A stretch of 64,000 bases of DNA from Streptomyces sp. LaPpAH-108. Lineage in GTDB: Bacteria; Actinomycetota; Actinomycetes; Streptomycetales; Streptomycetaceae. The notes beneath the pieces are model-generated. The model was not told the DNA's origin, ran no database searches, and was given only the letters and a program-made list of their open reading frames with translations. Shown here piece after piece: positions 1-64,000 of this stretch. Position 1 is the stretch's first letter. The number at the start of each line of letters is the position of its first letter. The stretch covers positions 186,001 through 250,000 of the forward strand of contig NZ_KB891997.1 of NCBI RefSeq assembly GCF_000373625.1, written 5' to 3'. The translations under genes were made by a program, and so were the position numbers.

Positions 1-479
1 TCCCCGATGCGCGAGGCGACTTGGGTCATCTTCGTCCAGTCCCCCGAGGACACCGTGCTGTCCGCCCGCACCACGACCCGGTTGGTGCGGTAGTCCACCG
101 CCCACGCGGTGCCCGCCACCCGGGGCGCCGAACGCAGCGTCGCCGTGGCCGACTTCAGCTCGTTCATGCTGTGGCCCACCCGCTTGGGCTCGGCGCCCGC
201 CTGCCGCACTTCCCGCGCGGCCTTCGCGTCGGTCACCGCGACGACCGGGCGCCCGTCGGCGCCGATCCAGCTGCCCGCCGAGCGCGCCGTGCCCAGCTTC
301 GCCGTCAGCGCGGAGCCGGTCTCCCCGGCGGTGCCCGCCGTGCTCAGCGGGGTCGCGGGGGCCTGCGGCGGCTCGCTCGCCATGGCCGCCTGCGTCACCA
401 TCGCGCCTCCCAGAAGGAGTCCGCCGACGGCCGCCAGCCGTGTCACTCGCCGGACGACCCGCCGTCGTGCGTGCCTCAT
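1..479 (-). CDS. Streptogrisin-type (S1E) secreted serine protease, N-terminal part only
   Basis: Partial gene running off the left edge; only the first ~159 residues are present. It starts with an Arg-rich n-region, a hydrophobic core ending in Ala-rich sequence (about residues 15-37, signal peptide), then a pro-region with the pattern GSWIGADGRPVVAVTD, an AGAEPKRV segment and AWAVDYRTNRVVVRAD. That is the alpha-lytic/streptogrisin propeptide fold, which acts as an intramolecular chaperone for the chymotrypsin-like protease. The catalytic domain would lie outside the window, so activity cannot be checked. The ATG at 479 has a GGGAG site upstream. The family is extracellular and usually self-processed after export. 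It could instead be a related S1 protease carrying an added chitin-binding domain. Confidence 0.85.
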   Translation of the reverse strand, partial: MRHARRRVVRRVTRLAAVGGLLLGGAMVTQAAMASEPPQAPATPLSTAGTAGETGSALTAKLGTARSAGSWIGADGRPVVAVTDAKAAREVRQAGAEPKRVGHSMNELKSATATLRSAPRVAGTAWAVDYRTNRVVVRADSTVSSGDWTKMTQVASRIG

Positions 480-546
480 GCCTGACTCCCGAAACCCCGA
501 GCGCGCGACACCCCGGCCGGGCGTCGCGGGGCCCTCCGGTCGATGA

Positions 547-582
547 GCGCCCGCCCCTGAGTACGTGGGGCGGGGCGGGCGC
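547..582 (-). terminator. Inverted repeat downstream of the methyltransferase gene
   Basis: GCGCCCGCCCC (547-557) and GGGGCGGGCGC (572-582) form a perfect 11-bp stem with a 14-nt loop. It lies 83 bases past the stop of the minus-strand methyltransferase and upstream of the protease start, so it most likely ends methyltransferase transcription. There is no T-tract, as is common in Streptomyces. Confidence 0.6.
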
Positions 583-664
583 GTTCAGCGACCGTCGCGA
601 TCTTCCGGCGGCTTTCGCGGATTCCGTTTTCCCTTGCGGGCGGGGCGAGTTCGTGCGGGCCGGG

Positions 665-1495
665 TCAGTTCTTGCGGGCCACCCCGCCGAACATCGCGAC
701 CTCCTCCGGCTCGTCCCCGGCCGCCGCCTCCGGGCGCCAGCGCGAGCAGGAGACGACACCCGGCTCCAGCAGGTCGAGACCGTCGAAGAAGCGGGTCACG
801 TCCTCGGGCGTGCGCTGGGTGAGCTTCGGCGTCCCGTGCTCGTTCCAGAACGCGACCGCCTCGTCCACGTCCGGCATCGACGGGCTGGTGATGGTGTGCG
901 AGAGCACGAGATGGCTTCCGGCGGGCAGCCGCTCGGTCAACTGCCGCACCAGGCCGTACGGGTCCTCGTCGTCGCCGATGAAAATGACCACGCCGAGCAG
1001 GATCAGCGCCACCGGCTCGCTGAAGTCCAGGGTCTTCGCGGCGTGTTCGAAGATCGCGTCGATGTTGCGCAGATCCTCGTCCAGATAGTCGGTACGGCCC
1101 TCGGGCGTGCTGGTCAGCAGGGCGCGGGCGTGCGCGAGGACCAGCGGGTCGTTGTCGACGTAGACGATCCGGGCGTCCGGGGCGAGCCGCTGGGCGACCT
1201 CGTGCGTGTTGTCGGCGGTGGGCAGCCCGGTGCCGATGTCCAGGAACTGGCGTATGCCCGCCTCCTGCACCAGATGGCGTACGGCACGGCCGAGGAACAG
1301 CCGGTCGGCGCGGGCGTACTCCCCGATGCCCGGGTGGAGTTGGCGGATCTGGTCGCCCGCCGCGCGGTCCACCTCGTAGTTGTCCTTGCCGCCGAGCCAG
1401 TAGTTCCAGATCCGGGCGGTGTGCGGCTGGCCGGTGTTGATGCGGGCGCGCAGCGACTCGGCGACATCGTTGGCGGCGGCCGGGTTGTCGGTCAC
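665..1495 (-). CDS. SAM-dependent methyltransferase, DUF574/SAV2177 family
   Basis: 276 residues of the actinobacterial S-adenosyl methyltransferase family (DUF574). Typical family segments are visible: IWNYWLGGKDNYEVDR near the N-terminus, the SAM-binding FLDIGTGLPTADN, the acidic end of strand 2 (IVYVDNDPLV), and a C-terminal FFDGLDLLEPGVV. I chose the GTG at 1495, reading VTDNPAAANDV, because AGGAG lies 9 bases upstream. An in-frame start at 1600 would add 35 residues with no family character. Substrates of this large Streptomyces family are mostly unknown. It stands alone on its strand, with a stem-loop downstream. Confidence 0.9.
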   Translation of the reverse strand: MTDNPAAANDVAESLRARINTGQPHTARIWNYWLGGKDNYEVDRAAGDQIRQLHPGIGEYARADRLFLGRAVRHLVQEAGIRQFLDIGTGLPTADNTHEVAQRLAPDARIVYVDNDPLVLAHARALLTSTPEGRTDYLDEDLRNIDAIFEHAAKTLDFSEPVALILLGVVIFIGDDEDPYGLVRQLTERLPAGSHLVLSHTITSPSMPDVDEAVAFWNEHGTPKLTQRTPEDVTRFFDGLDLLEPGVVSCSRWRPEAAAGDEPEEVAMFGGVARKN

Positions 1496-1686
1496 GTGGG
1501 TCAGCTCCTGAGGGCCTTGGGGGAGTGGGGTCTTGAGCGGTGCACGGGTCAAGACGCAATCTAGACGCAGGAGTTGATCCCCATCGCTGGTCCCGCCCAT
1601 TCCACCGCCTCCTCCGTGCGGTGCGGCCTCTCCGTGCCGGGCCCCGCCGTGCTGCCGGACGCCGGGCCGCCTCCTAGACTGCGGAC

Positions 1687-2073
1687 ATGGACGACACGCT
1701 CCTGACCCGGCTCGGCACGGGCAAATACCTGCTGGTCACCAGCTACCGCAAGAACGGCACGCCCGTTCCCACCCCGGTCTGGGTGGTGCGCGACGGCGAC
1801 GCCCTCGGAGTGTGGACGACCGCCGACAGCTGGAAGGTCAAGCGCATCCGCCGCCGCGCCGATGTGCTCGTCGGCCCCTGTGACATGCGCGGACGCCCGA
1901 CCGGCGAGCCGGTACCGGCCACCGCGGAGATCACCGACGCCGGTACCACGGCCCGCTACCGCTCCCTGATCGCCCGCAAGTACGGCATCGTCGGCCGCCT
2001 CACCCTGCTGGGCAGCAGGCTGCGCCGGGGCGCGGAGGGCACGGTCGGCATCCGGATCACCCTCGAGGACTGA
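1687..2073 (+). CDS. PPOX-class, probably F420-dependent, oxidoreductase
   Basis: 128 residues with the split-barrel flavin/deazaflavin fold. Family features seen are an N-terminal LLTRLGTGKYLLVTSYRKNGTP, the VWVVRDGDALGVWTTADSWKVKRIRR segment and VLVGPCDMRGRPTGEPV. The pattern matches the Rv2061c-like PPOX group, which binds F420 (or FMN) and reduces small organic substrates; the actual substrate cannot be read from sequence. Length is normal. It is convergent with the next gene, with only 12 bases between them. Confidence 0.85.
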   Translation: MDDTLLTRLGTGKYLLVTSYRKNGTPVPTPVWVVRDGDALGVWTTADSWKVKRIRRRADVLVGPCDMRGRPTGEPVPATAEITDAGTTARYRSLIARKYGIVGRLTLLGSRLRRGAEGTVGIRITLED

Positions 2074-2085
2074 GCCGCGCGGCGG

Positions 2086-2577
2086 TCAGCTCCAGGCCCG
2101 GTACGCCTCGTCGAGCAGCTGGAACACCGGCTCGCCCCGCACCGGGTCCTTGGCCGTGGACAGCCGTACCCGGTCCCCGCTGTGGATGCCGACGGCCGGG
2201 CCCATGACCCGGCCGCGCACCACGAAGCCCTCGGCCATCTCGACCAGCGACACATTGCGCGCCATCGGGGTGTTGCGGTGCACCACGGTGGAGTGGCGGA
2301 CCGTGCCGACGCCCTGGCTGCGCTCGGTGCGCAGATCGCTGCCCTGACACACCGGGCACAGCAGCCGGTGGTACATCGCCGTGCCGCACCAGGCACAGCG
2401 CTGGAAGGTGATGACGTCCTTGTCGTCGGTGGCCCGCGTGGGTATCGCGGATCCGGCGGCGGGGGACGAGGCGGGGGCGGGTCCGGCGTCGGACGCCGTC
2501 GCGGACGACCGGGGTTCGAGTACCCCCGCCGCCCGGCCGCCCACCGGGTGCGTGGCGCTTGCTGAGTGGTGGTACAC
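2086..2577 (-). CDS. DUF35-type OB-fold protein with N-terminal zinc ribbon
   Basis: 163 residues from a GTG start with AGGGAG upstream. A disordered Ala/Pro/Ser-rich N-terminus (1-50) is followed by a rubredoxin-like zinc ribbon, CAWC (61-64) and CPVC (74-77), then an OB-fold (about 90-163). DUF35 proteins usually pair with thiolases or act as acyl-CoA-associated subunits; no thiolase is adjacent here, so the partner is unknown. It lies downstream of a TetR gene on the same strand. Its upstream region carries a 13-bp motif that also occurs in the TetR promoter, which suggests control by that regulator. Confidence 0.75.
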   Translation of the reverse strand: MYHHSASATHPVGGRAAGVLEPRSSATASDAGPAPASSPAAGSAIPTRATDDKDVITFQRCAWCGTAMYHRLLCPVCQGSDLRTERSQGVGTVRHSTVVHRNTPMARNVSLVEMAEGFVVRGRVMGPAVGIHSGDRVRLSTAKDPVRGEPVFQLLDEAYRAWS

Positions 2578-2677
2578 GCTGGTCAACTCCCTGCGCTGGG
2601 CCGGAAATCCCGAACGCGCGGTGTGAACCGCGCACACGTGTGCCCGGTCGTCGTGCCACCGTGCACACCGCCAGCGT

Positions 2678-2690
2678 ATGGCACTCAGTG
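2678..2690. promoter_or_regulatory. Candidate TetR operator (copy 1) upstream of the DUF35 gene
   Basis: The sequence ATGGCACTCAGTG differs at one base from ATGGCACTCGGTG at 3506-3518 in the promoter of the neighbouring TetR gene. With following bases it forms an imperfect palindrome (GGCACTCAGTGTC). It lies about 100 bases before the DUF35 start. Confidence 0.5.
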
Positions 2691-2749
2691 TCAGCCGTAA
2701 AGGCACTCCGTACCCTCAATCTGCGGGCGCGACCGCGCGGTTGCCCGCG

Positions 2750-3475
2750 TCAGGGCCGCCCGAGCGCCGCCTCGACCTCCCGCACCACGCGCCACAGCGG
2801 GGCATCGCGCCGGGCGACGACCACGATCACGTCCTCACCCCGGGCGGGCGGAGCCGGTGAGCGGGCCGCCGCAGCACCGCCCGGCTCCGCGAAGGCCGCC
2901 CGCACGCACCCCAGCGCGTGGTCCACCGCCGCGTCCGCGTCCCCCGCGCCGTCCGAACGCAGCCAGGACCGCAGGGCGTTGTTGTGCGCCGCGACCACCG
3001 CCGCCGCGATCACGTCCGCGCGCAGCGTGCCGTCGGGCCGCCCCGCGTACCGCTCGCGCAGATAGCCGGCGAGCGCCCGCTCGTAGCGCCGCACCACCGA
3101 CAGCTCGTACGCGCGCAGCCCCGGCACCTGCTTGGTCAGCCGGTAACGGCGCACCGAGAAGGCCGGGTTCTCCGCGTACATCCGCAGCACCAGACGGGCC
3201 GCGTCGCACACCCGCTCCACCGGTTCCCCGGCGCCGTCGCCCGCCGCGAGGAACGCGGTCATGTCGGCGAGGCAGCGCTCGTGGTCGGGGAAGACCACGT
3301 CCTCCTTGGAGGGGAAGTAGCGGAAGAACGAGCGCCGTCCGACCCCGGCCAGCGCCACGATGTCGTCCACGGTGGTGCGGTCGTACCCGCGCTCCAGGAA
3401 GAGCCGGAAGGCGGCCTCGACCAGGGCGTCACGCATCGGCGGCTTCACGGCCGGGGCCGTGCTGCTGGTGCTCAT
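2750..3475 (-). CDS. TetR/AcrR family transcriptional regulator
   Basis: 241 residues. The N-terminal helix-turn-helix (about 15-62) reads ALVEAAFRLFLERGYDRTTVDDIVALAGVG, then RRSFFRYFPSKEDVVF, classic for TetR. The C-terminal ligand domain (70-200) is variable and predicts no ligand. I chose the ATG at 3475 (MSTSSTAP); upstream residues look non-coding. It diverges from an ATP-grasp gene. The intergenic region carries inverted GCACTCGGT elements, and a copy of the same motif precedes the DUF35 gene. The simplest reading is autorepression plus control of the DUF35 gene and perhaps the ATP-grasp gene. Confidence 0.9.
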   Translation of the reverse strand: MSTSSTAPAVKPPMRDALVEAAFRLFLERGYDRTTVDDIVALAGVGRRSFFRYFPSKEDVVFPDHERCLADMTAFLAAGDGAGEPVERVCDAARLVLRMYAENPAFSVRRYRLTKQVPGLRAYELSVVRRYERALAGYLRERYAGRPDGTLRADVIAAAVVAAHNNALRSWLRSDGAGDADAAVDHALGCVRAAFAEPGGAAAARSPAPPARGEDVIVVVARRDAPLWRVVREVEAALGRP

Positions 3476-3505
3476 GAGCGGGAACGTAGCACCCCGCGCG
3501 CCCGC

Positions 3506-3550
3506 ATGGCACTCGGTGCACACAAGGCCGCCCATGAGGGAACCGAGTGC
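3506..3550. promoter_or_regulatory. Candidate TetR operators in the TetR / ATP-grasp divergent promoter
   Basis: GCACTCGGT (3509-3517) and its exact reverse complement ACCGAGTGC (3542-3550) lie 24 bases apart between the divergent genes. The first copy is part of ATGGCACTCGGTG, which recurs with one change at 2678-2690. Confidence 0.55.
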
Positions 3551-3674
3551 TGTACGGCAACGCCGGGGCGCACATCTCCACGCGATCACCCCAGGGCCCG
3601 CCGATCATCACCCCGGTCCTGCGGCGTAACCTTTCTCCACCCTGCCGTCACCGGTCCGCCCGAGGAGAACCCCC

Positions 3675-4517
3675 ATGCCCCGCCCCCGCCTGCTCTACGT
3701 CACCGACCTGGCGTATCCGGCCCATGGGCGCCGCTACGGCGACGAGGACGTGTTCCTCACCTCCCGGCTGCGCGCCCACTTCGACCTGGCCCTGTGCCAC
3801 CCGCTGGACGCGGCGGCCCTGATGGACGGCTTCGACGCCGTGGTGGTCCGCAACTCCGGCCCGGTGCTCGGCCACCTGGCCGCGTACGAGAAGTTCCGGG
3901 CGCACGCGCTGGAGACCGGGGCCCGGGTGTACAACCCGCTCACCGGCAAGGCCGACATGGCGGGCAAGGGCTATCTCATCGAGCTGACGGCGGCCGGTCA
4001 CCCGGTCATCCCCACCGTCGACCGCGCCGAGGACCTGGACCGGCTGCCGCGGGCCGACCGCTACGTGGTCAAGCCGCGCCTCGGCGCCGACTCCCTGGGC
4101 ATGCGCCTGGTGCCCGCGAGCCGGGTCGCCGAGGCACCCGTCGCCGACGGCAGCGTCCTGGTGCAGCCGCACATCGACTTCACCCACGAGATCTCCTTCT
4201 ACTTCGTGGACGACGACTTCGAGTACGCCCTCTACGCCCCCGACCCCCGCCGCCGCTGGGAGCTGAAGCCGTACCAGGCCACCGCCGCGGACCTGGAGTT
4301 CGCCCGCCGCTTCATCGACTGGAACGCGCTCGGCCACGGCATCCAGCGCGTCGACGCCTGCCGTACCCTCGCCGGTGACCTCCTCCTGGTCGAGCTGGAG
4401 GACCTCAACCCCTATCTCTCCCTGGACGCGCTGCCCGAGGACGACCGCGAGGCCTTCGCGGCCACCCTGACCGCCTCCCTGAACCGCTTCGTCCAGGGGA
4501 CACCGGGCCCCGCCTGA
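3675..4517 (+). CDS. ATP-grasp domain protein (glutathione synthetase/RimK-like)
   Basis: 280 residues. The N-terminal part (RLLYVTDLAYP ... ALMDGFDAVVVRNSGPVLG) resembles a pre-ATP-grasp domain. The middle has MAGKGYLIEL, then VIPTVD, RYVVKPRLGADSLGM (nucleotide-binding Lys and Gly-rich loop) and DGSVLVQPHIDFTHEISFYFV. The end has the metal-binding LVELEDLNPYLSLD (E and N). ATP-grasp enzymes join an acid to an amine or thiol through an acyl-phosphate; the substrates here are unknown. GAGGAG lies 6 bases before the ATG. It is divergent from the TetR gene and followed by a stem-loop and a peptidoglycan-binding protein gene. Confidence 0.75.
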   Translation: MPRPRLLYVTDLAYPAHGRRYGDEDVFLTSRLRAHFDLALCHPLDAAALMDGFDAVVVRNSGPVLGHLAAYEKFRAHALETGARVYNPLTGKADMAGKGYLIELTAAGHPVIPTVDRAEDLDRLPRADRYVVKPRLGADSLGMRLVPASRVAEAPVADGSVLVQPHIDFTHEISFYFVDDDFEYALYAPDPRRRWELKPYQATAADLEFARRFIDWNALGHGIQRVDACRTLAGDLLLVELEDLNPYLSLDALPEDDREAFAATLTASLNRFVQGTPGPA

Positions 4518-4566
4518 CCTCGGCCCGGCGCGCGCCCTGAACGCCCGCGCCCCGCCCTCCGTATCC

Positions 4567-4598
4567 CCCTCGGGACCGCGCACTCCCGGACCCGAGGG
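4567..4598 (+). terminator. Stem-loop after the ATP-grasp gene
   Basis: CCCTCGGG (4567-4574) and CCCGAGGG (4591-4598) form a perfect 8-bp stem. It ends only a few bases before the GGAAAGGAG ribosome site of the next gene, so it could end the upstream transcript or sit in the leader of the downstream one. Confidence 0.4.
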
Positions 4599-4615
4599 AC
4601 GGAAAGGAGAGCAGC

Positions 4616-5323
4616 GTGCCGACACCCCCCGATCCCCAGCCGCCGCGCCCCGGGCGGATCGTGGAACCCGTCCGTGTCGTACGGGCCCGCCGCCAGGACG
4701 CGCTCGCGGAGCTGATGCGCGAGCTGCTGCCCGAGGACGGCCGAGCCCCGCGCGAGACCGCCGGTACGCCCCCGCCTCCGCCCCTCGCGCCTTCCGCGCC
4801 CGCCGGAGCCGAGGACGACACCCAGGAGCTGCCCCCGGTCCCCGGAGCGAGACCCACACCGGCCGCGCGTTCCGGACGGTCCGGACGCCGGGCCCTCGCC
4901 GTGCTCGCCCTCGCCGCCGCCGCGCTCGTCGGCTTCGGCTGCGCCCTCCTGCTGCCCGCCCGGCAGAGCGCCACCGCCGCCGCCCGCCCCGGCCACTCCG
5001 CCGCGCCCCGCCCCGTCACCATCACCCCGGCCACCACCGAACCCGCCCCACCGACCGCTTCCACGGCCCCCGCCGCCTCCGCCACCGCTGACCCCGACGG
5101 CCCCGGCACCCTGCGCGAGGGCGACTCGGGGCCCGGTGTCACCGAGCTGCGCGAGCGGCTGCTCCGCGTCCCCGACGTGTTCCGGGACGGCTCCCCGACC
5201 GGCGGCTACGACGCCGTGCTCGCCGAGGCCGTCGCCCGGTTCCAGGTCTGGTACGGCGTCAGCGGCGACGAGCGCGGCGTCTACGGCGACGACACGCGCC
5301 GCGCCCTGGAGTCGCGCACCTGA
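4616..5323 (+). CDS. Membrane-anchored peptidoglycan-binding domain protein
   Basis: 235 residues, GTG start with GGAAAGGAG just upstream. Residues 1-80 are a Pro/Arg-rich cytoplasmic segment, then one membrane helix (about 88-108, RALAVLALAAAALVGFGCALLL), a Thr/Ala/Pro-rich linker and a C-terminal PG_binding_1 domain (about 165-235). The repeat signature of that domain is visible: LREGDSGPGVTELRERLL and FQVWYGVSGDERGVYGDDTRRAL. No catalytic domain is attached, so it probably positions the protein at the cell wall. It ends 9 bases from the convergent phosphatase gene. Confidence 0.8.
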   Translation: MPTPPDPQPPRPGRIVEPVRVVRARRQDALAELMRELLPEDGRAPRETAGTPPPPPLAPSAPAGAEDDTQELPPVPGARPTPAARSGRSGRRALAVLALAAAALVGFGCALLLPARQSATAAARPGHSAAPRPVTITPATTEPAPPTASTAPAASATADPDGPGTLREGDSGPGVTELRERLLRVPDVFRDGSPTGGYDAVLAEAVARFQVWYGVSGDERGVYGDDTRRALESRT

Positions 5324-5332
5324 GCGGTCCGG

Positions 5333-7735
5333 CTACTCCTCGGCCGAGGGCACCCGGATGTCCACCACGCACACGTCGTCGCGCCGCTCGTCGGCGAGGA
5401 GCGAGACGAGCAGCGCGTCCAGCGAACCGGCGCCCTCCCGGCCCTGCCCGCGGACCGTGCCCGCCAGACGGGACAGGGCCGAGTCCAGGCTCTCGCCGGG
5501 CCGTTCCACCAGGCCGTCGGTGTACAGCAGCAGCCGGTCGCCCGGTTCCAGGCGCAGCTCCGCCGACTCGAAGACCGGGGCCGCGCTCGCGCCGAGCAGG
5601 ATGCCCCGGGGCCGCCGTACATAGCGCACCTCGGTGCCGCGCACCAGCAGCGGCGGGGGATGCCCGGCCTGGGTCCAGGCCAGCACGCGGGTACGGGGGT
5701 CGTAGCGGGCGAGGATCATGGTCGCCGTGGTCAGCGCGTCCCGCGAGTGCAGCAGCAGCTGGTTGAGCCGGGACAGCGCGCCGGTCAGCGAGGAGCCCGT
5801 GCTGACCATGCCCTTGGTGGTGAACCTGAGCTGCGCCATCGTGGCCACCGCGTCGATGCCGTGGCCCGCCACGTCACCGACCACGAACAGGGCCTGGTCG
5901 TCGGGGAGTTCGATCGCGCTGAACCAGTCGCCGCCGACCTGGATGCCCGACTGCGCGGGCAGATAGGCGACTTCGACCCGCAGCCCGGCCAGCCGCACCG
6001 GCTTGCGGGGCAGCGGCAGCAGCGCGTGCTGGAGCCGTCCCGCGAGCGCCCGCTCGGCCTGGAGGACACCGCGCTGGAGCAGCATCGCGCGTTCGCTCTC
6101 CACCAGGGCCAGTTCGGCGCTGCGCTGCGCGGTGAGGTCCTGCACGAACCCGTGCACCTCCACCGGGGTGCCGTCCGGGTCGGCCACGGCCTCCGCGACG
6201 ATGCGCAGATGCCGTACGCCGCGTGCGGTGTGGACGCGGAAGGGGAGGCTGAACGGCGTGGCCCGGGTGGTGAGTCCGGTGATCGCCCGGGTGAGGAGGT
6301 CCGCGTCGTCCGCCGCGACCAGCCGGGGCAGCCGCTCCAGCGGCACCGGTCCGTCGGCGGGGTCCTGGCCGAGCACGGCGTACGCCTGCGCGGACCAGAC
6401 CGTCTCGCCGGTCACCAGGTTCCAGTTGGCCCAGCCCAGGTTGCCGAGCCGCTGCACGTCGGCCAGGCGCTGTTCCTGGAGTTCTGCCGGGTCGTGCCGC
6501 AACCAGGTCACCAGCAGACCGCCGTCCAGCGGGGCGGCCCGCACCGAGTAGGTCGCGGTCACGGGCACACCGTCCACGGTGTCGTGGTAGGCGAACGGCT
6601 CGCTCTCGAAGGGGACCTTGGTGGTGAGCGCCTGGAGGTAGCCGTCCCACAGCGGCTCGCCCGCGACGGACGGATAGCTCTCCAGGATGCGGCTGCCGAC
6701 CATGTCCTGGCCGCTGCGGCCGAACACGTCGACCGCCTCGGGCGCCGCGGCCTCGATGCGGTAGTCCTCCACCTCGCCGGCGGCGGAGCGCAGCGGGCAC
6801 AGCAGGATCACCGCACCGGGCAGCGCGTCGAGCACGCTCTGCACCGGCTGCGACCCGTCGTCCTGGCCGTCCGGGCGCGCGTCGAAGGCGCGCAGCCGTC
6901 CCGCGCACAGCCGGGCCACGGCGCGCAGCAGCCGCCGGTCGCGCGAGGTGAACGGCCGCCCCTCGCCGCGCAGGACACCGAGGGCGACCCCCGAGGCCGC
7001 GCCGCCGGGCACCGGCAGCCAGGCCCGGGACCGCCACCGGTCCGGCGGGTCGTCGACCAGCAGATAGCGCTCCCGGTCCTTGGCCAGGTCCTCCAGCCAG
7101 CACGGCTCGCCCGCCGCCAGCGCCTCCAGCGGGGCCACGTGGGGCAGGGGCGGTATCCGGTGCCACTGCGCGGCGAAGGCGGGGGCGATCCCGGCGTGCC
7201 CCATCAGTTCGAGGCCGCCCTCGGGCAGCCGCTCGTAGAGCAGCACGGCGTCGGCACCGGCCTCGGGCGTCAGATGCCGCAGCAGGCACGCGGCCAGCTC
7301 CTGCGGCGAGCCGACTTGCACCAGGTCCCGGCCCAGTGCGCCGAGCACGTCCGCGATGTCACCGGTGCCGGAGGCCGCGGCGGCGCCCCGCGCGTCCCGG
7401 TCCGGCCGCCCCGCGGCCTCCCGCCGGGGCTGTTCCAGGGCCCCCAGGGTCAGCCAGCACTCCTCCAGAAGGGTGCGCCCGCCCGCCCGGGCGCGGCGCA
7501 GCAGCTCGTGGTGGGCCGCGTCGGCGGACCGGCCGTCCGCCGCCATCAGGGCGCCCTTGGCGCGCTCCACCACCGCCGTCGTCGCGGCGGCGTCCCGCAG
7601 CCGCTCCAGTTCCGCGCGCTGACGGGCCACGGCCTGGGCCGGCGCCGTGGGATCGGCGCCCGTGCCGGGGTCCATGGGAAGCGCTGGCTCGCTCGTCACG
7701 CGTTGAGCATGGCACAGGTCAGGCAGCTCGATCAC
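5333..7735 (-). CDS. SpoIIE/PP2C-type phosphatase with ANTAR-like, GAF and PAS domains
   Basis: Up to 800 residues. An N-terminal ANTAR-like helix bundle (about 38-100, with VVERAKGALM) precedes a GAF domain (about 125-290), two PAS-like regions (about 300-410 and 425-550, the second with NLGWANWNLVTGETVWS) and a C-terminal PP2C_SIG domain (about 570-795). The metal-binding motifs GGDWF and VVGDVAGHGIDA are intact, as is LLLYTDGLVE. Such proteins dephosphorylate anti-anti-sigma factors in response to a sensed signal. No sigma or anti-sigma gene is adjacent. The start is uncertain: the GTG at 7735 has no clear ribosome site, and the GTG at 7699 and ATG at 7675 are alternatives. Confidence 0.85.
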   Translation of the reverse strand: MIELPDLCHAQRVTSEPALPMDPGTGADPTAPAQAVARQRAELERLRDAAATTAVVERAKGALMAADGRSADAAHHELLRRARAGGRTLLEECWLTLGALEQPRREAAGRPDRDARGAAAASGTGDIADVLGALGRDLVQVGSPQELAACLLRHLTPEAGADAVLLYERLPEGGLELMGHAGIAPAFAAQWHRIPPLPHVAPLEALAAGEPCWLEDLAKDRERYLLVDDPPDRWRSRAWLPVPGGAASGVALGVLRGEGRPFTSRDRRLLRAVARLCAGRLRAFDARPDGQDDGSQPVQSVLDALPGAVILLCPLRSAAGEVEDYRIEAAAPEAVDVFGRSGQDMVGSRILESYPSVAGEPLWDGYLQALTTKVPFESEPFAYHDTVDGVPVTATYSVRAAPLDGGLLVTWLRHDPAELQEQRLADVQRLGNLGWANWNLVTGETVWSAQAYAVLGQDPADGPVPLERLPRLVAADDADLLTRAITGLTTRATPFSLPFRVHTARGVRHLRIVAEAVADPDGTPVEVHGFVQDLTAQRSAELALVESERAMLLQRGVLQAERALAGRLQHALLPLPRKPVRLAGLRVEVAYLPAQSGIQVGGDWFSAIELPDDQALFVVGDVAGHGIDAVATMAQLRFTTKGMVSTGSSLTGALSRLNQLLLHSRDALTTATMILARYDPRTRVLAWTQAGHPPPLLVRGTEVRYVRRPRGILLGASAAPVFESAELRLEPGDRLLLYTDGLVERPGESLDSALSRLAGTVRGQGREGAGSLDALLVSLLADERRDDVCVVDIRVPSAEE

Positions 7736-7778
7736 GTGTCCGGCCGGTACGTGTGCTGCTCACGCGGTCGCCGACCGC

Positions 7779-8159
7779 TCAGCGCACGGTGCCGCGCCCG
7801 CCGAGCGCCTCGGAGACCACGCGCACACTGCGCGCGATGTGCTGGAGCTGGAGCAGCTCGGCCGCGTAGAGCTTGATCGTGTGCTCGATCACCGACTCGG
7901 GCAGCCCGAGGACGGGCAGTTCGGTCCGGGCGGTCTGCAGCGCGGTGCGCGCGACCCGGATCTCCTGCTGGACCTGGAGCCGGGCGTGCCGGGCGAGCAG
8001 GACGGGGTGCTTGATCAGCGCCGGGTAACCGGCGTAGCGGGCGGGGATCAGCTCGCGCAGCCAGCGGGCCGCCGAGCGCTCCCAGTCGTAGCTGCCCGGG
8101 GTCTTGACCTGGCATGGCCAGTCGGGGCTGATGCGCGTGGTGGTCATGGGCATGGTCAT
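7779..8159 (-). CDS. Small conserved-looking protein of unknown function
   Basis: 126 residues, not recognised. It is mainly alpha-helical with a Met/Thr-rich start, an aromatic segment (YDWERSAARWLRELIPARYAGYPAL) and a C-terminal helix with regular Leu and Ala spacing that could form a coiled coil. No signal peptide or membrane helix is seen. GGAAG sits directly before the ATG at 8159. The upstream DNA is unusually AT-rich for this genome and holds a good promoter next to a perfect 9-bp palindrome, so the gene is probably tightly regulated. Confidence 0.7.
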   Translation of the reverse strand: MTMPMTTTRISPDWPCQVKTPGSYDWERSAARWLRELIPARYAGYPALIKHPVLLARHARLQVQQEIRVARTALQTARTELPVLGLPESVIEHTIKLYAAELLQLQHIARSVRVVSEALGGRGTVR

Positions 8160-8196
8160 CGCTTCCGGGTGTGCCGCGGTGGGGGGCGCCGGGAGC

Positions 8197-8225
8197 AGTA
8201 TTTATATATGCCGTCGGGTTTTCAA
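8197..8225 (-). promoter_or_regulatory. Promoter of the small unknown gene
   Basis: On the minus strand TTGAAA (8225-8220) and AATACT (8202-8197) are separated by 17 bases, close to a vegetative -35/-10 pair. The 10 region is embedded in a run of A/T (TATATAAATAC) that stands out in this GC-rich sequence. Confidence 0.55.
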
Positions 8226-8226
8226 G

Positions 8227-8248
8227 ACGCATGAAAACATTCATGCGT
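8227..8248. promoter_or_regulatory. Perfect palindromic operator abutting the -35 element
   Basis: ACGCATGAA (8227-8235), spacer AACA, then TTCATGCGT (8240-8248). The 9-bp arms match perfectly and the site ends one base from the -35 hexamer of the small unknown gene. The lack of a T-tract and the position argue for a protein-binding site rather than a terminator of the RpiR-like gene 67 bases away. The cognate regulator may be that RpiR-like protein, but this is inference. Confidence 0.6.
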
Positions 8249-8314
8249 GCCTGGTCACGTGGCATCTGCGGCGATGCGGGACCATCCGGACCCCCGGACC
8301 AGCCGGGCCCCGGC

Positions 8315-9259
8315 TCACTCCGGCAGGAAGAACCGCCGCTCCTCGGCTCCCCGCTCGTACTTCTCCAGCCGGGCCTGGGTGCGCTCGGCGTCCGCGTCCG
8401 TCATGGCCTGGAGCAGCGCGGCGGCCATCACGCCGGGCGCCGCGTACGAGTCGAAGACCAGCCGGGAGCCGGTGCCCGTGGCGAAGGTGACGTCGGCCTC
8501 GTCGGGCAGCGGACTGAGCGCCAGATCGGTGATCAGGGCGACCTTCAGACCCGCCTCGCGGGCCACCCGCAGCGCGGTCAGCGTCTCCCGCGCGTGCCGG
8601 GGCATCCCGAACGCCAGCACCCAGCTGCCGCCCGCCTCCCGCGCCTGGAGCAGCGCGTCGTACGCCACGCTCCCGCCGTGGGTCACCAGCCGGACATCGG
8701 GGTGGATGCGCCGGGCCGCGTACCCGAAGTACTGCGCCAGCGAGGCCGAGATGCGCAGGCCGAGGACGGTCAGCGGGGTGGAGCAGGACAGCGCGCGGCC
8801 CACCCGGACCACCTTGCCGGGGTCCGCGAGGTCGCGGCGCAGGTTCTCCAGGTTCTGGATCTCGGCGTCCACGGCGGCCTGCAGCTCGTTCGCCCGGTCC
8901 GCCTCGTGCGGGCCCGGCAGCGTGCTCAGCGCGATCGACTGGAGGCGTTCACGCAGCGCCGGGTAGCCGCTGAAGCCGACGGCCGCCGCGAACCGGGTCA
9001 CCGACGGCTGGCTGACCCCCACCCGGTCGGCCAGCTCGGTGATCGACAGGAACGCGGCCTCGGTGATGTGCTCGATCAGATACTGCGCGATCCGCCGCTG
9101 CCCCGGGGACAGCCGGGGCCCGTCGAAGAGCGCGCGCAGCCGGGAGGTCGGCGAGGCGGCGGGCCGGGAGACGGCGCCGTGCGAGGTGATCGCGGACGCC
9201 TGGGCGCGTGCCTGCTGCGGAGAGGGCACCGGCCCGTCGACTTTGTCTCCCACGATCAC
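8315..9259 (-). CDS. MurR/RpiR family transcriptional regulator with SIS domain
   Basis: 314 residues. The N-terminal helix-turn-helix (about 40-115) contains SPGQRRIAQYLIEHITEAAFLSITELADRVGVSQPSVTRFAAAVGF, and a C-terminal SIS sugar-phosphate-binding domain spans about 150-290 (VLGLRISASLAQYFGYAARRI, then LAFGMPRHARETL). Family members sense phosphosugars or related metabolites and repress or activate catabolic genes. No sugar-use gene adjoins it directly. The GTG at 9259 has GGTGAG upstream; an in-frame GTG 6 bases later is also possible. Confidence 0.88.
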   Translation of the reverse strand: MIVGDKVDGPVPSPQQARAQASAITSHGAVSRPAASPTSRLRALFDGPRLSPGQRRIAQYLIEHITEAAFLSITELADRVGVSQPSVTRFAAAVGFSGYPALRERLQSIALSTLPGPHEADRANELQAAVDAEIQNLENLRRDLADPGKVVRVGRALSCSTPLTVLGLRISASLAQYFGYAARRIHPDVRLVTHGGSVAYDALLQAREAGGSWVLAFGMPRHARETLTALRVAREAGLKVALITDLALSPLPDEADVTFATGTGSRLVFDSYAAPGVMAAALLQAMTDADAERTQARLEKYERGAEERRFFLPE

Positions 9260-9312
9260 TCAACATAGCTCACCGTCCTTGACGGCCCGCCGGGTTGGGG
9301 CGGGCGGCCCGC

Positions 9313-11109
9313 TCAGCGCCGGTACAGCGTGATCGAGTACCCCACCTGGCCGACGGGACGGCTGGTCCGGATCAGCCGGGCGAGATCCCCGCGCGCCTTC
9401 GCGGCGGCCGAGTCCGACACCACGAGCAGTCCGCGCACCTGCGACACCGGCACCGCGCGCGGATCGGCGGCGTGGATGCCGTACGCCGACGGCACACCGG
9501 CGCCCTTGTAGACCAGCCACACCCGCTCGCCCGGGTACTTCTCCCGCAGCCGGTCCGCGAGCCTGCCCAGGTCCTGGCCCCAGTCCACGTTGGAGTCGTG
9601 CAGCAGCCGGTGCGTGGCCGCCGGGCCCCCGAACGCCTCGTTGGCGTACGACAGGTAGTACGGGAACACCCGCAGCGAACTCGCCGCCGCCCAGGCCACC
9701 AGCACGCCGGTCAGCGGCACCGTCCATCGATGCCGGGTCCGTACCGCCGTCACGCAGCCCGCCGCCACCGCCAGGAACACCGGCACGAACAGCGCGTACC
9801 GGGTGCCGAAGTCCCGCGCGCCCGTCATCGCCACGGCCAGCAGCAGCGCCGGGGGCAGCAGCAGATACGGCGCGGCGGGACGCAGCGGGCGCAGGACGAG
9901 GACCGTCACGGCACCGGCGGCGCCCAGCGCGAGCAGCGCCAGCGGGGTCTTCACCAGGAGGGCGGCGGGCAGGTAGTACCAGAGCGGGCCGGTGTAGAGC
10001 CGACCGAACAGGAAGCCCTGCCAGGCGTGGTTCTCGAAGGCGAACTGCACGCTCATCCCGGCCCGGTAGGCGGGCGGCAGCGGGAGCAGCGAGGTCAGCC
10101 TGCCGTGCAGTCCGGCGAGCGCGGGCACCGGCTCGGCGGGGGAGAAGCGCAGCAGCGGATCGACCGCCGCGTACACCGCCCACACCACCGCGACCGCCAG
10201 CACGGCCGTCCCCGCCGCGCCCCCGGCGCTCAGCAGGGCCCGGCGCCGCCGGTCCGTACCGGGCAGCGCGTGCCACACGGACAGGCAGACGAGCAGCATC
10301 AGCACCGGGATCGCGGGCAGCGCGCTCATCTTCGTCGCGAGGGCCGCGCCGAGGGCCAGGCCCGTGAGCGGGACGTACCGCCGGGGGCGCCGTCGCGCGC
10401 GCCAGGCCAGCCAGGCGGCCGTCACGAGGAAGCCCGTCACCGGCATGTCCAGCGTGGCCAGCGAGCCGTGCGCGATCACGTCGGGCGAGAAGGCGTACAG
10501 CGCGAGCGCCACCAGCCCGCCCGCCGTACCCGCCAGGTCACGGGCGAACGCGAACACCACCAGGCCGGTCAGCAGCGTCAGCGCGATCACCGGGAGCCGG
10601 GCCCAGAGCATCAGCTCGCCCGGGTCGTTGCCCGACTCGTACAGCAGACGGCGGCCCACGTCGCCCTGGGTGCCGGGGGTGTTCGGGTCGTAGCGCGGGT
10701 CGGCCACCGCCACCCCGGCCGCGATCAACAGCTTGCCGAGCGGGGGGTGTTCGGGGTTGTAGCGCAGACGGTGCTCGTGGAGGTAGTCGGTGGCGGTGGC
10801 GACGTAGACCGGCTCGTCGATGGTGGGTGTCTGTTGGACGGCGGTGGTCACCATGGCGACGGCCAGCTGGCCGAGGAGCAGGGCGATCAGCAGCAGGAGG
10901 GGCCAGCGGCGGTTCCTGGTGAGGAGGCGGAGTCGCGCCGGGGAGAGGACGGCTCTTGGGCCCTCGGGGGCCTGTTCGTCCCCAGGGGCCGCCTGCTCGC
11001 CCCGGGGGGCCGTCCGCTGTTCGCTCGCCATCGCCCGCCCCGCGACGGCGCCCTCGGCCGACGGGGCGACGGCCCGCGTCCCCCGCGCCCGGCGGCGCCA
11101 CCGCCTCAT
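9313..11109 (-). CDS. Glycosyltransferase family 39-type membrane protein
   Basis: 598 residues with a basic cytoplasmic N-terminus and about a dozen hydrophobic helices from residue 65 on. The first periplasmic loop has TIDEPVYVATATDYLHEHRL and NPEHPPLGK, the Asp-Glu pair and PPL motif of PMT/ArnT-like (PMT_2) enzymes, which transfer sugars from polyprenyl-phosphate donors to proteins or lipids outside the membrane. The C-terminus has SNVDWGQDLGRLADRL, common in this actinobacterial group. The ATG at 11109 lies far from a ribosome site; the ATG at 11031 (MASEQRTA) is a good alternative. It is transcribed after the kinase gene, 59 bases away. Confidence 0.82.
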   Translation of the reverse strand: MRRWRRRARGTRAVAPSAEGAVAGRAMASEQRTAPRGEQAAPGDEQAPEGPRAVLSPARLRLLTRNRRWPLLLLIALLLGQLAVAMVTTAVQQTPTIDEPVYVATATDYLHEHRLRYNPEHPPLGKLLIAAGVAVADPRYDPNTPGTQGDVGRRLLYESGNDPGELMLWARLPVIALTLLTGLVVFAFARDLAGTAGGLVALALYAFSPDVIAHGSLATLDMPVTGFLVTAAWLAWRARRRPRRYVPLTGLALGAALATKMSALPAIPVLMLLVCLSVWHALPGTDRRRRALLSAGGAAGTAVLAVAVVWAVYAAVDPLLRFSPAEPVPALAGLHGRLTSLLPLPPAYRAGMSVQFAFENHAWQGFLFGRLYTGPLWYYLPAALLVKTPLALLALGAAGAVTVLVLRPLRPAAPYLLLPPALLLAVAMTGARDFGTRYALFVPVFLAVAAGCVTAVRTRHRWTVPLTGVLVAWAAASSLRVFPYYLSYANEAFGGPAATHRLLHDSNVDWGQDLGRLADRLREKYPGERVWLVYKGAGVPSAYGIHAADPRAVPVSQVRGLLVVSDSAAAKARGDLARLIRTSRPVGQVGYSITLYRR

Positions 11110-11168
11110 GAGTCGTACCGGCGGGCTCTCCGCCGTGCCCAGGGGTACGGCCCCGGGGCGGCCGGGGT

Positions 11169-11852
11169 TCACCCCGAGGCCGGGGAGGGGACGGGCGGCG
11201 TTCCCTGGGGCGAGGGAAGCGCGGCGCAGGGCACGATCAGGTCGGCGGCGTCGCGGGTCGTCGCGATCAGGTCCGCGTTGCGCTGGTCCGGGCCGAGCAC
11301 CCAGGCCAGCGCGTCGGCGTGCGGCTTGCCGAACTCCTCGTGCCGGGCCACCAGACGCCGTACCCGTTCGGCCTCGGCCACCTCGCAGTACCAGACCTCG
11401 TCCAGCAGGGGCCGCACCCGCGCCCACGAACCCTCGCGCAGCAGAAGGTAGTTGCCCTCGGTCACGACGAGCCGGGCGGTCGGCGGCACGGGGATGACAC
11501 CGGCGAGCGGCTGCTCCAGGACGCGCTCGAACCCGGGCGCGTACACGACCTCGTCCGTCTCGGTCCGCAGCCGCCGCAGCAGCGCCGCGTACCCGGCCGC
11601 GTCGAAGGTGTCGGGGGCGCCCTTGCGGTCCCGCCTGCCCAGCCGCTCCAGCTCGGCATCGGCCAGATGGAACCCGTCCATCGGCACATGCGCCACCCAC
11701 GGCGGCCCGTCGGCGTTCAGTGCCCGCGTCAGCGACTCCGCGAGCGTCGTCTTGCCCGCCCCGGGACCGCCCGCGACACCCAGAATCGCGCGCTCCCCGT
11801 CCCGGACGAGGCCACGCGCACGGACCAGAAGGTCTTCGAAGATCGACGGCAT
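11169..11852 (-). CDS. P-loop nucleoside/nucleotide kinase family protein
   Basis: 227 residues. The Walker A motif GGPGAGKTT (28-36) follows strand 1, then HVPMDGFHLADAELERLGRRDRKGAPDTFD, which matches the uridine kinase/pantothenate kinase/FrcK-like group (YggC family). A Walker B-like LVVTEGNYLLL and a lid region RVRRLVARHEEFGK follow. Family members phosphorylate nucleosides, fructose or pantothenate; the substrate cannot be chosen from sequence. The ATG at 11852 lies next to a long G-rich upstream region. The downstream GT39 gene is on the same strand. Confidence 0.8.
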   Translation of the reverse strand: MPSIFEDLLVRARGLVRDGERAILGVAGGPGAGKTTLAESLTRALNADGPPWVAHVPMDGFHLADAELERLGRRDRKGAPDTFDAAGYAALLRRLRTETDEVVYAPGFERVLEQPLAGVIPVPPTARLVVTEGNYLLLREGSWARVRPLLDEVWYCEVAEAERVRRLVARHEEFGKPHADALAWVLGPDQRNADLIATTRDAADLIVPCAALPSPQGTPPVPSPASG

Positions 11853-12323
11853 GGGCCGAGTGTGCCACTGGCGCTCCGCTGGTGGAACGGGTGGCGCGGG
11901 TGAGGTTGGGGGCGGGTGCGGCTGGGGGTGCGTGGGGTGGCGGTGTCCCGTGCCGGGGTGGCTGGAGGGGGTGGGCGGGGCGTGTGGCGTGCTGGGGTCG
12001 CTGGAGCGGGTGTGGTCGGAGCGGGTGTGGTGGGGCTGTGCGGCCGTGGCGCGGGAGCGTGCGGGCGCGCAGCCGGGCCCGGGGCGGGCCGGTGTCCGGC
12101 GGCGAGGCGCGCTGCGGGGCGGGCGGGTGGACTAGGGCGCCTGTCCGGCAGCACCGCGCCGTCGTGGTCACCCGGCCGTACCGGCCTCCGGCCCCTCGCC
12201 GTGCCGTACCCCCCACCCGGCCGTACCGCCGACCCCCACCCGGCCGTACGCCGCGTACCCGCCCAGCCGTACCGCCGTGCGGCCCCGGGAATCCGCCCCC
12301 GCTTCCGGGGAAGGCTGGCTGTT
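11853..12323. other. Non-coding region: G-rich tract and short C/G repeats
   Basis: 471 bases between divergent genes. The first part (11890-12080) is strongly G/T-biased on the + strand, with a potential G-quadruplex at 11908-11937 and duplicated GGAGCGGGTGTGGT. The second part (12165-12285) has about four degenerate copies of CACCCGGCCGTACCGCC spaced 20-45 bases apart. I see no convincing gene; translations here look like random high-GC sequence. Confidence 0.6.
11908..11937 (+). other. Potential G-quadruplex motif
   Basis: Four G-runs of 5, 3, 5 and 4 bases with loops of 1, 7 and 5 bases on the + strand, 56 bases upstream of the kinase start. It fits the usual G3+N1-7 pattern. Confidence 0.5.
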
Positions 12324-13064
12324 ATGACTCAGCTCGGACTGCCTGACACCATCCTGGCCTGCCTGTTCGACCTGGACGGAGTCGTCACGAAGACTGCCGT
12401 GGTGCACGCGGCCGCGTGGAAGGAGACCTTCGACGCGTTCCTGCGTGGGTACGAGGGGGAGCAGGGGCGGCCGTTCGACGCGGTCGCCGACTACGACACG
12501 TACGTGGACGGGCGGCCCCGCGCGGACGGGGTGCGGGCCTTCCTGGAATCGCGGGACATCCGGCTGCCCGAGGGAAGCCCGGACGACCCACCCGACGCCG
12601 AGACCGTCAACGGCCTGGGCAACCGGAAGAACGAGCTGCTGCTCGCGAAGATCCACAGCGGGGGCGTGGAGGCGTACGAGGGGACGCTGCGGTACATCGA
12701 GGCGGTCAGGGCGCAGGGGCTGCCGACCGCCATCGTGTCGTCCAGCGCCAACGCCCGCGACGTGCTGCGCGCGGTCGGCGCCGAGGACCTCTTCGACGTA
12801 CGGATCGACGGGGTCGTCGCCGCCGAGCGGCACCTGCCGGGCAAGCCGCACCCCGACACCTTCCTGGCCGCCGCGCACGATCTCGGCGTCGAGCCCGCCC
12901 GCGCCGCCGTCTTCGAGGACGCGCTCGCCGGGATGGACGCGGGCCGCGCGGGCGGCTTCGGCTATGTCGTCGGGCTCGACCGCACCGGGCAGGCCGACGC
13001 GCTCTTCGCGCACGGCGCGCATATCGTCGTGAAAGACCTCGCCGAGCTGGGAGGAAAGCAGTGA
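12324..13064 (+). CDS. HAD-family beta-phosphoglucomutase
   Basis: 246 residues. HAD motif 1 is CLFDLDGVV (nucleophile D16, acid D18), motif 2 is AIVSSSANARDVL, motif 3 lies near GKPHPDTFLAAA, and motif 4 is FEDALAGMDAGRAGGF. The cap insertion after motif 1 and the phosphate loop fit beta-phosphoglucomutase, which converts beta-glucose 1-phosphate to glucose 6-phosphate. The ATG at 12324 follows GGGGAAGG. Its stop overlaps the start of the GH65 gene (GTGA), so the two are translationally coupled. The pairing matches the conserved actinobacterial pair seen as Rv3400-Rv3401. The mutase would consume the beta-glucose 1-phosphate released by phosphorolysis. Confidence 0.9.
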   Translation: MTQLGLPDTILACLFDLDGVVTKTAVVHAAAWKETFDAFLRGYEGEQGRPFDAVADYDTYVDGRPRADGVRAFLESRDIRLPEGSPDDPPDAETVNGLGNRKNELLLAKIHSGGVEAYEGTLRYIEAVRAQGLPTAIVSSSANARDVLRAVGAEDLFDVRIDGVVAAERHLPGKPHPDTFLAAAHDLGVEPARAAVFEDALAGMDAGRAGGFGYVVGLDRTGQADALFAHGAHIVVKDLAELGGKQ

Positions 13065-15409
13065 TCACGGAGCGCGCCTACACCGTCGAACCGTGGACCG
13101 TCCGCGAGACGGCACTCGACCTGGACATCCTCGCCCAGAGCGAGTCGGTCTTCGCCCTGTCCAACGGCCATGTCGGCTGGCGCGGCAACCTCGACGAGGG
13201 CGAGCCGCACGGCCTGCCCGGCAGCTATCTCAACGGCGTGCACGAGCTGCACCCGCTGCCGTACGCCGAGGCCGGGTACGGCTACCCGGAGTCCGGCCAG
13301 AGCGTCATCGACATCACCAACGGCAAGATCCTGCGGCTGCTCGTCGACGACGAGCCGTTCGACCTGCGCTACGGCCGCCTCGTCTCCCACGAACGCGTCC
13401 TCGACATGCGGCGCGGCGTCCTGGAACGCACCTGCGAGTGGACCTCGCCCGCCGGGTCCACCGTCCGGGTCCGCGCCACCCGGCTGGTCTCGCTCACCCA
13501 GCGCGCGGTGGCCGCCATCGCCTACGAGGTGGAGGCCGTCGGGCGGCGCAGCCGGGTCGTCATCCAGTCGGAGCTGGTCGCCAACGAGAGCCTGCCGGGG
13601 CCCAACGGCGACCCCCGCGCCGCGATGACCCCGCACTCCCCGCTGGAGCAGGAGGACGGCTTCGCCTCCGGCGAGCGGCTGCGTCTGGTCCACCGCACCA
13701 AGCGCAGCGGGCTGCGGGTCGCCGTCGCCGCCGACCACGTCGTCTCCGGGCCCGGCCGCACCACCAGCCGCAGCGAGAGCGGCACCGACGTCGCCCGGCT
13801 CACCGTGACCTCCGTCCTGGAGCCGGGCCAGACCCTGCGGGTGGAGAAGACGGTCGCGCACGGCTGGTCCGGCACCCGCTCGCTGCCCGCGATGGCCGAC
13901 CAGGTGGACGCCGCCCTCGCCGCCGCCTCGCACGACGGCTGGCAGGGCCTGCTCGCCGACCAGCGGGAGTGCCTGGACGACTTCTGGGCCCGCGCCGACG
14001 TCGAGGTGGACGGCGACGAGGAGATCCAGCAGGCCGTACGCTTCGGCCTCTTCCACGTCTTCCAGGCGGGCGCCCGCGCCGAGCAGCGCGCGATCCCCGC
14101 CAAGGGCCTCACCGGCTCCGGCTACGACGGGCACGCCTTCTGGGACACCGAGATGTTCGTGCTCCCCGTCCTCACCCACACCTCCCCGCGCGCCGTCGCG
14201 GAGGCGCTGCGCTGGCGGCACAACACCCTGGACGCCGCCCGCGAACGCGCCGTCCAACTCGGGCTCGGCGGGGCCGCGTTCCCCTGGCGCACCATCGAGG
14301 GCTCGGAGGGCTCCGCGTACTGGCCGGCCGGGACCGCCGCCTTCCATGTGAACGCGGCCATCGCGGACGCGGTCGTGCGGTACGTCGAGGCGACCGGCGA
14401 CGTGCGCTTCGAGCGCGAGGTCGGGGTCGAACTGCTCGTGGAGACCGCCCGGTTGTGGCGCTCGCTGGGGCATCACGACCACCACGGGGCCTTCCACATC
14501 GACGGGGTCACCGGGCCCGACGAGTACAGCGCCATCGCGGACGACAACACGTACACCAATCTGATGGCCCGTCAGAATCTGCTCGCCGCAGCGGATGTGG
14601 TCGAGCGGCACCCCAAGGAGGCGCACCGGCTCGGCGCCGACGAGGAGGAGAGCGCGGCCTGGCGGGATGCCGCCGAGGCCATGAACATCCCCTACAACGA
14701 CGAACTCGGCGTCCACGAGCAGAGCGCGGGCTTCACCCGCTACCAGCGCTGGGACTTCGCGGGCACCGGGCCCGACCAGTACCCGCTGATGCTGAACTTC
14801 CCGTACTTCGACCTCTACCGCAAACAGGTCGTCAAACAGGCCGACTTGATCCTCGCGCTGTACACCTGTGACACCTGCTTCGACGACGAGCAGATCGCCC
14901 GTGACTTCGCCTACTACGAGCCGCTGACCGTCCGCGACTCCTCCCTGTCCGCCTGCTGCCAGGCCGTCATCGCCGCCCAGACCGGGCACCTCAGGCTCGC
15001 CTACGCCTACACCACCGAGGCGGCCCTGATGGACCTGCACGACCTGGAGCACAACACCCGCGACGGACTTCACATCGCCTCGCTGGCCGGGACCTGGATG
15101 GCACTCGTCGCGGGCTTCGGCGGCATGCGGCGCCCCGTCGGCCGCTCAGGGCTGCGCTTCGCACCCCGCCTGCCCGAGCACCTGCGCCGCCTCGCCTTCA
15201 ACCTCCAGTACCGGGGGCGCAGGCTGCGGGTGGACATCGGCGCGGACAAGGCGACGTACTCCCTGCTGGACGGCCCCCCGCTGGTCCTCAGCCACCACGG
15301 GGAGTCCTTCACCCTGAACACGGGCGAGCCCGCCGTACGCCTCCTGCCGCCGGTGCCACTGCGACCGACACCGGAACAGCCGCCGCACCGGGAGCCGAGG
15401 AATGTGTGA
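13061..15409 (+). CDS. Glycoside hydrolase family 65 disaccharide phosphorylase/hydrolase
   Basis: 782 residues. Domain order is an N-terminal beta-sandwich (about 1-270), a helical linker, an (alpha/alpha)6 barrel (about 320-690, with GLTGSGYDGHAFWDTE) and a C-terminal beta domain. The general-acid motif GPDEYS is present with Glu at about residue 488. GH65 enzymes phosphorolyse maltose, trehalose, kojibiose or related alpha-glucosides; the coupled beta-phosphoglucomutase gene argues for an inverting phosphorylase giving beta-glucose 1-phosphate. The exact disaccharide is not determined. GTG start with GGAGGAAAG 6 bases upstream, overlapping the mutase stop by 4 bases. A GH15 gene lies 2.4 kb downstream. 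Confidence 0.9.
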   Translation: MITERAYTVEPWTVRETALDLDILAQSESVFALSNGHVGWRGNLDEGEPHGLPGSYLNGVHELHPLPYAEAGYGYPESGQSVIDITNGKILRLLVDDEPFDLRYGRLVSHERVLDMRRGVLERTCEWTSPAGSTVRVRATRLVSLTQRAVAAIAYEVEAVGRRSRVVIQSELVANESLPGPNGDPRAAMTPHSPLEQEDGFASGERLRLVHRTKRSGLRVAVAADHVVSGPGRTTSRSESGTDVARLTVTSVLEPGQTLRVEKTVAHGWSGTRSLPAMADQVDAALAAASHDGWQGLLADQRECLDDFWARADVEVDGDEEIQQAVRFGLFHVFQAGARAEQRAIPAKGLTGSGYDGHAFWDTEMFVLPVLTHTSPRAVAEALRWRHNTLDAARERAVQLGLGGAAFPWRTIEGSEGSAYWPAGTAAFHVNAAIADAVVRYVEATGDVRFEREVGVELLVETARLWRSLGHHDHHGAFHIDGVTGPDEYSAIADDNTYTNLMARQNLLAAADVVERHPKEAHRLGADEEESAAWRDAAEAMNIPYNDELGVHEQSAGFTRYQRWDFAGTGPDQYPLMLNFPYFDLYRKQVVKQADLILALYTCDTCFDDEQIARDFAYYEPLTVRDSSLSACCQAVIAAQTGHLRLAYAYTTEAALMDLHDLEHNTRDGLHIASLAGTWMALVAGFGGMRRPVGRSGLRFAPRLPEHLRRLAFNLQYRGRRLRVDIGADKATYSLLDGPPLVLSHHGESFTLNTGEPAVRLLPPVPLRPTPEQPPHREPRNV

Positions 15410-16117
15410 GGGGCGGGTTTGTCGTGGGGCGGTGGCCCCTGTCGGGGGCGGGCGTGGCGCTTCTGCGGGGGTTCGGTGACTGTGCCGGGTTCTCTGGCTA
15501 GGCCGAGCCCGGGGGTGACGACCTGATCCGCCGCGACGCGGCCGGGTGGCGCTGCCGGGCAGGGGGCTTGGGCGGGACGCGCGGCGCCCTGGCGCTCCGC
15601 CGGGGCCGGGAGTGACGACCTGGACCCGCCGCGACGTGGCCGGGCGGTGGCGCTGCCGGGCACGGGGCTTGGGCGGGTCACGCGGCGCCCTGGCACTCCG
15701 CCGGGGCGGGGGCGATGCCTGACCTACCGCGACGTGGCCGGGCGGTGGCCCTGCCGGGCAGGGGGCTTGGGCGGGACGCACGGCTCCTGGCGCTCGGCAG
15801 CCGAGAGCAGCGAGATGCCCCTGTCTTCTCCGGGTGCACCACCTTGTCCGCTTCGGCGGCCCTCTGGTGCTCCGCGCTGCCGTCCGGCTCGCTGCCGGGA
15901 AGTCGTGCGGAGCACAAGTCTTTTCCGGGCCCGGTCTGTCTTGGGGGTCGGGTCTGGCTCGGGGCGCGGGCCGGTCAGGCGGATGCGTCGAGGTCGGGGC
16001 GCCCCTTGAGGTCCGCGCCCCCTCGTTGCGCTCCGCGGCCGGGAAGCCGCAGGGCCGCCCCTGGCTTCTGCGGGTGCGTTCTGTCGGCCTCGTCGGGGCC
16101 AGGGAGGTCGGGGCGTC
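15410..16117. other. Non-coding repeat-bearing region after the GH65 gene
   Basis: About 700 bases without a believable gene. It contains an array with a 98-base period (15433-15790) and then, up to 16117, further degenerate duplications such as CTTCTCCGGGTGC / CTTCTGCGGGTGC and GCCGGGAAG-C-GC elements. Long open frames occur in several phases, but none has a ribosome site, family resemblance or natural composition. Confidence 0.65.
15433..15790. repeat. 98-base tandem direct repeat array
   Basis: CCGCGACG starts at 15531, 15629 and 15727, an exact 98-base period. Each unit continues with GGCCGGG, GCTGCCGGGCA/C, GGGGCTTGGGCGGG and GCGGCGCCCTGGC. Units 1 and 2 are very similar apart from a 3-base gap and scattered changes, unit 3 diverges after about 60 bases, and a more decayed unit precedes them from about 15433. 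Confidence 0.75.
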
Positions 16118-16549
16118 CTAGGCTGTTGCGTCGGGCTCGGGGGCGCCGTCGGGTTCGGGGGCGGCAGGGCCGCGCTCCGCGCTGCCCTCCGCCCCGGCTG
16201 TCAGGAAGCCGCGCAGCGCTCCCGCCTCCTCCGGCCGTAGCAGCGGTACCAGGTGGGCGAGCGCGCCGATGGGGTCGGGGCACTGGTCGAGGGTCCGTCG
16301 TAGCGCCTCGGCGGTGAGCTGGGCCGGGTGCTTCGCGGGACGGTACGCGCCCCGGCGGCCGTCGGCGTCGCGCAGGACCAGGCCCTTGTCGTAGAGGCGC
16401 TTGAGGATGGTGTGCACGGTGTTGTAGGCGAGACCGCCGATCCCGGCCTGGATCTCGGCAGGGGTCAGCGCCCGCTCGGTGGCCCAGAGCGCGGTCAGCA
16501 CCTCGTTCTCCAGCGCCCCGGCGCAGCGCCGCATCACCCTGCCGGTCAT
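16118..16549 (-). CDS. BlaI/MecI/CopY-family winged-helix regulator
   Basis: 143 residues. The winged helix (about 10-80) reads LENEVLTALWATERALTPAEIQAGI, then AYNTVHTILKRLYDKGLVLR and GAYRPAKHP, typical of the penicillinase-repressor family. The C-terminus (110-143) is an acidic Pro/Ala/Asp tail. Family members are usually paired with a BlaR1/M56 membrane peptidase that cleaves them; no such gene is adjacent, so another signal may control it. The ATG at 16549 is preceded by GGGG. It may be co-transcribed with the 68-residue gene 50 bases upstream. Both are flanked on each side by non-coding repeat arrays. Confidence 0.85.
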   Translation of the reverse strand: MTGRVMRRCAGALENEVLTALWATERALTPAEIQAGIGGLAYNTVHTILKRLYDKGLVLRDADGRRGAYRPAKHPAQLTAEALRRTLDQCPDPIGALAHLVPLLRPEEAGALRGFLTAGAEGSAERGPAAPEPDGAPEPDATA

Positions 16550-16599
16550 GGCCGAACCCCGCGGCGCGCGAAGCGGCTGCCCCGCGCGCCGCGCCCGTT

Positions 16600-16806
16600 C
16601 TAGGGCAGCAGCTTCTCGACCGCCGCCGAGCCCTCGCTCTCCAGCTTGCGGCGGGCCCAGTCCAGGTTCTTCGGCGTGACGTCCCTGCCCGCCGCCATCA
16701 CCAGGTCCTCCGGCGAGACGTCCCGGGAGGGAGCGGTGTGGAGCAGGGCGTCCGGGGTGCAGTGATCGTCGGACGACCGGGACTCTTCGGATGTTGAGCT
16801 CGACAT
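16600..16806 (-). CDS. Small acidic protein of unknown function
   Basis: 68 residues with an excellent GAGGAGG ribosome site before the ATG at 16806, which marks it as a real gene. The N-terminal 30 residues are Ser/Glu/Asp-rich and probably unstructured. The C-terminal half (SPEDLVMAAGRDVTPKNLDWARRKLESEGSAAVEKLLP) looks like two short helices. No family is recognised. It precedes the BlaI-like gene on the same strand. Confidence 0.7.
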   Translation of the reverse strand: MSSSTSEESRSSDDHCTPDALLHTAPSRDVSPEDLVMAAGRDVTPKNLDWARRKLESEGSAAVEKLLP

Positions 16807-17814
16807 GATGCCTCCTCGTCGGTCCGGATGGGCGCATCCGTGCCGGTGCCCACAGAACGGGGCACCCTCTCACCATTGCCCGCCGGGCCCCACCCCGCAT
16901 CCGGAACACGCCCCAGCCGACCGACGCCGAACCGCCTGCCCGACACCGGCGCCCCCCACACCTCCCCCTGCTCCCGAAGCGCCTGCGCCCCTCGCCCCCA
17001 CCCGCGTCCGGCTTCGGGCCGCGCCCCCACCCGCGTCCGGCTTTGGCCGCGCTCGCTGCCGCGCCCCGCCCTCCCGCCCCCGGCCTTCGGCGGCGGTCGG
17101 CCGGGGGGCCCTGCGTGGCGTGCCGCCTCGGCGGTGCCGGCCTGCTTCTCGGGGGGCGTACGCGGCGCTCCAGCACCGGCCTTCCAGAGCGGCGCCCGAC
17201 TTCCGGCTGGCTACTGGTTCCCGGCCGCGCGAGGCGCGTTTCCCTGGGCGTGCGCGGCGCTCCGGCTTCCGGTCGCAGCCCCGCCCGGTCGGTGCCACAC
17301 GCGGACTCCGACTCCCGGCGGCAGCGGCCCCCGCGTCCCGGCCGTGCGCGGCACCTTGGCTCCCTGCCGCGCCCGTCCACCAGCTTCCCCGCCGTTCGCG
17401 GCGCGTACCGTCCCGGCCGAGCGCGGCGCGATTCGCGGGGCGTGGGCGGTGCTCCGGTTTCCGGCGGCGGCCGTCCACCCGTTCCCGCCCATGTGGCGCT
17501 GCGGCTTCCGGGCCACCGTCCACCCGGTTCCCGGACCGTTCGTGGCGTACCGCCCTGGCTGTGCGCAGCGCGCTTCCCTGGCCGTGCGTGGTACCCGGCT
17601 TCCGGTCGCAGTCCCACCCACGCTCCGGGCTTCGGTCGCCGTCCCACCGGGTTCCGGCCATGTGCGGCGCCCCGGCTCCCCGCCGCACCCGTCCACCCCG
17701 GCCCCGGCCCCAGCCCTGCGCGAGGTACCGCACCACCCCGCCGCCCACACCCGCACCCGCCCCACCCGCCCTAAGCTGGAAGCACCCCCGTACCCCCACC
17801 AGGAGGCAGTGGCG
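16807..17814. other. Non-coding region upstream of the GH15 gene
   Basis: About 1 kb without a supportable gene, although several reading frames are open right through it on both strands. The translations are Arg/Pro/Ala-only and do not resemble proteins. From about 17100 to 17720 it is a degenerate direct-repeat array. The last 60 bases hold the GH15 ribosome site. Confidence 0.6.
17100..17720. repeat. Degenerate modular direct-repeat array (about 23- and 47-base units)
   Basis: Units begin with CGCGGCG or CGTGGCG variants. Long units read like CGCGGCGCTCCGGCTTCCGG followed by TCGCAG or GTCCACCCGTTCCCG and run about 47-50 bases. Short units read like CGCGGCGCGTTTCCCTGGGC and run about 23 bases. 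More than a dozen unit starts can be followed, for example around 17160, 17250, 17395, 17420, 17560 and 17580, with frequent drift. Confidence 0.6.
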
Positions 17815-19653
17815 ATGGACGGGATTTCTTTTCAGCAGGGTGTCAGGGGTGGGGAATGGCACCTGCCTATTGCCGAGCATGGGCTCGTGGGGGATCTGCG
17901 GAGTGTGGCGCTGGTCGGGAGTGAGGGGACGATCGACTGGTACTGCTGTCCGTCCTTCGACGCGCCCAGTGTTTTCGCGGCGCTGCTCGATCCCGAGCGT
18001 GGCGGGTGCTTCGCGCTGGGTGCCGCCGTGCCGGCGCGGACGAAGCAGTTCTACTTTCCTGACACCAACGTGCTCATCACCCGCTTCTTCACCGAGGAGG
18101 GCGTAGGGGAGGTCCAGGACTTCATGCCGGTCACCGGGGACGACCCGGCCGAGCAGAGCCGGCACCGGCTGATCCGGCGGGTGGTCTGCGTCCGGGGCAC
18201 CGTCCCCTTCCGCGTCCTGGTCGCCCCGCGCTTCGGGTACGGCGCCGCCCCGCACACCCTGCGCGACGACGAGGGGCGGATGCTCTTCGAGTCGCCGGAG
18301 CTGTCCCTCGCGCTCACCACCACCGTCGCCCTGGAGTGCGACGGCCACGACGCCCGGGGCGAGTTCAAGCTCGGCGAGGGCGAGACCGCCGTGTTCGCGC
18401 TCGACCAGGCGGGCGACGAGATCGCCCCGCGCGGCTGCGCCCACGCCGAGGCCGAGCACGAGTTCAACGCGACTGTCGCCTACTGGCGCCGCTGGCTCGC
18501 CCAGTCCCGCTACCGGGGCCGCTGGCGCGAGATGGTCCACCGCTCCGCCCTGACCCTCAAGCTGCTCACCTACGCCCCCACCGGCGCCATCGTCGCCGCC
18601 CCCACCACCAGCCTGCCCGAACAGCTCGGCGGCGAGCGCAACTGGGACTACCGCTATGTCTGGGTGCGCGACGCGGCCTTCGCCGTCTACGCCCTGCTCC
18701 GGCTCGGCTTCAGCGGCGAGGCGGAGGCGTTCATGCGCTTCCTGACCACCCACATCAGCCCCGGCGACGGCGCGGCGCGCGGCCTGCTCCAGATCATGTA
18801 CGGCATCGACGGCCGCACCCAGCTGCCCGAGCACGAACTGCCCCACCTGGAGGGCTACCGGGGCTCCGCACCGGTCCGCGTCGGCAACGCCGCCGCAGAC
18901 CAGCTCCAACTCGACATCTACGGCGCCCTGGTGGACTCCATCTACCTCTACGACAAGTGGGCCCAGCCCATCTCCAGCGCCCAGTGGGACGACGTGTGCC
19001 ACCTGGTCGACTGGGTCTGCGACCACTGGGACCAGCCCGACGAGGGCGTGTGGGAGACGAGGGGCGGACGCAAGAACTTCCTGTACTCCCGGCTGATGTG
19101 CTGGGTCGCCATCGAACGCGCCATCCGGCTCGCCAACCGCCGCGGCCTGCCCGCCGACCACCGCCGCTGGCGCCAGGCCCGCGACGACATCTACCGCCGC
19201 ATCATGGACCGAGGCTGGTCGGAGCAGCGCCACGCCTTCGTGCAGCACGAGGCGAGCGACGTCCTGGACGCCTCCGTGCTGATGATGCCGCTCGCCAAGT
19301 TCATCGCCCCCACCGACCCCAAGTGGCTCTCCACCCTGGACGTGCTCACCGAGGAACTGGTCTCCGACTCCCTCGTCTACCGCTACGACCCCGGCGCCAG
19401 CCCCGACGGTCTGCGCGGCGACGAAGGCACCTTCTCCATCTGCTCGTTCTGGTACGTCGAGGCGCTGGTCCGCGCGGGCCGACTGGACGAAGCCCGCCTC
19501 GCCTTCGAGAAGATGCTCACCTACGCCAACCATCTCGGCCTCTACGCCGAGGAGATCGGCCGCACCGGAGAGCAACAGGGCAATTTCCCCCAGGCGTTCA
19601 CCCACCTCTCCCTGATCAGCGCGGCCTTCAACCTGGACCGGGCGCTGGGTTGA
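17815..19653 (+). CDS. Glycoside hydrolase family 15 (glucoamylase/trehalase-like)
   Basis: 612 residues. The N-terminal beta domain (GLVGDLRSVALVGSEGTIDWYCCPSFDAPSVFAALLD) precedes an (alpha/alpha)6 barrel with the GH15 signatures ERNWDYRYVWVRDAAF, GDEGTFSICSFWYVEAL and EQQGNFPQAFTHL. No signal peptide, so it acts inside the cell on oligosaccharides or trehalose; mycobacterial trehalase belongs to this subgroup. The ATG at 17815 has AGGAGG 8 bases upstream, while a GTG 6 bases earlier is too close to it. It stands alone on its strand, downstream of a repeat array and near the GH65 locus. Substrate (trehalose, maltodextrin or isomaltose) is not determined. Confidence 0.9.
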   Translation: MDGISFQQGVRGGEWHLPIAEHGLVGDLRSVALVGSEGTIDWYCCPSFDAPSVFAALLDPERGGCFALGAAVPARTKQFYFPDTNVLITRFFTEEGVGEVQDFMPVTGDDPAEQSRHRLIRRVVCVRGTVPFRVLVAPRFGYGAAPHTLRDDEGRMLFESPELSLALTTTVALECDGHDARGEFKLGEGETAVFALDQAGDEIAPRGCAHAEAEHEFNATVAYWRRWLAQSRYRGRWREMVHRSALTLKLLTYAPTGAIVAAPTTSLPEQLGGERNWDYRYVWVRDAAFAVYALLRLGFSGEAEAFMRFLTTHISPGDGAARGLLQIMYGIDGRTQLPEHELPHLEGYRGSAPVRVGNAAADQLQLDIYGALVDSIYLYDKWAQPISSAQWDDVCHLVDWVCDHWDQPDEGVWETRGGRKNFLYSRLMCWVAIERAIRLANRRGLPADHRRWRQARDDIYRRIMDRGWSEQRHAFVQHEASDVLDASVLMMPLAKFIAPTDPKWLSTLDVLTEELVSDSLVYRYDPGASPDGLRGDEGTFSICSFWYVEALVRAGRLDEARLAFEKMLTYANHLGLYAEEIGRTGEQQGNFPQAFTHLSLISAAFNLDRALG

Positions 19654-19654
19654 A

Positions 19655-20245
19655 TCAGCCGTCCGCAGAGGCCAGTTGCTGGTGGACCGCCGCCGTCACC
19701 CGCGCCGTGTCGCCCGTCGCCAGCAGGTCGAGCAGCCCGCCCCGCAGCACCGCGAGCACCAGCGTGCGTTCCGCGCGGCCCGCCTCCGTGTCGCGCAGCG
19801 CGGCGGGCTGGGCGCCCGCGAGCAGCGCCAGCCAGTCCTCCACCGTGGCCCGCGCGAAGCCGCCCCAGGGACCGTCCGGGTCGGTGAGGGAACGGGCGTA
19901 GCTCTCCACCCACAGGGTCAGCAGCCCCCGGTGGGCGTCGTCGGACAGCCACCGCCACAGCTCCCGCGCGACAGGGCGCAGCCCGCCGGGCACTTCCGGT
20001 GCCTCCCGCGCGTCCATGATCCGCCGCAGCGCGGCCAGCTCGTCGGCCCGCGCCCGGGCGAGCAGGGCGCGGATCAGCCCGTCCTTGCTGCCGAACAGAT
20101 AGAGCAGCACGCGCGGACTGGATCCGATCGCCTCCGCGAGCGGACGCAGGGACAGCTCGGCGAGGCCGCCGCGCAGCGCGTAGGCGTAGGCCGCTTCAAG
20201 GAGTTCCCGGCGGCGGGGCGAGGGGTCTGGCTCGGCGGGGCTCAC
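19655..20245 (-). CDS. TetR family transcriptional regulator
   Basis: 196 residues. The helix-turn-helix (about 11-58) reads RRRELLEAAYAYALRGGLAELSLRPLAEAIGSSPRVLLYLFGSKDGLIRALL. The C-terminal domain holds EVPGGLRPVARELWRWLSDD and WVESYARSL segments seen in a common Streptomyces TetR subgroup. It is divergent from a GNAT gene. A perfect 8-bp inverted repeat in the 59-base gap lies 12 bases upstream of its start, so autorepression and control of the acetyltransferase are likely. Its 3' end lies one base from the GH15 stop. Confidence 0.92.
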   Translation of the reverse strand: MSPAEPDPSPRRRELLEAAYAYALRGGLAELSLRPLAEAIGSSPRVLLYLFGSKDGLIRALLARARADELAALRRIMDAREAPEVPGGLRPVARELWRWLSDDAHRGLLTLWVESYARSLTDPDGPWGGFARATVEDWLALLAGAQPAALRDTEAGRAERTLVLAVLRGGLLDLLATGDTARVTAAVHQQLASADG

Positions 20246-20257
20246 AGGAGCTAGTCT

Positions 20258-20277
20258 ACTGAAACAGTCGTTTCAGT
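20258..20277. promoter_or_regulatory. TetR operator between the divergent TetR and GNAT genes
   Basis: ACTGAAAC (20258-20265), spacer AGTC, GTTTCAGT (20270-20277). The arms are perfect and the site is 27 bases before the GNAT ATG and 12 bases before the TetR start, typical for a site that represses both. Confidence 0.8.
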
Positions 20278-20304
20278 GGCGCGGAAGGGTACCGGGAGGA
20301 CGCG

Positions 20305-20796
20305 ATGACGGAGCGTACGGCGGTCGTACGGCCCCTGGGCAGGCCCGGCGACCTGGGTTGGGTGGTCATGGCCCACGGCGAGTTCTACGACCGGGAGTTC
20401 GGCTGGGACACCGACTTCGAGGCGCTGGTCTGCCGGATCGTCGCCGACTACGCCGACGGCAAGGAACCCGGACCGCAGGCCGCCTGGATCGCGGAGGTGG
20501 ACGGGCGACGGGCGGGCTGTGTCTTCTGCGTGCGCGCGGACGACCGCACCGCCAAGCTGCGCCTGCTCCTCGTCGACCCGGCGGCGCGCGGACTCGGCGT
20601 CGGCGCCCGGCTGATCGAGGAGTGCCTGGACTTCGCCCGCGAGGCCGGGTACGAGGCGATCACCCTGTGGACCAACGACGTCCTCGGCGCCGCCCGCCGT
20701 CTCTATCGGCGCCACGGCTTCGAGCTGACCGCCGAGGACCCCCACCACAGCTTCGGCCACGACCTGATGGGCCAGACCTGGCAGCGCCGCCTCTGA
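20305..20796 (+). CDS. GNAT family N-acetyltransferase
   Basis: 163 residues. The GNAT core is visible: KLRLLLVDPAARGLGVGARLIEECLDFAREAG gives strand 4 and the acetyl-CoA pyrophosphate loop (RGLGVGA), and LWTNDVLGAARRLYRRHGFELT gives motif B. Such enzymes acetylate amines of small molecules, peptides or proteins; in MarR-GNAT fusions the same domain type occurs alone as here. GGGAGG lies 6 bases before the ATG. Probably repressed by the divergent TetR protein through the operator between them. Confidence 0.88.
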   Translation: MTERTAVVRPLGRPGDLGWVVMAHGEFYDREFGWDTDFEALVCRIVADYADGKEPGPQAAWIAEVDGRRAGCVFCVRADDRTAKLRLLLVDPAARGLGVGARLIEECLDFAREAGYEAITLWTNDVLGAARRLYRRHGFELTAEDPHHSFGHDLMGQTWQRRL

Positions 20797-20816
20797 CCCG
20801 GCCCCCTCCAGGGGGG

Positions 20817-23558
20817 TCACGGCAGCGGCTGCTCCGCCCAGATGATCTTCCCGGTGGGCGTGTAGCGAGTACCCCAGCGGTCCGCGATCTGCGCCACCAG
20901 GAACAGACCCCGGCCGCCCTCGTCGGTGCTCGCCGCGTACCGCAGATGCGGGGAGGTCGTCGTCCCGTCGGAGACCTCGCAGATCAGCGAGCGGGCGAGC
21001 AGCAGTCGTACGCCGATGGGGCCGCGTCCGTAGCGGATGGCGTTGGTGACCAGCTCGCTCAGGATCAGCTCCGTGGTGAAGGTCAGCTCCTCCAGGTTCC
21101 ACTCCGCGAGCTGCCGGGTCACCTTCGCCCGGATCTCCGAGACCGCCGCCGGATCGGAGGGCACCTCCCACTCGGCGACCCGGTCCTCGCCCAGCACCCG
21201 CGTCTCGGCCACGATCAGCGCCACGTCGTCGGCGGGGCGCACCGGCAGCCGGTCGAGCACGACCCGGCAGGTCTCCTCCGGCGAGGCGTCCGGCGCGTGA
21301 CCGAGCGCGTCGCGCAGCAGATCGAGGCCCACGTCGATGTCGCGGTCCCGGTCCTCCACCAGACCGTCGGTGTACAGCACCAGACGGCTGCCCTCGGGCA
21401 GCTCCAGCTCCGCCGTCTCGAACGGGAGGCCGCCCAGGCCCAGCGGGGGACCGGCGGGCACCTCCGGGAACTCCACCCGGCCGTCCGGGTACACCACGGC
21501 GGGCGGCAGATGACCCGCCCGCGCGATGCTGCAACGCCGCGACACCGGGTCGTACACCGCGTACAGACAGGTCGCCCCGGTCACCGCCGCCGCGCCGTCC
21601 GCCGGGGTCTCGTCCTGGTCGATCCGGCCCACCAGCTCGTCCAGGAGGCCGAGGAGTTCGTCGGGCGGCAGATCGAGCGAGGAGAAGTTGTGCACCGCGG
21701 TGCGCAGCCGGCCCATGGTCGCCGCCGCGTGCAGCCCGTGCCCGACCACGTCACCGACCACGAGCGCGACCCGGGCGCCCGGCAGCGGCAGCACGTCGAA
21801 CCAGTCGCCGCCCACCCCGGACTGCGCGGGCAGATAGCGGTAGGCGATCTCCAGGGCGTCCTGCGCGGGCAGCGAGCGCGGCAGCAGGCTCCGCTGGAGC
21901 GTCACCGCCATGCTGTGCTCGCGCGTGTAGCGGCGGGCGTTGTCGATGGACACCGCCGCCCGCGCCACCAGCTCCTCGGCGAGGGTGACGTCCTCGGCGT
22001 CGAAGGGCTGCGGCTTCTCCGAGCGCCAGAAGTTGGCCACCCCGAGGATCAGATTGCCCGTCCTGAGCGGCACCGTGATCAGCGAGTGGATGCCGTACTC
22101 CACGATCTCGCCGGTGCGCTCGAAGTCCTGCGCGTGCCAGCCCGGCGCCTCCCGCAGGTCCGGCTCCACCACCGACTGCCCCGTGGCCAGGCTGCGGGCC
22201 TGCGGCGAGGTCGGCACGAACCGGATGCGCTCGCCCAGCGGATACAGCGGGGCGTCCTTGCGGATACCGCTGTACGCCGCCCGGCGCAGATCGGTGCCGG
22301 GCTTGGGCTCCTCGCCGTTCAGCACCGCCTCGAACAGGTCCACCGTCACGAAGTCCGCGAACCGGGGCACCGCCAGCTCGGCCAGCTCCTGCGCCGTACG
22401 GCTCACGTCCAGGCTGGTGCCGATGCCCACCCCGGCGTCGTACAGCATGTTCAGCCGCTCGCGCGCGACCTCGGCCCGGCCGGACAGGGCGCGCAGCTCC
22501 GTGGAGTCGCGCAGCGTGGTGACGCTGCCGGGCGGGCCGCCCTCCAGATCGGTGGGGCGCTGGTTGATCGCGACCAGCTTGTCCTTGACCAGGTGCACCT
22601 CGTCCGTCGCCACCCGGCCGGAGGCGAGGAGACCGGCCGTCTCGTCGTCCAGGCCCAGATCGAGGACGCTGCGCATCTCGGCGTCGTCGGGCAGATCGAG
22701 GAGGCGGTGCGCCTCGTCGTTGGCGAGCAGCAGCCGCCCGTCCCCGCCGACGATCAGCACACCCTCCCGGACGGCGTGCAGCACCGCGTCGTGGTGCTCG
22801 TACATCCGGGTCATCTCGTAGGGGCCGAGCCCATGGGTCTGCCGCAGCAGCCGCCTGCTGACCAGCGCGGTGCCCGCCGTGGCCAGCGCGAGCGCCGCCG
22901 CAGCCGCCGCGAGCAGCAGCGGCACCTGCTGGTCGGCCGCCCCGCCGACATGCTCGGTGGTGATGCCCGCCGACACCAGCCCGACGACCTTGCCGCCGGA
23001 GTCCCGCACCGGCACCACGACCTGGACCAGCGGGCCTATCGTCCCGTTCAGATGCTCGACGACCGTGCCGCCGTTGAGCGCGGGCCCGATGGTGCCGACG
23101 AACTTCTTGCCGATGCGGTCCTGGTTGGGATGGGTGTAGCGGATGCCGTCGGTGTTCATCACGACGATGAAGTCCACCTTGGACACCTTGCGCGCGGCCT
23201 CCGCGCTCGGCTGGAGCGCCGCCGTCGGGTCCGGGGTGCGCAGCGCCGCCGCCGTCCCCGGGGCGTTGGCGAACGCCCCCGCGGCGGCCAGGGAGCGGTT
23301 ACGGGCCTCCAGATCGCTGTCGTGCCGCACCTGGAGCACCTGGGCCACCACGGCCGCCACGACCAGCAGCAGCACGATCGCGACCTGGAGGAGGAACACC
23401 TGCCCCGCGACACTGCGCGCGGACACCGCCGCCCGCAGCACACCGGGGTGGGAGCCGTCCCCGGGCGTACCGTCCGGCCGGTGCGCGCCGAAGGGCGCGC
23501 GCGGATGCCCGAACGAACGGGGCGTCCGCGTGTCGGGCCGGCCGGGCAGTCGCACCAT
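20817..23558 (-). CDS. Sensor phosphatase: Cache, PAS, GAF, SpoIIE/PP2C and ATPase domains
   Basis: About 913 residues. Order: membrane helix (about 50-75), extracellular single-Cache sensor (about 76-190, with FIVVMNTDGIRYTHPNQDRIGKKF), second helix (about 203-228), PAS (255-340), GAF (365-520), PP2C_SIG (540-770, GGDWF and VVGDVVGHG) and a C-terminal GHKL ATPase (790-913, SELVTNAIRYG and GGRGLFLV). The protein can therefore both dephosphorylate an anti-sigma-factor antagonist and act as an anti-sigma-type kinase, controlled by an external small molecule. The ATG at 23558 is my choice; a GTG at 23624 overlaps the upstream stop as TAGTG and would allow translational coupling. Confidence 0.88.
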   Translation of the reverse strand: MVRLPGRPDTRTPRSFGHPRAPFGAHRPDGTPGDGSHPGVLRAAVSARSVAGQVFLLQVAIVLLLVVAAVVAQVLQVRHDSDLEARNRSLAAAGAFANAPGTAAALRTPDPTAALQPSAEAARKVSKVDFIVVMNTDGIRYTHPNQDRIGKKFVGTIGPALNGGTVVEHLNGTIGPLVQVVVPVRDSGGKVVGLVSAGITTEHVGGAADQQVPLLLAAAAAALALATAGTALVSRRLLRQTHGLGPYEMTRMYEHHDAVLHAVREGVLIVGGDGRLLLANDEAHRLLDLPDDAEMRSVLDLGLDDETAGLLASGRVATDEVHLVKDKLVAINQRPTDLEGGPPGSVTTLRDSTELRALSGRAEVARERLNMLYDAGVGIGTSLDVSRTAQELAELAVPRFADFVTVDLFEAVLNGEEPKPGTDLRRAAYSGIRKDAPLYPLGERIRFVPTSPQARSLATGQSVVEPDLREAPGWHAQDFERTGEIVEYGIHSLITVPLRTGNLILGVANFWRSEKPQPFDAEDVTLAEELVARAAVSIDNARRYTREHSMAVTLQRSLLPRSLPAQDALEIAYRYLPAQSGVGGDWFDVLPLPGARVALVVGDVVGHGLHAAATMGRLRTAVHNFSSLDLPPDELLGLLDELVGRIDQDETPADGAAAVTGATCLYAVYDPVSRRCSIARAGHLPPAVVYPDGRVEFPEVPAGPPLGLGGLPFETAELELPEGSRLVLYTDGLVEDRDRDIDVGLDLLRDALGHAPDASPEETCRVVLDRLPVRPADDVALIVAETRVLGEDRVAEWEVPSDPAAVSEIRAKVTRQLAEWNLEELTFTTELILSELVTNAIRYGRGPIGVRLLLARSLICEVSDGTTTSPHLRYAASTDEGGRGLFLVAQIADRWGTRYTPTGKIIWAEQPLP

Positions 23559-23623
23559 GTGCCCATGTCTACACTGCCCGGCCCCATCAGGCGAGACCGT
23601 CACAGCCGGTGGCGGACGGCGCA

Positions 23624-23965
23624 CTACGAGGACCGCCGCGCCGACCTACCCGGACGCCCCCGCCTCACCCCGGCGGCGGGAGCCCGTACGGGTTCCTCCG
23701 GAAGGGCGCGCGGGGCACGCATGGAGCGCAGGGCGAGCAGCAGTACGCCGATGTCGTCCAGATAGACGGGATCGGGCAGCAGGTCGGTCGGCAGCAGCAG
23801 ATAGGCGACCGCGCCCCAGAACACCCAGCGCGGCCCCGTGGGCAGCCCGGCCCGCCGCAGCCCGCGCCGGGTCCGCACCAGCCGCACCAGCAGGACGACC
23901 GCGACGGCCAGCACCCCGGCCGCCACGACGGCGGCCACCAGCAGCAGGACCGTGGTGGAATCCAT
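23624..23965 (-). CDS. DUF1232 (YkvA-like) small membrane protein
   Basis: 113 residues with a strong AGGGGAGGGGAGAG leader before the ATG at 23965. An N-terminal membrane helix (about 5-28) is followed by the DUF1232 core FWGAVAYLLLPTDLLPDPVYLDDIGVLLLALRSM and a charged Arg/Pro-rich tail. The family has no assigned function. Its stop touches a possible GTG start of the sensor phosphatase, so the two may form an operon. Confidence 0.82.
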   Translation of the reverse strand: MDSTTVLLLVAAVVAAGVLAVAVVLLVRLVRTRRGLRRAGLPTGPRWVFWGAVAYLLLPTDLLPDPVYLDDIGVLLLALRSMRAPRALPEEPVRAPAAGVRRGRPGRSARRSS

Positions 23966-24077
23966 CCGCTCTCCCCTCCCCTTCGTCCGAGCCCTCGGCG
24001 GGCCCCTCGTGGCGGGCCCGGAACCGTACGCCTTCCCTCTGCCCGCCGTACAGCGCTCTACGGCACCGGCGGGCCGC

Positions 24078-25259
24078 TCACTCCGGCCGGTCCGCCCCGC
24101 CGTCGCCGGACGGCGCCTCCCGCGCGGGCTCGGACCTCGTGCCCTTGGGGATGAACCGCAGCCGCTCGAAGGTCCGCGTGAGCTGCTGCAACGCCGAGCC
24201 GGGCCGGGCGTCGGCCCGCTGCTGGGGCAGCGCGGCGGGCGCCAGCTCACGGTAGGCGGCCAGCGCCTCGTGGGCCTCCTCGGCGGCCTGCCGGTACAGA
24301 TCCCGCGACTTGGTCATCGCCTCCAGCGCCTCGGCGTACCGCGTGACCCGCTGCCGCTCGCGCTCCAGCTCCTCCTGGAGCGTCATCAGCGTCCAGTGGT
24401 CCCGCAGCTCCGTCAGGGCCTCCCCGAGGCCCCGGGGCAGCGGCCGGTCCAGTGCCACGAACCGCCGCAGCGCCGCGACGAGTTCGGTGGGCTCGGAGCC
24501 GTCCAGGAACACGCTGCGCACGCTGAAGTCACGGCTGTCGTAGTCCTTCGGCGCCGGGTCGGGGGAGAGCAGCACGGCACCGCCGCGCGGCACCTCGACC
24601 CCGAGATCCTTCAGGGCCCAGTTCACCGCGCGGAACTGCTGCGGGCTCGCCCGGTGCTCCACGACCCGATGCCGCAGGCCCGGCGGCAGCAGCCCGGCCA
24701 GCGGCAGCCGGCCGCGCTCGTCCGGGGTCATCGCCTCGTGCACGACCAGATTGACGCACCAGGCGTCCTTGGCCGCCTCGCGCAGCCTGCGCCGCATCTC
24801 CTTGTCGTCCGCCGGAAGCGGGTTGACCTGCCGGAACCGCAGGCCCGCGACGGTGGGATGGTGATCCCAGCCGCTGTCCTGCGGGGCGCCGCCCTCGGGC
24901 CAGAACAGGGTGGCGGGCGAGGGCCACGACTCGTCCCACGGCCGCTCCGCCTCCGCGACCAGCCGCCACGCCCACCCCTCCGGGCGTCCCGTACGGGGCA
25001 GGAGCGTCATCCGGGCCCGTACGGTGACGGCGCCCCCGGCCCGCCAGCGGGCCTCGAAGACGTACGGGACGGCTTCCTCGTCCCCGGCGGCACCGTCCAT
25101 GGGGACGGCCGGTTCGGCGAAGTCGTCTATGTCCCCGCTCTCCTTGCGCCGCCGCAGGGTGCGGCGCACGACCTCCTCGGGGGCGGGGCCGGTGTGACGG
25201 CCCCGCGCCGCCCAGAGGGTCCGGGGGACGGTGTCGCGGTCGGTGGCGGAGTTCGACAT
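24078..25259 (-). CDS. Protein of unknown function with C-terminal coiled coil
   Basis: 393 residues, not recognised. Residues 1-50 are charged; 60-240 look like a mixed alpha/beta region with VPYVFEARWRAGGAVTVRARMTLLP and VVEHRASPQQFRAVNWALKDLGV; 285-345 are a heptad-rich coiled coil (LQEELERERQRVTRYAEALEAM). No signal peptide or membrane segment is visible, so it is probably cytoplasmic. Codon use is normal for the region and the ATG at 25259 follows an AT-leaning stretch. It is on the same strand as fprA, separated from it by a stem-loop. Confidence 0.75.
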   Translation of the reverse strand: MSNSATDRDTVPRTLWAARGRHTGPAPEEVVRRTLRRRKESGDIDDFAEPAVPMDGAAGDEEAVPYVFEARWRAGGAVTVRARMTLLPRTGRPEGWAWRLVAEAERPWDESWPSPATLFWPEGGAPQDSGWDHHPTVAGLRFRQVNPLPADDKEMRRRLREAAKDAWCVNLVVHEAMTPDERGRLPLAGLLPPGLRHRVVEHRASPQQFRAVNWALKDLGVEVPRGGAVLLSPDPAPKDYDSRDFSVRSVFLDGSEPTELVAALRRFVALDRPLPRGLGEALTELRDHWTLMTLQEELERERQRVTRYAEALEAMTKSRDLYRQAAEEAHEALAAYRELAPAALPQQRADARPGSALQQLTRTFERLRFIPKGTRSEPAREAPSGDGGADRPE

Positions 25260-25412
25260 GGGCCAATTCTGCTGATGGAGGCTGGTGCGTCCTCCAGTAT
25301 CACCGTTCGGGTGCGCCGGACGGCGGCCGGTCCCCCCGGCGGCGCGTCGCCCGTTCGGACGCCCCGCCGGGGAGCCCTCCCGCTGTCACGTGGGAGAACG
25401 CCGTACGACGCG

Positions 25413-25455
25413 CCGAGACCCCTGCGGAGCCCGTGCGGTCCCGTAGGGGTCTCGG
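25413..25455 (-). terminator. Stem-loop downstream of fprA
   Basis: CCGAGACCCCT (25413-25423) pairs perfectly with AGGGGTCTCGG (25445-25455), 21-base loop, 40 bases after the fprA stop on the minus strand. Confidence 0.65.
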
Positions 25456-25494
25456 TCTTCAGTTCGTACGCGGCGGGAGGGCCGTCCGCGTGTC

Positions 25495-26859
25495 TCAGGC
25501 GCCGCTCTCGCGGAGCATGTCCTCGCGCTCGACGAGCTTCACCCGCGCGCGGCCCTGCGGCTCGCCCAGGGCGCGCTCGGCGGCGTCCAGCTTGTACCAG
25601 CCGTCCCAGGTGGTGAAGCGGACGCCCCGCTCGGCCAGGAACGCCTCCACGGCCTCCGGCTCGGGCGTGGCCGGGGTCTGGAGCCTGCCGCCCGCGTAGT
25701 CCTCCAGCAGGTTCGCGACGGTCTCGTTGGCGTCGCCCTTGGTGTGGCCGATGAGGCCGACCGGGCCGCGCCGGATCCAGCCCGTGACGTACGTCGACCG
25801 AAGGTGGTTGCCGCTCTCCTCGATGACCCGGCCGCCCTCGTCCGGGACGGTGCCCGTCTCCAGGTCCCAGGGCAGCTTGGGCAGCTTCTCGGAGAGGTAG
25901 CCGACGGCGCGGTAGACCGCGGTGACGTCCCAGTCCTTGAACTCGCCGGTGCCCTTGACGTTGCCGGTGCCGTCCAGCGCGGTGCGCTCGGTGCGCAGGC
26001 CGGTGACCTTGCCGTCCGCGCCCAGGATCTCCGCCGGGGACTCGAAGAAGTGCAGGAAGAGCTTGTGCGGGCGGTCGCCGACGTCGCGGATCGCCCAGTT
26101 CTCCAGGGTCTTGGCGACCATGTCGGCCTGCTTGTTGCCGCGCCGGGTCTCGATCGAGCCCGCGTCGTAGTCGATGTCCTCGGGGTCGACGATGACCTCG
26201 ATGTTCGGGGAGTGGTCCAGCTCGCGCAGCTCCATCGGGCTGAACTTCGCCTGCGCCGGGCCACGGCGGCCGAAGACGTGGACCTCCAGGGCCTTGTTCG
26301 CCTTCAGACCGTCGTAGACGTTCTGCGGGATCTCCGTCGGCAGCAGCTCGTCGGCCGTCTTGGCGAGGATGCGCGCCACGTCCAGGGCCACGTTGCCGAC
26401 GCCCAGGACGGCGACCTTCTCGGCCTCCAGCGGCCAGGTGCGCGGGACGTCCGGGTGGCCGTCGTACCAGGACACGAAGTCGGCGGCGCCGTAGGAGCCG
26501 TCCAGGTCGATGCCGGGGATCGACATCTCGCGGTCGGCCATCGCGCCGGTGGAGAAGATCACCGCGTCGTAGAAGGCGCGCAGGTCGTCCAGGCTGAGGT
26601 CGGTGGGGTAGTCCACGTTGCCGAAGAGACGGATCTGCGGCTTGTCCAGCACCTGGTGCAGGGCCGTGATGATGCCCTTGATGCGCGGGTGGTCGGGCGC
26701 GACGCCGTACCGGATCAGGCCGAACGGGGCGGGCATCCGCTCGAAGATGTCGATGGACACGCCGGGGTCGGCGGCCGTCTCGGACTTCAGCAGGGCGTCG
26801 GCGGCGTAGATCCCGGCGGGGCCGGCTCCGACGATGGCTACCCGCAGGGGGCGCGGCAT
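25495..26859 (-). CDS. fprA: Ferredoxin/adrenodoxin-type NADP reductase
   Basis: 454 residues, the normal length of FprA. FAD-binding VAIVGAGPAGIYAADAL opens the protein; PFGLIRYGVAPDHPRIKGI is the family signature; VAVLGVGNVALDVARIL is the NADP-binding loop; and GWIRRGPVGLIGHTKGDANETV is the C-terminal conserved segment. It passes electrons from NADPH to ferredoxin and so to P450s or other enzymes; the two P450s of the conservon in this window are possible, unproven clients. The ATG at 26859 has GAAGGGAACC upstream. The promoter region is AT-rich with an iron-box-like sequence and a short inverted repeat. Confidence 0.95.
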   Translation of the reverse strand: MPRPLRVAIVGAGPAGIYAADALLKSETAADPGVSIDIFERMPAPFGLIRYGVAPDHPRIKGIITALHQVLDKPQIRLFGNVDYPTDLSLDDLRAFYDAVIFSTGAMADREMSIPGIDLDGSYGAADFVSWYDGHPDVPRTWPLEAEKVAVLGVGNVALDVARILAKTADELLPTEIPQNVYDGLKANKALEVHVFGRRGPAQAKFSPMELRELDHSPNIEVIVDPEDIDYDAGSIETRRGNKQADMVAKTLENWAIRDVGDRPHKLFLHFFESPAEILGADGKVTGLRTERTALDGTGNVKGTGEFKDWDVTAVYRAVGYLSEKLPKLPWDLETGTVPDEGGRVIEESGNHLRSTYVTGWIRRGPVGLIGHTKGDANETVANLLEDYAGGRLQTPATPEPEAVEAFLAERGVRFTTWDGWYKLDAAERALGEPQGRARVKLVEREDMLRESGA

Positions 26860-26894
26860 GATCAGGTTCCCTTCGAGCGTGGACAGGCGACTCG

Positions 26895-26913
26895 ATCAGG
26901 AAGCCTAAGCTAA
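26895..26913 (-). promoter_or_regulatory. Possible iron box (DmdR/IdeR-like) upstream of fprA
   Basis: Minus strand TTAGCTTAGGCTTCCTGAT matches the DtxR/IdeR/DmdR consensus TTAGGTTAGGCTCACCTAA at 13 of 19 positions by my count; a second TTAGGG element lies next to it. The site is 36-54 bases before the ATG. Weak on its own. Confidence 0.35.
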
Positions 26914-26952
26914 GGCAGCCCTAAGTTAGTACACGGGTCCGGCCTATGGACT

Positions 26953-26969
26953 CATAAGGCTGTCTTATG
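26953..26969. promoter_or_regulatory. Short inverted repeat upstream of fprA
   Basis: CATAAG (26953-26958) and CTTATG (26964-26969), 5-base spacer, in an AT-rich patch about 95 bases before fprA. Two further TTATGGGGC copies follow at about 26965 and 26985. Confidence 0.4.
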
Positions 26970-26986
26970 GGGCGATAGGTCGGGTT

Positions 26987-27015
26987 ATGGGGCCAGATGT
27001 GTGGTCTGGCCCCAT
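26987..27015 (-). terminator. Terminator of the NlpC/P60 gene
   Basis: ATGGGGCCAGA (26987-26997), loop TGTGTGG, TCTGGCCCCAT (27005-27015); perfect 11-bp stem 36 bases after the stop of the minus-strand gene. Confidence 0.8.
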
Positions 27016-27050
27016 GTGGGCTGTATGCGTGGCTGGTCGGGCCCGGGCCG

Positions 27051-29906
27051 TCACGCGGGGCGGATCACGCGGTGGATCGCGGCCTCGCCCGCGCCGTAGA
27101 TCGACTCCTCGCGGATGAGGGCGCCGGGGCCGGGGGCGTGGATCATCGTGCCGTTGCCGACGTAGAGGCCCACGTGCCGGTCGTCCTCGAAGAACAGGAC
27201 GAGGTCACCGGGCTGGATCGCGGCCAGCGTCACCGGGCTGCCCCCGAGCGCCTGCTCCGCCGCACCGCGCGGCAGCGCGACCCCGGCCGCCCGCCACGCG
27301 TTCTGCGTCAGGCTCGAGCAGTCGTACGAGTCTGGCCCGGTCGCCCCCCAGACACACGGCCTCCCGAGCTGCGCCCGCGCGAACGCGATGGCCTTGGCGG
27401 CGCGGACCGCGTGCGCGGATTCGCTGGCCGCGGGGGTGGCGGGTGCGGCGGTGGGGAAGCCGCCGGTCTGCTGAGCGGGCGGGGCTGCGGGGGCGGGGGG
27501 CTGCTGGGGGTAGGCGGGGGGTGTGGCTGCGGTTGCGGCTGTCGGGGGCGTGGTGGGGACGGGGGGCTGCTGGGGCTGGGGTGCGGCGGCCTGCGGGGCC
27601 GGGGCGGGAGCGGGTTGGGGGGCGGCGGCCTGGGCTGGGGCCTGGGCGGCCGGGAACGTGAACGAACCCGTCTGGTACGCGGCGGCGGGGTAGGCGCCGG
27701 GCGCCTGGGCGGGCGGGGGTGTCGCGGGGGCGGCCATCTGCGGGGGTGCCGTGTCAACTGCGGTCATCGGGGCCGCACTTGTGGCCTGGTAGGGGTTTGC
27801 GCCGCTGGGCTGGGCGGCAGGGAAGGCGCCGGGAGCGGGGGTCGGGAACTGGCCCGTTGCTCCCGCCTGAAGCATCCCCGGGTCAACGGGCGGTGCGGCA
27901 GCCGTACTTACCGCCTGGAACGAACCGGTGCCGTCTTGCTGGGGCACCCCGGGGGCAGCGGTGGGGAAGGCTCCCGTGTTCGCGGCCTGCGCCGCGCCGC
28001 TGTCGGCTGCCGGGTATGCCCCGGTGGCGCCCTGCTGGGGTGCGGGGGCGGCCATCGCCGGGAATGTTCCGGTGTTGCCCGCCTGGGGGGTCGCGGCTCC
28101 GGCCGCCGGGTATGTACCTGTGCCGTTCTGCTGGGGTATCCCGGAGGCAGCGGTGGGGAAGGCTCCCGTGTTCTGGGCCTGCGCCGGGCCGGGGTTGGTC
28201 GCCGAGTATGCCCCGGTGGCGCCCTGCTGGGGTGCGGCGGCGGCCATCGCCGGGAGCGTTCCGGTGTTGCCCTGCTGGGGAGTTGCGGCTCCGGCCGCCG
28301 GGTACGTACCCGTGCCGTTCTGCTGGGGCACGCCGGGGGCGGCCCCCGGGAAAGCCCCCGTGCTCGCGGCCTGCATGGCACCGGTGTCGGCCGTCGGGTA
28401 CTGGGGCGCGGCGGCGCCAACGCCCGGGAAGGTTCCCGCGCTTGGGGCCTGCGGGGAACCGGCGTCCGGTGCCGGGTACGCACCCGCAGCGCCCTGCTGG
28501 GGCGCGGTGGTGCCAACTCCGGGGAAGGACCCGGTGTCGGCCGCCGGGTACGCCCCCGTGCCCCCCTGCTGGGACATCGCCGCGCCGACTCCCGGGAAGG
28601 ACCCGGTGTTCGCGGCCTGCGGTGCGCCCGCTGCGGCCCCCGGGAACGTACCCGTGTTCCCCGCCTGAGCCGTCGCCGGATCGACCACCGGGAACGCGCC
28701 CGTGCCACCGGCTTGGAGCATCCCGGGGTCGACCGCCGGGAACGCGCCCGTGCCACCGGCCTGGAGTACTCCCGGGTCAACCGCCGGGAAAGCACCCGTA
28801 CTTGCCGCCGGGAACGCGCCGGTGTCCCCGCCGGGGAACGCCCCCGGGCCGCCGGGAGCCGCCGCAGGCTGCGGAGTCGGGGGGAAGTACGCGAGCGAAC
28901 CCGTGTCCGTCACCGCGTCCGGGATGGCCGCGTACGCCGCCCAGGTACCGGCGCTGGTGTCGGAGAGGGGCGCGGCGGCCGGGAGCGTCGCCGCCCACTG
29001 CTGGGGCTGCTGCCACTGACCCGTGGCCTGGGACTGGCCCCCGGGCTGCGACTGGGCCTGGGCGGCCTGGGCCGGAGGCTGCGCGCGCTGGACCGGTGGC
29101 TGCGCGCGCTGGACCGGTGGCTGCGCGGGCTGCGCGGACGGCGTCGTCGGCGGTACCGGGTGCCGAGTCAGCAGCTGGTTCGCGGAGGCCAGCTTGTCCT
29201 GGTACTCCGACTTGGCCTCGGTGCCGTTCGGCGCGGCGGGCAGCCCGCTGGACGCGCGGACCGCGGCCTCCTGGGCGACGGCCGGGGCCGGACCGGCGGG
29301 CGGCGCGGCGAGGGCGGCACCGGCGGCGGGCGCGGCGTACCCCATCGGCTCCGGCGGCCCCGCCGTCATGGCGGGCAGCGGGATCAGACCGCTCGTCTCG
29401 GTCATGCCGGGACCGGCGAAGCCCGGCGGGGTCTGAGCCGGGAAAGCGCCCTGCGCGGGCGGGAGTTGCGGCGCGGCGGGAGTCGGCCCGGCCTCCAGGG
29501 CCGCCGGGGGCCGCGCGCCCGGGAGGGCCGCCGAGGGACCGCCGCCACCCGTCAGCTCGGCAGGCGCGCGCTGCCCGGAGGGCCCGGCGCCGAGCGCGGG
29601 CGGGGCGGGGGCGGTGAGTTCGGGGGCGTAGTCGGTACGGCCGCCCGAGGTGATCTCCGGCATCCGGTCCGGCGGCAGCGCGGCGGGAACCGTCGGGCCC
29701 AGCTTGGCGCGGGCCACGTCGAACCACTGCTGCGCGAGCGCGTCCAGGGCCGGGTCGGAGCCGCCCCGCTGCTTGGCCAGCGGTACGCCTCTACGGGTGG
29801 CCGCCGCCATCGCACGGGTGGCGTTGAAGTTCCCGGTGTCGTTCTCGGCCCGGGCGTAGAGGGAGTCGATCCGCTGCCGCACCTCTTCGGGGTTCTCCGA
29901 TGCCAT
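27051..29906 (-). CDS. NlpC/P60 (C40) cell-wall peptidase with long Pro/Gly/Ala/Gln repeat region
   Basis: 951 residues. An N-terminal charged helical segment (1-85, NPEEVRQRIDSLYARAENDTGNFNATRAM) and a Pro/Ala-rich stretch (90-350) lead into about twenty 16-residue repeats (about 362-694) of the form TG-aromatic-P with PQQ or QAGN ends. A further Pro/Gln linker follows, and the C-terminal NlpC/P60 domain (830-951) has Cys863 in DSYDCSSL, His911 in DDRHVGLY and His923. The family cleaves peptidoglycan stem peptides. No signal peptide or membrane helix is visible, which is odd for a wall hydrolase. The ATG at 29906 follows GGAAGGAG. The repeat DNA is a 48-base tandem array with a 192-base higher-order duplication. 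Confidence 0.9.
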   Translation of the reverse strand: MASENPEEVRQRIDSLYARAENDTGNFNATRAMAAATRRGVPLAKQRGGSDPALDALAQQWFDVARAKLGPTVPAALPPDRMPEITSGGRTDYAPELTAPAPPALGAGPSGQRAPAELTGGGGPSAALPGARPPAALEAGPTPAAPQLPPAQGAFPAQTPPGFAGPGMTETSGLIPLPAMTAGPPEPMGYAAPAAGAALAAPPAGPAPAVAQEAAVRASSGLPAAPNGTEAKSEYQDKLASANQLLTRHPVPPTTPSAQPAQPPVQRAQPPVQRAQPPAQAAQAQSQPGGQSQATGQWQQPQQWAATLPAAAPLSDTSAGTWAAYAAIPDAVTDTGSLAYFPPTPQPAAAPGGPGAFPGGDTGAFPAASTGAFPAVDPGVLQAGGTGAFPAVDPGMLQAGGTGAFPVVDPATAQAGNTGTFPGAAAGAPQAANTGSFPGVGAAMSQQGGTGAYPAADTGSFPGVGTTAPQQGAAGAYPAPDAGSPQAPSAGTFPGVGAAAPQYPTADTGAMQAASTGAFPGAAPGVPQQNGTGTYPAAGAATPQQGNTGTLPAMAAAAPQQGATGAYSATNPGPAQAQNTGAFPTAASGIPQQNGTGTYPAAGAATPQAGNTGTFPAMAAPAPQQGATGAYPAADSGAAQAANTGAFPTAAPGVPQQDGTGSFQAVSTAAAPPVDPGMLQAGATGQFPTPAPGAFPAAQPSGANPYQATSAAPMTAVDTAPPQMAAPATPPPAQAPGAYPAAAYQTGSFTFPAAQAPAQAAAPQPAPAPAPQAAAPQPQQPPVPTTPPTAATAATPPAYPQQPPAPAAPPAQQTGGFPTAAPATPAASESAHAVRAAKAIAFARAQLGRPCVWGATGPDSYDCSSLTQNAWRAAGVALPRGAAEQALGGSPVTLAAIQPGDLVLFFEDDRHVGLYVGNGTMIHAPGPGALIREESIYGAGEAAIHRVIRPA
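27825..28823 (-). repeat. 48-base tandem repeats coding 16-residue units
   Basis: Roughly twenty units inside the NlpC/P60 gene, each coding T-G-A/T/S-F/Y-P plus about 11 residues. Within it, 28170-28361 and 27978-28169 are two 192-base blocks of four units each, with the same order of unit types and near-identical sequence. Confidence 0.85.
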
Positions 29907-30335
29907 GCGAGACGCGCTCCTTCCTCGCCCCGCGGGGCAATCGGGCCGGCGCGCCCGCGAAGTCGGTCGAACCCCCGCTCCGGGCGCCGCGGAGGGCTCA
30001 CGGGGTGGGGAGCCGGGCGGCCTTGGCGTCAACCTAGCCAACTTGTGTCACTCGTGTGAAGGTCGACGGGTGGAATGTCCGATACGTATTTGTGATGTTC
30101 ACGGCAGTGTTCGAGCGGGAAAGGGAGCGCCCCCGTGACGAACCCGCGCCCCGCGCCTCCGGGGGCCCCGCGTCCGTAGGCCGTCGCCCGTCATGTGGCG
30201 GGTTTTTCTTATGAGTTCGGCCTGAATCCCTGATGCCGTTGAACACATCGGCGCCGCCCCGCGTATGGGGACCGGGGCGACTCCTGCCCCGCACCGGGCA
30301 CGCCCCGACCGACCACGACACGCAGGGGAACGACC
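29907..30335. other. Divergent intergenic region between the NlpC/P60 and DUF1996 genes
   Basis: 429 bases without a gene. It holds the candidate NlpC/P60 promoter at 30031-30060, a G/C-rich leader of about 100 bases that can form hairpins such as GGCTC/GAGCC, the 8-base palindrome ATACGTAT (30082-30089), and a CCCG...CGGG hairpin followed by TTTTT near 30187-30207 on the + strand, which could attenuate or end a short + transcript. Confidence 0.5.
30031..30060 (-). promoter_or_regulatory. Candidate promoter of the NlpC/P60 gene
   Basis: Minus strand TTCACA (30060-30055), 18 bases, TAGGTT (30036-30031), giving a leader of about 115 bases before the ATG at 29906. Confidence 0.45.
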
Positions 30336-32345
30336 TTGGAACCCAACAGGCGCAGACGCCCGACCGGCGCACGACGTGTGACCTTCGCCGCCATGGCCCT
30401 GATGCTCGGCGGCGGTGGCCTCGTCGCGGCGAACGTCTACGCCTCGGCCTCCGAAGGCGGCTGGGGCGGGCAGAGCCCGGAGGCGACCGGACAGGTCAAG
30501 GCCGCCGGTATGGCCACGATCGACTGCCCCGACGTGGGCACCCAGTTGACGAAGGTGCCCGAGGCGGCCCGCGCCGACGTGGACCGCGAACTGGCCCAGC
30601 TGGACCAGCAGATCGCCGCCGCCTACCAGCAACTCCAGCAGTCCGCACCGGAGATACGGCAGGACCCGGCCGCCGCCGACGGCCCGATCATGAACCCGCT
30701 GAAGGACAAGCGGAAGGCGACCCTGGACCGCGTGGCCGACGCCATCGGCCGGGCCGGGGACCGCCCCGAGGGGCTCGACGCGCTCGCCGCCTGCACCATG
30801 CGCCCCGCCGAGAGCGCCCCCGGCGACAGCGCCTCGGCCGAGAGCACGCCGCCCGCCGCCACCCAGCCCCCCGCGGACAACGGCCAGGCCCCGGGCCAGG
30901 GCGGCAACGGACCCGTCGCGGCGGACTACACCGACATCAAGTCCGTACAGCCCAACGTGCCGAACCCGGCGAAGGGTTCGGACGCCTCCGGCGGTTCGTT
31001 CACCTCCGAGTGCGGTGTCAACGAGAACGGCCTGCGCAACTCCGACAACGTCATCGTGGCCCCCGGCGTCTCCAACGGCGCCCACCACTTCCACGACTAC
31101 GTCGGCAACCAGTCCAACACCGCCTTCGCCAGCGACGACGACCTCGCCAAGGCCGACACCTCCTGTGTCGACAAGGGTGACAAGTCCACGTACTACTGGC
31201 CGGTGCTGCGTCTGCAGAACGGCAAGCAGGAGAAGGACGCGGGCGCCCCGGGCGGCGGCACCGAGGGCAACGCGGGCGAGATCGTCACGCCCAAGCAGGT
31301 CACCATCACCTTCGAGGGCAACCCGCGTGGCAAGGTCGCCGAGATGCCTCGGCTGCTGCGCATCATCACCGGTGACGCCAAGTCGTTCGTCAACGGCCCG
31401 GCCAACGCCAACGCGTCCTGGAGCTGCACCGGGTTCGAGGACCGGCAGCTGAAGGACAAGTACCCGCTGTGCCCGTCCGGTTCGGACGTGGTGCGCACCT
31501 TCCGCTTCCAGAGCTGCTGGGACGGCCGCAACACCGACAGCGCCAACCACCGCACCCACGTGGCCTTCGCCGGTGAGGACGGCGCCTGCCCCGAGGGCTT
31601 CGAGCCCATCCCGCAGCTGGTGCAGCGCATCGTCTACGACGTGGACGCGCCGAGCCTGAACGACGGGGGGAAGACGGTGCCGTTGTTCGCGGTGGACTCC
31701 TTCCCCGAGCAGCAGCACAAGCCCGTCACCGACCACGGCGACTTCATCAACGTCTTCGACGAGAACCTGATGCGCGAGATGGTCGACTGCATCAACTCCG
31801 GCCGTACGTGCGGCCCTCGCGGTGACGACGGCGGCGACAAGGGCGGCGACCAGGGCGGCGACGGCAAGGGCGACGGCCAGAACGACAACGGCGGCAAGCC
31901 CGGCGACGACGCCACCGCGAGCAGCCCCGCCGAGGCGCCGCAGACCGACGCGACCGTCACCCCAACCGGCGGCACCAAGCACGACGGCCACGGCAAGGGC
32001 GGCAAGCAGGACGAGCCCGGGAAGGCCGCCGAGCCGACCGAGACGACCGAGCCGGCCCAGGCCCCGAAGTCGGACCGCACCACCGCCCCGGCCGACCGCA
32101 CCACCGCCCCTGGCAGCAAGGGCACCGAGACCGCCGAGGCCACCCCCTCCGTCTCGGCCACCGACAGCACAGGCGTGGCGGCCGTTCCGCAGACCACGCC
32201 GCCGCCCGCCACCGGCACCGAGCCCCAGACGTCCGGCGGCAGCCTCGCGGAGACCGGCGCGCAGCTCTGGCCCGCCGCGATCGGCGTCCTGCTGGCCCTG
32301 TCCGGCCTGGTGATGTTCCTGCGGGCCCGGCGCCTGCGCTACTGA
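30336..32345 (+). CDS. Sortase-anchored surface protein with DUF1996 domain
   Basis: 669 residues from a TTG start with AGGGGAACG upstream. A signal-type N-terminus (RRRRPTGARRVTFAAMALMLGGGGLVAANV) is followed by a helical spacer (60-160), the DUF1996 domain (about 205-470; SECGVNENGLRNSDNVIVAPGV and GAHHFHDYVG are typical, as are conserved Cys pairs) and a low-complexity Asp/Gly/Lys- and Thr/Pro-rich stalk (490-630). At the C-terminus LAETG (637-641) precedes a hydrophobic helix and a basic tail, the signal for class E sortase. The protein should be covalently wall-linked. DUF1996 is of unknown biochemical role. Confidence 0.92.
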   Translation: MEPNRRRRPTGARRVTFAAMALMLGGGGLVAANVYASASEGGWGGQSPEATGQVKAAGMATIDCPDVGTQLTKVPEAARADVDRELAQLDQQIAAAYQQLQQSAPEIRQDPAAADGPIMNPLKDKRKATLDRVADAIGRAGDRPEGLDALAACTMRPAESAPGDSASAESTPPAATQPPADNGQAPGQGGNGPVAADYTDIKSVQPNVPNPAKGSDASGGSFTSECGVNENGLRNSDNVIVAPGVSNGAHHFHDYVGNQSNTAFASDDDLAKADTSCVDKGDKSTYYWPVLRLQNGKQEKDAGAPGGGTEGNAGEIVTPKQVTITFEGNPRGKVAEMPRLLRIITGDAKSFVNGPANANASWSCTGFEDRQLKDKYPLCPSGSDVVRTFRFQSCWDGRNTDSANHRTHVAFAGEDGACPEGFEPIPQLVQRIVYDVDAPSLNDGGKTVPLFAVDSFPEQQHKPVTDHGDFINVFDENLMREMVDCINSGRTCGPRGDDGGDKGGDQGGDGKGDGQNDNGGKPGDDATASSPAEAPQTDATVTPTGGTKHDGHGKGGKQDEPGKAAEPTETTEPAQAPKSDRTTAPADRTTAPGSKGTETAEATPSVSATDSTGVAAVPQTTPPPATGTEPQTSGGSLAETGAQLWPAAIGVLLALSGLVMFLRARRLRY

Positions 32346-32371
32346 CCGGGAATCGGCAGCCGTAGCGACAA

Positions 32372-32415
32372 GGCGGCGGCGGTGCGAGGGCGACGAGCCC
32401 CGCACCGCCGCCGCC
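32372..32415. terminator. Bidirectional terminator
   Basis: GGCGGCGGCGGTGCG (32372-32386) pairs perfectly with CGCACCGCCGCCGCC (32401-32415); a further GGG/CCC can pair inside the loop. It lies between convergent genes 27 bases from one stop and 10 from the other. Confidence 0.85.
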
Positions 32416-32424
32416 GTCGTCGTC

Positions 32425-33066
32425 TCAGCCCTCGTCCCGTCGGCAGTACAGGAACACCTGCGGCTCCGGCCCGCCGTCCGGATGTGCCGGAGTGAACATC
32501 ACGTTCTCCTCCGCCAGCACCGAAAGACCGGAATCCGCCGCCAGCCGGGCGAAGTCCCCGGCCGCGAAGCTCGTCACCCGCACCGGCTGGCCCATGAACG
32601 TCACGTCCACGCCCTCCACGTCGACCGGCACCGTCGCCAGCACGGCGAGCCCGCCCGGCCGGAGCGCTGCGGCCAACTTGCCCACCACGGCGGCCTGTTC
32701 GGCGCGGGTCATCTGGAGCAGCGAGAAGTAGACGCACACCGCGTCGAACGCCCCCACGGCGAGCGGCAGTTCACGGATGTCCCCGAGCCGGAACTCGGCC
32801 TCCGGCACCTGCCGTGCGGCCAACTCGACCATCACCGGGGAGACATCGACGCCGAGCACCCGATGTCCCGCGTCCACCAGGACCCGCGCGGTCGGCCGGC
32901 CCGTACCGCTGCCCACGTCCAGCACCCGGCTGCCCGGCTTCAGCCGCTCCACCAGCCAGCCCAGCGAGGCGAGATGGGATGCGGAGGTGGCGAACGCCTC
33001 CTCGTAGGCCAGACCCAGCGCGTCGAACACGACGGCTGCCGGTGCCCGCTCTTCTTCCTCGGCCAA
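32425..33066 (-). CDS. Class I SAM-dependent methyltransferase
   Basis: 213 residues. VLDVGSGTGRPTARVL is SAM motif I, VLGVDVSPVMVELA follows with the acidic residue that binds the ribose, then FRLGDIRELPLAVGAFDAVCVYFSLLQM and LRPGGLAVLATVP. Small-molecule methyltransferase of the Methyltransf_25 type; substrate unknown. I chose the TTG at 33066 because GGAGGA lies 6 bases upstream; an ATG at 33111 would add 15 residues with no clear site. It is divergent from the flavodoxin-like gene. Confidence 0.82.
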   Translation of the reverse strand: MAEEEERAPAAVVFDALGLAYEEAFATSASHLASLGWLVERLKPGSRVLDVGSGTGRPTARVLVDAGHRVLGVDVSPVMVELAARQVPEAEFRLGDIRELPLAVGAFDAVCVYFSLLQMTRAEQAAVVGKLAAALRPGGLAVLATVPVDVEGVDVTFMGQPVRVTSFAAGDFARLAADSGLSVLAEENVMFTPAHPDGGPEPQVFLYCRRDEG

Positions 33067-33176
33067 GACGGCTCCTCCCGTATCCCGTTCAGCTGCCCGG
33101 CATCGTCGCACCCCGGCCGGTGCGCCACAACGACCCCGTTTGCGGCTCCCGGTGCCCGCAGGGCACGCTTCCGGAC

Positions 33177-33635
33177 GTGCCTACCTTGCTGATCGTCCAT
33201 CACACCCCCTCGCCGAACTGCCAGGAACTGTTCGAGGCCGTGCTCTCCGGCGCCGAGACCCCCGAGATCGAGGGCGTCCGCGTCGTACGCCGCGCCGCCC
33301 TCGCCGCCACCGCCTCCGACGTGCTGGCGGCCGACGGCTACCTCCTCGGCACCCCCGCCAACCTCGGCTACCTGTCCGGCGCCCTCAAGCACTTCTTCGA
33401 CCAGGTCTACTACCCCTGCCTGGACGCGACCCGGGGCCGTCCCTTCGGCGCCTGGGTCCACGGCGGCAGCGACGTGACCGGCGCCCTGCGCGCACTCGAC
33501 GCCCTCACCACCGGCCTGGGCTGGCGCCGCGTCGCCGAGACCGTGACCGTCACCGGCACCCCCGCGAAGACCGACACGGAGGCGTGCTGGGAGCTGGGCG
33601 CCACCGTGGCCGCCTCCCTGTCCGCCGAGGTCTGA
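33177..33635 (+). CDS. Flavodoxin-like NAD(P)H-dependent reductase
   Basis: 152 residues. The FMN phosphate-binding loop is near LIVHHTPSPNCQELFEAVLSG, and GTPANLGYLSGALKHFFDQVYYP is the flavodoxin_2/WrbA-type segment that contacts the isoalloxazine ring. GAWVHGGSDVTGALRALDAL follows. Likely an FMN reductase or quinone reductase; partner unknown. The GTG at 33177 is the best start by homology, with no strong ribosome site. It reads in the same direction as the fusion gene 308 bases downstream. Confidence 0.8.
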   Translation: MPTLLIVHHTPSPNCQELFEAVLSGAETPEIEGVRVVRRAALAATASDVLAADGYLLGTPANLGYLSGALKHFFDQVYYPCLDATRGRPFGAWVHGGSDVTGALRALDALTTGLGWRRVAETVTVTGTPAKTDTEACWELGATVAASLSAEV

Positions 33636-33943
33636 CCGGACGGTCCCGCCACCGCCCCGGTTCACCCGTTCGAGTGGTCGGGCGACTCGGATACGGTGCG
33701 CCTCCCGCACCGGCCGGACGCCCCCTCGGCCGACCCGCCCGAGCGCCCCGTCCGCCCGGCGCCGCGCGGGTCCGACGGGCCTTCCGGAACCGTCCCCGCG
33801 CCCCTCGTCGCCGTCTCACCTGCGACCCGGACGGAAGTGCGGGCACGCAGACGCTGGCCGACGATGGGACCGAGGCCGCCTCCAGGGCCTGTCGTCGGAG
33901 GCGGTCGCACCCGTCGTACACAGTCGAACCGAGGGAGCGTCGG
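33636..33943. other. Intergenic region before the fusion gene
   Basis: 308 bases. No gene, clear repeat or strong stem-loop seen; the last 10 bases contain the GAGGGAG ribosome site of the fusion gene. Confidence 0.5.
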
Positions 33944-36070
33944 ATGCGAGCGGACGGCCACGCACCCGGACGGCCCGCCAAGGGCGGACAGCACGACGAC
34001 GGACGCGAGAGCGCGGAACTGCTGCGGCGGGCCGCACGCGACGTGCTCGACGCCGCCGAGGGCATACGCGCGGTGGCCGCGCGCACCACGGCCGCGCTCT
34101 CCGCGCCCACCCCCTCGGCGCCGCGCCGCCGCCGTACCCGCCTCTCTCCGGCCGCCCGCGCCGCGCTCCTGCGGGCCCTGACCGACCGCCGGGGCCTCGG
34201 CTCCCCACCCGCCCGCGATGCCCGGGGCCTCGCTCGCGTGCTCGGCGCGGGGGCCTCGGCCCTCGGCGGCGAGAACCTGGCCGCCAAGGTGGCCGTCACC
34301 GCGCTGCGGCTGCGCACCGCCGCCCTGCTCACCGGCCACCCCGAACTCGCCCGCGAACCGGGCGTGCGCAGGCTCCGCCGCGCCCTCACCGCCCACCGTG
34401 ACCGGGACGCCGTCCGCGCCCTGCGCGCCCTGTTCCGCGACCGGGACGCCCAGCGCTCCCTGGCCGGACTCACCGCCCTGATGGCCGAACTGCTGCCCGT
34501 GCGCGCCCTGTTGGACGCCGAACCGGAGGACCGCGCGGGCGACGCGGAGGGCGGACCGGCGAGCGGGCCCGGCGCCGCGGCGGCCGAGGGCACCGTCCTC
34601 ACCGACCAGGAACGGCAGACCATCGCCACCGAGGGCTCCTTCCTCGGCTTCCTGCGCAACATCGAGACGCTGTCCTGCGCCGGACGCGTCCTCGTGCAGA
34701 ACGTACGCGGCCCCGACGGCGTCGTCCGCTACGTCGTCCAGGCCCCCGGCACCGCCCCCGGCCGCCCCCGCGACGACGCGCCGCCCGACGTGCTCGGCGC
34801 CTGGCACGAGCAGTTCACCCCCGACTCGCCGTACACCCGGGCCCTGTTGCCCGCCGTCGGGGACCACGGCATCCCGCGCGGCGCCGACCTCGCGCTGATC
34901 GGCCACGGCGAGGGCGGCACCGCGCTGCTCAACCTCGCCCAGGACCCCGAGTTCTGCGCCACCTACCGGGTCACCCATGTGATCGCCGTCGGCTCCCCGC
35001 CCCACCGGGGCAAACCCGCCGACCCGCGCACCTGGGTCGCCCGCGTCACCGACGAACACGACATCGTGCCCGCCCCCGAGGGCCGGGCCAGTGCCGCCGC
35101 CGACACCCACCCCCACCGCTACGAGGCCGAATTCGCCGGTACGGCACGGGAATTCCCCCGCTCCCACACGCTGCGCGGATACCTGGAGCACCTGCGCACC
35201 ACCGCCCCCGCCGTACGCGAGGACATCGACCGCGCGCTCGCGCCGTACCGAGGGCCCGTCGTGCGCACCCAGGCGTACCGGCTGAAGAACCGCGCCCACC
35301 CGCCCGACGGCCACCCCTTCCTCACCCTGCCCACCACCTCCCTCGCCACCACCCGGGGCCCGGTCTCGATGCCGGTGCGCTACCACGACTCCTCCTCGGC
35401 CCACCTGTGCTTCCCGGCCGACGCCGAGGCCGTACGCGCCCTGCTGCCCCACGTCGCCTGGATGCGGCCGAGCACACCGGCGCGGCGCGCGCTCGCGGTG
35501 CTGTCCCTGTACGAACACCGCAGCTCCACCATCGGCCCGTACACCGAGATCGTCCTGTCGGTGCTGGTCGACGACCTGTGGCGGCCCCGCCCCCTCGACC
35601 TCGCCACTGATCTGCTGCGCCGCGCCGACCTGCGCCGCACCGGCCGGTACGTCCTCTCGCTCGCCGTCACCAGCGAGGAGGCCCAGGTCGTCGCGCGGGA
35701 GATCTGGGGCCTGCCCGCACTGCGCGCAGCCGCCGAAGCGGACTTGACGGATCGTCAACTCCGGTTCGCGGCGCCGGACATCGGCGTCACCGTCGAAGGG
35801 CGCCTCGGCCCGGGCATCCGCTGCCCCGAGGCCGACTGGGTCCTCTACGGCAGGCGCGGCGAGAGCACCGTCCGCACCCTCGTCCGCACCAGCGGACGCC
35901 CCCGGCTGCACCTCGGGACGGGTGTGCGGCTGCACCTGGACACCTCCGCCGCCGAACCCATGTCCGGGCAGCTGCGCAAGCTCGGCGCCGACGGCGCGCG
36001 GCCCCTGTTCGTGCTGTCCTGCCCGCAGTCCATGGTCCACCGCAGCGCGGGGGCGGTGCTGCCCCGCTGA
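33944..36070 (+). CDS. Fusion of alpha/beta-hydrolase-like and acetoacetate-decarboxylase-like domains
   Basis: 708 residues, ATG with GGGAG upstream. Residues 20-190 are helical, Arg/Ala/Leu-rich and unrecognised. Residues 240-430 resemble an alpha/beta hydrolase: LALIGHGEGGTALLNLA is the nucleophile elbow, but the expected Ser is Gly322 (GHGEGG), while a plausible acid (VTDEHDIVP) and a His in SHTLRGYLEHL remain. Residues 470-708 match the acetoacetate decarboxylase fold (HLCFPADAEAVRALLP, GPYTEIVLSVLV, VVAREIWGLP), but the usual Lys pair after that motif is Ala-Leu (592-593). The protein may be a scaffold or binder rather than an enzyme. It is followed 61 bases later by a small unknown gene and then a ketoacyl synthase. 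Confidence 0.75.
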   Translation: MRADGHAPGRPAKGGQHDDGRESAELLRRAARDVLDAAEGIRAVAARTTAALSAPTPSAPRRRRTRLSPAARAALLRALTDRRGLGSPPARDARGLARVLGAGASALGGENLAAKVAVTALRLRTAALLTGHPELAREPGVRRLRRALTAHRDRDAVRALRALFRDRDAQRSLAGLTALMAELLPVRALLDAEPEDRAGDAEGGPASGPGAAAAEGTVLTDQERQTIATEGSFLGFLRNIETLSCAGRVLVQNVRGPDGVVRYVVQAPGTAPGRPRDDAPPDVLGAWHEQFTPDSPYTRALLPAVGDHGIPRGADLALIGHGEGGTALLNLAQDPEFCATYRVTHVIAVGSPPHRGKPADPRTWVARVTDEHDIVPAPEGRASAAADTHPHRYEAEFAGTAREFPRSHTLRGYLEHLRTTAPAVREDIDRALAPYRGPVVRTQAYRLKNRAHPPDGHPFLTLPTTSLATTRGPVSMPVRYHDSSSAHLCFPADAEAVRALLPHVAWMRPSTPARRALAVLSLYEHRSSTIGPYTEIVLSVLVDDLWRPRPLDLATDLLRRADLRRTGRYVLSLAVTSEEAQVVAREIWGLPALRAAAEADLTDRQLRFAAPDIGVTVEGRLGPGIRCPEADWVLYGRRGESTVRTLVRTSGRPRLHLGTGVRLHLDTSAAEPMSGQLRKLGADGARPLFVLSCPQSMVHRSAGAVLPR

Positions 36071-36131
36071 CCCCGCCGACGACGAAGACGCGACCGACCC
36101 ACGTGACCGACCCACGCGACCGGGAGCAGCC

Positions 36132-36500
36132 ATGGTGACCGAGTCCCCCCGTACGACGCCACGCGCCGCCGAACTCCTCGACCGGGCGGCCGGGTTGCGC
36201 GCCGACGCCGAGCTGATGGACGGCTACGCCCGCCGTCTCGTCGCCACCGCCCAAGCCCTGTCCGCCTGTTCCGCCGCCCCCGCGCACACCCGCCCCGCCC
36301 TGACCCGGCAGGCGGCGGCCTGCCGCCGGGCGGCCGGTCAACTCCGGGCGGCGGCAGCCGTGTTGCTCACCGCGCACCTGAGAACGGACGCCGTACCGAG
36401 CGGCCGTACGGGACGGTCGAGCGGACGCGCGGGACGGTCGAGCGGCCTGGCCGGACGGCCGCCCGCCGCCGGACCCCGGTCGTACGACGGCATCGCCTGA
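36132..36500 (+). CDS. Small helical protein of unknown function
   Basis: 122 residues, GGGAGC 6 bases before the ATG. Residues 8-85 are Ala/Arg/Leu-rich helices (RAAELLDRAAGLRADAELMDGYARRLVATAQALSA and RQAAACRRAAGQLRAAAAVLL). The tail (90-115) is a simple repeat of GR-T/A-GRSSG. Its closeness to the fusion gene suggests they are co-transcribed; the helical part resembles the N-terminal helical region of that fusion in composition only. Confidence 0.65.
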   Translation: MVTESPRTTPRAAELLDRAAGLRADAELMDGYARRLVATAQALSACSAAPAHTRPALTRQAAACRRAAGQLRAAAAVLLTAHLRTDAVPSGRTGRSSGRAGRSSGLAGRPPAAGPRSYDGIA

Positions 36501-36663
36501 CCGCCCTCGCCTGAGTGTCCTCGCCCGAGCGGCACCGCCCGCGCCGCGTTCGCGCATACGGGTGGTAGCGGGCGCGGTCCTCGGCCGAACGAGTGTGGCG
36601 CGGCGGCCCGGGCGCCACGGGCCCCCATAATCACGGCACATGCAGCTCGTGAAATCAGGTGAC

Positions 36664-37893
36664 ATGAACCGGCGTCCCCCCGTGGCCGTCACCGGACTCG
36701 GACTGGTCACGCCGGCCGGAGTCGGCAGGGACGCCGCCTGGGAGGGCCTGTGCGCCGGGCTCTCCACGGCGACCGCCGACCCGGGCCTGGACGGGCTGCC
36801 GGTGGCGTTCTCCTGCCGGGTGCCCGACCTCGATGCGGCCGGACTGCTCGGCCACCGGCTCAGCCGCCGCCTCGACCGCTTCACCACCTTCGCGCTGCTC
36901 GCCGCGCGCGAGGCCGTGGCCGACGCCCGGACCGGCCCCGACGGCTGGGAGGCCGCCCGGGTCGGCGTCGTCATGGGAGTCGGCACCGGCTCCATGCAGG
37001 GCTGGCAGGCCGAGTTCGACCGGCTCGCGGACCAGGTGCCCGACCGGGTCTCGCCGCTCGCACTGCCACGCAGCGTGCCCAACATGGCCGCCGCCGAGAT
37101 CGCGCTCGACCTCGGCGTCACCGGCCCCAACATGGTCGTCAGCACCGCCTGCGCCTCCGGCACCAGCGCCATCGGGCTCGCCCGCGACTGGCTGCTCTCC
37201 GGCGCCTGCGACCTGGTCCTGGCCGGGGGCAGCGAATCGGCCCGACTCCCCATGACCGCCGCCTGTTTCGCCCAGATGCGCGCGCTGTCCCGCCGCACCG
37301 GGGCCCCGCACGAGGCGTCCCGCCCCTTCGACCGCGACCGCGACGGCTTCGTCCTCGGCGAGGGCGCCGCCGTCCTCGTCCTGGAGCGCACCGAGGACGC
37401 CCGCGCCCGGGGCAGCCGCCCCGCCGCCTACGTCTCCGGCTTCGGCGCCTCCTGCGACGCCCACCACTTCACCGCCCCGCACCCCGGCGGCGACGGCGCC
37501 GCCCGCGCCATCCGGGCCGCCCTCACGGACGCCGGACTCGCCCCCGAGGACGTCGACCACGTCAACGCCCACGGCACCTCCACCCCCCAGGGCGACCTCG
37601 CCGAACACAACGCCCTGCGCCAGGTCTTCCGGCAGCCGCCGCCCGTCACCGCCGTCAAGGGCACCATCGGCCACGCCATCGGCGGCGCGGGCGCCATCGA
37701 GGCCGCCTGCACCGTCCTGACCCTGCGCCACCAGCTCATCCCGCCGACCGCCAATCTGCACACCCAGGACCCGGCGATCGACCTGGACGTCGTCGCCAAG
37801 GCGCCCCGCCCGCAGGAGATGCGCGCGGCCATCAGCAGCTCGTTCGGCTTCGGCGGCCAGAACGCGGTGCTGGCGTTCACGGCCGCCGACTGA
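36664..37893 (+). CDS. Beta-ketoacyl-ACP synthase II-type enzyme
   Basis: 409 residues. The catalytic triad is complete: Cys163 in STACASGTSA, His303 in NAHGTSTPQGD and His337 in GTIGHAIGGAGA, with Lys332. SSSFGFGGQNAVL closes the protein. It performs decarboxylative condensation of malonyl-ACP with an acyl-ACP. Being outside a fas operon, with no acyl carrier protein next to it, it is more likely a specialised or auxiliary synthase than primary FabF. The ATG at 36664 is preceded by AGGTG at a short distance; an ATG at 36640 would add 8 residues. Confidence 0.9.
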   Translation: MNRRPPVAVTGLGLVTPAGVGRDAAWEGLCAGLSTATADPGLDGLPVAFSCRVPDLDAAGLLGHRLSRRLDRFTTFALLAAREAVADARTGPDGWEAARVGVVMGVGTGSMQGWQAEFDRLADQVPDRVSPLALPRSVPNMAAAEIALDLGVTGPNMVVSTACASGTSAIGLARDWLLSGACDLVLAGGSESARLPMTAACFAQMRALSRRTGAPHEASRPFDRDRDGFVLGEGAAVLVLERTEDARARGSRPAAYVSGFGASCDAHHFTAPHPGGDGAARAIRAALTDAGLAPEDVDHVNAHGTSTPQGDLAEHNALRQVFRQPPPVTAVKGTIGHAIGGAGAIEAACTVLTLRHQLIPPTANLHTQDPAIDLDVVAKAPRPQEMRAAISSSFGFGGQNAVLAFTAAD

Positions 37894-38031
37894 CGGGAAG
37901 CCCGCCTCCCGGCCGGGAAAATCACCGTAAAAGGGGACGGGAACCGGGAACCACGGGGCGACAATCGCGCTCTTACGGTCCGTCAACGGCCGGGAACGGC
38001 CCGGCCGGGTAGAAAACGGGTGAACAGGCAC

Positions 38032-38553
38032 ATGTCCTTCCGCAACCGCATGACACCGCTGACCACCGTCGCCCTCGGCGCGGGCCTCGTCCTGGCCGCC
38101 GTGACCCCGGCCCTGGCGGGCACGGCCCGTACGACGCCCCACACCACCACCGCCCCTGCCGCCCGCCCCGCCGCGGTCACGAGCGTCCAGGGCGACCCCC
38201 GCAACGTCACCCAGCGCGTGGCCGACTTCTACGGCGCCTACATCGACGCGATCTGGGACGGCGAGGACCCGGCGAGTGCCGCCGACGCCAAGGCCCTGCG
38301 GAACTTCTACCTCTCGGCCCCGGCCCGCAAGAAGGTCGCCGCCTGGGAGCGCAAGAACCACGCCGACGGCATCCTCTTCGCCCAGAACGTCCCCGTGAAG
38401 TGGAAGGCCGCCTACTCCGGCTCGGGCATGGGCCACGCCACCACCCGCGTCACGCTGACCTGGAGCGACGGCAAGCACCCCGAGGTCACCCGGATCGACG
38501 TCCAGTCGGACCTCACGTCCCGCAAGATCACCGACCTGAAGCAGGTGCGCTGA
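38032..38553 (+). CDS. Small secreted protein of unknown function
   Basis: 173 residues. The signal peptide (about 1-31, ends ALAGTA) is followed by a Thr/Ala/Pro linker and a domain (60-173) with [33 protein letters not shown] and [18 protein letters not shown]. The latter looks like an NTF2- or cystatin-like alpha+beta fold. No catalytic motif is seen. The GTG at 38020 is a second possible start. Its last 26 bases overlap the 3' end of the convergent nhaA-dsbA gene. Confidence 0.75.
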
Positions 38554-40423
38554 CGGCGGCACGCTCCCGGGCGCTGCGCACCGCCTCGGCGAGCCCGCTC
38601 AGATCGTAGGAACCGCGGTACAGCCGCCCGTTGACGAAGAAGGTCGGTGTCCCGGCGACCCCGCTGAGGTCGGCCGACTCGACGTCCTCGGCCACCCGGG
38701 CGGCTCCCGCGTGGGCGCGCAGGTCCCGTTCGAAGCGGGCGGTGTCCAGGCCCAGCTCCTCGGCGTAGCGCAGCAGGTCCGAGATGCGCAGGGCGCCCTG
38801 GTGGGTGAGGAGGACGTCGTGCATCGGCCAGAAGGCGTCCTGCCGGTCCGCCGCCTCCGTGGCCTCGGCGGCCAGCTGGGCATGGGGATGCACGTCGTGC
38901 AGCGGCAGATGGCGCCATACGTAACTGACGTCGTCGACGTCCGCGAGCAGATCGCGCAGGGCGGGCTCGGCCTGGCCGCAGTACGGGCACTCGAAGTCGC
39001 CGTACTCCACCACGGTGACCGGGGCGTCGAGCGGGCCGCGCACATGGTCGCGGTCCCGGTCCACGGGCACGGCGAGGTCGGTGATGCCCTGGGCCGTCCC
39101 CAGCAGCGCCCGCGAGCGGCCGAGGCGCGGCAGTGTGTGGACGAGACCGGTGACCACCCAGGTCAGCACGAGGGAGACCGGCACGGTGGCCAGGACGCCG
39201 ACCTTGGCCTGGGTCAGCTCCTCGCCGTCGAAGGCGAGCGTGGCGATCAGCAGGGAGACGGTGAAGCCGACCCCGGCCGCCGTGCCGCCCGCGAGGACCG
39301 AACCCCAGCCGACCTGCGGGCGCAGCCGCCCGCGGCTCACCCGGGTGGTGACGAACTCGGCCACGAAGATGCCCAGCGGCTTGCCCACGACATAGGCGAC
39401 CAGGATGCCCAGGGTGACCGGTGAGCCGAGGCTGTGGACGAGCCCGGACCAGCTGACGTGGACACCGGCGTTGGCCAGGGCGAACAGGGGCACGACGACA
39501 TAGCTGGTCCACGGGTGGAACAGCTGCTGGAGCCGCCCGTTCGGCGAGATCGCGGCGGCCAGGCCCTGGCGCAGATTCCGCTCCAGCTCAGGAGTCGGCT
39601 GCTCCCGGAAGAGCCGGAACAGGCCGGTGGCCCGCTCCAGTTCGCTGCGCGAGGCCGGGTAGGCGTAGGTGAGCAGCCCGAACGCCAGACCGGTGACGAC
39701 GGGATCGATGCCCGACTCCAGCAGCGCCACCCAGACACCGGCCGCCGCCACCGCGTACACCGCGCCGTTGCGGACGCCGACCCGGCGCAGGAACAGCGCC
39801 ACCGCGAAGACGGCCGCGGCGGCGAGCAGCGCGGGCCAGGAGATGCTGCCGCTGTAGGCGAAGGCGATGACCGCGAGGGCCACGAAGTCGTCGACCACGG
39901 ACACGGTCAGCAGGAAGGTGCGCAGCGCCGACGGCAGCCGCCTGCCCAGCAGGGCCAGCGTCCCGAGGGCGAACGCGGTGTCCGTGGACATCGCCGCGCC
40001 CCACCCGTACCCGGCGCCGTCCCGGCCCGCGAAGGCCAGGAAGATCAGGACGGGGACGAGCATCCCGGTCAGGCCCGCGGCCAGGGGCAGCGCGACCCGG
40101 CGGCGCTCGCGCAGCTCGCCCATGTCGAACTCGCGGCGCGCCTCCAGGCCGACCACGAAGAAGAACAGCGCCATCAGACCGCTGTTGATCCAGCCGCGCA
40201 GGTCCAGACCGAGCCCGGCGGAGCCCGCGCTGACCGACAGCCGCGTCGTCCAGGCGTCCTCGTACACACCCGGCGCGAGAGCGGCCCACACCAGCGCGCC
40301 GAGCACGGCCACCACCAGCACGAGCGCGCTGCCGGTCTCGGTGCGCAGGAAGTCCCGCAGCGGGGTGTGCAGGGATCTCGAACAGGCGGTCTGCCCGGTC
40401 CCCGAAGAGGCGGCGCCGGTCAT
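38528..40423 (-). CDS. nhaA: Na+/H+ antiporter NhaA fused to a DsbA-like thioredoxin domain
   Basis: 631 residues. The NhaA part (about 20-400) has eleven or twelve helices, with [10 protein letters not shown] and the paired Asp motif [14 protein letters not shown] needed for ion binding. A DsbA/thioredoxin domain (about 430-631) carries [15 protein letters not shown] with a CPYC active site and [15 protein letters not shown] with the cis-Pro. Such fusions are known in actinobacteria and suggest redox control of the antiporter or an attached oxidoreductase. The ATG at 40423 overlaps the phosphatase stop as ATGA, so the two genes are translationally coupled. Confidence 0.92.
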
Positions 40424-41559
40424 CTGTGGGATGCCCACCCGTGGTGATGCCGGTGCTGGTCGGCAGGGGCCCGGTGTACGGCGACGAGGGCGGCGTCGTC
40501 ACCGAGACGGCCGCCCACGTGGGCGAGGAGGTCGCGGCGCAGATGGTGCATCAGGGCTTCCGGGGTGTCGTCGGTCCAGCGGGCGACGCGGTCGGCCAGG
40601 GGGTAGAAGCGGCCCTGGGCGTCGCGGGCCTCGATCACGCCGTCCGTATAGAGGAGAAGGGTGTCGCCGGGGGCGAGCGCGAACGCGTCCACCGTGTGGT
40701 CGGCGTCGCCGTGGACGCCGAGGGGCGGGGAGGGATGCAGGCTCGGGACGGTGACGTGGTGGCCGGGGCTCAGCAGCAGCGGGGGAGGGTGGCCGCAGCT
40801 GGTCATCAGGGTGATCGCGTCCCCCTCCGGGATCTCCACGAGGAGGGCCGTGGCGAACCGCTCGCCCGCCTCCTCCGGGGTGTCCAGCTCGGCGGCGTAC
40901 CGCGTGATGCTCCGGTCCAGCGCGGTCGCCAGCTCCCCGAGCGGCATGTGCCGGTGCGCGCTCTCCCGGAACGCGCCGAGCAGCAGCGCGGCCTCACCGA
41001 TCGCCGGAAGCCCCTTGCCCCGTACGTCCCCGATCAGCACCCGTACCGCCCCCTCGCCCGGCGTCACCGCGTACAGATCACCGCCTATCTGCGCCTCGTC
41101 CTCGGCCGCGAGATACAACGACGCGATCCGCAGCGGACCGATCTGCTCGGGCAACGGCCACATCAGCACGTGCTGCGCCGCCTCGGCCACACTGCGGACC
41201 TGCGCCAGCTGCGCCTTGCGCCGCTCGCGTACGACGCTGTAGACGACCAGGATCGCGCACAGCACCGCCAGGGTGACGAGCTGCACGATGTGGTTCGTGG
41301 TGCCGATGCCGCCGTGCTGGAATCCGATGAGCGCCTGCGCGGCGAGCGCGAGGGCCCCCACGAACGCGGTGGTCCGGGGCCCGGCCAGCGACGGCGTCAG
41401 CGCCGGAGCGATCACCAGCGCAGGACCCAGATGTATGTCCGTCGGCACCCGCAGATCCACCACCGTGATCACCACGATCAGCGCGACCGGCAACAGCAGC
41501 AGCGCATGCGCCGAACGCAACGCCCACCGCGGCCCCACGGCCCACCCACCCGACCTCAT
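40420..41559 (-). CDS. Membrane-bound SpoIIE/PP2C-type phosphatase
   Basis: 379 residues. Three or four N-terminal membrane helices (about 15-125) are joined to a PP2C_SIG domain (about 150-375) with [43 protein letters not shown] and DDAALVAVH. No periplasmic sensor domain is large enough to name. GGGGGA precedes the ATG at 41559. Coupling by ATGA to nhaA-dsbA implies a shared function, perhaps stress or ion response. This is one of three SpoIIE-type phosphatases in the window. Confidence 0.9.
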
Positions 41560-41658
41560 TCCCCCAGAGTGCGCCAGAAGCCGCCCACCGGCATGTCGTC
41601 GCACGCCGCCCGAGGGGCCCCTCACCTGGCCCGACCGCCGTCGGCTATCGTGCCGGGC

Positions 41659-41907
41659 ATGGGGGCGGTGAACTGGGGCGACATCCACGAGCGGACCATC
41701 GCCCTCTACGCGCGGCACGGTACGGGCCTCGGCGGACAGGAGCTTCCGGACGTCCTGAGCGAGACACAGCTGCGCCGGGCCGAGGAACAGTTCGGCGTGG
41801 AGTTCCCCGAGGACTACCGCCAGTACCTGCTGCGCGTCAGCGCGGGCGGCCGGGTGCGGACGCTGCGGTTCGACGGGGCGCGCTGGTACCGGTGGTTCGC
41901 CTCGTAG
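41659..41907 (+). pseudogene. Truncated SMI1/KNR4 (SUKH) family gene
   Basis: 82 residues. The N-terminal half of a SUKH fold is clear: VNWGDIHERTIALYARHG, then LSETQLRRAEEQFGVEFPEDYRQYLLRVSAGG. The family then normally continues for about 100 residues, but here the frame ends after TLRFDGARWYRWFAS. Full SUKH proteins act as immunity proteins or general binders. It is probably a remnant after a deletion or a minimal form. It is convergent with the aldo/keto reductase gene, 13 bases away. Confidence 0.6.
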
Positions 41908-41920
41908 AGCCTGCGTCGGG

Positions 41921-42910
41921 TCAGCGGTTGACCGAGCGCATGCCCTCCTCGTCGTAGCGTTCGCCCGAAGCCTCGGGGAGTTCCGCGTCGATGCGCGCCA
42001 GGTCCTCGGGGGTGAGGACGATGTCTACGGCGGCGGCGTTCTGTTCGAGGTAGGAGCGGCGCTTGGTGCCGGGGATGGGGACGATGAAGTCGCCCTGGGC
42101 CAGGACCCAGGCGAGGGCGAGCTGGGCGGGGGTGACGTTCTTCTCCTCGGCGATCTCCTTGACCTTGGCGGCCAGGCGGAGGTTCGCGGCGAGGTGGGCG
42201 TCGGTGAAGCGGGGGTTCTGGCGGCGCCAGTCGCTCGGGTCCAGCTCGTCGGGGGAGGAGAAGCGGCCGGCGAGGAAGCCGCGGCCGAGGGGGGAGTACG
42301 CGACGAAGCCGATGCCCAGCTCGCGGCAGGCAGGCAGCACCTCCGCCTCCACGTCCCGGGACCACAGGGAGTACTCGCTCTGTACAGCCGTGATCGGGTG
42401 GACGGCGTTGGCCCGGCGCAGCGTCTCCGCGCTCGCCTCGCTCAGCCCGATGTGCCCGATCGTGCCGTCCGCGACCAGCTCCGCCAGCGCGCCGACCGTC
42501 TCCTCGATGGGGACGTTCGGGTCGACCCGGTGCTGGTAGTACAGGTCGATGTGGTCGGTGCCCAGGCGCTCCAGGGAGCCGCGCACCGAGCTGTGCACGT
42601 GCTCGGCCGAGCCGTCCTGGGGGCCGACGGAGGACATGTCGCCGGGTACGGCGTCGTCCATCCGGTAGTTGAACTTCGTGGCGAGCACATAGTCGTCGCG
42701 GTGGCCCCGGATCGCCTCGCCGACCAGCGACTCGTTGGTGAGCGGCCCGTACATCTGGGCGGTGTCGAGGAAGTCGATGCCCAGTTCCCGGGCGCGGTGG
42801 ATGGTGGCGATGCCCTCCTTCTCGTCGGCCGTGCCGTAGAACGCGGACATTCCCATACATCCGAGGCCGATACTCGAAACCGTCAGATCCCGCAGATTGC
42901 GCTGTCGCAT
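41921..42910 (-). CDS. Aldo/keto reductase
   Basis: 329 residues, a TIM-barrel NADPH-dependent oxidoreductase. Family motifs are present: [12 protein letters not shown] near the N-terminus, [22 protein letters not shown] with the catalytic Asp and Tyr, KFNY with the Lys, [23 protein letters not shown] with the His, and [15 protein letters not shown] for cofactor binding. It reduces aldehydes or ketones, probably for detoxification. GGGAAAGG lies before the ATG at 42910. The promoter about 150 bases upstream has the 19-base spacer and inner palindrome typical of MerR-family control. Confidence 0.93.
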
Positions 42911-43050
42911 GGTCCAGCCTTTCCCGCACTCGATCGTGGTCCCCGTACGGCACGAACCCCCTTCTCCATCTAGCGACGGATCCGCCCGCCCGGCATCCCG
43001 TGAGGGGGACGCCGGGCGGGCGGCGGGCCGTACCGCGCCGGGTGGTCACG

Positions 43051-43081
43051 ACGCTAGGTGCTGGAGTGCGCTCCAGCGCAA
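43051..43081 (-). promoter_or_regulatory. MerR-type promoter of the aldo/keto reductase gene
   Basis: Minus strand TTGCGC (43081-43076), a 19-base spacer, TAGCGT (43056-43051). Inside the spacer GCTGGAG (43071-43077) and CTCCAGC (43060-43066) form an inverted repeat around CGCA. Overlong spacers with an internal palindrome are the hallmark of MerR-family activated promoters. No MerR gene is in the window. Confidence 0.7.
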
Positions 43082-43096
43082 GTCGGCCGTTCAGAA

Positions 43097-43126
43097 GCGC
43101 GAGTCAGCGCGAGTCGGCGCGCGTCA
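43097..43126. repeat. Three tandem 10-base repeats
   Basis: GCGCGAGTCA, GCGCGAGTCG, GCGCGCGTCA in a row, the last overlapping the stop codon of the P450 gene. Confidence 0.6.
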
Positions 43127-44350
43127 GCCGTTCAGGCGCACCGGCAGCTCGAAGAGGTCGTTCTGGGTGACCACCGGCTTGTTGCGCAGGTCGGCGGCCG
43201 GGACCGCGAGGTCGAGGTGGGGGAAGCGGGCGTAGAGCGCGGGCAGGGCGACCCCCGCCTCCAGGCGGGAGAGCGCCGCGCCGGGGCACACGTGCGGGCC
43301 GTGGCCGAAGGAGATGTGCCGGTTCTTCGTCTCGCGGGTGATGTCGAACTCCCCGGCGCTCGGCCCGTGCGCCTCCTCGTCGCGGCCGATCGCGCCGTAC
43401 GACACGATCAGCGCGTCGCCCGCCGGGATGACCTTGTCGCCGACCGGCACGTCCTCGGTGGCGAAGCGGATCAGCACGTGCGAGGTAGGGGTGGACCAGC
43501 GCAGGGTCTCCTCGACGACCGCGGACCAGTCGGCCTCGCCGGACAGGACCAGGGCGCGCTGGTCGGGGTGGGTGGAGAGGTTGACGACCGCGTTGACGAT
43601 CAGCGAGATCGTGGTCTCGTGACCGGCGGCCACCATCAGCTGGAGGGTGGAGACGATCTCCTCGTCGGTGAGATGGTCGCCGTCCGCCGAGGCGCGGATC
43701 AGCGCGCTGGTGAGGTCGTCGCCCGGCTCGGCGCGTTTCGCCGCCACGGTGGCCGCCATGATCCTGGCCAGCTCGGTGAGGGTCGCGAGGACCTCCGCGG
43801 GCGGGGTCTGGGTGGAGAAGAACTTCTCGAACAGCACCTTCAGGCGCGGGAGTTCGGCGGTGTCGATGCCCATGAGGTCGGCGACGACGTACATCGGCAG
43901 CGGGTAGGCGAACGCGGCCTTGAGGTCCACCGTCCCGCCGTCGGCGGGCAGCGCGTCCAGGAGGCCCTGGGTCAGCTTCTCGATGCGCTCGCGCATCAGC
44001 TCCACCCGGCGCGGGGTGAGCGCCTGCGCGACCAGCGTGCGCATCCTGCGGTGGTCGGCGCCGTCCACGGTGAGCATGGAGCGGCCCGGGTTGGCCAGGC
44101 CGATCAGCGGCCAGTCGGCCGGGATCTCACCGCGCCGCCAGGCGCTCCACACGTTGATGTCCTTCACCAGACGCGGGTCGGTGAGCAGCGCCTTGGCCTC
44201 GGCGTGGCGCGTGACCGCCCACACCGGCACACCGCCGGGCAGCTCCACGGCGGCGAGCGGACCGGCCGCGCGCAGGGCCGCGCTCTCGCCGTCCAGGTCG
44301 GTGACGAAGGGATCGAGGGCGATCGGGGACGTCGCGGTACCGGTCGTCAT
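43124..44350 (-). CDS. Cytochrome P450 of the conservon (CYP154-like), cvnF position
   Basis: 408 residues with all P450 hallmarks: I-helix LMVAAGHETT, K-helix EETLRW (normal EXXR), and heme loop SFGHGPHVCPGAALSRLE with the axial Cys. GGGAGG lies 9 bases before the ATG at 44350. It is the last gene of the cvn operon, 101 bases after the first P450. In other conservons a normal P450 (CYP154 class) follows an EXXR-less CYP157; this pair fits. Substrate unknown; electrons would come from ferredoxin and a reductase such as FprA. Confidence 0.9.
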   Translation of the reverse strand: MTTGTATSPIALDPFVTDLDGESAALRAAGPLAAVELPGGVPVWAVTRHAEAKALLTDPRLVKDINVWSAWRRGEIPADWPLIGLANPGRSMLTVDGADHRRMRTLVAQALTPRRVELMRERIEKLTQGLLDALPADGGTVDLKAAFAYPLPMYVVADLMGIDTAELPRLKVLFEKFFSTQTPPAEVLATLTELARIMAATVAAKRAEPGDDLTSALIRASADGDHLTDEEIVSTLQLMVAAGHETTISLIVNAVVNLSTHPDQRALVLSGEADWSAVVEETLRWSTPTSHVLIRFATEDVPVGDKVIPAGDALIVSYGAIGRDEEAHGPSAGEFDITRETKNRHISFGHGPHVCPGAALSRLEAGVALPALYARFPHLDLAVPAADLRNKPVVTQNDLFELPVRLNG

Positions 44351-44451
44351 CGTGACATGCCTCCCAGGCAGGGGTCGGAGTACTGCGCGTCGCGCCGGGG
44401 GCGGCCCCGGACCCGGCCGGAGGGGTCTCCTGCGGCCGGGGTGACGCGAGA

Positions 44452-45657
44452 TCAGAGGGCGGGTACGGGCGTGAACCGGACGGGCAGCTCGGTCAGCCCG
44501 CGCAGCCAGGGCGAGGGCCTGCGGGTCAGGGACTCGGCGGGCACCGCCAGATCGATGTCCGGCAGCCGGTCGAGGACCACCTCGATCCCGGTGCGCGCGA
44601 TCACCTCGGCGATCTCCTGCGCGGGGAACGGGCAGCGGTGCTCGCCGTGCCCGAAGGAGAAGTGCGCGTTGTTGCCACCGGTCAGCGCGGAGGCGTCGGT
44701 GCGCACCTGGGGATCGGAGTTGGCGCCCTGGAGACCGAGCAGCAGCAGATCGCCCGCCCGGATGCGCCGCCCGCCCAGATGGGTGTCGCGGGCCGCCCAG
44801 CGCCCGGCCACGTTCTGGGTAGGGGTGTCCTCCCACAGCACCTCGTTCATCGCCTCGGCGACGCTGTTGCGGCCACCGAACAGCGAGGCGGCGAACCGCT
44901 CGTCGGTCAGCATCAGCCGCAGCGAGTTGCCGATCCAGTCGGCGGTCGGCTGGTGGCCCGCCGCCATCATGACCATCAGGTCCTGGACCAGCTCCTCCTC
45001 GGTGAACCCGCTGCCGTCGGCGAGCATGTGCGACACCACGTCGTCGGCGGGCTCCTTGGCCCGCTCGGCCACCAACCGGGCCATGGAGGACGCCAGATGG
45101 GCCTGGCCCGCGAGCGCCCGCTCCCGGCCGTCGATCATGTCGTTGAGCGCGGTGACGAGCCCCGGACCGTCCTCGTCCGGGAAGCCGTACAGATGCGCCA
45201 GCACCCGTACGGGCAGCAGCCCGGCGTACTGGCCCACCAGGTCCGCCTCGCCCGAGGAGCACAGCGCGTCGATCAGCTCGTCCGCGAACCGCTCGGCCTG
45301 GCCCCGCAGTTCGAAGGGGTCCACCGACTCGAGCGCGTTGCTGACCATCGCGGCGCGCTGGCGGTGCCGTTCGCCGACGGTGTAGAGGATCGACGGCTGG
45401 CGGTGGCCGATCATCGGGAGCAGCGGCCAGTCGTCCGGCACGTTCTCCCACTGGTTCCACAGCTCGGAGTCGCGGCTGAACAGCACCGGATCGCCGGTGA
45501 CCTGATGCAGCTCGCGGTAGCCGAGGACCAGCCACGCGGGCAGGTCCCCGTCGAGCAGCACCGGCACCACGGAGCCGTGGTCGCGGCGCATCTCCCGGTA
45601 CAGACGGGCCGGTTCGGTCTGGAACCGGGGTCCGCCGAGGGGCACGGCGTCGGCCAT
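44452..45657 (-). CDS. cvnE: CYP157-type cytochrome P450 lacking the EXXR motif, cvnE position
   Basis: 401 residues. The heme loop SFGHGEHRCPFPAQ has the axial Cys342, and the I-helix reads MAAGHQPTADWIGN. In the K-helix the invariant Glu-x-x-Arg is replaced by E272-V-L-W275. Loss of this Arg is the defining feature of the CYP157 family, known from Streptomyces conservons. The ATG at 45657 overlaps the cvnD stop by one base (TGATG); a GTG at 45660 (GTGATG) is the alternative. Tight coupling to cvnD argues for a role in the conservon rather than in general metabolism. Confidence 0.88.
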   Translation of the reverse strand: MADAVPLGGPRFQTEPARLYREMRRDHGSVVPVLLDGDLPAWLVLGYRELHQVTGDPVLFSRDSELWNQWENVPDDWPLLPMIGHRQPSILYTVGERHRQRAAMVSNALESVDPFELRGQAERFADELIDALCSSGEADLVGQYAGLLPVRVLAHLYGFPDEDGPGLVTALNDMIDGRERALAGQAHLASSMARLVAERAKEPADDVVSHMLADGSGFTEEELVQDLMVMMAAGHQPTADWIGNSLRLMLTDERFAASLFGGRNSVAEAMNEVLWEDTPTQNVAGRWAARDTHLGGRRIRAGDLLLLGLQGANSDPQVRTDASALTGGNNAHFSFGHGEHRCPFPAQEIAEVIARTGIEVVLDRLPDIDLAVPAESLTRRPSPWLRGLTELPVRFTPVPAL

Positions 45658-46277
45658 CACACCACCTCCGTGGTCGTCAACGGCCCTGCGGCCACGGCGT
45701 ACTGACTGCGCACATGCTCGACCAGGGTGATCAGTACCCGCTTGGCCGACTCGCGGTCACGGGCGTCGCAGTCGATCAGCGGGATCTCCGGATCGAGGTC
45801 CAGGGCGGCACGCACCTCCTCGGAGGCGCGCACCGGGCCGCCGAAGTCGTTGCAGGCCACGATGAACGGCGTGCCGTGGTGTTCCAGACGGTCGATGGCG
45901 TACCAGGAGTCGTCGATGCGCCGGGTGTCCACCAGGACCACCGCGCCCAGGGTGCCGGAGAACAGCCGGTCCCACAGGAACCAGAACCGCTCCTGGCCCG
46001 GCGCCCCGAACAGGTACAGCACATTGCGCGCGTCCAGGGTGATGCGGCCGAAGTCGAAGGCGACGGTCGTCGCGGACTTGCCGCGCACCTGCTCGATGTC
46101 GTCCACCGACGCACCGGCCTGCGTCATCGTCTCCTCGGTGTTGAGGGGACGGATCTCGCTGACCGAGCGGACCAGGGTGGTCTTGCCGACGCCGAAGCCG
46201 CCCACGACGACGATCTTCAGACCGTTGTCGGCGGAGGCACCCAACGGGGTGCGCGCGTCAGAGATTGCGGAGTCCAA
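45657..46277 (-). CDS. cvnD: Conservon Ras-like GTPase
   Basis: 206 residues. Walker A GGFGVGKTT (28-36), switch region with ATTVAFDFGRI, FGAPGQERFWFLWDRLF as the DxxG-equivalent, VACNDFGG as an NKxD-like motif. The protein is a bacterial MglA/ATP-GTP-binding family member that interacts with the roadblock and DUF742 partners of the same operon to relay signals from the sensor ATPase. It overlaps cvnC by 20 bases. Confidence 0.93.
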   Translation of the reverse strand: MDSAISDARTPLGASADNGLKIVVVGGFGVGKTTLVRSVSEIRPLNTEETMTQAGASVDDIEQVRGKSATTVAFDFGRITLDARNVLYLFGAPGQERFWFLWDRLFSGTLGAVVLVDTRRIDDSWYAIDRLEHHGTPFIVACNDFGGPVRASEEVRAALDLDPEIPLIDCDARDRESAKRVLITLVEHVRSQYAVAAGPLTTTEVV

Positions 46278-46605
46278 CGAGCACCTGCTCCAGGATGTCG
46301 GGGTCGGTGATGGCCGGCCGGTGCGGATGGCGTGCGCTGACGCGCCCCTGGGCCAGCAGGTCGCCGAGGAGCACCTTGGTGATGCCGACGGGCAGCCGCA
46401 GCTCGGCGGCGATCTCGACGACCGAGGCGGGGAACTCGGTCATCCGCAGGATCGCCACGTGCTCCGACTGCATACCGGGCGTGGGCGCCGACTCGGCGAC
46501 GACCAGCGTGACCAGGTCGAACGGGTTGTCGGGAGCGGGGCCCACACGTCCCTGCGTGATCGTGTAGAGACGGTCCGGGGCGTCGTCCCTGCCGGGACGG
46601 CTCAT
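46258..46605 (-). CDS. cvnC: Conservon DUF742 protein
   Basis: 115 residues. DUF742 signature: RLYTITQGRVGP, FDLVTLVVA, EHVAILRMTEFPASVVEIAAELRLPVGITKVLLGDLLAQGRV, a winged-helix-like fold. Usually the third component between the roadblock protein and the GTPase. Its ATG overlaps the cvnB stop by four bases. Confidence 0.93.
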   Translation of the reverse strand: MSRPGRDDAPDRLYTITQGRVGPAPDNPFDLVTLVVAESAPTPGMQSEHVAILRMTEFPASVVEIAAELRLPVGITKVLLGDLLAQGRVSARHPHRPAITDPDILEQVLVGLRNL

Positions 46606-47009
46606 GAGGAACGGGGCGGAGCGGTCAGGTGCTCACCGATCTGCTCCACGAGTTCGCTCATGGTGTGGCCCACGACCCCGGGGTCCGCGTCGTCGCTGGT
46701 GATCACCGCCAGATGGGCTCCCGAGCCCGCCTCGACGATGAACAGCACACCGCCGTAGAACTCGGTCATCGCCGAGCGCACCCCGCCGCTGCCGTCCCCG
46801 AACTCCACGGACGCGCCCTGCGACAGGGACTGGATGCCCGCGGCGATCGCGGCGAGCTGGTCGGCCTGGTCGACGGACAGCTCGGGCGAGCGGCACAGCT
46901 TCAGCCCGTCCCGGGACAGCACGAGCGCGTGCTTCGCGCCCGGCGTCCTCTCCAGCAGCCCCTCCAGGAGCCAGGTCAGCTTGTCGTCGGCGGTGGTCGG
47001 GCCGGTCAT
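46602..47009 (-). CDS. cvnB: Conservon roadblock/LC7 domain protein
   Basis: 135 residues. Roadblock/LC7 fold: LTWLLEGLLERTPGAKHALVLSRDGLKLCRSPELSVDQADQLAAIAAGIQSLSQGAS, then YGGVLFIVEAGSGAHLAVITSD. Thought to be a GTPase-activating or scaffold partner of CvnD. The ATG at 47009 overlaps the cvnA stop as ATGA. Confidence 0.93.
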   Translation of the reverse strand: MTGPTTADDKLTWLLEGLLERTPGAKHALVLSRDGLKLCRSPELSVDQADQLAAIAAGIQSLSQGASVEFGDGSGGVRSAMTEFYGGVLFIVEAGSGAHLAVITSDDADPGVVGHTMSELVEQIGEHLTAPPRSS

Positions 47010-49024
47010 GAAGTGGGGCCTTCCGGGTGCGTGGGGTGGTGCTCGGACGAGGAGGAAGAGGCGGCGGGTGAGGCGCCGCCGGGGGATTCGGTGCCGGGGG
47101 CCGCCGCGTCGGCGTGTCCGGCCGCGCGGGCGTCGCCGGGGGCGTCCGCCGGGTGGCCGTGGGCCGGGCTGCCGCCGTTGCCGTTGTCGCCGGGGGAGTC
47201 GTCCGCGGTGGCGCGGGCGCGGGTACGGCGGGTGGCGCCGCCGGTGTGGTCGTGCGCGGGGGTGCGCTCCGCGCGGGCGGGGGGTGCGGCGTCCGCTGTC
47301 GCGGGGGCGTCGGCGGTGTGCGGTGCGGAATCGGCCGGGGGCGTGTCGGACGTGCCCTGCGGGAGGGTGCCGGGCGCTCCGGCGCGGGGCCCGGCGGCCG
47401 TACGGGCCGCGCGGTCGGCGGCCGTGGTCACGCCGTCGGCCTGCGGGAGGGTGCCGGGTGCTCCGGGGTGGAGCCGGGAGGCCGTTCGGGCCGCGTGGTC
47501 GGCGGCCGTGGTCACGTTGTCGCCCTGCGGGCGGGTTCCGGCCGGGGGCTCCTGCGGGGTGCCGTCGCGGCGGGAGCCGTCCGATACGGCGCCGGTGGCG
47601 CGGTCCGCCCCGGTGCCGGTGGCCGGTCCTGCGGAGCCCGACGGCTCGGCCGAGGTGTCCTTCCCCGGACCGCCGGACGGCCGCACGGCCTGGCGGAAAC
47701 TCGTGAAGCGCGCCGCCCGCGTCTTCGCCTCGGCCGGGTCGGGGCCCGGAGCCGGGGCCGGGGTCGCGGCGCGGGAGGCGCGGGAGCGTTCGGCCTCCGC
47801 CAGGGTGCGGCCCCGGCGGCGGCGCGGCAGGTTGTCCGACGCCTCCGGCTCGGGCTCGACGACCCCCGGAAGTGCCGACGGAGGCACCCGCTCCGGCGGG
47901 ACCGGGCTCGTCAGGATGTCCTGCGGGACCAGCATCAGCACACCCGTACCGCCGCGTGCCGAGGGCCGGAAGGAGACCTTGAGGCCGTGCTTGTGGGCCA
48001 GCCGGCCCACCACCGCGAGCCCAAGGCGCGTACCCGTGAGGCCGCCGAGCCCGGACACGTCACCGGTGACCGCACGCTCCGCGCGCCGCAGCTGCACATC
48101 GCCCATCACCAGACCGCTGTCCTCCACGGACACGATGACCCCGGCCGGGACCTCCTCCACGTACACATGGACCTCGGCGGTCGGCGGCGAGAAGTTCGTG
48201 GCGTTGTCCAGGAGTTCGGCCAGCGCGTGCATCACGCCCTCGGCCGCGTGCCCGGCGACGGCGGCGTCGCTGGTGGAGTGCACCCGCACCCGCCGGTAGC
48301 CGCCGATACGCCCCATCGCGCCGCGCAGGATGGACTCCATCGCGATCGGCCGCGCCCAACGGCGCCCCGAACGGGCCCCGGTGAGGACGGCGATGGAGTC
48401 GGCGAGGCGGCCCGCCTGGGCCGTGCGGTGGTCGAGGTGGAGCAGATCGGTGAGCACGTCCTCGTCGGTGTGCCGGTCCTCCATCGCCCGCAGGTCGGCC
48501 AGCGTGGCGGTGGCGAGGGCCTGCATGCGGGCCGCCGCGTTGGAGGTCGCCGAGACCGCCGCCGCCCGCTCGCGCCGGGCCTCCGCCAACTCCTCGCGCA
48601 CCGACTTGAGTTCGGAGCGCAGCTCGTCGAGCGAACCGGCCCCCTCCCGCTCCAGCCGCTGCCGCTCCTCCTTGAACTCCACCCGCTGGGCGGCGAGTTC
48701 GTTGATGAGCCGCTGCTGCTCCCGGCGTGCCTCCTCGGTCTGCCGGTCGCGCTGCTGGGTGAGCCGGGCGATGTCCTCGCTCGCGCCCTCCAGCCGGCGG
48801 TGCAGCAGACGCCCGGCGTGGACGGCGTACGCGGTGCTCGTGGCGGCGGCGGTGAGCAGGACCGTGGCCGCGGTCCCGCACCACAGCAGCGCGTTGCGCG
48901 CGGGGTCCGGCGCGATCGACACCGCCAGGGCGAGCGCGAGCGCCGAGAGGGCGGCGGTCGCGGCGAGCGTGGCGGCGAGCACGCGGAGGGGGGAACGGTC
49001 GCCTGATGGCGTGGGCGCGGTCAT
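47006..49024 (-). CDS. cvnA: Conservon sensor histidine-kinase-like ATPase
   Basis: 672 residues. Two N-terminal membrane helices (about 14-34 and 45-65) without a large outside domain, a coiled coil (75-155, RLTQQRDRQTEEARREQQRL), a phosphoacceptor-like segment (LLHLDHRTAQAGRL) and a GHKL ATPase (about 210-350, ALAELLDNATNFSPP and GLAVVGRLAHKHGL). The last 300 residues are Pro/Ala/Gly-rich and probably unstructured, including a two-copy repeat around TTAADHAARTAS and TTAADRAARTAA. First gene of the operon; promoter candidate at 49140-49169. Confidence 0.92.
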   Translation of the reverse strand: MTAPTPSGDRSPLRVLAATLAATAALSALALALAVSIAPDPARNALLWCGTAATVLLTAAATSTAYAVHAGRLLHRRLEGASEDIARLTQQRDRQTEEARREQQRLINELAAQRVEFKEERQRLEREGAGSLDELRSELKSVREELAEARRERAAAVSATSNAAARMQALATATLADLRAMEDRHTDEDVLTDLLHLDHRTAQAGRLADSIAVLTGARSGRRWARPIAMESILRGAMGRIGGYRRVRVHSTSDAAVAGHAAEGVMHALAELLDNATNFSPPTAEVHVYVEEVPAGVIVSVEDSGLVMGDVQLRRAERAVTGDVSGLGGLTGTRLGLAVVGRLAHKHGLKVSFRPSARGGTGVLMLVPQDILTSPVPPERVPPSALPGVVEPEPEASDNLPRRRRGRTLAEAERSRASRAATPAPAPGPDPAEAKTRAARFTSFRQAVRPSGGPGKDTSAEPSGSAGPATGTGADRATGAVSDGSRRDGTPQEPPAGTRPQGDNVTTAADHAARTASRLHPGAPGTLPQADGVTTAADRAARTAAGPRAGAPGTLPQGTSDTPPADSAPHTADAPATADAAPPARAERTPAHDHTGGATRRTRARATADDSPGDNGNGGSPAHGHPADAPGDARAAGHADAAAPGTESPGGASPAASSSSSEHHPTHPEGPTS

Positions 49025-49413
49025 CGGTCCGGTGGGGTCCTCGCGGCAGATGGCAGATGGCAAGGGGGTGCGGTGAGCGCACGGCGAAGGGGGTCGGGTG
49101 GGTTGACGGAAAAACGACTGTCTCGGTGAACCGGCGGTCACTATACGAGAGTTGGTGATCAAAGTGGAAAGAATGCAGCGGCAGTCCATGAAGTGGACGC
49201 GCAAACCCGTGCGTTGACCGTGAACCGGGTGTCCGGTGCCGTATGCGCATACAGCACCGGACACCGGACGCCGCCGGACCACGCGAGGTTGCGCCCGCCG
49301 GGCCCGATTCTTGTCACGCACCCGCCCCCGCCGAAGATCTTGACGACCGGCCTCCGGCTCGCTGAACTGTGACCGCCGTCCCGCACCCGGGCACGGCCGG
49401 GGGAGGGGGCGAT
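49025..49413. other. Divergent region between cvnA and the rhomboid-like gene
   Basis: 389 bases without a gene. Contains the candidate cvn promoter and, near 49395-49410, the GGGGAGGGGG ribosome site of the rhomboid-like gene. No clear palindrome noticed. Confidence 0.5.
49140..49169 (-). promoter_or_regulatory. Candidate cvn operon promoter
   Basis: Minus strand TTCCAC (49169-49164), 18 bases, TATAGT (49145-49140). The -10 is good, the -35 moderate; the surrounding 60 bases are AT-rich for this genome. It gives a leader of about 110 bases. Confidence 0.45.
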
Positions 49414-50367
49414 GTGTGGGTCGGGGCTGCCGGGAACGACCGGGCATCGCGTCTCATGAACGGGGGCGGGCACACCCCGGTGCACAGGGGCGGGCACACC
49501 CCCGCGATCCGCGGCGCGCTCGCGCGGCTCGCCCGGGGCACCGGACGCGTGCTGCGGGGCGAGTGGCACGCCATCGTCGTCGACCCGGTGCGCAGACTCG
49601 CCCACCGGGGGCTCTCGGGGCTCCTGCTGGCGTTCGTCGCCGCCTTCGGGGTCATCTTCTTCCACGACCTCGCCCAGCACCCGGCCGGTGCCGACTGGGT
49701 GCGCCGCCTCGGCGGGGTCACCGCCGACCTGCCCCTGGGGCTGTCCCTGCTGCGCACTCCCGTCTCGCTCTACGTCCCCGCGCTCGACCTCCCGGTCTGG
49801 GCGGGCATCACCCAGCTCTTCCTGGCCTTCGCGCTCGCCGAACTCGTCCTCGGCCGCGCCCGCACCCTCTTCATCAGCTACGCCACCACCCTGGCCGGCA
49901 CCCTCACCGCGCGGGCGATGATCGCGCTCGGCCCCGACGCCTGGTGGGGTCTCGGGCTGCCGCCCGAGGCGGGGCAGGTGCTCGACACCGGTCCCTCGGC
50001 GGCGGTCGTGGGCCTGTTCACCTATCTGGCGGTGGTCCGCCGGGCGCCCGTGGTTTTCACTCTGACAGGCGGATCGATGGTGTGGGAGTCCATCGCCGTC
50101 CCCAACCTCGCGGGCCGCGAGCACCTGATCGCCGTGGGCGCCGCCGTCGTACTCGGCGTCCTGCACACCCACGGCACCCGGCCGCGCCACCTCCTGCGAT
50201 CCCTGGCAATGCGGCGCGTACGGCCCCCGGCGGTACGACACGACATCCCCCGCACCCCCGCCCCGGTCCCTCCTCCGCCCCTTCCCGCGCCCGCACGCGC
50301 GGTCACGTCGGCAGGGCCACGTCAATGTGACGGTTTTCGCACCTCGACCGGAGCGGGCACCCCCTAG
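49414..50367 (+). CDS. Rhomboid-like membrane protein
   Basis: 317 residues from a GTG with GGGGAGGGGG upstream. About six membrane helices (from residue 65 to 245). The order matches a rhomboid core: LSGLLLAFVAAFGVIFFHDLAQH, ITQLFLAFALAELVLG, then DTGPSAAVVGLFTYLAV in the place of the Ser-bearing GxSG and VVLGVLHTHG in the place of the His helix. The motif reads G-P-S-A, so it may be an active intramembrane protease or a pseudoprotease; the sequence alone does not decide. The C-terminus is Pro/Arg-rich. A second possible start is the ATG at 49456. Confidence 0.72.
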   Translation: MWVGAAGNDRASRLMNGGGHTPVHRGGHTPAIRGALARLARGTGRVLRGEWHAIVVDPVRRLAHRGLSGLLLAFVAAFGVIFFHDLAQHPAGADWVRRLGGVTADLPLGLSLLRTPVSLYVPALDLPVWAGITQLFLAFALAELVLGRARTLFISYATTLAGTLTARAMIALGPDAWWGLGLPPEAGQVLDTGPSAAVVGLFTYLAVVRRAPVVFTLTGGSMVWESIAVPNLAGREHLIAVGAAVVLGVLHTHGTRPRHLLRSLAMRRVRPPAVRHDIPRTPAPVPPPPLPAPARAVTSAGPRQCDGFRTSTGAGTP

Positions 50368-50443
50368 TGTTTCCGCGAGATACCGGGGCAGGGCTTGGCT
50401 GACACGATGGTGTACGTCGCCGGCAGGCTGAAGGGAATCCGAG

Positions 50444-53400
50444 ATGTTCCGCAAGGTGCTGGTCGCCAACCGGGGAGAGATCGCGATCCGGGCGTTCCGC
50501 GCGGCCTTCGAGCTGGGCGCGCGCACGGTCGCCGTGTTCCCCTACGAGGACCGCAACTCGCTGCACCGGCTCAAGGCCGACGAGGCGTACGAGATCGGGG
50601 AGCAGGGGCACCCCGTGCGGGCCTATCTCTCCGTCGACGAGATCGTGTCGGCCGCCCGCCGGGCCGGAGCCGACGCCGTCTACCCCGGCTACGGCTTCCT
50701 CTCGGAGAACCCCGAGCTGGCCCGCGCCTGCGAGGAGGCGGGCATCACCTTCGTCGGCCCGAGCGCCGCCACCCTGGAACTCACCGGCAACAAGGCTCGC
50801 GCGGTCGCCGCCGCCCGCGCCGCCGGAGTCCCCGTCCTCGCCTCCTGCGCGCCCTCCGACGACGTGGACGAACTGGTGCGCGCCGCAGACGAGATCGGCT
50901 TCCCGGTCTTCGTGAAGGCCGTCGCGGGCGGCGGCGGCCGGGGCATGCGCCGGGTGGAGGACCCCGCCCAGCTGCGCGAGTCCATCGAGGCCGCCTCCCG
51001 CGAGGCCGCCTCCGCCTTCGGCGACCCGACCGTCTTCCTGGAGAAGGCCGTCGTGGACCCCCGCCACATCGAGGTGCAGATCCTCGCCGACGGCGACGGG
51101 AACGTCATCCACCTCTACGAGCGCGACTGCTCGGTGCAGCGTCGCCACCAGAAGGTCATCGAGCTGGCCCCCGCGCCCAATCTCGACCCCGAGCTGCGCG
51201 ACCGCATCTGCGCCGACGCCGTGCGCTTCGCCCGCGAGATCGGCTACCGCAACGCGGGCACCGTGGAGTTCCTGCTCGACCGCGACGGCCGCCACGTCTT
51301 CATCGAGATGAACCCGCGCATCCAGGTCGAGCACACGGTGACCGAGGAGGTCACCGATGTCGACCTGGTCCAGGCCCAGTTGCGCATCGCGGCCGGTGAG
51401 ACCCTAGCCGACCTCGGACTCTCCCAGGACCGGATCACCCTGCGCGGCGCGGCCCTGCAGTGCCGGATCACCACCGAGGACCCCGCCAACGGCTTCCGCC
51501 CCGACACCGGCCGGATCAGCGCGTACCGCTCGCCGGGCGGCTCCGGCATCCGGCTGGACGGCGGAACCACCCACGCGGGCACGGAGATCAGCGCCCACTT
51601 CGACTCCATGCTGGTCAAACTCACCTGCCGGGGACGGGACTTCCCGACCGCCGTCGGCCGTGCCCGGCGCGCGGTGGCCGAGTTCCGCATCCGGGGCGTG
51701 GCCACCAACATCCCCTTCCTGCAAGCGGTCCTGGACGACCCGGACTTCCGCGCGGGGCGGGTCACCACCTCGTTCATCGAGGAACGCCCGCAACTCCTGA
51801 CGGCACGTCATTCCGCCGACCGGGGCAGCAAGCTGCTCACCTATCTGGCCGACGTCACGGTCAACAAGCCGCACGGCGAGCGCCCCGAGCTGCCCGACCC
51901 GGTCACCAAGCTGCCGCAGGTCCCGACGGGCGAACCCCCGGCCGGTTCCCGGCAGTTGCTCGTCGGTCTCGGCCCCGAGGGCTTCGCCCGCCATCTGCGC
52001 GAGTCACGTACCCTCGGCGTCACCGACACCACCTTCCGCGACGCCCACCAGTCGCTGCTCGCCACCCGGGTGCGCACCAAGGACCTCCTCGCCGCCGCCC
52101 CGGCCGTCGCGCACACCCTGCCGCATCTGCTCTCCGTGGAGTGCTGGGGCGGCGCGACCTACGACGTGGCGCTGCGCTTCCTCGCCGAGGACCCCTGGGA
52201 GCGGCTGGCCGCGCTGCGCGAGGCGATCCCCAACATCTGCCTCCAGATGCTGCTGCGCGGCCGCAACACCGTCGGCTACACGCCCTACCCGACCGAGGTC
52301 ACCGACGCCTTCGTGCAGGAGGCCGCCGCCACCGGCATCGACATCTTCCGCATCTTCGACGCGCTCAACGACGTGGACCAGATGCGCCCCGCCATCGAGG
52401 CCGTACGCGAGACCGGCACCGCCGTCGCCGAGGTCGCCCTCTGCTACACCGCCGACCTCAGCGACCCCGGCGAACGGCTCTACACCCTCGACTACTACCT
52501 CCGGCTCGCCGAGCGCATCGTCGAGGCCGGGGCCCATGTCCTGGCGATCAAGGACATGGCGGGCCTGCTGCGCGCACCCGCCGCCGCCCAGCTGGTCACC
52601 GCGCTGCGGAGCGAGTTCGGCCTCCCCGTGCATCTGCACACGCACGACACGGCGGGCGGCCAGCTCGCCACCTACCTCGCCGCGATCCAGGCGGGCGTCG
52701 ACGCGGTGGACGGCGCGGTCGCCTCCATGGCCGGAACCACCTCACAGCCCTCCCTCTCAGCGCTGGTCGCCGCGACCGACCACTCAGAACGGCCCACCGG
52801 GCTCGACCTCGCCGCCGTCGAGGAACTGGAGCCGTACTGGGAGAGCGTGCGCAAGATCTACGCCCCCTTCGAGGCGGGCCTCGCCTCCCCGACCGGGCGC
52901 GTCTACCACCACGAGATCCCCGGCGGCCAGCTCTCCAACCTGCGCACCCAGGCCGTCGCGCTCGGCCTCGGGGACCGCTTCGAGGAGATCGAGGCGATGT
53001 ACGCCGCCGCCGACCGCATCCTCGGCCGACTGGTCAAGGTCACCCCGTCCTCCAAGGTGGTCGGCGACCTCGCCCTGCACCTGGTCGGCGCCGGAGTGTC
53101 ACCGGAGGACTTCGAGGAGACCCCGGACCGCTTCGACATCCCCGACTCGGTGATCGGCTTCCTGCGCGGCGATCTTGGCACCCCGCCCGGCGGCTGGCCC
53201 GAGCCGTTCCGCACCAAGGCCCTGCGCGGCCGTGCCGAGCCCAAGCCGGTGGCCGAGCTGTCCGCCGAGGACCGCGAGGGGCTGGCCAAGGACCGCAGGC
53301 CCACCCTCAACCGGCTGCTCTTCCCCGGGCCCACCCGCGAGTTCGAGACCCACCGCCAGACCTACGGCGACACCGGCGTCCTGGACAGCAAGTCCTTCTT

Positions 53401-53818
53401 CTACGGGCTGCGCCCCGCCAAGGAGTACGCCGTTGACCTGGAGCCCGGGGTGCGGCTGCTGATCGAGCTGCAGGCGGTCGGCGAGGCCGACGAGCGCGGG
53501 ATGCGCACCGTGATGTCCTCGCTCAACGGCCAGCTGCGCCCCATCCGGGTCCGCGACCGCTCGGCCGCCTCCGACGTGCCGGTGACCGAGAAGGCCGACC
53601 GCGCGAACCCGGGCCATGTGGCGGCGCCGTTCGCCGGAGTGGTGACCCTCGCCGCGGCCGAGGGCGACGAGGTGGCGGCCGGGGCGACCATCGCCACCAT
53701 CGAGGCGATGAAGATGGAGGCCACCATCACCGCGCCGAAGGCCGGCCGGATCGCCCGGCTCGCCATCAACCGCATCCAGCAGGTGGAGGGCGGCGACCTG
53801 CTGGCCGAGATCGTCTGA
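50444..53818 (+). CDS. pyc: Pyruvate carboxylase
   Basis: 1124 residues, full length. Biotin carboxylase (1-450) with AGGGGRGMRRV and FIEMNPRIQVEHTVTEE, carboxyltransferase (about 530-800) with DTTFRDAHQSLLATRVRT and HLHTHDTAGGQ, the C-terminal PYC_OADA region, and a biotinyl domain ending EAMKMEA with the biotinylated Lys at about 1090. It carboxylates pyruvate to oxaloacetate using ATP and bicarbonate, refilling the TCA cycle. Single-chain alpha4 type. ATG at 50444; GGGAATCCGAG upstream. A strong terminator follows. Confidence 0.97.
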   Translation: MFRKVLVANRGEIAIRAFRAAFELGARTVAVFPYEDRNSLHRLKADEAYEIGEQGHPVRAYLSVDEIVSAARRAGADAVYPGYGFLSENPELARACEEAGITFVGPSAATLELTGNKARAVAAARAAGVPVLASCAPSDDVDELVRAADEIGFPVFVKAVAGGGGRGMRRVEDPAQLRESIEAASREAASAFGDPTVFLEKAVVDPRHIEVQILADGDGNVIHLYERDCSVQRRHQKVIELAPAPNLDPELRDRICADAVRFAREIGYRNAGTVEFLLDRDGRHVFIEMNPRIQVEHTVTEEVTDVDLVQAQLRIAAGETLADLGLSQDRITLRGAALQCRITTEDPANGFRPDTGRISAYRSPGGSGIRLDGGTTHAGTEISAHFDSMLVKLTCRGRDFPTAVGRARRAVAEFRIRGVATNIPFLQAVLDDPDFRAGRVTTSFIEERPQLLTARHSADRGSKLLTYLADVTVNKPHGERPELPDPVTKLPQVPTGEPPAGSRQLLVGLGPEGFARHLRESRTLGVTDTTFRDAHQSLLATRVRTKDLLAAAPAVAHTLPHLLSVECWGGATYDVALRFLAEDPWERLAALREAIPNICLQMLLRGRNTVGYTPYPTEVTDAFVQEAAATGIDIFRIFDALNDVDQMRPAIEAVRETGTAVAEVALCYTADLSDPGERLYTLDYYLRLAERIVEAGAHVLAIKDMAGLLRAPAAAQLVTALRSEFGLPVHLHTHDTAGGQLATYLAAIQAGVDAVDGAVASMAGTTSQPSLSALVAATDHSERPTGLDLAAVEELEPYWESVRKIYAPFEAGLASPTGRVYHHEIPGGQLSNLRTQAVALGLGDRFEEIEAMYAAADRILGRLVKVTPSSKVVGDLALHLVGAGVSPEDFEETPDRFDIPDSVIGFLRGDLGTPPGGWPEPFRTKALRGRAEPKPVAELSAEDREGLAKDRRPTLNRLLFPGPTREFETHRQTYGDTGVLDSKSFFYGLRPAKEYAVDLEPGVRLLIELQAVGEADERGMRTVMSSLNGQLRPIRVRDRSAASDVPVTEKADRANPGHVAAPFAGVVTLAAAEGDEVAAGATIATIEAMKMEATITAPKAGRIARLAINRIQQVEGGDLLAEIV

Positions 53819-53846
53819 CCCGGCCGGTCGCCGCCCTCCTGCCGAA

Positions 53847-53878
53847 GGCTCCGGGAGCCCTGCACCGCTCCCGGAGCC
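53847..53878. terminator. Bidirectional terminator after pyc
   Basis: GGCTCCGGGAG (53847-53857) and CTCCCGGAGCC (53868-53878), perfect 11-bp stem, 10-base loop, between convergent genes. Confidence 0.8.
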
Positions 53879-53887
53879 CCGCCGCCC

Positions 53888-54343
53888 TCAGTCCCAGAGC
53901 GGATACGTCATGACCTGCTTGAACCCGTCAGGACGGGCGTCCTGGTAGGTCAGGGTCATCCGCGTGAAGTGCTGCACCCCCGGGTCCTTCTTCCACTCGG
54001 CCGGGCGGTCGAGCCGCACGGTCACCGGGTAGGACCGGAAGGTGCCCCGGGCGCAGTACGGGTCGCAGTTGTTGACCCAGTTCACACCCTCGGCGTACGC
54101 CTTGCCGTCGTTCCACTTCGTCCAGTGCAGCCCCGTCAGACGGCTGTTCCCGTCGCCGCAGGCCAGCATGAAGTCCGCCGGACGCACATCGCGCTGCCAC
54201 TGGCAGTCGACCAGGACGGGCCGGGCAGCGGCCGTGTGCGCGGCGGGATCGTCCGGGGGGCTGGCCGAGGCCGTGGTCATGGCCGCTGTGAGCAGTGCCC
54301 CCGCCGCCAGGGTGACCGCCGTTCCCATCAGTGATCCGCGCAT
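53888..54343 (-). CDS. Small secreted protein of unknown function
   Basis: 151 residues. Signal peptide about 1-27 (MRGSLMGTAVTLAAGALLTAAMTTASA). The mature part has four Cys likely forming two disulfides (DCQWQRDVRPADFMLACGDGN and NCDPYCARGTFRSYPVTVRLDRP), and a C-terminus FTRMTLTYQDARP. It looks like a compact beta-rich extracellular domain found in many Streptomyces; no function is known. The ATG at 54343 follows GGGAG. Confidence 0.8.
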   Translation of the reverse strand: MRGSLMGTAVTLAAGALLTAAMTTASASPPDDPAAHTAAARPVLVDCQWQRDVRPADFMLACGDGNSRLTGLHWTKWNDGKAYAEGVNWVNNCDPYCARGTFRSYPVTVRLDRPAEWKKDPGVQHFTRMTLTYQDARPDGFKQVMTYPLWD

Positions 54344-54508
54344 GGTCGCTCCCACCTGTAGTGCCGTGTCCGACCGTGTGCGCACCGACGCTACGACCCT
54401 TCGCTCAAATGCACCAGTTGCGCAGGTCACACCGTATGTCCGGGTGTGAGGCGGGTCACGGGACGCCTTCCCGGAGGGTCTGTGGATCAGCTGTGCGGGG
54501 CCCTCGGA

Positions 54509-55282
54509 TCAGCTGTGGGACACGGTCAAGCCGTAGAAACCGACCTTCGCGCCGTTGGTCGTGCTGTCGGAGGAGGACTGGTTGTAGGACCCGGCCTTGA
54601 AGTACTGCCGGTACGGGGAGAACGCGGACGGGATGCCGTAGCGGGTGACGGTGCCGTTCACGGTCAGCTCGATCGTGTTCCCGCCGGTCACGGCGATCGT
54701 GTAGGTCCAGGTCTTGCCGAGGGACACATGGCCGACCGGGTGGAGGGTCTGGCCGCCGGAGGGGGAGTCCTCGGTGCCGAGCACGATGTCGCCGTTCGCG
54801 CGGTAGTACAGCTCGACCAGCGGCTTGGTGGAGGAGCCGCCCGAGCCCAGGTGGATCTGGCCGACGCAGACGTTCTTGGTCACCGAGACCACGCGCAGGG
54901 TCGCGCTCAGCCGGTGCGCGCCGGAGAGTTTCCAGTCGGCGGCGCCGCCGTCACGGTTCATCTCGCGCAGTTCGGAGCGCGCGTAGTTGGAGTTGGGCGT
55001 GGTGACGCCCTTCTCGGGCGCCCAGAAGGTCATCGCGCCGTCGCGGGTGTCGGTGAAGAAGTACGCGTCCTGGTAGCCGTTCGCGCCGCGCAGCCGGGAC
55101 GAGGGGATCGTGGTGGGGGAGCCGGGCGAGCCGACCGGCTCCTGGAGCTGCCAGATGGAGAGGTCGAAGTTGCCGCCGGGCGCGACATGCGGGTCGGCCG
55201 CCTGCGCGCTGCCGCCGAACACGCCGAGCGTGAGGGCGAGCGCGGCGGCGGTCGCCACCGCGAGAAGCCGGGGACGGGTCAT
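54509..55282 (-). CDS. Secreted polysaccharide lyase family 7 (alginate lyase)
   Basis: 257 residues. Signal peptide 1-29 then a beta-jelly-roll PL7 domain. The three family signatures are present: RSELREM (102-108), QIH (142-144) and YFKAGSYNQ near 230. The QIH form usually indicates preference for polyguluronate or mixed alginate. GGGAGGA lies before the ATG at 55282. A perfect 13-bp palindrome 29 bases upstream may be an operator. It lies downstream of the chitinase gene on the same strand. Confidence 0.93.
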   Translation of the reverse strand: MTRPRLLAVATAAALALTLGVFGGSAQAADPHVAPGGNFDLSIWQLQEPVGSPGSPTTIPSSRLRGANGYQDAYFFTDTRDGAMTFWAPEKGVTTPNSNYARSELREMNRDGGAADWKLSGAHRLSATLRVVSVTKNVCVGQIHLGSGGSSTKPLVELYYRANGDIVLGTEDSPSGGQTLHPVGHVSLGKTWTYTIAVTGGNTIELTVNGTVTRYGIPSAFSPYRQYFKAGSYNQSSSDSTTNGAKVGFYGLTVSHS

Positions 55283-55310
55283 GTGGGGGGTCCTCCCGTC
55301 GGACCGGAGA

Positions 55311-55342
55311 CGCCCGGAGTTCATAGATGTGAACTCCGGGCG
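55311..55342. promoter_or_regulatory. Perfect 13-bp inverted repeat between the chitinase and alginate lyase genes
   Basis: CGCCCGGAGTTCA (55311-55323), TAGATG, TGAACTCCGGGCG (55330-55342). It is 69 bases after the chitinase stop and 29 bases before the lyase start. It could terminate the chitinase transcript, be an operator, or form a leader hairpin. Confidence 0.7.
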
Positions 55343-55410
55343 CATCCATGGACGTTGACGACCCGGAACGTAAAGGTTCGGACCATCGCCGTCAAGAGGT
55401 CAGCCCGCGG

Positions 55411-56637
55411 TCAGCAGGAGCCCTCGTCCTGCCAGGCACCCCAGTCCGAGCCGTTGGGCGTCTCGTTCTGGGTCCACCACTTGGCCTTCCAGTTGTGCCC
55501 GTTGTACGAGACCTCGTCCCCGCTGACGTACACGGCCGACGAACTCCAGGCGGTCTTGCAGGAGTTGCCCGGGTTCGGCGGAGTGGGCGTCGGGGTGGGG
55601 GTCGGGGTCGGCGTGGAGCCGGGCGGGGTCGCCCCCGCGAACTTCACCGAGAACTTGGCGAAGTCCCAGGCGCTCTGGGCCACGCTGGAGCAGGACCCGG
55701 AGGTGCGCCCGCCGTTGTCGGCGGGGGAGCACTGACGGTCCCGGTTCAGCGACCAGAAGGTGAAGCGGTCCATGTGGTGGCTGGTCGCGAAGTCCAGCAC
55801 CGTCTGGAAGTCCGCCTGGGGGAAGTACTCACCGGCGTCGCTGCGGCCGTTCATCCCGGAGAAGCCCTCGTGCGCGTACGCCGTGGCCTCGTTCCACCCG
55901 AAGGTGGACTGCAGGATGCCGTTGAACTTGGTCAGCGCGTCGGTCTGGCTCGCCGCGCCGTTGAAGCCGCCATCGAAGGGCATGATGGAGAAGTTGTTCG
56001 GGGTGAACCCCTGCGACTTCGCCTCCAGCAGCATCTGCTTGCCGAACCAGCCGGTGCCGTCCGCCGTGCCCGGAGTGGTCACGGAGACGTACAGGCCGGG
56101 GTTGTTCTGCTGGAGGATCTTGGCGGCGCCGATCTCGTTCTTGATGGCCGCGGTGTTCTCGTACTCCGGCTCCTCCAGGTCGAAGTCGATCGCGTGCAGC
56201 CCGTACTTGGTGATGACCTGCTGGTACGCCGCCGCCGTGCTCGCCGCGTCGGAACAGGTCTGGCCCAGCTTGGTGCCGCCGTAGCCGCCGATCGAGACGG
56301 AGACGTCACCTCCCTTGGACCGGATGGTGTTGATCACCGACTGGACGGCGGTGTCGGAGGAGAGCGACGAGGTGCCGCCCCAGGTCGGGGTGCAGCCACC
56401 GCCGTTGGGCGCCAGGATGAAGGCCAGCTGGAAGGCCTTGAGCCCGGTGGCGTCCATGATCGCGGCCGCGTCCGGCGGATCGTTGTCCTCCGGCATCAGG
56501 TACGGGGCCGCCGCGTACCAGCGGTTGTCGAGGGCGCTGGGTGCACCCGAGGCGCTGCCCGCGGCGAGAGCGGTGGTACCGGCCGCGGCCAGTCCGACCG
56601 CGGCGGCCACGCCCAGACAAGCGCGAAGACGTCCCAC
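55411..56637 (-). CDS. Secreted chitinase, GH18 with C-terminal CBM5/12
   Basis: 408 residues from a GTG with GGAGG 6 bases upstream. Signal peptide (1-33), GH18 catalytic domain (about 38-335) with AIDFDLEE supplying Asp151, Asp153 and the catalytic Glu155, a (TP)n linker and a CBM5/12 chitin-binding domain (about 360-408, with Trp-rich HNWKAKWWTQNETP). It hydrolyses chitin outside the cell. The promoter carries two DasR/chitinase-type elements, so it is probably induced by chitin oligomers and repressed otherwise. Confidence 0.95.
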   Translation of the reverse strand: MGRLRACLGVAAAVGLAAAGTTALAAGSASGAPSALDNRWYAAAPYLMPEDNDPPDAAAIMDATGLKAFQLAFILAPNGGGCTPTWGGTSSLSSDTAVQSVINTIRSKGGDVSVSIGGYGGTKLGQTCSDAASTAAAYQQVITKYGLHAIDFDLEEPEYENTAAIKNEIGAAKILQQNNPGLYVSVTTPGTADGTGWFGKQMLLEAKSQGFTPNNFSIMPFDGGFNGAASQTDALTKFNGILQSTFGWNEATAYAHEGFSGMNGRSDAGEYFPQADFQTVLDFATSHHMDRFTFWSLNRDRQCSPADNGGRTSGSCSSVAQSAWDFAKFSVKFAGATPPGSTPTPTPTPTPTPPNPGNSCKTAWSSSAVYVSGDEVSYNGHNWKAKWWTQNETPNGSDWGAWQDEGSC

Positions 56638-56982
56638 TACGTGCCTCCATGGGGGGGTGGGGGATGGGGAAGCCCCCAGCCTCCGGGCGGGGCGCCCGTT
56701 TGGTCTAGTCCAATGCGGACACTTGGACTGGACCAAACGAAGTCTTTACTCGCCTGGAGGATTAACGTCCGCTCTGTGTACGACAGTTGGTGAACCGGCC
56801 GATCTGCGCGGAACCGTGGCGGAGTGTCGGCCCACTGAGGCACCCTTGACAGGTGCGTACTGTTTCGCGACGTTTGAGCGTCGGCGCAGGGCGGGGGGAC
56901 GGCAAAGACATGAGCGGCAACAGGGGTGGGACGCGCCACGCGGCGCCCGGGACGGCGGCGCCGGAAGGGCGGGCGAGCTGAG
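56638..56982. other. Divergent region between the chitinase and FemAB-like genes
   Basis: 345 bases. Contains the DasR-like pair and an AT-rich patch (56736-56775) with the likely chitinase promoter. No gene seen. Confidence 0.55.
56699..56738 (-). promoter_or_regulatory. Chitinase operator pair (DasR-like dre / chitinase direct repeats)
   Basis: TGGTCTAGTCCA (56701-56712) and TGGACTGGACCA (56724-56735), spaced 11 bases. Each resembles the 12-bp chitinase promoter repeat and the DasR consensus built on TGGTCTAGACCA. The two copies are themselves inverted with one mismatch across 15 bases. They lie about 62-102 bases before the chitinase start. Confidence 0.85.
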
Positions 56983-58074
56983 GTGGAGATCACCATCCAC
57001 AGACCCGGCGAGCTGACCTCCGCACTGCGCGGGGCCTGGCACCGGGCGATGGACGAGTCACCCGAGTACGCCAACCCGTTCCTGGCACCCGAGTTCACCA
57101 TCGGCGTCGGCCGCCATCGCGGCGGCGTACGGGTCGCGGTCCTGTGGGAGAGCGGCGAGGCGGTCGGCTTCCTGCCCTACGAGCGCGGCCCGCTCGGGAC
57201 CGGCCGGGCCATCGGGCTCGGGCTCTCCGACTGCCAGGCCCTGGTGCACCGGCCCGGAGTCACCTGGGACACCGGCCAGTTGCTGCGCGCCTGCGGGCTC
57301 AGCCTCTTCGAGTTCGACCATCTGGTGCAGGAGCAGCGGCCGTTCGCGCCATACGTCACCGGCACCTTCGCCTCGCCGGTGATCGACGTGAAGCCCGGCG
57401 ACGGAACGTACGCCGAGTGGCTGCGCGCCACCTATCCGGGGCTCGCCAAGACCACGCTGAAGAAGGAACGCAGGCTCGGCCGGGACATCGGCGAGGTCCG
57501 CTTCGTCTTCGACGAGCGCGATCCGAAGGCGCTGCGCACGCTCATGCGGTGGAAGTCCGCGCAGTACCGCCGCACCGGCCGGATGGACCGGTTCTCCCGG
57601 CCGTGGATCGTGGACCTGACGGACCATCTCTTCCATGTCCGCGCCGAGCATTTCACCGGCGTCCTGTCCGTGCTCTACGCGGGCGACCGCCCGGTGGCCG
57701 CCCACTTCGGACCCCGCTCCAGCACCGTCCTGGCCGCCTGGTTCACCGCCTACGACCCCGAACTGCACTACTACTCACCGGGGTTGATGATGCATCTGCG
57801 CACCGCCGAGGGGGCCGCGCGGGGCGGGGTGACTCTGGTGGATCTCGGCCGTGGCGACAAGGAGTACAAGGACTGGCTCAAGACGCGCGAACTGCGGGTC
57901 GGTGAGGGCTTCGCCGCCCGGCCGCATCCGGTCGCGCTCGCCCAGCGCATGTGGCGCCGCCCGGTGCGGGGTCTGCGCAACACGGTGCTGGCCCACCCCC
58001 GGCTGCGCGAACCTGCGGACCGGCTGCTCAGGACGGTGGGCGAACTGCGCACCCAGGGACGCCCGCTCCGCTGA
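56983..58074 (+). CDS. FemAB/BcsL-like GNAT-fold acyltransferase
   Basis: 363 residues from a GTG start. Two GNAT-like halves: the first with VRVAVLWESGEAVGFLPYERGPL, the second with VLSVLYAGDRPVAAHFGPRSSTVLAAWFTAYDPELHYYSPGLMMHLRTAEGA and LVDLGRGDKEYKDWLKTR. These are the signatures of the BcsL/CelD and FemX-like family that moves acyl or aminoacyl groups onto polysaccharides or peptides. Cytoplasmic; partner polymer unknown. It is followed by a very strong stem-loop. Confidence 0.82.
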   Translation: MEITIHRPGELTSALRGAWHRAMDESPEYANPFLAPEFTIGVGRHRGGVRVAVLWESGEAVGFLPYERGPLGTGRAIGLGLSDCQALVHRPGVTWDTGQLLRACGLSLFEFDHLVQEQRPFAPYVTGTFASPVIDVKPGDGTYAEWLRATYPGLAKTTLKKERRLGRDIGEVRFVFDERDPKALRTLMRWKSAQYRRTGRMDRFSRPWIVDLTDHLFHVRAEHFTGVLSVLYAGDRPVAAHFGPRSSTVLAAWFTAYDPELHYYSPGLMMHLRTAEGAARGGVTLVDLGRGDKEYKDWLKTRELRVGEGFAARPHPVALAQRMWRRPVRGLRNTVLAHPRLREPADRLLRTVGELRTQGRPLR

Positions 58075-58100
58075 ACCGGCGTATGCGGCACGACAGTTGA

Positions 58101-58137
58101 CGACCGGCCGGACCACCCCGCGTGGTCCGGCCGGTCG
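58101..58137 (+). terminator. Terminator after the FemAB-like gene
   Basis: Perfect 16-bp stem: CGACCGGCCGGACCAC (58101-58116), loop CCCGC, GTGGTCCGGCCGGTCG (58122-58137). Confidence 0.9.
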
Positions 58138-58218
58138 CGTCGTGGTGTGAACGGCCCGTCGGTGTGAACGTCCCTAGTGCGTAAAGGATTTGAGTCCCGA
58201 AGGCTTGCCGCCTCTTTG

Positions 58219-58245
58219 GTTCATCTCTTAAATCAAAACATGAAC
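58219..58245. promoter_or_regulatory. Inverted GTTCAT / ATGAAC pair in an AT-rich promoter
   Basis: GTTCAT (58219-58224) and ATGAAC (58240-58245), 15 bases apart, in an unusually A-rich stretch 49-75 bases before the next gene. Candidate regulator site and promoter. Confidence 0.4.
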
Positions 58246-58293
58246 TAAGTGGGGAGGCCGGTGTTCCGGTCCCCGAGCCGCAGGAGCCGCCAC

Positions 58294-60834
58294 ATGAGAC
58301 TGAGATCCTTGGGAGCAGCGTTCGCCGTCACGGCGGCCCTGCTCGCCCTGCCCACCGCCCATCCCTCGGCCCGCGCGGCCGAGACCCCCCTGTCACAGGG
58401 CCGTACGACCACCGCCTCGTCCGAGGAGAACGCCGGAACCCCCGCCGCCGCGGCCGTCGACGGCGACACCGCCACCCGCTGGTCCTCCGCCGCGAGCGAC
58501 GACCAGTGGCTGCGCGTCGACCTCGGCGCCAGCGCGAACGTCACCAGCGTGGTCCTGAACTGGGAGGCCGCCTACGGCAAGGACTACAAGCTCCAGATCT
58601 CCGACAACGGCACCAGCTGGACCGACCTGAAGTCCGTCACCGGCTCCGACGGGGGCACCGACACCGTCGACGTCTCCGGACAGGGCCGCTACGTCCGGCT
58701 GCTCGGCGTCCACCGGGCCACTCAATGGGGCTACTCCCTCTGGGAGTTCCAGGTCTTCGGCAGCTCCGGCGGCAGCCAGGCCGGCTGCGACACCGCCAAC
58801 GCCGCGCAGGGCAGGCCCGCCACCGCCTCCTCCACCGAGAGCGCGGACTTCCCCGCCTCCGCCGCCGTCGACGGCAACAACGCCACCCGCTGGTCCAGCC
58901 AGGCATCGGACCCGCAGTGGCTCCGCGTCGACCTGGGCTCGGTCAAGGACCTGTGCGGGGTCGACCTGCGCTGGGAGGCCGCCTACGGCAAGGACTTCCG
59001 CATCGAGTCGTCCACCGACGGCCAGAACTGGAGCACCCTGAAGTCCGTCACCGGCGCGAGCGGCGGCAACGCCTCCTACGCGGTCAGCGGCTCAGGGCGC
59101 TACGTCCGCGTCTACGGCACCGCGCGCGGCACCGTCTACGGCTACTCGCTGTGGGAGTTCGCCGTGCACACCGGCAGCACCGGCACCCCGCCGGTCCAGG
59201 GCGGCGGCGACCTCGGACCCAACGTCATCGTCGTGGACCCCTCGACGCCCAACCTCCAGCAGAAGTTCGACGACGTCTTCTCCCGTCAGGAGTCGAACCA
59301 GTTCGGCTCCGGCCGCTACCAGTTCCTCCTCAAGCCCGGCACCTACAACAACATCAACGCCCAACTCGGCTTCTACACCTCGATCTCCGGCCTCGGCCTG
59401 AACCCCGACGACACCCAGATCAACGGCGACATCACGGTGGACGCGGGCTGGTTCAACGGCAACGCCACGCAGAACTTCTGGCGTTCGGCGGAGAACCTCG
59501 CGATCCGCCCGGTCAGCGGTGACGACCGGTGGGCCGTCGCCCAGGCCGCGCCGTTCCGCCGCATCCACGTCCAGGGTGGCCTCAACCTCGCCCCGAACGG
59601 CTACGGCTGGGCCTCCGGCGGCTACATCGCCGACTCGAAGATCGACGGCACCGTGGGCCCGTACTCCCAGCAGCAGTGGTACACCCGCGACAGCTCGGTG
59701 GGCGGCTGGACCAACGGCGTCTGGAACATGACCTTCACCGGTGTCCAGGGCGCGCCCGCGACCAACTTCGACACCGGCCCGTACACCACGCTGGACACCA
59801 CCCCGGTCTCCCGCGAGAAGCCGTTCCTCTACCTCGACGGCAGCACCTACAAGGTGTTCGTGCCCGCCAAGCGCACCAACGCGCGGGGTGTGTCCTGGCC
59901 GGCCAACGCGGGCAGCTCGATCCCGCTCGACCAGTTCTACGTCGTCAAGCCCGGCGCGAGTGCCGCCACCATCAACGCGGCGCTGGCCCAGGGCCTCAAC
60001 CTCCTGTTCACGCCCGGGGTCTACCACCTCGACCAGACCATCGAGGTCAACCGCGCCAACACCGTGGTCCTCGGGCTCGGCCTGGCCACCCTCGTCCCCG
60101 ACAACGGCATCGACGCGATGCACGTCGCCGACGTGGACGGCGTGAAGCTCGCGGGCTTCCTCATCGACGCGGGCACGGCCAACTCCGACACCCTGCTGCG
60201 GATCGGCGCCCCCGGCTCCAGTGCCGACCACTCCGCCAACCCCACCACCATGCAGGACGTGTTCGTGCGCATCGGCGGCGCGGGCCCCGGCCTCGCCACC
60301 AACTCGGTCGTGGTCAACAGCAACAACGTCATCATCGACCACACCTGGCTGTGGCGCGCCGACCACGGCAGCGGCGTCGGCTGGGACACCAACCGCGCCG
60401 ACTACGGCCTGCGCGTCAACGGCAACGACGTACTCGCCACCGGCCTGTTCGTCGAGCACTACAACAAGTACGACGTGTACTGGGCCGGTGAGCGCGGACG
60501 CACGATCTTCTTCCAGAACGAGAAGGCGTACGACGTGCCCAACGCGGCGGCCGTCACCCACGACGGCATCGTGGGCTACGCCGCCTACAAGGTCGCCGAC
60601 TCGGTGACCACGCACGAGGCCTGGGGGCTGGGCAGTTACTGCAACTTCACGTCCGACCCCTCGATCGTCCAGGCCCACGGCTTCCAGGTGCCGACCGGCT
60701 CCGGGATCAAGCTGCACGACCTGCTGGTGATCTCGCTCGGCGGCAAGGGGCAGTACGCCCACGTCGTCAACAACACCGGCTCGCCCACCTCGGGCTCGGA
60801 CACCATCCCCTCCAAGGTGACCAGGTTCCCGTAG
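58294..60834 (+). CDS. Secreted two-discoidin, beta-helix protein (candidate glucan-active enzyme)
   Basis: 846 residues; AGGAG 7 bases before the ATG. Signal peptide 1-30. Two F5/8 type C (discoidin, CBM32) domains, about 35-160 and 165-300, with nearly repeated WSSAASDDQWLRVDLG / WSSQASDPQWLRVDLG. The C-terminal 540 residues have FLLKPGTYNNINAQLGFYTSISGLG, NATQNFWRSAENLAI and LLFTPGVYHLDQTIEV, typical of a right-handed parallel beta-helix. The same architecture occurs in secreted proteins often labelled coagulation factor 5/8 or adenylyl cyclase. I favour a polysaccharide-active enzyme of the GH55/GH87 kind but cannot confirm catalytic residues. Confidence 0.75.
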   Translation: MRLRSLGAAFAVTAALLALPTAHPSARAAETPLSQGRTTTASSEENAGTPAAAAVDGDTATRWSSAASDDQWLRVDLGASANVTSVVLNWEAAYGKDYKLQISDNGTSWTDLKSVTGSDGGTDTVDVSGQGRYVRLLGVHRATQWGYSLWEFQVFGSSGGSQAGCDTANAAQGRPATASSTESADFPASAAVDGNNATRWSSQASDPQWLRVDLGSVKDLCGVDLRWEAAYGKDFRIESSTDGQNWSTLKSVTGASGGNASYAVSGSGRYVRVYGTARGTVYGYSLWEFAVHTGSTGTPPVQGGGDLGPNVIVVDPSTPNLQQKFDDVFSRQESNQFGSGRYQFLLKPGTYNNINAQLGFYTSISGLGLNPDDTQINGDITVDAGWFNGNATQNFWRSAENLAIRPVSGDDRWAVAQAAPFRRIHVQGGLNLAPNGYGWASGGYIADSKIDGTVGPYSQQQWYTRDSSVGGWTNGVWNMTFTGVQGAPATNFDTGPYTTLDTTPVSREKPFLYLDGSTYKVFVPAKRTNARGVSWPANAGSSIPLDQFYVVKPGASAATINAALAQGLNLLFTPGVYHLDQTIEVNRANTVVLGLGLATLVPDNGIDAMHVADVDGVKLAGFLIDAGTANSDTLLRIGAPGSSADHSANPTTMQDVFVRIGGAGPGLATNSVVVNSNNVIIDHTWLWRADHGSGVGWDTNRADYGLRVNGNDVLATGLFVEHYNKYDVYWAGERGRTIFFQNEKAYDVPNAAAVTHDGIVGYAAYKVADSVTTHEAWGLGSYCNFTSDPSIVQAHGFQVPTGSGIKLHDLLVISLGGKGQYAHVVNNTGSPTSGSDTIPSKVTRFP

Positions 60835-61174
60835 CCGCGGGCCGCACTGCGCCGTCCGCGTACGCCGCCTAGGGTGACGTACGCGGACGGCCCCGTGCCG
60901 GTTCCGCCGACGGCCCCCGGTCCGGGTGGCCCCGGGAAGGCCGGACGCAGACGGCAACAGCCGTGCCGACCGGCCGACTTCACCCACGGGACGGCGCCGG
61001 TCGCCGTCCCGGTCCCGGCGGTCTCCTGGCCCGGGGGCCCCGGCGTGCGCACCGCCCTGAACCGCCCCGTCCGGCCCCCGAACCGCCCCGTCCCGAACGG
61101 AGTAGCTGCGCGGGCGCCCCGGGGGTGTTGCCGTTGTGATGGAAGGGTCCTGATCTCGACCAGTGAGGCACCTC
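60835..61174. other. Intergenic region upstream of the chaplin gene
   Basis: 340 bases with the terminator above, then GC-rich sequence with a short tract of CCGAACCGCCCCG-like pairs (about 61058-61095). The chaplin promoter must lie here; no convincing -10 is obvious. Confidence 0.5.
60851..60891 (+). terminator. Terminator after the discoidin protein gene
   Basis: GCCGTCCGCGTACG (60851-60864) and CGTACGCGGACGGC (60878-60891), perfect 14-bp stem, 16 bases after the stop. Confidence 0.9.
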
Positions 61175-61417
61175 ATGCGTATGCGCAGCATTGCCACAAC
61201 GGCCCTTCTCGCGGGCTCCCTTGCCCTCGCCGGCACCACGGCGGCCCACGCGGCGGACCCCGACCCGACGACCGGCGTCGCCGTCGGCAGCCCCGGCGTC
61301 GCCTCCGGCAACGTCATCCAGGTACCGATCGAGATCCCGGTCAACCTGTGCGGCAACTCGATCGACGTCGTCGGTCTGCTGAACCCGGCGTTCGGCAACG
61401 CCTGCGTCAACTCCTGA
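61175..61417 (+). CDS. Short chaplin
   Basis: 80 residues. Signal peptide 1-26, cleaved to leave a mature chain of about 54 residues containing one chaplin domain: GVAVGSPGVASGNVIQVPIEIPVNLCGNSIDVVGLLNPAFGNACVN, with the conserved Cys59 and Cys77. Short chaplins are secreted, assemble into amyloid fibrils at the air interface and allow aerial growth. It resembles ChpE more than the other short forms, as it lacks any extra domain. ATG at 61175 with GAGG 7 bases upstream; GTG at 61163 is less likely. No rodlin gene is adjacent. Confidence 0.95.
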   Translation: MRMRSIATTALLAGSLALAGTTAAHAADPDPTTGVAVGSPGVASGNVIQVPIEIPVNLCGNSIDVVGLLNPAFGNACVNS

Positions 61418-61424
61418 CGCCCCC

Positions 61425-61460
61425 CGTGAGCCGGCTCCCCGCCCAGGGGGCCGGCTCACG
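61425..61460 (+). terminator. Chaplin gene terminator
   Basis: CGTGAGCCGGC (61425-61435) and GCCGGCTCACG (61450-61460), extended by CCCC/GGGG inside the loop; 7 bases after the stop. Confidence 0.9.
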
Positions 61461-61505
61461 GCTGTCCGGCTTCTCGGGCTGTCCGGCTCTCGGATTCTCC
61501 GGCTC

Positions 61506-62261
61506 TCAGGCCGGGCGGCGGAACAGCGCCGTCCACAGGAACGGCAGCCCCAGCACCTCCGCGTCCTCGCCCCGCTCCCGCATGGGCCGCAGCTCCACCT
61601 CCGTGAGGTCCTGGAAGATCCAGCGCAACGACTCCGCCGAGTACGCGAGCCCGCCGTGCAGCCTGCCGTCCCGGTACAGCTCCGCGTCGGACACCTCCGA
61701 GCCCAGGTGCTCGTCGGCGAAACAGGTGAGCGCGAAGTACCCGCCGGGCGCGAGGACGCGGTCCAGGAGCTGGAGATAGCTCACGCGCCGGTGCGGCGGC
61801 AGATGGTGGAAACAGCCGGAGTCGTAGACCAGCCCGTAGGGGCCGCCCAGCGTCCTGCGGGTCAGCTCGAAGGCGTCACCCCGGTGGAAGCGCACCTTCG
61901 TCCCGGTCTCCCGGGCGCGTTCCTCGCCCCAGGCGAGGGCGGCGGGGGACAGGTCCACGGCGTCCACCTCGAAACCGCGCGCCGCCAGGTGCAGCGCGTT
62001 GCGGCCCGGTCCGCAGCCCAGGTCCAGGGCGCGGCACGGCTCGATCAGGCCGTCGTCCAGGTGGGCGACCAGGTTCTCGTCGGGCTTGGCGGGGAAGAAC
62101 GGCACCGCGCGGGAGCGGTCGCCGTAGAACGAGTCCCACCAGGAGGCCGCGTCGTCCGTCCAGCGGTCGGCGTCCGGCGCGAACAGGCCGTCGAGCAGCC
62201 GCAGTACGTCCTCCGTCGTGCGGATGCTCCGGTCCGTCCCCTCTCCGCTGTGCCGGTCCAT
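61506..62261 (-). CDS. Class I SAM-dependent methyltransferase (thiopurine/TehB-like)
   Basis: 251 residues. RALDLGCGPGRNALHLAARGFEVDAVDLSPAALAWGEERA contains SAM motif I and the ribose-binding Asp; VYDSGCFHHLPPHRRVSYLQLLDRVLAPGGYFALTCF is motifs II-III. The N-terminal SFYGDRSRAVPFFPAKPDENLVAHL is shared with TPMT/TehB-like enzymes that methylate small sulfur, selenium or tellurium compounds. GGGGACGGG lies before the ATG at 62261. Confidence 0.85.
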   Translation of the reverse strand: MDRHSGEGTDRSIRTTEDVLRLLDGLFAPDADRWTDDAASWWDSFYGDRSRAVPFFPAKPDENLVAHLDDGLIEPCRALDLGCGPGRNALHLAARGFEVDAVDLSPAALAWGEERARETGTKVRFHRGDAFELTRRTLGGPYGLVYDSGCFHHLPPHRRVSYLQLLDRVLAPGGYFALTCFADEHLGSEVSDAELYRDGRLHGGLAYSAESLRWIFQDLTEVELRPMRERGEDAEVLGLPFLWTALFRRPA

Positions 62262-62363
62262 CCCGTCCCCGCCCTTCGTCGGCCGGGCGGCGTCCGAGAC
62301 GCGCCGCCCGGCCGCACGCTAACGCGCCCGGTGACCGCCCGCCAGCAGGTGTTCCGCCGCTGG

Positions 62364-63533
62364 TCAGGCCTTCGGGGCGACCGGGGCGGGCTCGCGCGGG
62401 GCGGAGCGGGAGTCGGGGCGGTGGCCGCGCAGCAGCAGACGGCGGGCGGGGCGCTCCACCGCCTCGTAGAGCAGCCAGGACAGGGCCAGGGACAGCGCGA
62501 AGGCGGCGGCGGTGACGCCCAGCCCGGCGAGCGGACCGAAGCGGGGTTTGTCGCCGAGCACCGTGACGCCCGCGCGCAGCACCAGCAGATGGATCATGTA
62601 GAACGCGAAGGACAGCTCACCGAGCCGGACCAGCCGGGGGCGCCGCCACAGCGAGGGCAGCCCGCGCAGGTCCGCGAGGGCCGCCGCCGGGATGAGGGTG
62701 ACGAACCCGGCCAGGGTGCAGGCGGTCCCGGTGTAGCCGCCCCGGATCTGCGGGACGAGGAAGTAGCCGAGTAGCGCCAGCGCCAGCGACGCCTCCAGGC
62801 CGGGGCCGCGCCAGCGCCCGAGCATCACCAGGCGCGCGGTCACCGCGCCGAGCACGAACTCGGGCAGCCGCGCGAGCGGCAGCGAGTACAGCGGCTGGTG
62901 CAGCCAGTGGTGCGAGTCGGCGCGGGCCAGCACCAGCACCGCCAGCACCGCGAGCGCGCCCAGCACCACCGCGCCCCGCGCGCTGAGCCGCCGCAGCACC
63001 AGGAAGAGCGCGGGGAAGACGGCGTAGAAGAACGCCTCGCAGGCCAGCGACCAGCTGACCGGGTTCAGCGTCTGCCACCAGGGCTGCCACCACGAGTGCA
63101 CCAGCAGCACGTTGGCCGCCGCCTGCCCGGGACGCGGCCGGGGCAGCCCGCTCAGCGTGTACGCCATCACGACCGCGACGACGAGGGTGACCAGGTGCAC
63201 CGGGTAGACCCGGGCGATGCGCCGCCGCCAGAAGCCGAGCGCCCGGTCGCCCGGGCGGGCCGACCACATGAGGACGAAGCCGGAGAGCACGAAGAAGAAC
63301 GACACCCCGGTCGCCCCGGGCCCGAACGCCCAGGCCACCAGGCGCCCCGGCTGCCCGCCGAAGTAGCCGAAGTTGTTCACGTGCAGTCCGAAGACCAGCA
63401 GCGCCGCCATCCACCGCAGTCCGGTGAGCGAGGGCAGGGAGGGTCTGGGGGTGGCCGAGGGGGAGACGGGGGCCGTGGCCGAGCCGGTCCGGTCGGGCGG
63501 CGTCCGGGTCGTCCGGGTCGTCGCCGTGCTCAT
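62364..63533 (-). CDS. Acyltransferase-3 family membrane protein
   Basis: 389 residues. About ten membrane helices. LPSLTGLRWMAALLVFGLHVNNFGYF has the conserved Arg and His of the family; GATGVSFFFVLSGFVLMW, FWRRRIARVYPVHLV, and WSLACEAFFYAVFPALFL are further signatures. These proteins O-acetylate or acylate surface polysaccharides, glycolipids or antibiotics. AGGTGATC before the ATG at 63533. The nearby methyltransferase is transcribed in the same direction, 102 bases downstream. Confidence 0.9.
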   Translation of the reverse strand: MSTATTRTTRTPPDRTGSATAPVSPSATPRPSLPSLTGLRWMAALLVFGLHVNNFGYFGGQPGRLVAWAFGPGATGVSFFFVLSGFVLMWSARPGDRALGFWRRRIARVYPVHLVTLVVAVVMAYTLSGLPRPRPGQAAANVLLVHSWWQPWWQTLNPVSWSLACEAFFYAVFPALFLVLRRLSARGAVVLGALAVLAVLVLARADSHHWLHQPLYSLPLARLPEFVLGAVTARLVMLGRWRGPGLEASLALALLGYFLVPQIRGGYTGTACTLAGFVTLIPAAALADLRGLPSLWRRPRLVRLGELSFAFYMIHLLVLRAGVTVLGDKPRFGPLAGLGVTAAAFALSLALSWLLYEAVERPARRLLLRGHRPDSRSAPREPAPVAPKA

Positions 63534-63926
63534 CCGATCACCTGCCGCTGGAGGTTCGCGTGGGGCATGAAGGGGAGCGTTGCCCCGTCCGTGCCCCTCA
63601 TTCACATCACGCGCGGAACATCACACTGCTGCCGAACGAGACAGCCGCCGTCATGCCACGGATGGCCCGCTCGCGGCACCCGAACGAGTGAGGGCGCACC
63701 GGGTTCGGAAAGCGGCTCCGATGGGCAGGGTGAGGCGCGTGAGGCGACACTCGATACGTGAGGCGCGTCACTCCGTGCGAGGGACCTCCCGGCCCGCCGT
63801 TCCCGGCGCCCCCGGCGCGCGGACCCATGATGCGGGAGCCGGGCACCGTCGTCGGAAACCACGAGATCAGACTTGGATGACTCGTTTTCTTGAATCTTTC
63901 GTGTTTATGGAGGTAGGTTCGGAGTC
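63534..63926. other. Divergent region before the Fur-family gene
   Basis: 393 bases with no gene. It has two copies of GTGAGGCGCGT (63730-63740 and 63758-63768, 28 bases apart) and, near the right end, an AT-rich patch with the fur promoter. Nothing else noticed. Confidence 0.5.
63890..63919 (+). promoter_or_regulatory. Candidate promoter of the Fur-family gene
   Basis: TTGAAT (63890-63895), 18 bases, TAGGTT (63914-63919), only 7 bases from the ATG, so the transcript could be leaderless although GGAG also precedes the start. The AT-rich TTTTCTTGAATCTTTCG may hold a Fur-type operator half-site. Confidence 0.4.
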
Positions 63927-64000
63927 ATGACCGCATCCCAGCCTCCGACCACCGCCGCGGAGCTGCGCGGTGCCGGCCTGCGCGTGACGGCGGCCCGCGT
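63927..64000 (+). CDS. Fur family regulator (FurA/CatR-like), N-terminus only
   Basis: Runs off the right edge after 24 codons. The visible peptide, MTASQPPTTAAELRGAGLRVTAA, matches the first DNA-binding helix of FurA/CatR proteins (ELRxxGLRVTAARV). These sense peroxide or iron and commonly repress a downstream catalase gene, which would lie outside the window. GGAGTC directly before the ATG. Confidence 0.7.
   Translation, partial: MTASQPPTTAAELRGAGLRVTAAR

Follow-up and report, generated by a model that had tools for sequence, protein, structure and literature searches.

We analysed a window of 64,000 nucleotides from Streptomyces sp. LaPpAH-108, in which one gene encodes a protein that joins a helical N-terminal region, a lipase-like alpha/beta-hydrolase domain and a domain resembling acetoacetate decarboxylase (ADC). 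The features are listed in Table 1. A genome search found one copy of the fusion in this genome. An FMN-reductase-like gene lies upstream. A small helical gene and then a ketoacyl synthase lie downstream, as the initial annotation had stated. The two sites singled out there, positions 322 and 592-593, are correctly placed, since GHGEGG, the nucleophile elbow, begins at residue 320 and the decarboxylase motif EIWGLPAL at residue 586. Both key residues reported as lacking are indeed absent from the window protein, which reads GHGEGG at the elbow and WGLPAL at the site of the ADC lysine. By activity, we class the window protein with neither the serine hydrolases nor the decarboxylases, because it has lost a defining residue of each.

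Table 1. Coordinates of the fused gene, its parts and its neighbours in the window
Feature	Position	Strand	Basis
FMN-reductase-like gene	33177..33635	+	Pfam FMN_red on L077 homologue; synteny
Fused gene, 708 aa (helical N-terminus, lipase-like and ADC-like)	33944..36070	+	single open frame
N-terminal helical region, residues 1-215	33944..34588	+	low-confidence model; region also in free-standing hydrolases
Lipase-like alpha/beta-hydrolase domain, residues 216-450	34589..35293	+	Pfam of free-standing relative; weak domain model and fold comparison
Nucleophile elbow GHGEGG, residues 320-325	34901..34918	+	translation, alignment
Gly322, codon GGC	34907-34909	+	AGC at same site in Ser-type relatives
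Asp373, aligned putative triad Asp	35060..35062	+	27/27 fused proteins
His408, aligned putative triad His	35165..35167	+	27/27 fused proteins
ADC-like domain, residues 451-708	35294..36067	+	PF06314 match; hhalign to Lys-bearing ADC-family proteins
EIWGLPAL, residues 586-593	35699..35722	+	alignment
Ala592 at Schiff-base lysine site	35717-35719	+	alignment; hhalign
Small helical protein, 122 aa, near-constant fusion partner, distantly WXG100-like, hairpin Trp absent	36132..36500	+	synteny
FabF-like ketoacyl synthase	36640..37893	+	Pfam; sequence comparison with L077

The window protein matches no hydrolase model in Pfam, and a free-standing relative (L037:7582-8943) scores above the cut-offs of Abhydrolase_6, Abhydrolase_8 and Lipase_3. 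The full-length model, built from five sequences, reached a pLDDT of 38.8 and was set aside as evidence; it predicts the helices that had been claimed for the N-terminus, but in a poor model. The lipase-like domain was also modelled alone (pLDDT 62.6, pTM 0.70). Its fold matches are weak and for the most part lipases, thioesterases, esterases and lipase-like proteins (Z up to 6.6, with an rmsd of 4.4 over 150 residues), and Foldseek returned no match for it at E 0.001. In this domain model residue 322 is flanked by a strand and a helix, the position expected of a nucleophile elbow. Asp373 and His408 are invariant among the aligned fused proteins, and part of that stretch of the model is of low confidence.

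The C-terminal half passes the PF06314 cut-off of 29.8 bits, with 38.4 bits for the whole window protein and 40.6 bits for the domain alone. Seven other fusions were scanned with the same model: those of L077, L034 and L083 also passed (30.5-32.0 bits), those of L085, L117, L138 and L140 missed the cut-off, and no ADC model matched L117, L138 or L140. Five ADC-family proteins of the window's genus that do bear the lysine were compared with it profile to profile (hhalign); the probability was 96.8 and the E 3e-10, and Ala592 was aligned opposite their lysine. By profile, the domain is thus placed within the ADC family. A PDB sequence search with the whole window protein found nothing, and the single match obtained with the ADC-domain profile (E 0.81) was dismissed as chance.

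We further focused on the homologues that share the fusion. The same arrangement was found in 27 distinct proteins, window included, with both catalytic sites inspected; 23 come from the window's genus, two from family f3 and two from family f19. Duplicates were not counted: L004 was treated as the same locus as L076, and L006 and L009 as the same as L034. The fusion of G102 is split over two contig pieces. Within the genus, the ADC half is present in 16 of 323 genomes (E 1e-20). Fifteen of the fused proteins have Ser at the elbow and 12 have Gly, which was observed only inside the window's genus. In the 18 sequences whose codons were compared, Ser is encoded by AGC in nine and Gly by GGC in nine. 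None of the 12 Gly-type genes is interrupted within the sequence available (L005 begins at a contig end), and their proteins all retain Asp373 and His408. Lysine at the Schiff-base site, on the other side of the fusion, occurs in none of the 27 proteins, and no ADC-domain column has Lys in as many as five of them, apart from linker residue 448 (Lys in 15/27). Therefore, as far as the family has been sampled, the ADC half was without its Schiff-base lysine before the sampled lineages split. Compared across these sequences, the loss of the ADC lysine and that of the elbow serine differ in age.

The proposal of a two-domain pseudoenzyme consequently needs to be divided. It fits the window protein, where both residues are missing, but 15 of the 27 proteins have Ser with the aligned Asp and His, and a single ancient pseudoenzyme is not borne out, with the lysine missing family-wide and the elbow serine kept in many members. 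Homologues carrying the catalytic residue do exist in the case of Ser, by true divergence and not by a frameshift, whereas none carries the Lys.

The small helical gene is located after the fusion at 24 of the 26 loci with readable downstream sequence (L118 is cut by a contig end), and is missing from that place at L086 and L117. It was recognised by BLAST, and in L063, L138 and L140 by eye and position. A similar-looking helical gene of 92 residues was seen by eye at the far end of the L117 cluster. The window small protein has no Pfam match; those of two relatives score 16.8 and 14.3 bits with WXG100, below its cut-off of 27.3, and the tryptophan of this gene is absent in the window group. 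Within the window's genus, the ketoacyl synthase flanks the fusion at 8 of 11 Ser-type loci; at Gly-type loci it does so in 3 of 12 cases, and with this low count we rejected it as a strict fusion partner. Of the downstream genes whose joint conservation had been raised at the outset, the small gene is thus a near-constant partner and the ketoacyl synthase not a strict one. The ketoacyl synthase of the window is 90% identical to that of the cyclooxygenase-like cluster at L077, and was therefore probably retained from that same cluster. The FMN-reductase-like gene is the syntenic upstream neighbour at most loci of the genus and probably stands outside the pathway. Genes beyond the window were called with our own codon-usage script, whose starts may be off.

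At eight Ser-type loci (L034, L077, L079, L083, L084, L085, L113 and L114), the neighbours of the fusion and its small helical gene include fatty-acid desaturases, a ketoacyl synthase, a P450 and an animal-type haem peroxidase; L034, L077 and L114 have an acyltransferase in addition. Pfam identities were taken from the L077 set. In the PDB, the L077 peroxidase matches prostaglandin G/H synthases best (E 3e-61, residues 10-503), with alpha-dioxygenases far behind (E 1e-12). In all seven cyclooxygenase-like proteins examined, the catalytic Tyr and the proximal haem His are kept (YRWH aligned with prostaglandin-synthase YHWH), and the distal haem His position is occupied by Asp; we take the corresponding cyclooxygenase sites to be Tyr385, His388 (proximal) and His207 (distal). 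The peroxidase activity of the cyclooxygenase-like protein is therefore doubtful. The P450 cysteine is present in 6 of 6 proteins examined.

In family f19 (L138 and L140), the P450, the cyclooxygenase-like gene, the fusion and the small gene are contiguous on one strand, and at L140 the gene ends of this four-gene unit overlap. In family f3 (L117 and L118), the cyclooxygenase-like gene, the P450 and the fusion lie amid PUFA-synthase-like genes. The L117 neighbours comprise a PfaD-family protein (TIGR02814, 613 bits, cut-off 449), PfaA- and PfaC-like pieces, a fatty-acyl-AMP ligase, a carrier protein and acyltransferases; the PfaA-like match to TIGR02813 is spread over two called pieces with 830 and 248 bits, the cut-off of 1010 being set for the whole protein. 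By our own gene calls, the start of the L117 fusion overlaps the stop of the PfaD-like gene by one base. A class-wide search with the cyclooxygenase-like protein found 12 places in 11 of 394 genomes. The fusion is present at three of these places (G757 C38, G822 and the already known G209) and in the examined flank of none of eight others, leaving out G871, a 3-kb contig.

We then compared the elbow residue with the presence of the oxygenases. A whole-genome search with the cyclooxygenase-like protein covered 23 genomes, the 16 of the genus with the ADC half and seven found later; the test omits G757 and G822, which had been found via the cyclooxygenase-like gene, and the genomes of L005 and L007. 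The cyclooxygenase-like gene was detected in 12 of 13 Ser genomes vs 0 of 10 Gly genomes, and the genomes added after the pattern was noticed all fit (7/7). The exception is G003, whose L035 protein has Ser without a cyclooxygenase-like gene in the genome and falls within a group of Gly proteins in the tree (AU p 0.022, for a group chosen after viewing the tree). Fisher's test on the pairing gives 9.6e-6, a descriptive value only, as it ignores kinship; a kinship-aware count leaves two to three independent contrasts, none of them opposing and too few for significance. The first tree (18 fused proteins) forces at least two Gly-label changes on its starred branches, while the larger one (25) needs three such changes and its well-supported branches force only one; both trees included the alignment column of the trait itself. 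Because the trees disagree, we make no claim on the number of independent Ser losses. The P450 was likewise found in 0 of 10 Gly genomes (E 1e-60). This absence is weaker evidence, because the same search was positive in 10 of 25 genomes and also missed G003, G187, G334, G757 and G822. The last four are Ser genomes that carry the cyclooxygenase-like gene, and G334, G757 and G822 do own a related P450 near the fusion by BLAST.

Homologues of the helical and lipase-like parts also exist without the ADC domain. Such free-standing proteins were matched at 22 non-fused places, and 17 neighbourhoods were fetched and aligned; 12 of the 17 proteins are long, and 11 of these carry GHSxGG. Four loci (L037, L038, L039 and L048) adjoin an alpha-dioxygenase-like protein, a small gene and a P450, an FAD oxidase and a TPP enzyme also being present at three of these loci, and the best PDB match of the L037 alpha-dioxygenase-like protein is a fatty-acid alpha-oxidase (E 2e-111). 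Eight others (L040-L047) adjoin an acyltransferase and a protein read as P450-like (the one at L041 has no Pfam match), with a clustered carrier protein in six and a ketoacyl synthase in six; their elbow is GHSLGG, yet no peroxidase was called in the flank. L048 has GHGLGG and no aligned His despite its adjacent alpha-dioxygenase-like gene, and the five short paralogues (L049-L053) have degenerate elbows. The family therefore often accompanies fatty-acid oxygenation genes, and active-site loss has occurred elsewhere in it too. The idea that the serine tracks an oxygenase across the whole hydrolase family was rejected, as it fails at the free-standing L048 and L040-L047.

Since the Ser-type relatives lie mostly in cyclooxygenase-like clusters, the window appears to hold a disarmed leftover of a fatty-acid oxygenation pathway. 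We propose that its gene may be a hydrolase-dead, lipid-binding remnant of an actinobacterial oxylipin-type operon for fatty-acid oxygenation, a reading that we hold with about even confidence. In a complete operon, the lipase-like Ser-Asp-His domain would probably free or hand over an acyl substrate, the cyclooxygenase-like haem protein would add oxygen to the acyl chain, and the P450 would rearrange or further oxidise the oxygenated product. The Lys-less ADC-like barrel might then bind, isomerise or cyclise the oxo-acyl product without a Schiff base, the small helical protein being the putative partner of the fusion. In the window lineage, the cyclooxygenase-like and P450 genes are absent and the elbow Ser has changed to Gly, with which ester hydrolysis by the usual route should cease; purifying selection still maintains the protein, alongside the small gene and the ketoacyl synthase, most likely as a binder of a hydrophobic ligand. 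The residues, the gene linkage, the correlation and the selection described here can be read from the sequences, and we infer each enzymatic step, as well as the loss of the oxygenase genes rather than their original absence. Of the ligand-binding scaffold in an unknown pathway suggested by the initial annotation, the pathway is narrowed by gene linkage to fatty-acid oxygenation, and ligand binding stands as a presumed role.

Other explanations have to be weighed against this one. A sequencing error is excluded as the cause, since 12 of the 27 distinct fused proteins, encoded in different genomes, have Gly and none has Lys; there is practically no chance that an error or a local frameshift masks intact catalytic residues. 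A more serious objection is that, without the oxygenases, the fusion gene is functionless and merely awaiting loss. Omega (dN/dS) was estimated for the three pairs formed by the window gene and its two nearest relatives. It is 0.18-0.20 over the whole gene and 0.14-0.17 for the ADC half, simple pairwise estimates from high-GC genes that are best read relative to each other. These values argue against a dead gene, and the group looks constrained. Two more distant Gly pairs have a hydrolase-domain omega of 0.52 and 0.69 vs 0.22-0.28 in four Ser pairs, and therefore look relaxed, resembling decay. A relic is also consistent with Ser being missing where the cyclooxygenase-like gene is missing, and with a window-group small gene that is without its Trp; however, the Gly genes are all open over the stretch read with Asp373 and His408 kept, and with the low values of the window group we consider decay unlikely.

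The same retention of Asp and His in every Gly protein, the strong constraint in the window group and the replacement of Ser always by Gly would suit a repurposed catalyst, in which the His-Asp pair serves as general base for a reaction without serine, be it that of a cofactor-free oxygenase, a lyase or an isomerase. Some dioxygenases of the alpha/beta-hydrolase fold work serine-free by such general-base chemistry. The uniform Gly is weak evidence in this respect, because Ser to Gly needs one AGC-to-GGC step; moreover, the conservation of Asp and His may be structural, and repurposing seems to us quite improbable. The weak WXG100 and EspA/EspE-like scores of the small helical neighbours could also point to a type VII (WXG100) system, with the fusion as an exported or membrane-associated lipase-like protein and the small gene as its WXG partner. 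All such scores fall under the Pfam cut-offs, the scanned neighbours are mostly lipid enzymes and no secretion gene was noticed among them by eye, and we regard a type VII role as very improbable.

The proposed lipid-binding remnant shares features with several known systems. With lipases and acyl thioesterases (Abhydrolase_6/8, Lipase_3) it has in common the elbow modelled between strand and helix, the aligned Asp and His and relatives with GHSxGG, but it differs in the Gly at the nucleophile position, the large helical N-terminus and the C-terminal ADC-like domain. With the ADC family PF06314 it shares the profile, but the domain is without the Schiff-base lysine and is fused to a hydrolase. 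EDS1, PAD4 and SAG101, plant immune proteins in which a lipase-like fold serves as scaffold, are among the top fold matches (Z 6.0-6.3) and likewise have this fold beside a helical domain; the likeness is by fold alone, and a Z below 8 may mean merely a common arrangement. Prostaglandin-type routes use PLA2, cyclooxygenase and P450 isomerases, and lipase-like, cyclooxygenase-like and P450 proteins are likewise encoded together in the bacterial clusters.

In a 2015 review (PMC4420034), fungal linoleate diol synthases are described as peroxidase-P450 fusions, and bacterial cyclooxygenases as known from putative sequences only. Compared with the prostaglandin routes and the diol synthases, the bacterial genes are separate, an extra ADC-like domain and the small protein are present, and the distal haem His is Asp. 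According to two reports (PMC11719350, PMC13365329), the ADC-family member CLA-DC from Lactobacillus plantarum acts as an isomerase on the double bond of a 10-oxo fatty acid. The action of an ADC fold on oxo-fatty acids therefore has precedent, and the window fusion family would need a Lys-free route. Pfa clusters of Streptomyces are already known (Shulse and Allen 2011, PMC3098273), and the L117 cluster shares with them a PfaD-family protein and PfaA/PfaC-like pieces; the terms 'peroxidase', 'cyclooxygenase', 'cytochrome P450' and 'hydrolase' do not occur in the main text of that paper. None of the papers listed in searches of the open-access literature was, by its title or abstract, a description of this operon or fusion, most subscription papers being outside the scope.

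A broader suggestion, which is tentative and on balance doubtful, is that Actinobacteria hold a de novo prostanoid-like pathway fed by a PUFA synthase or desaturases, of which the window lineage lost production and kept the disarmed fusion, perhaps as an oxylipin receptor or sink. If this is true, the lipase-ADC fusion would release the polyunsaturated acyl chain and handle the oxo-product of a prostanoid-like route, in which the cyclooxygenase-like enzyme and the P450 would lead to an oxylipin. That oxylipin would probably be a signal or a secondary lipid, and the ligand of the window fusion would perhaps be made by neighbours. Bacterial cyclooxygenase-like genes gain a testable pathway and substrate from their linkage to the P450 and the lipase-ADC fusion, and in one family also to PUFA-synthase-like genes. 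Moreover, Ser with an oxygenase vs Gly without one makes the fused family a natural experiment in how an enzyme may turn into a pseudoenzyme upon the loss of its pathway.

Cyclooxygenase-like genes are also found elsewhere in the class (L139 and L141–L147), and the lipase–ADC fusion was not found in the flanks examined at these loci. In L142–L144, which share one genus code, the neighbourhood of this gene is largely common to all three. At L083, a terpene synthase (Pfam Terpene_syn_C_2) adjoins the cyclooxygenase-like/P450 pair.

Coordinates of the features described in the window and at loci in other genomes
Locus	Position	Strand	Feature
Window	27051-29906	-	NlpC/P60-like protein, 951 aa as called
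Window	38528-40423	-	NhaA-like Na+/H+ antiporter
Window	43124-48982	-	Streptomyces conservon-like gene run
L041	10260-11690		P450-like protein
L047	9288-10781		P450-like protein
L048	8298-9686	+	free-standing hydrolase homologue
L083	12986-14059		terpene synthase
L139	8722-10338		cyclooxygenase-like gene

Within the window, two P450-like genes share the conservon-like run, recognized only by eye, with a gene of small-GTPase type, a pair of short genes and one sensor kinase. The NhaA-like protein, likewise read by eye, appears to continue in frame into a DsbA/thioredoxin-like domain at its C-terminus. GxFPA-type repeats form a long low-complexity region in the NlpC/P60-like protein, whose counterpart in the near relative L076 is 855 aa.

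The P450-like proteins of L041 and L047, identified by eye, each have a helical hairpin of WXG-like type at their end and so look like fusions with the small helical gene; that of L041 had no match in the Pfam scan.

Among free-standing hydrolase homologues, the one at L048 has the elbow GHGLGG and lacks the aligned His, and an alpha-dioxygenase-like gene adjoins it. Judged by sequence, this is a separate disarming, at odds with the rule in the fused family that elbow Ser accompanies the cyclooxygenase-like gene and Gly its absence. A third paralogue group (L049–L053), adjoined by a gluconate-kinase-like gene (read by eye), consists of short proteins whose degenerate elbows, such as GRGPGG and GHRLGA, mark another active-site loss.
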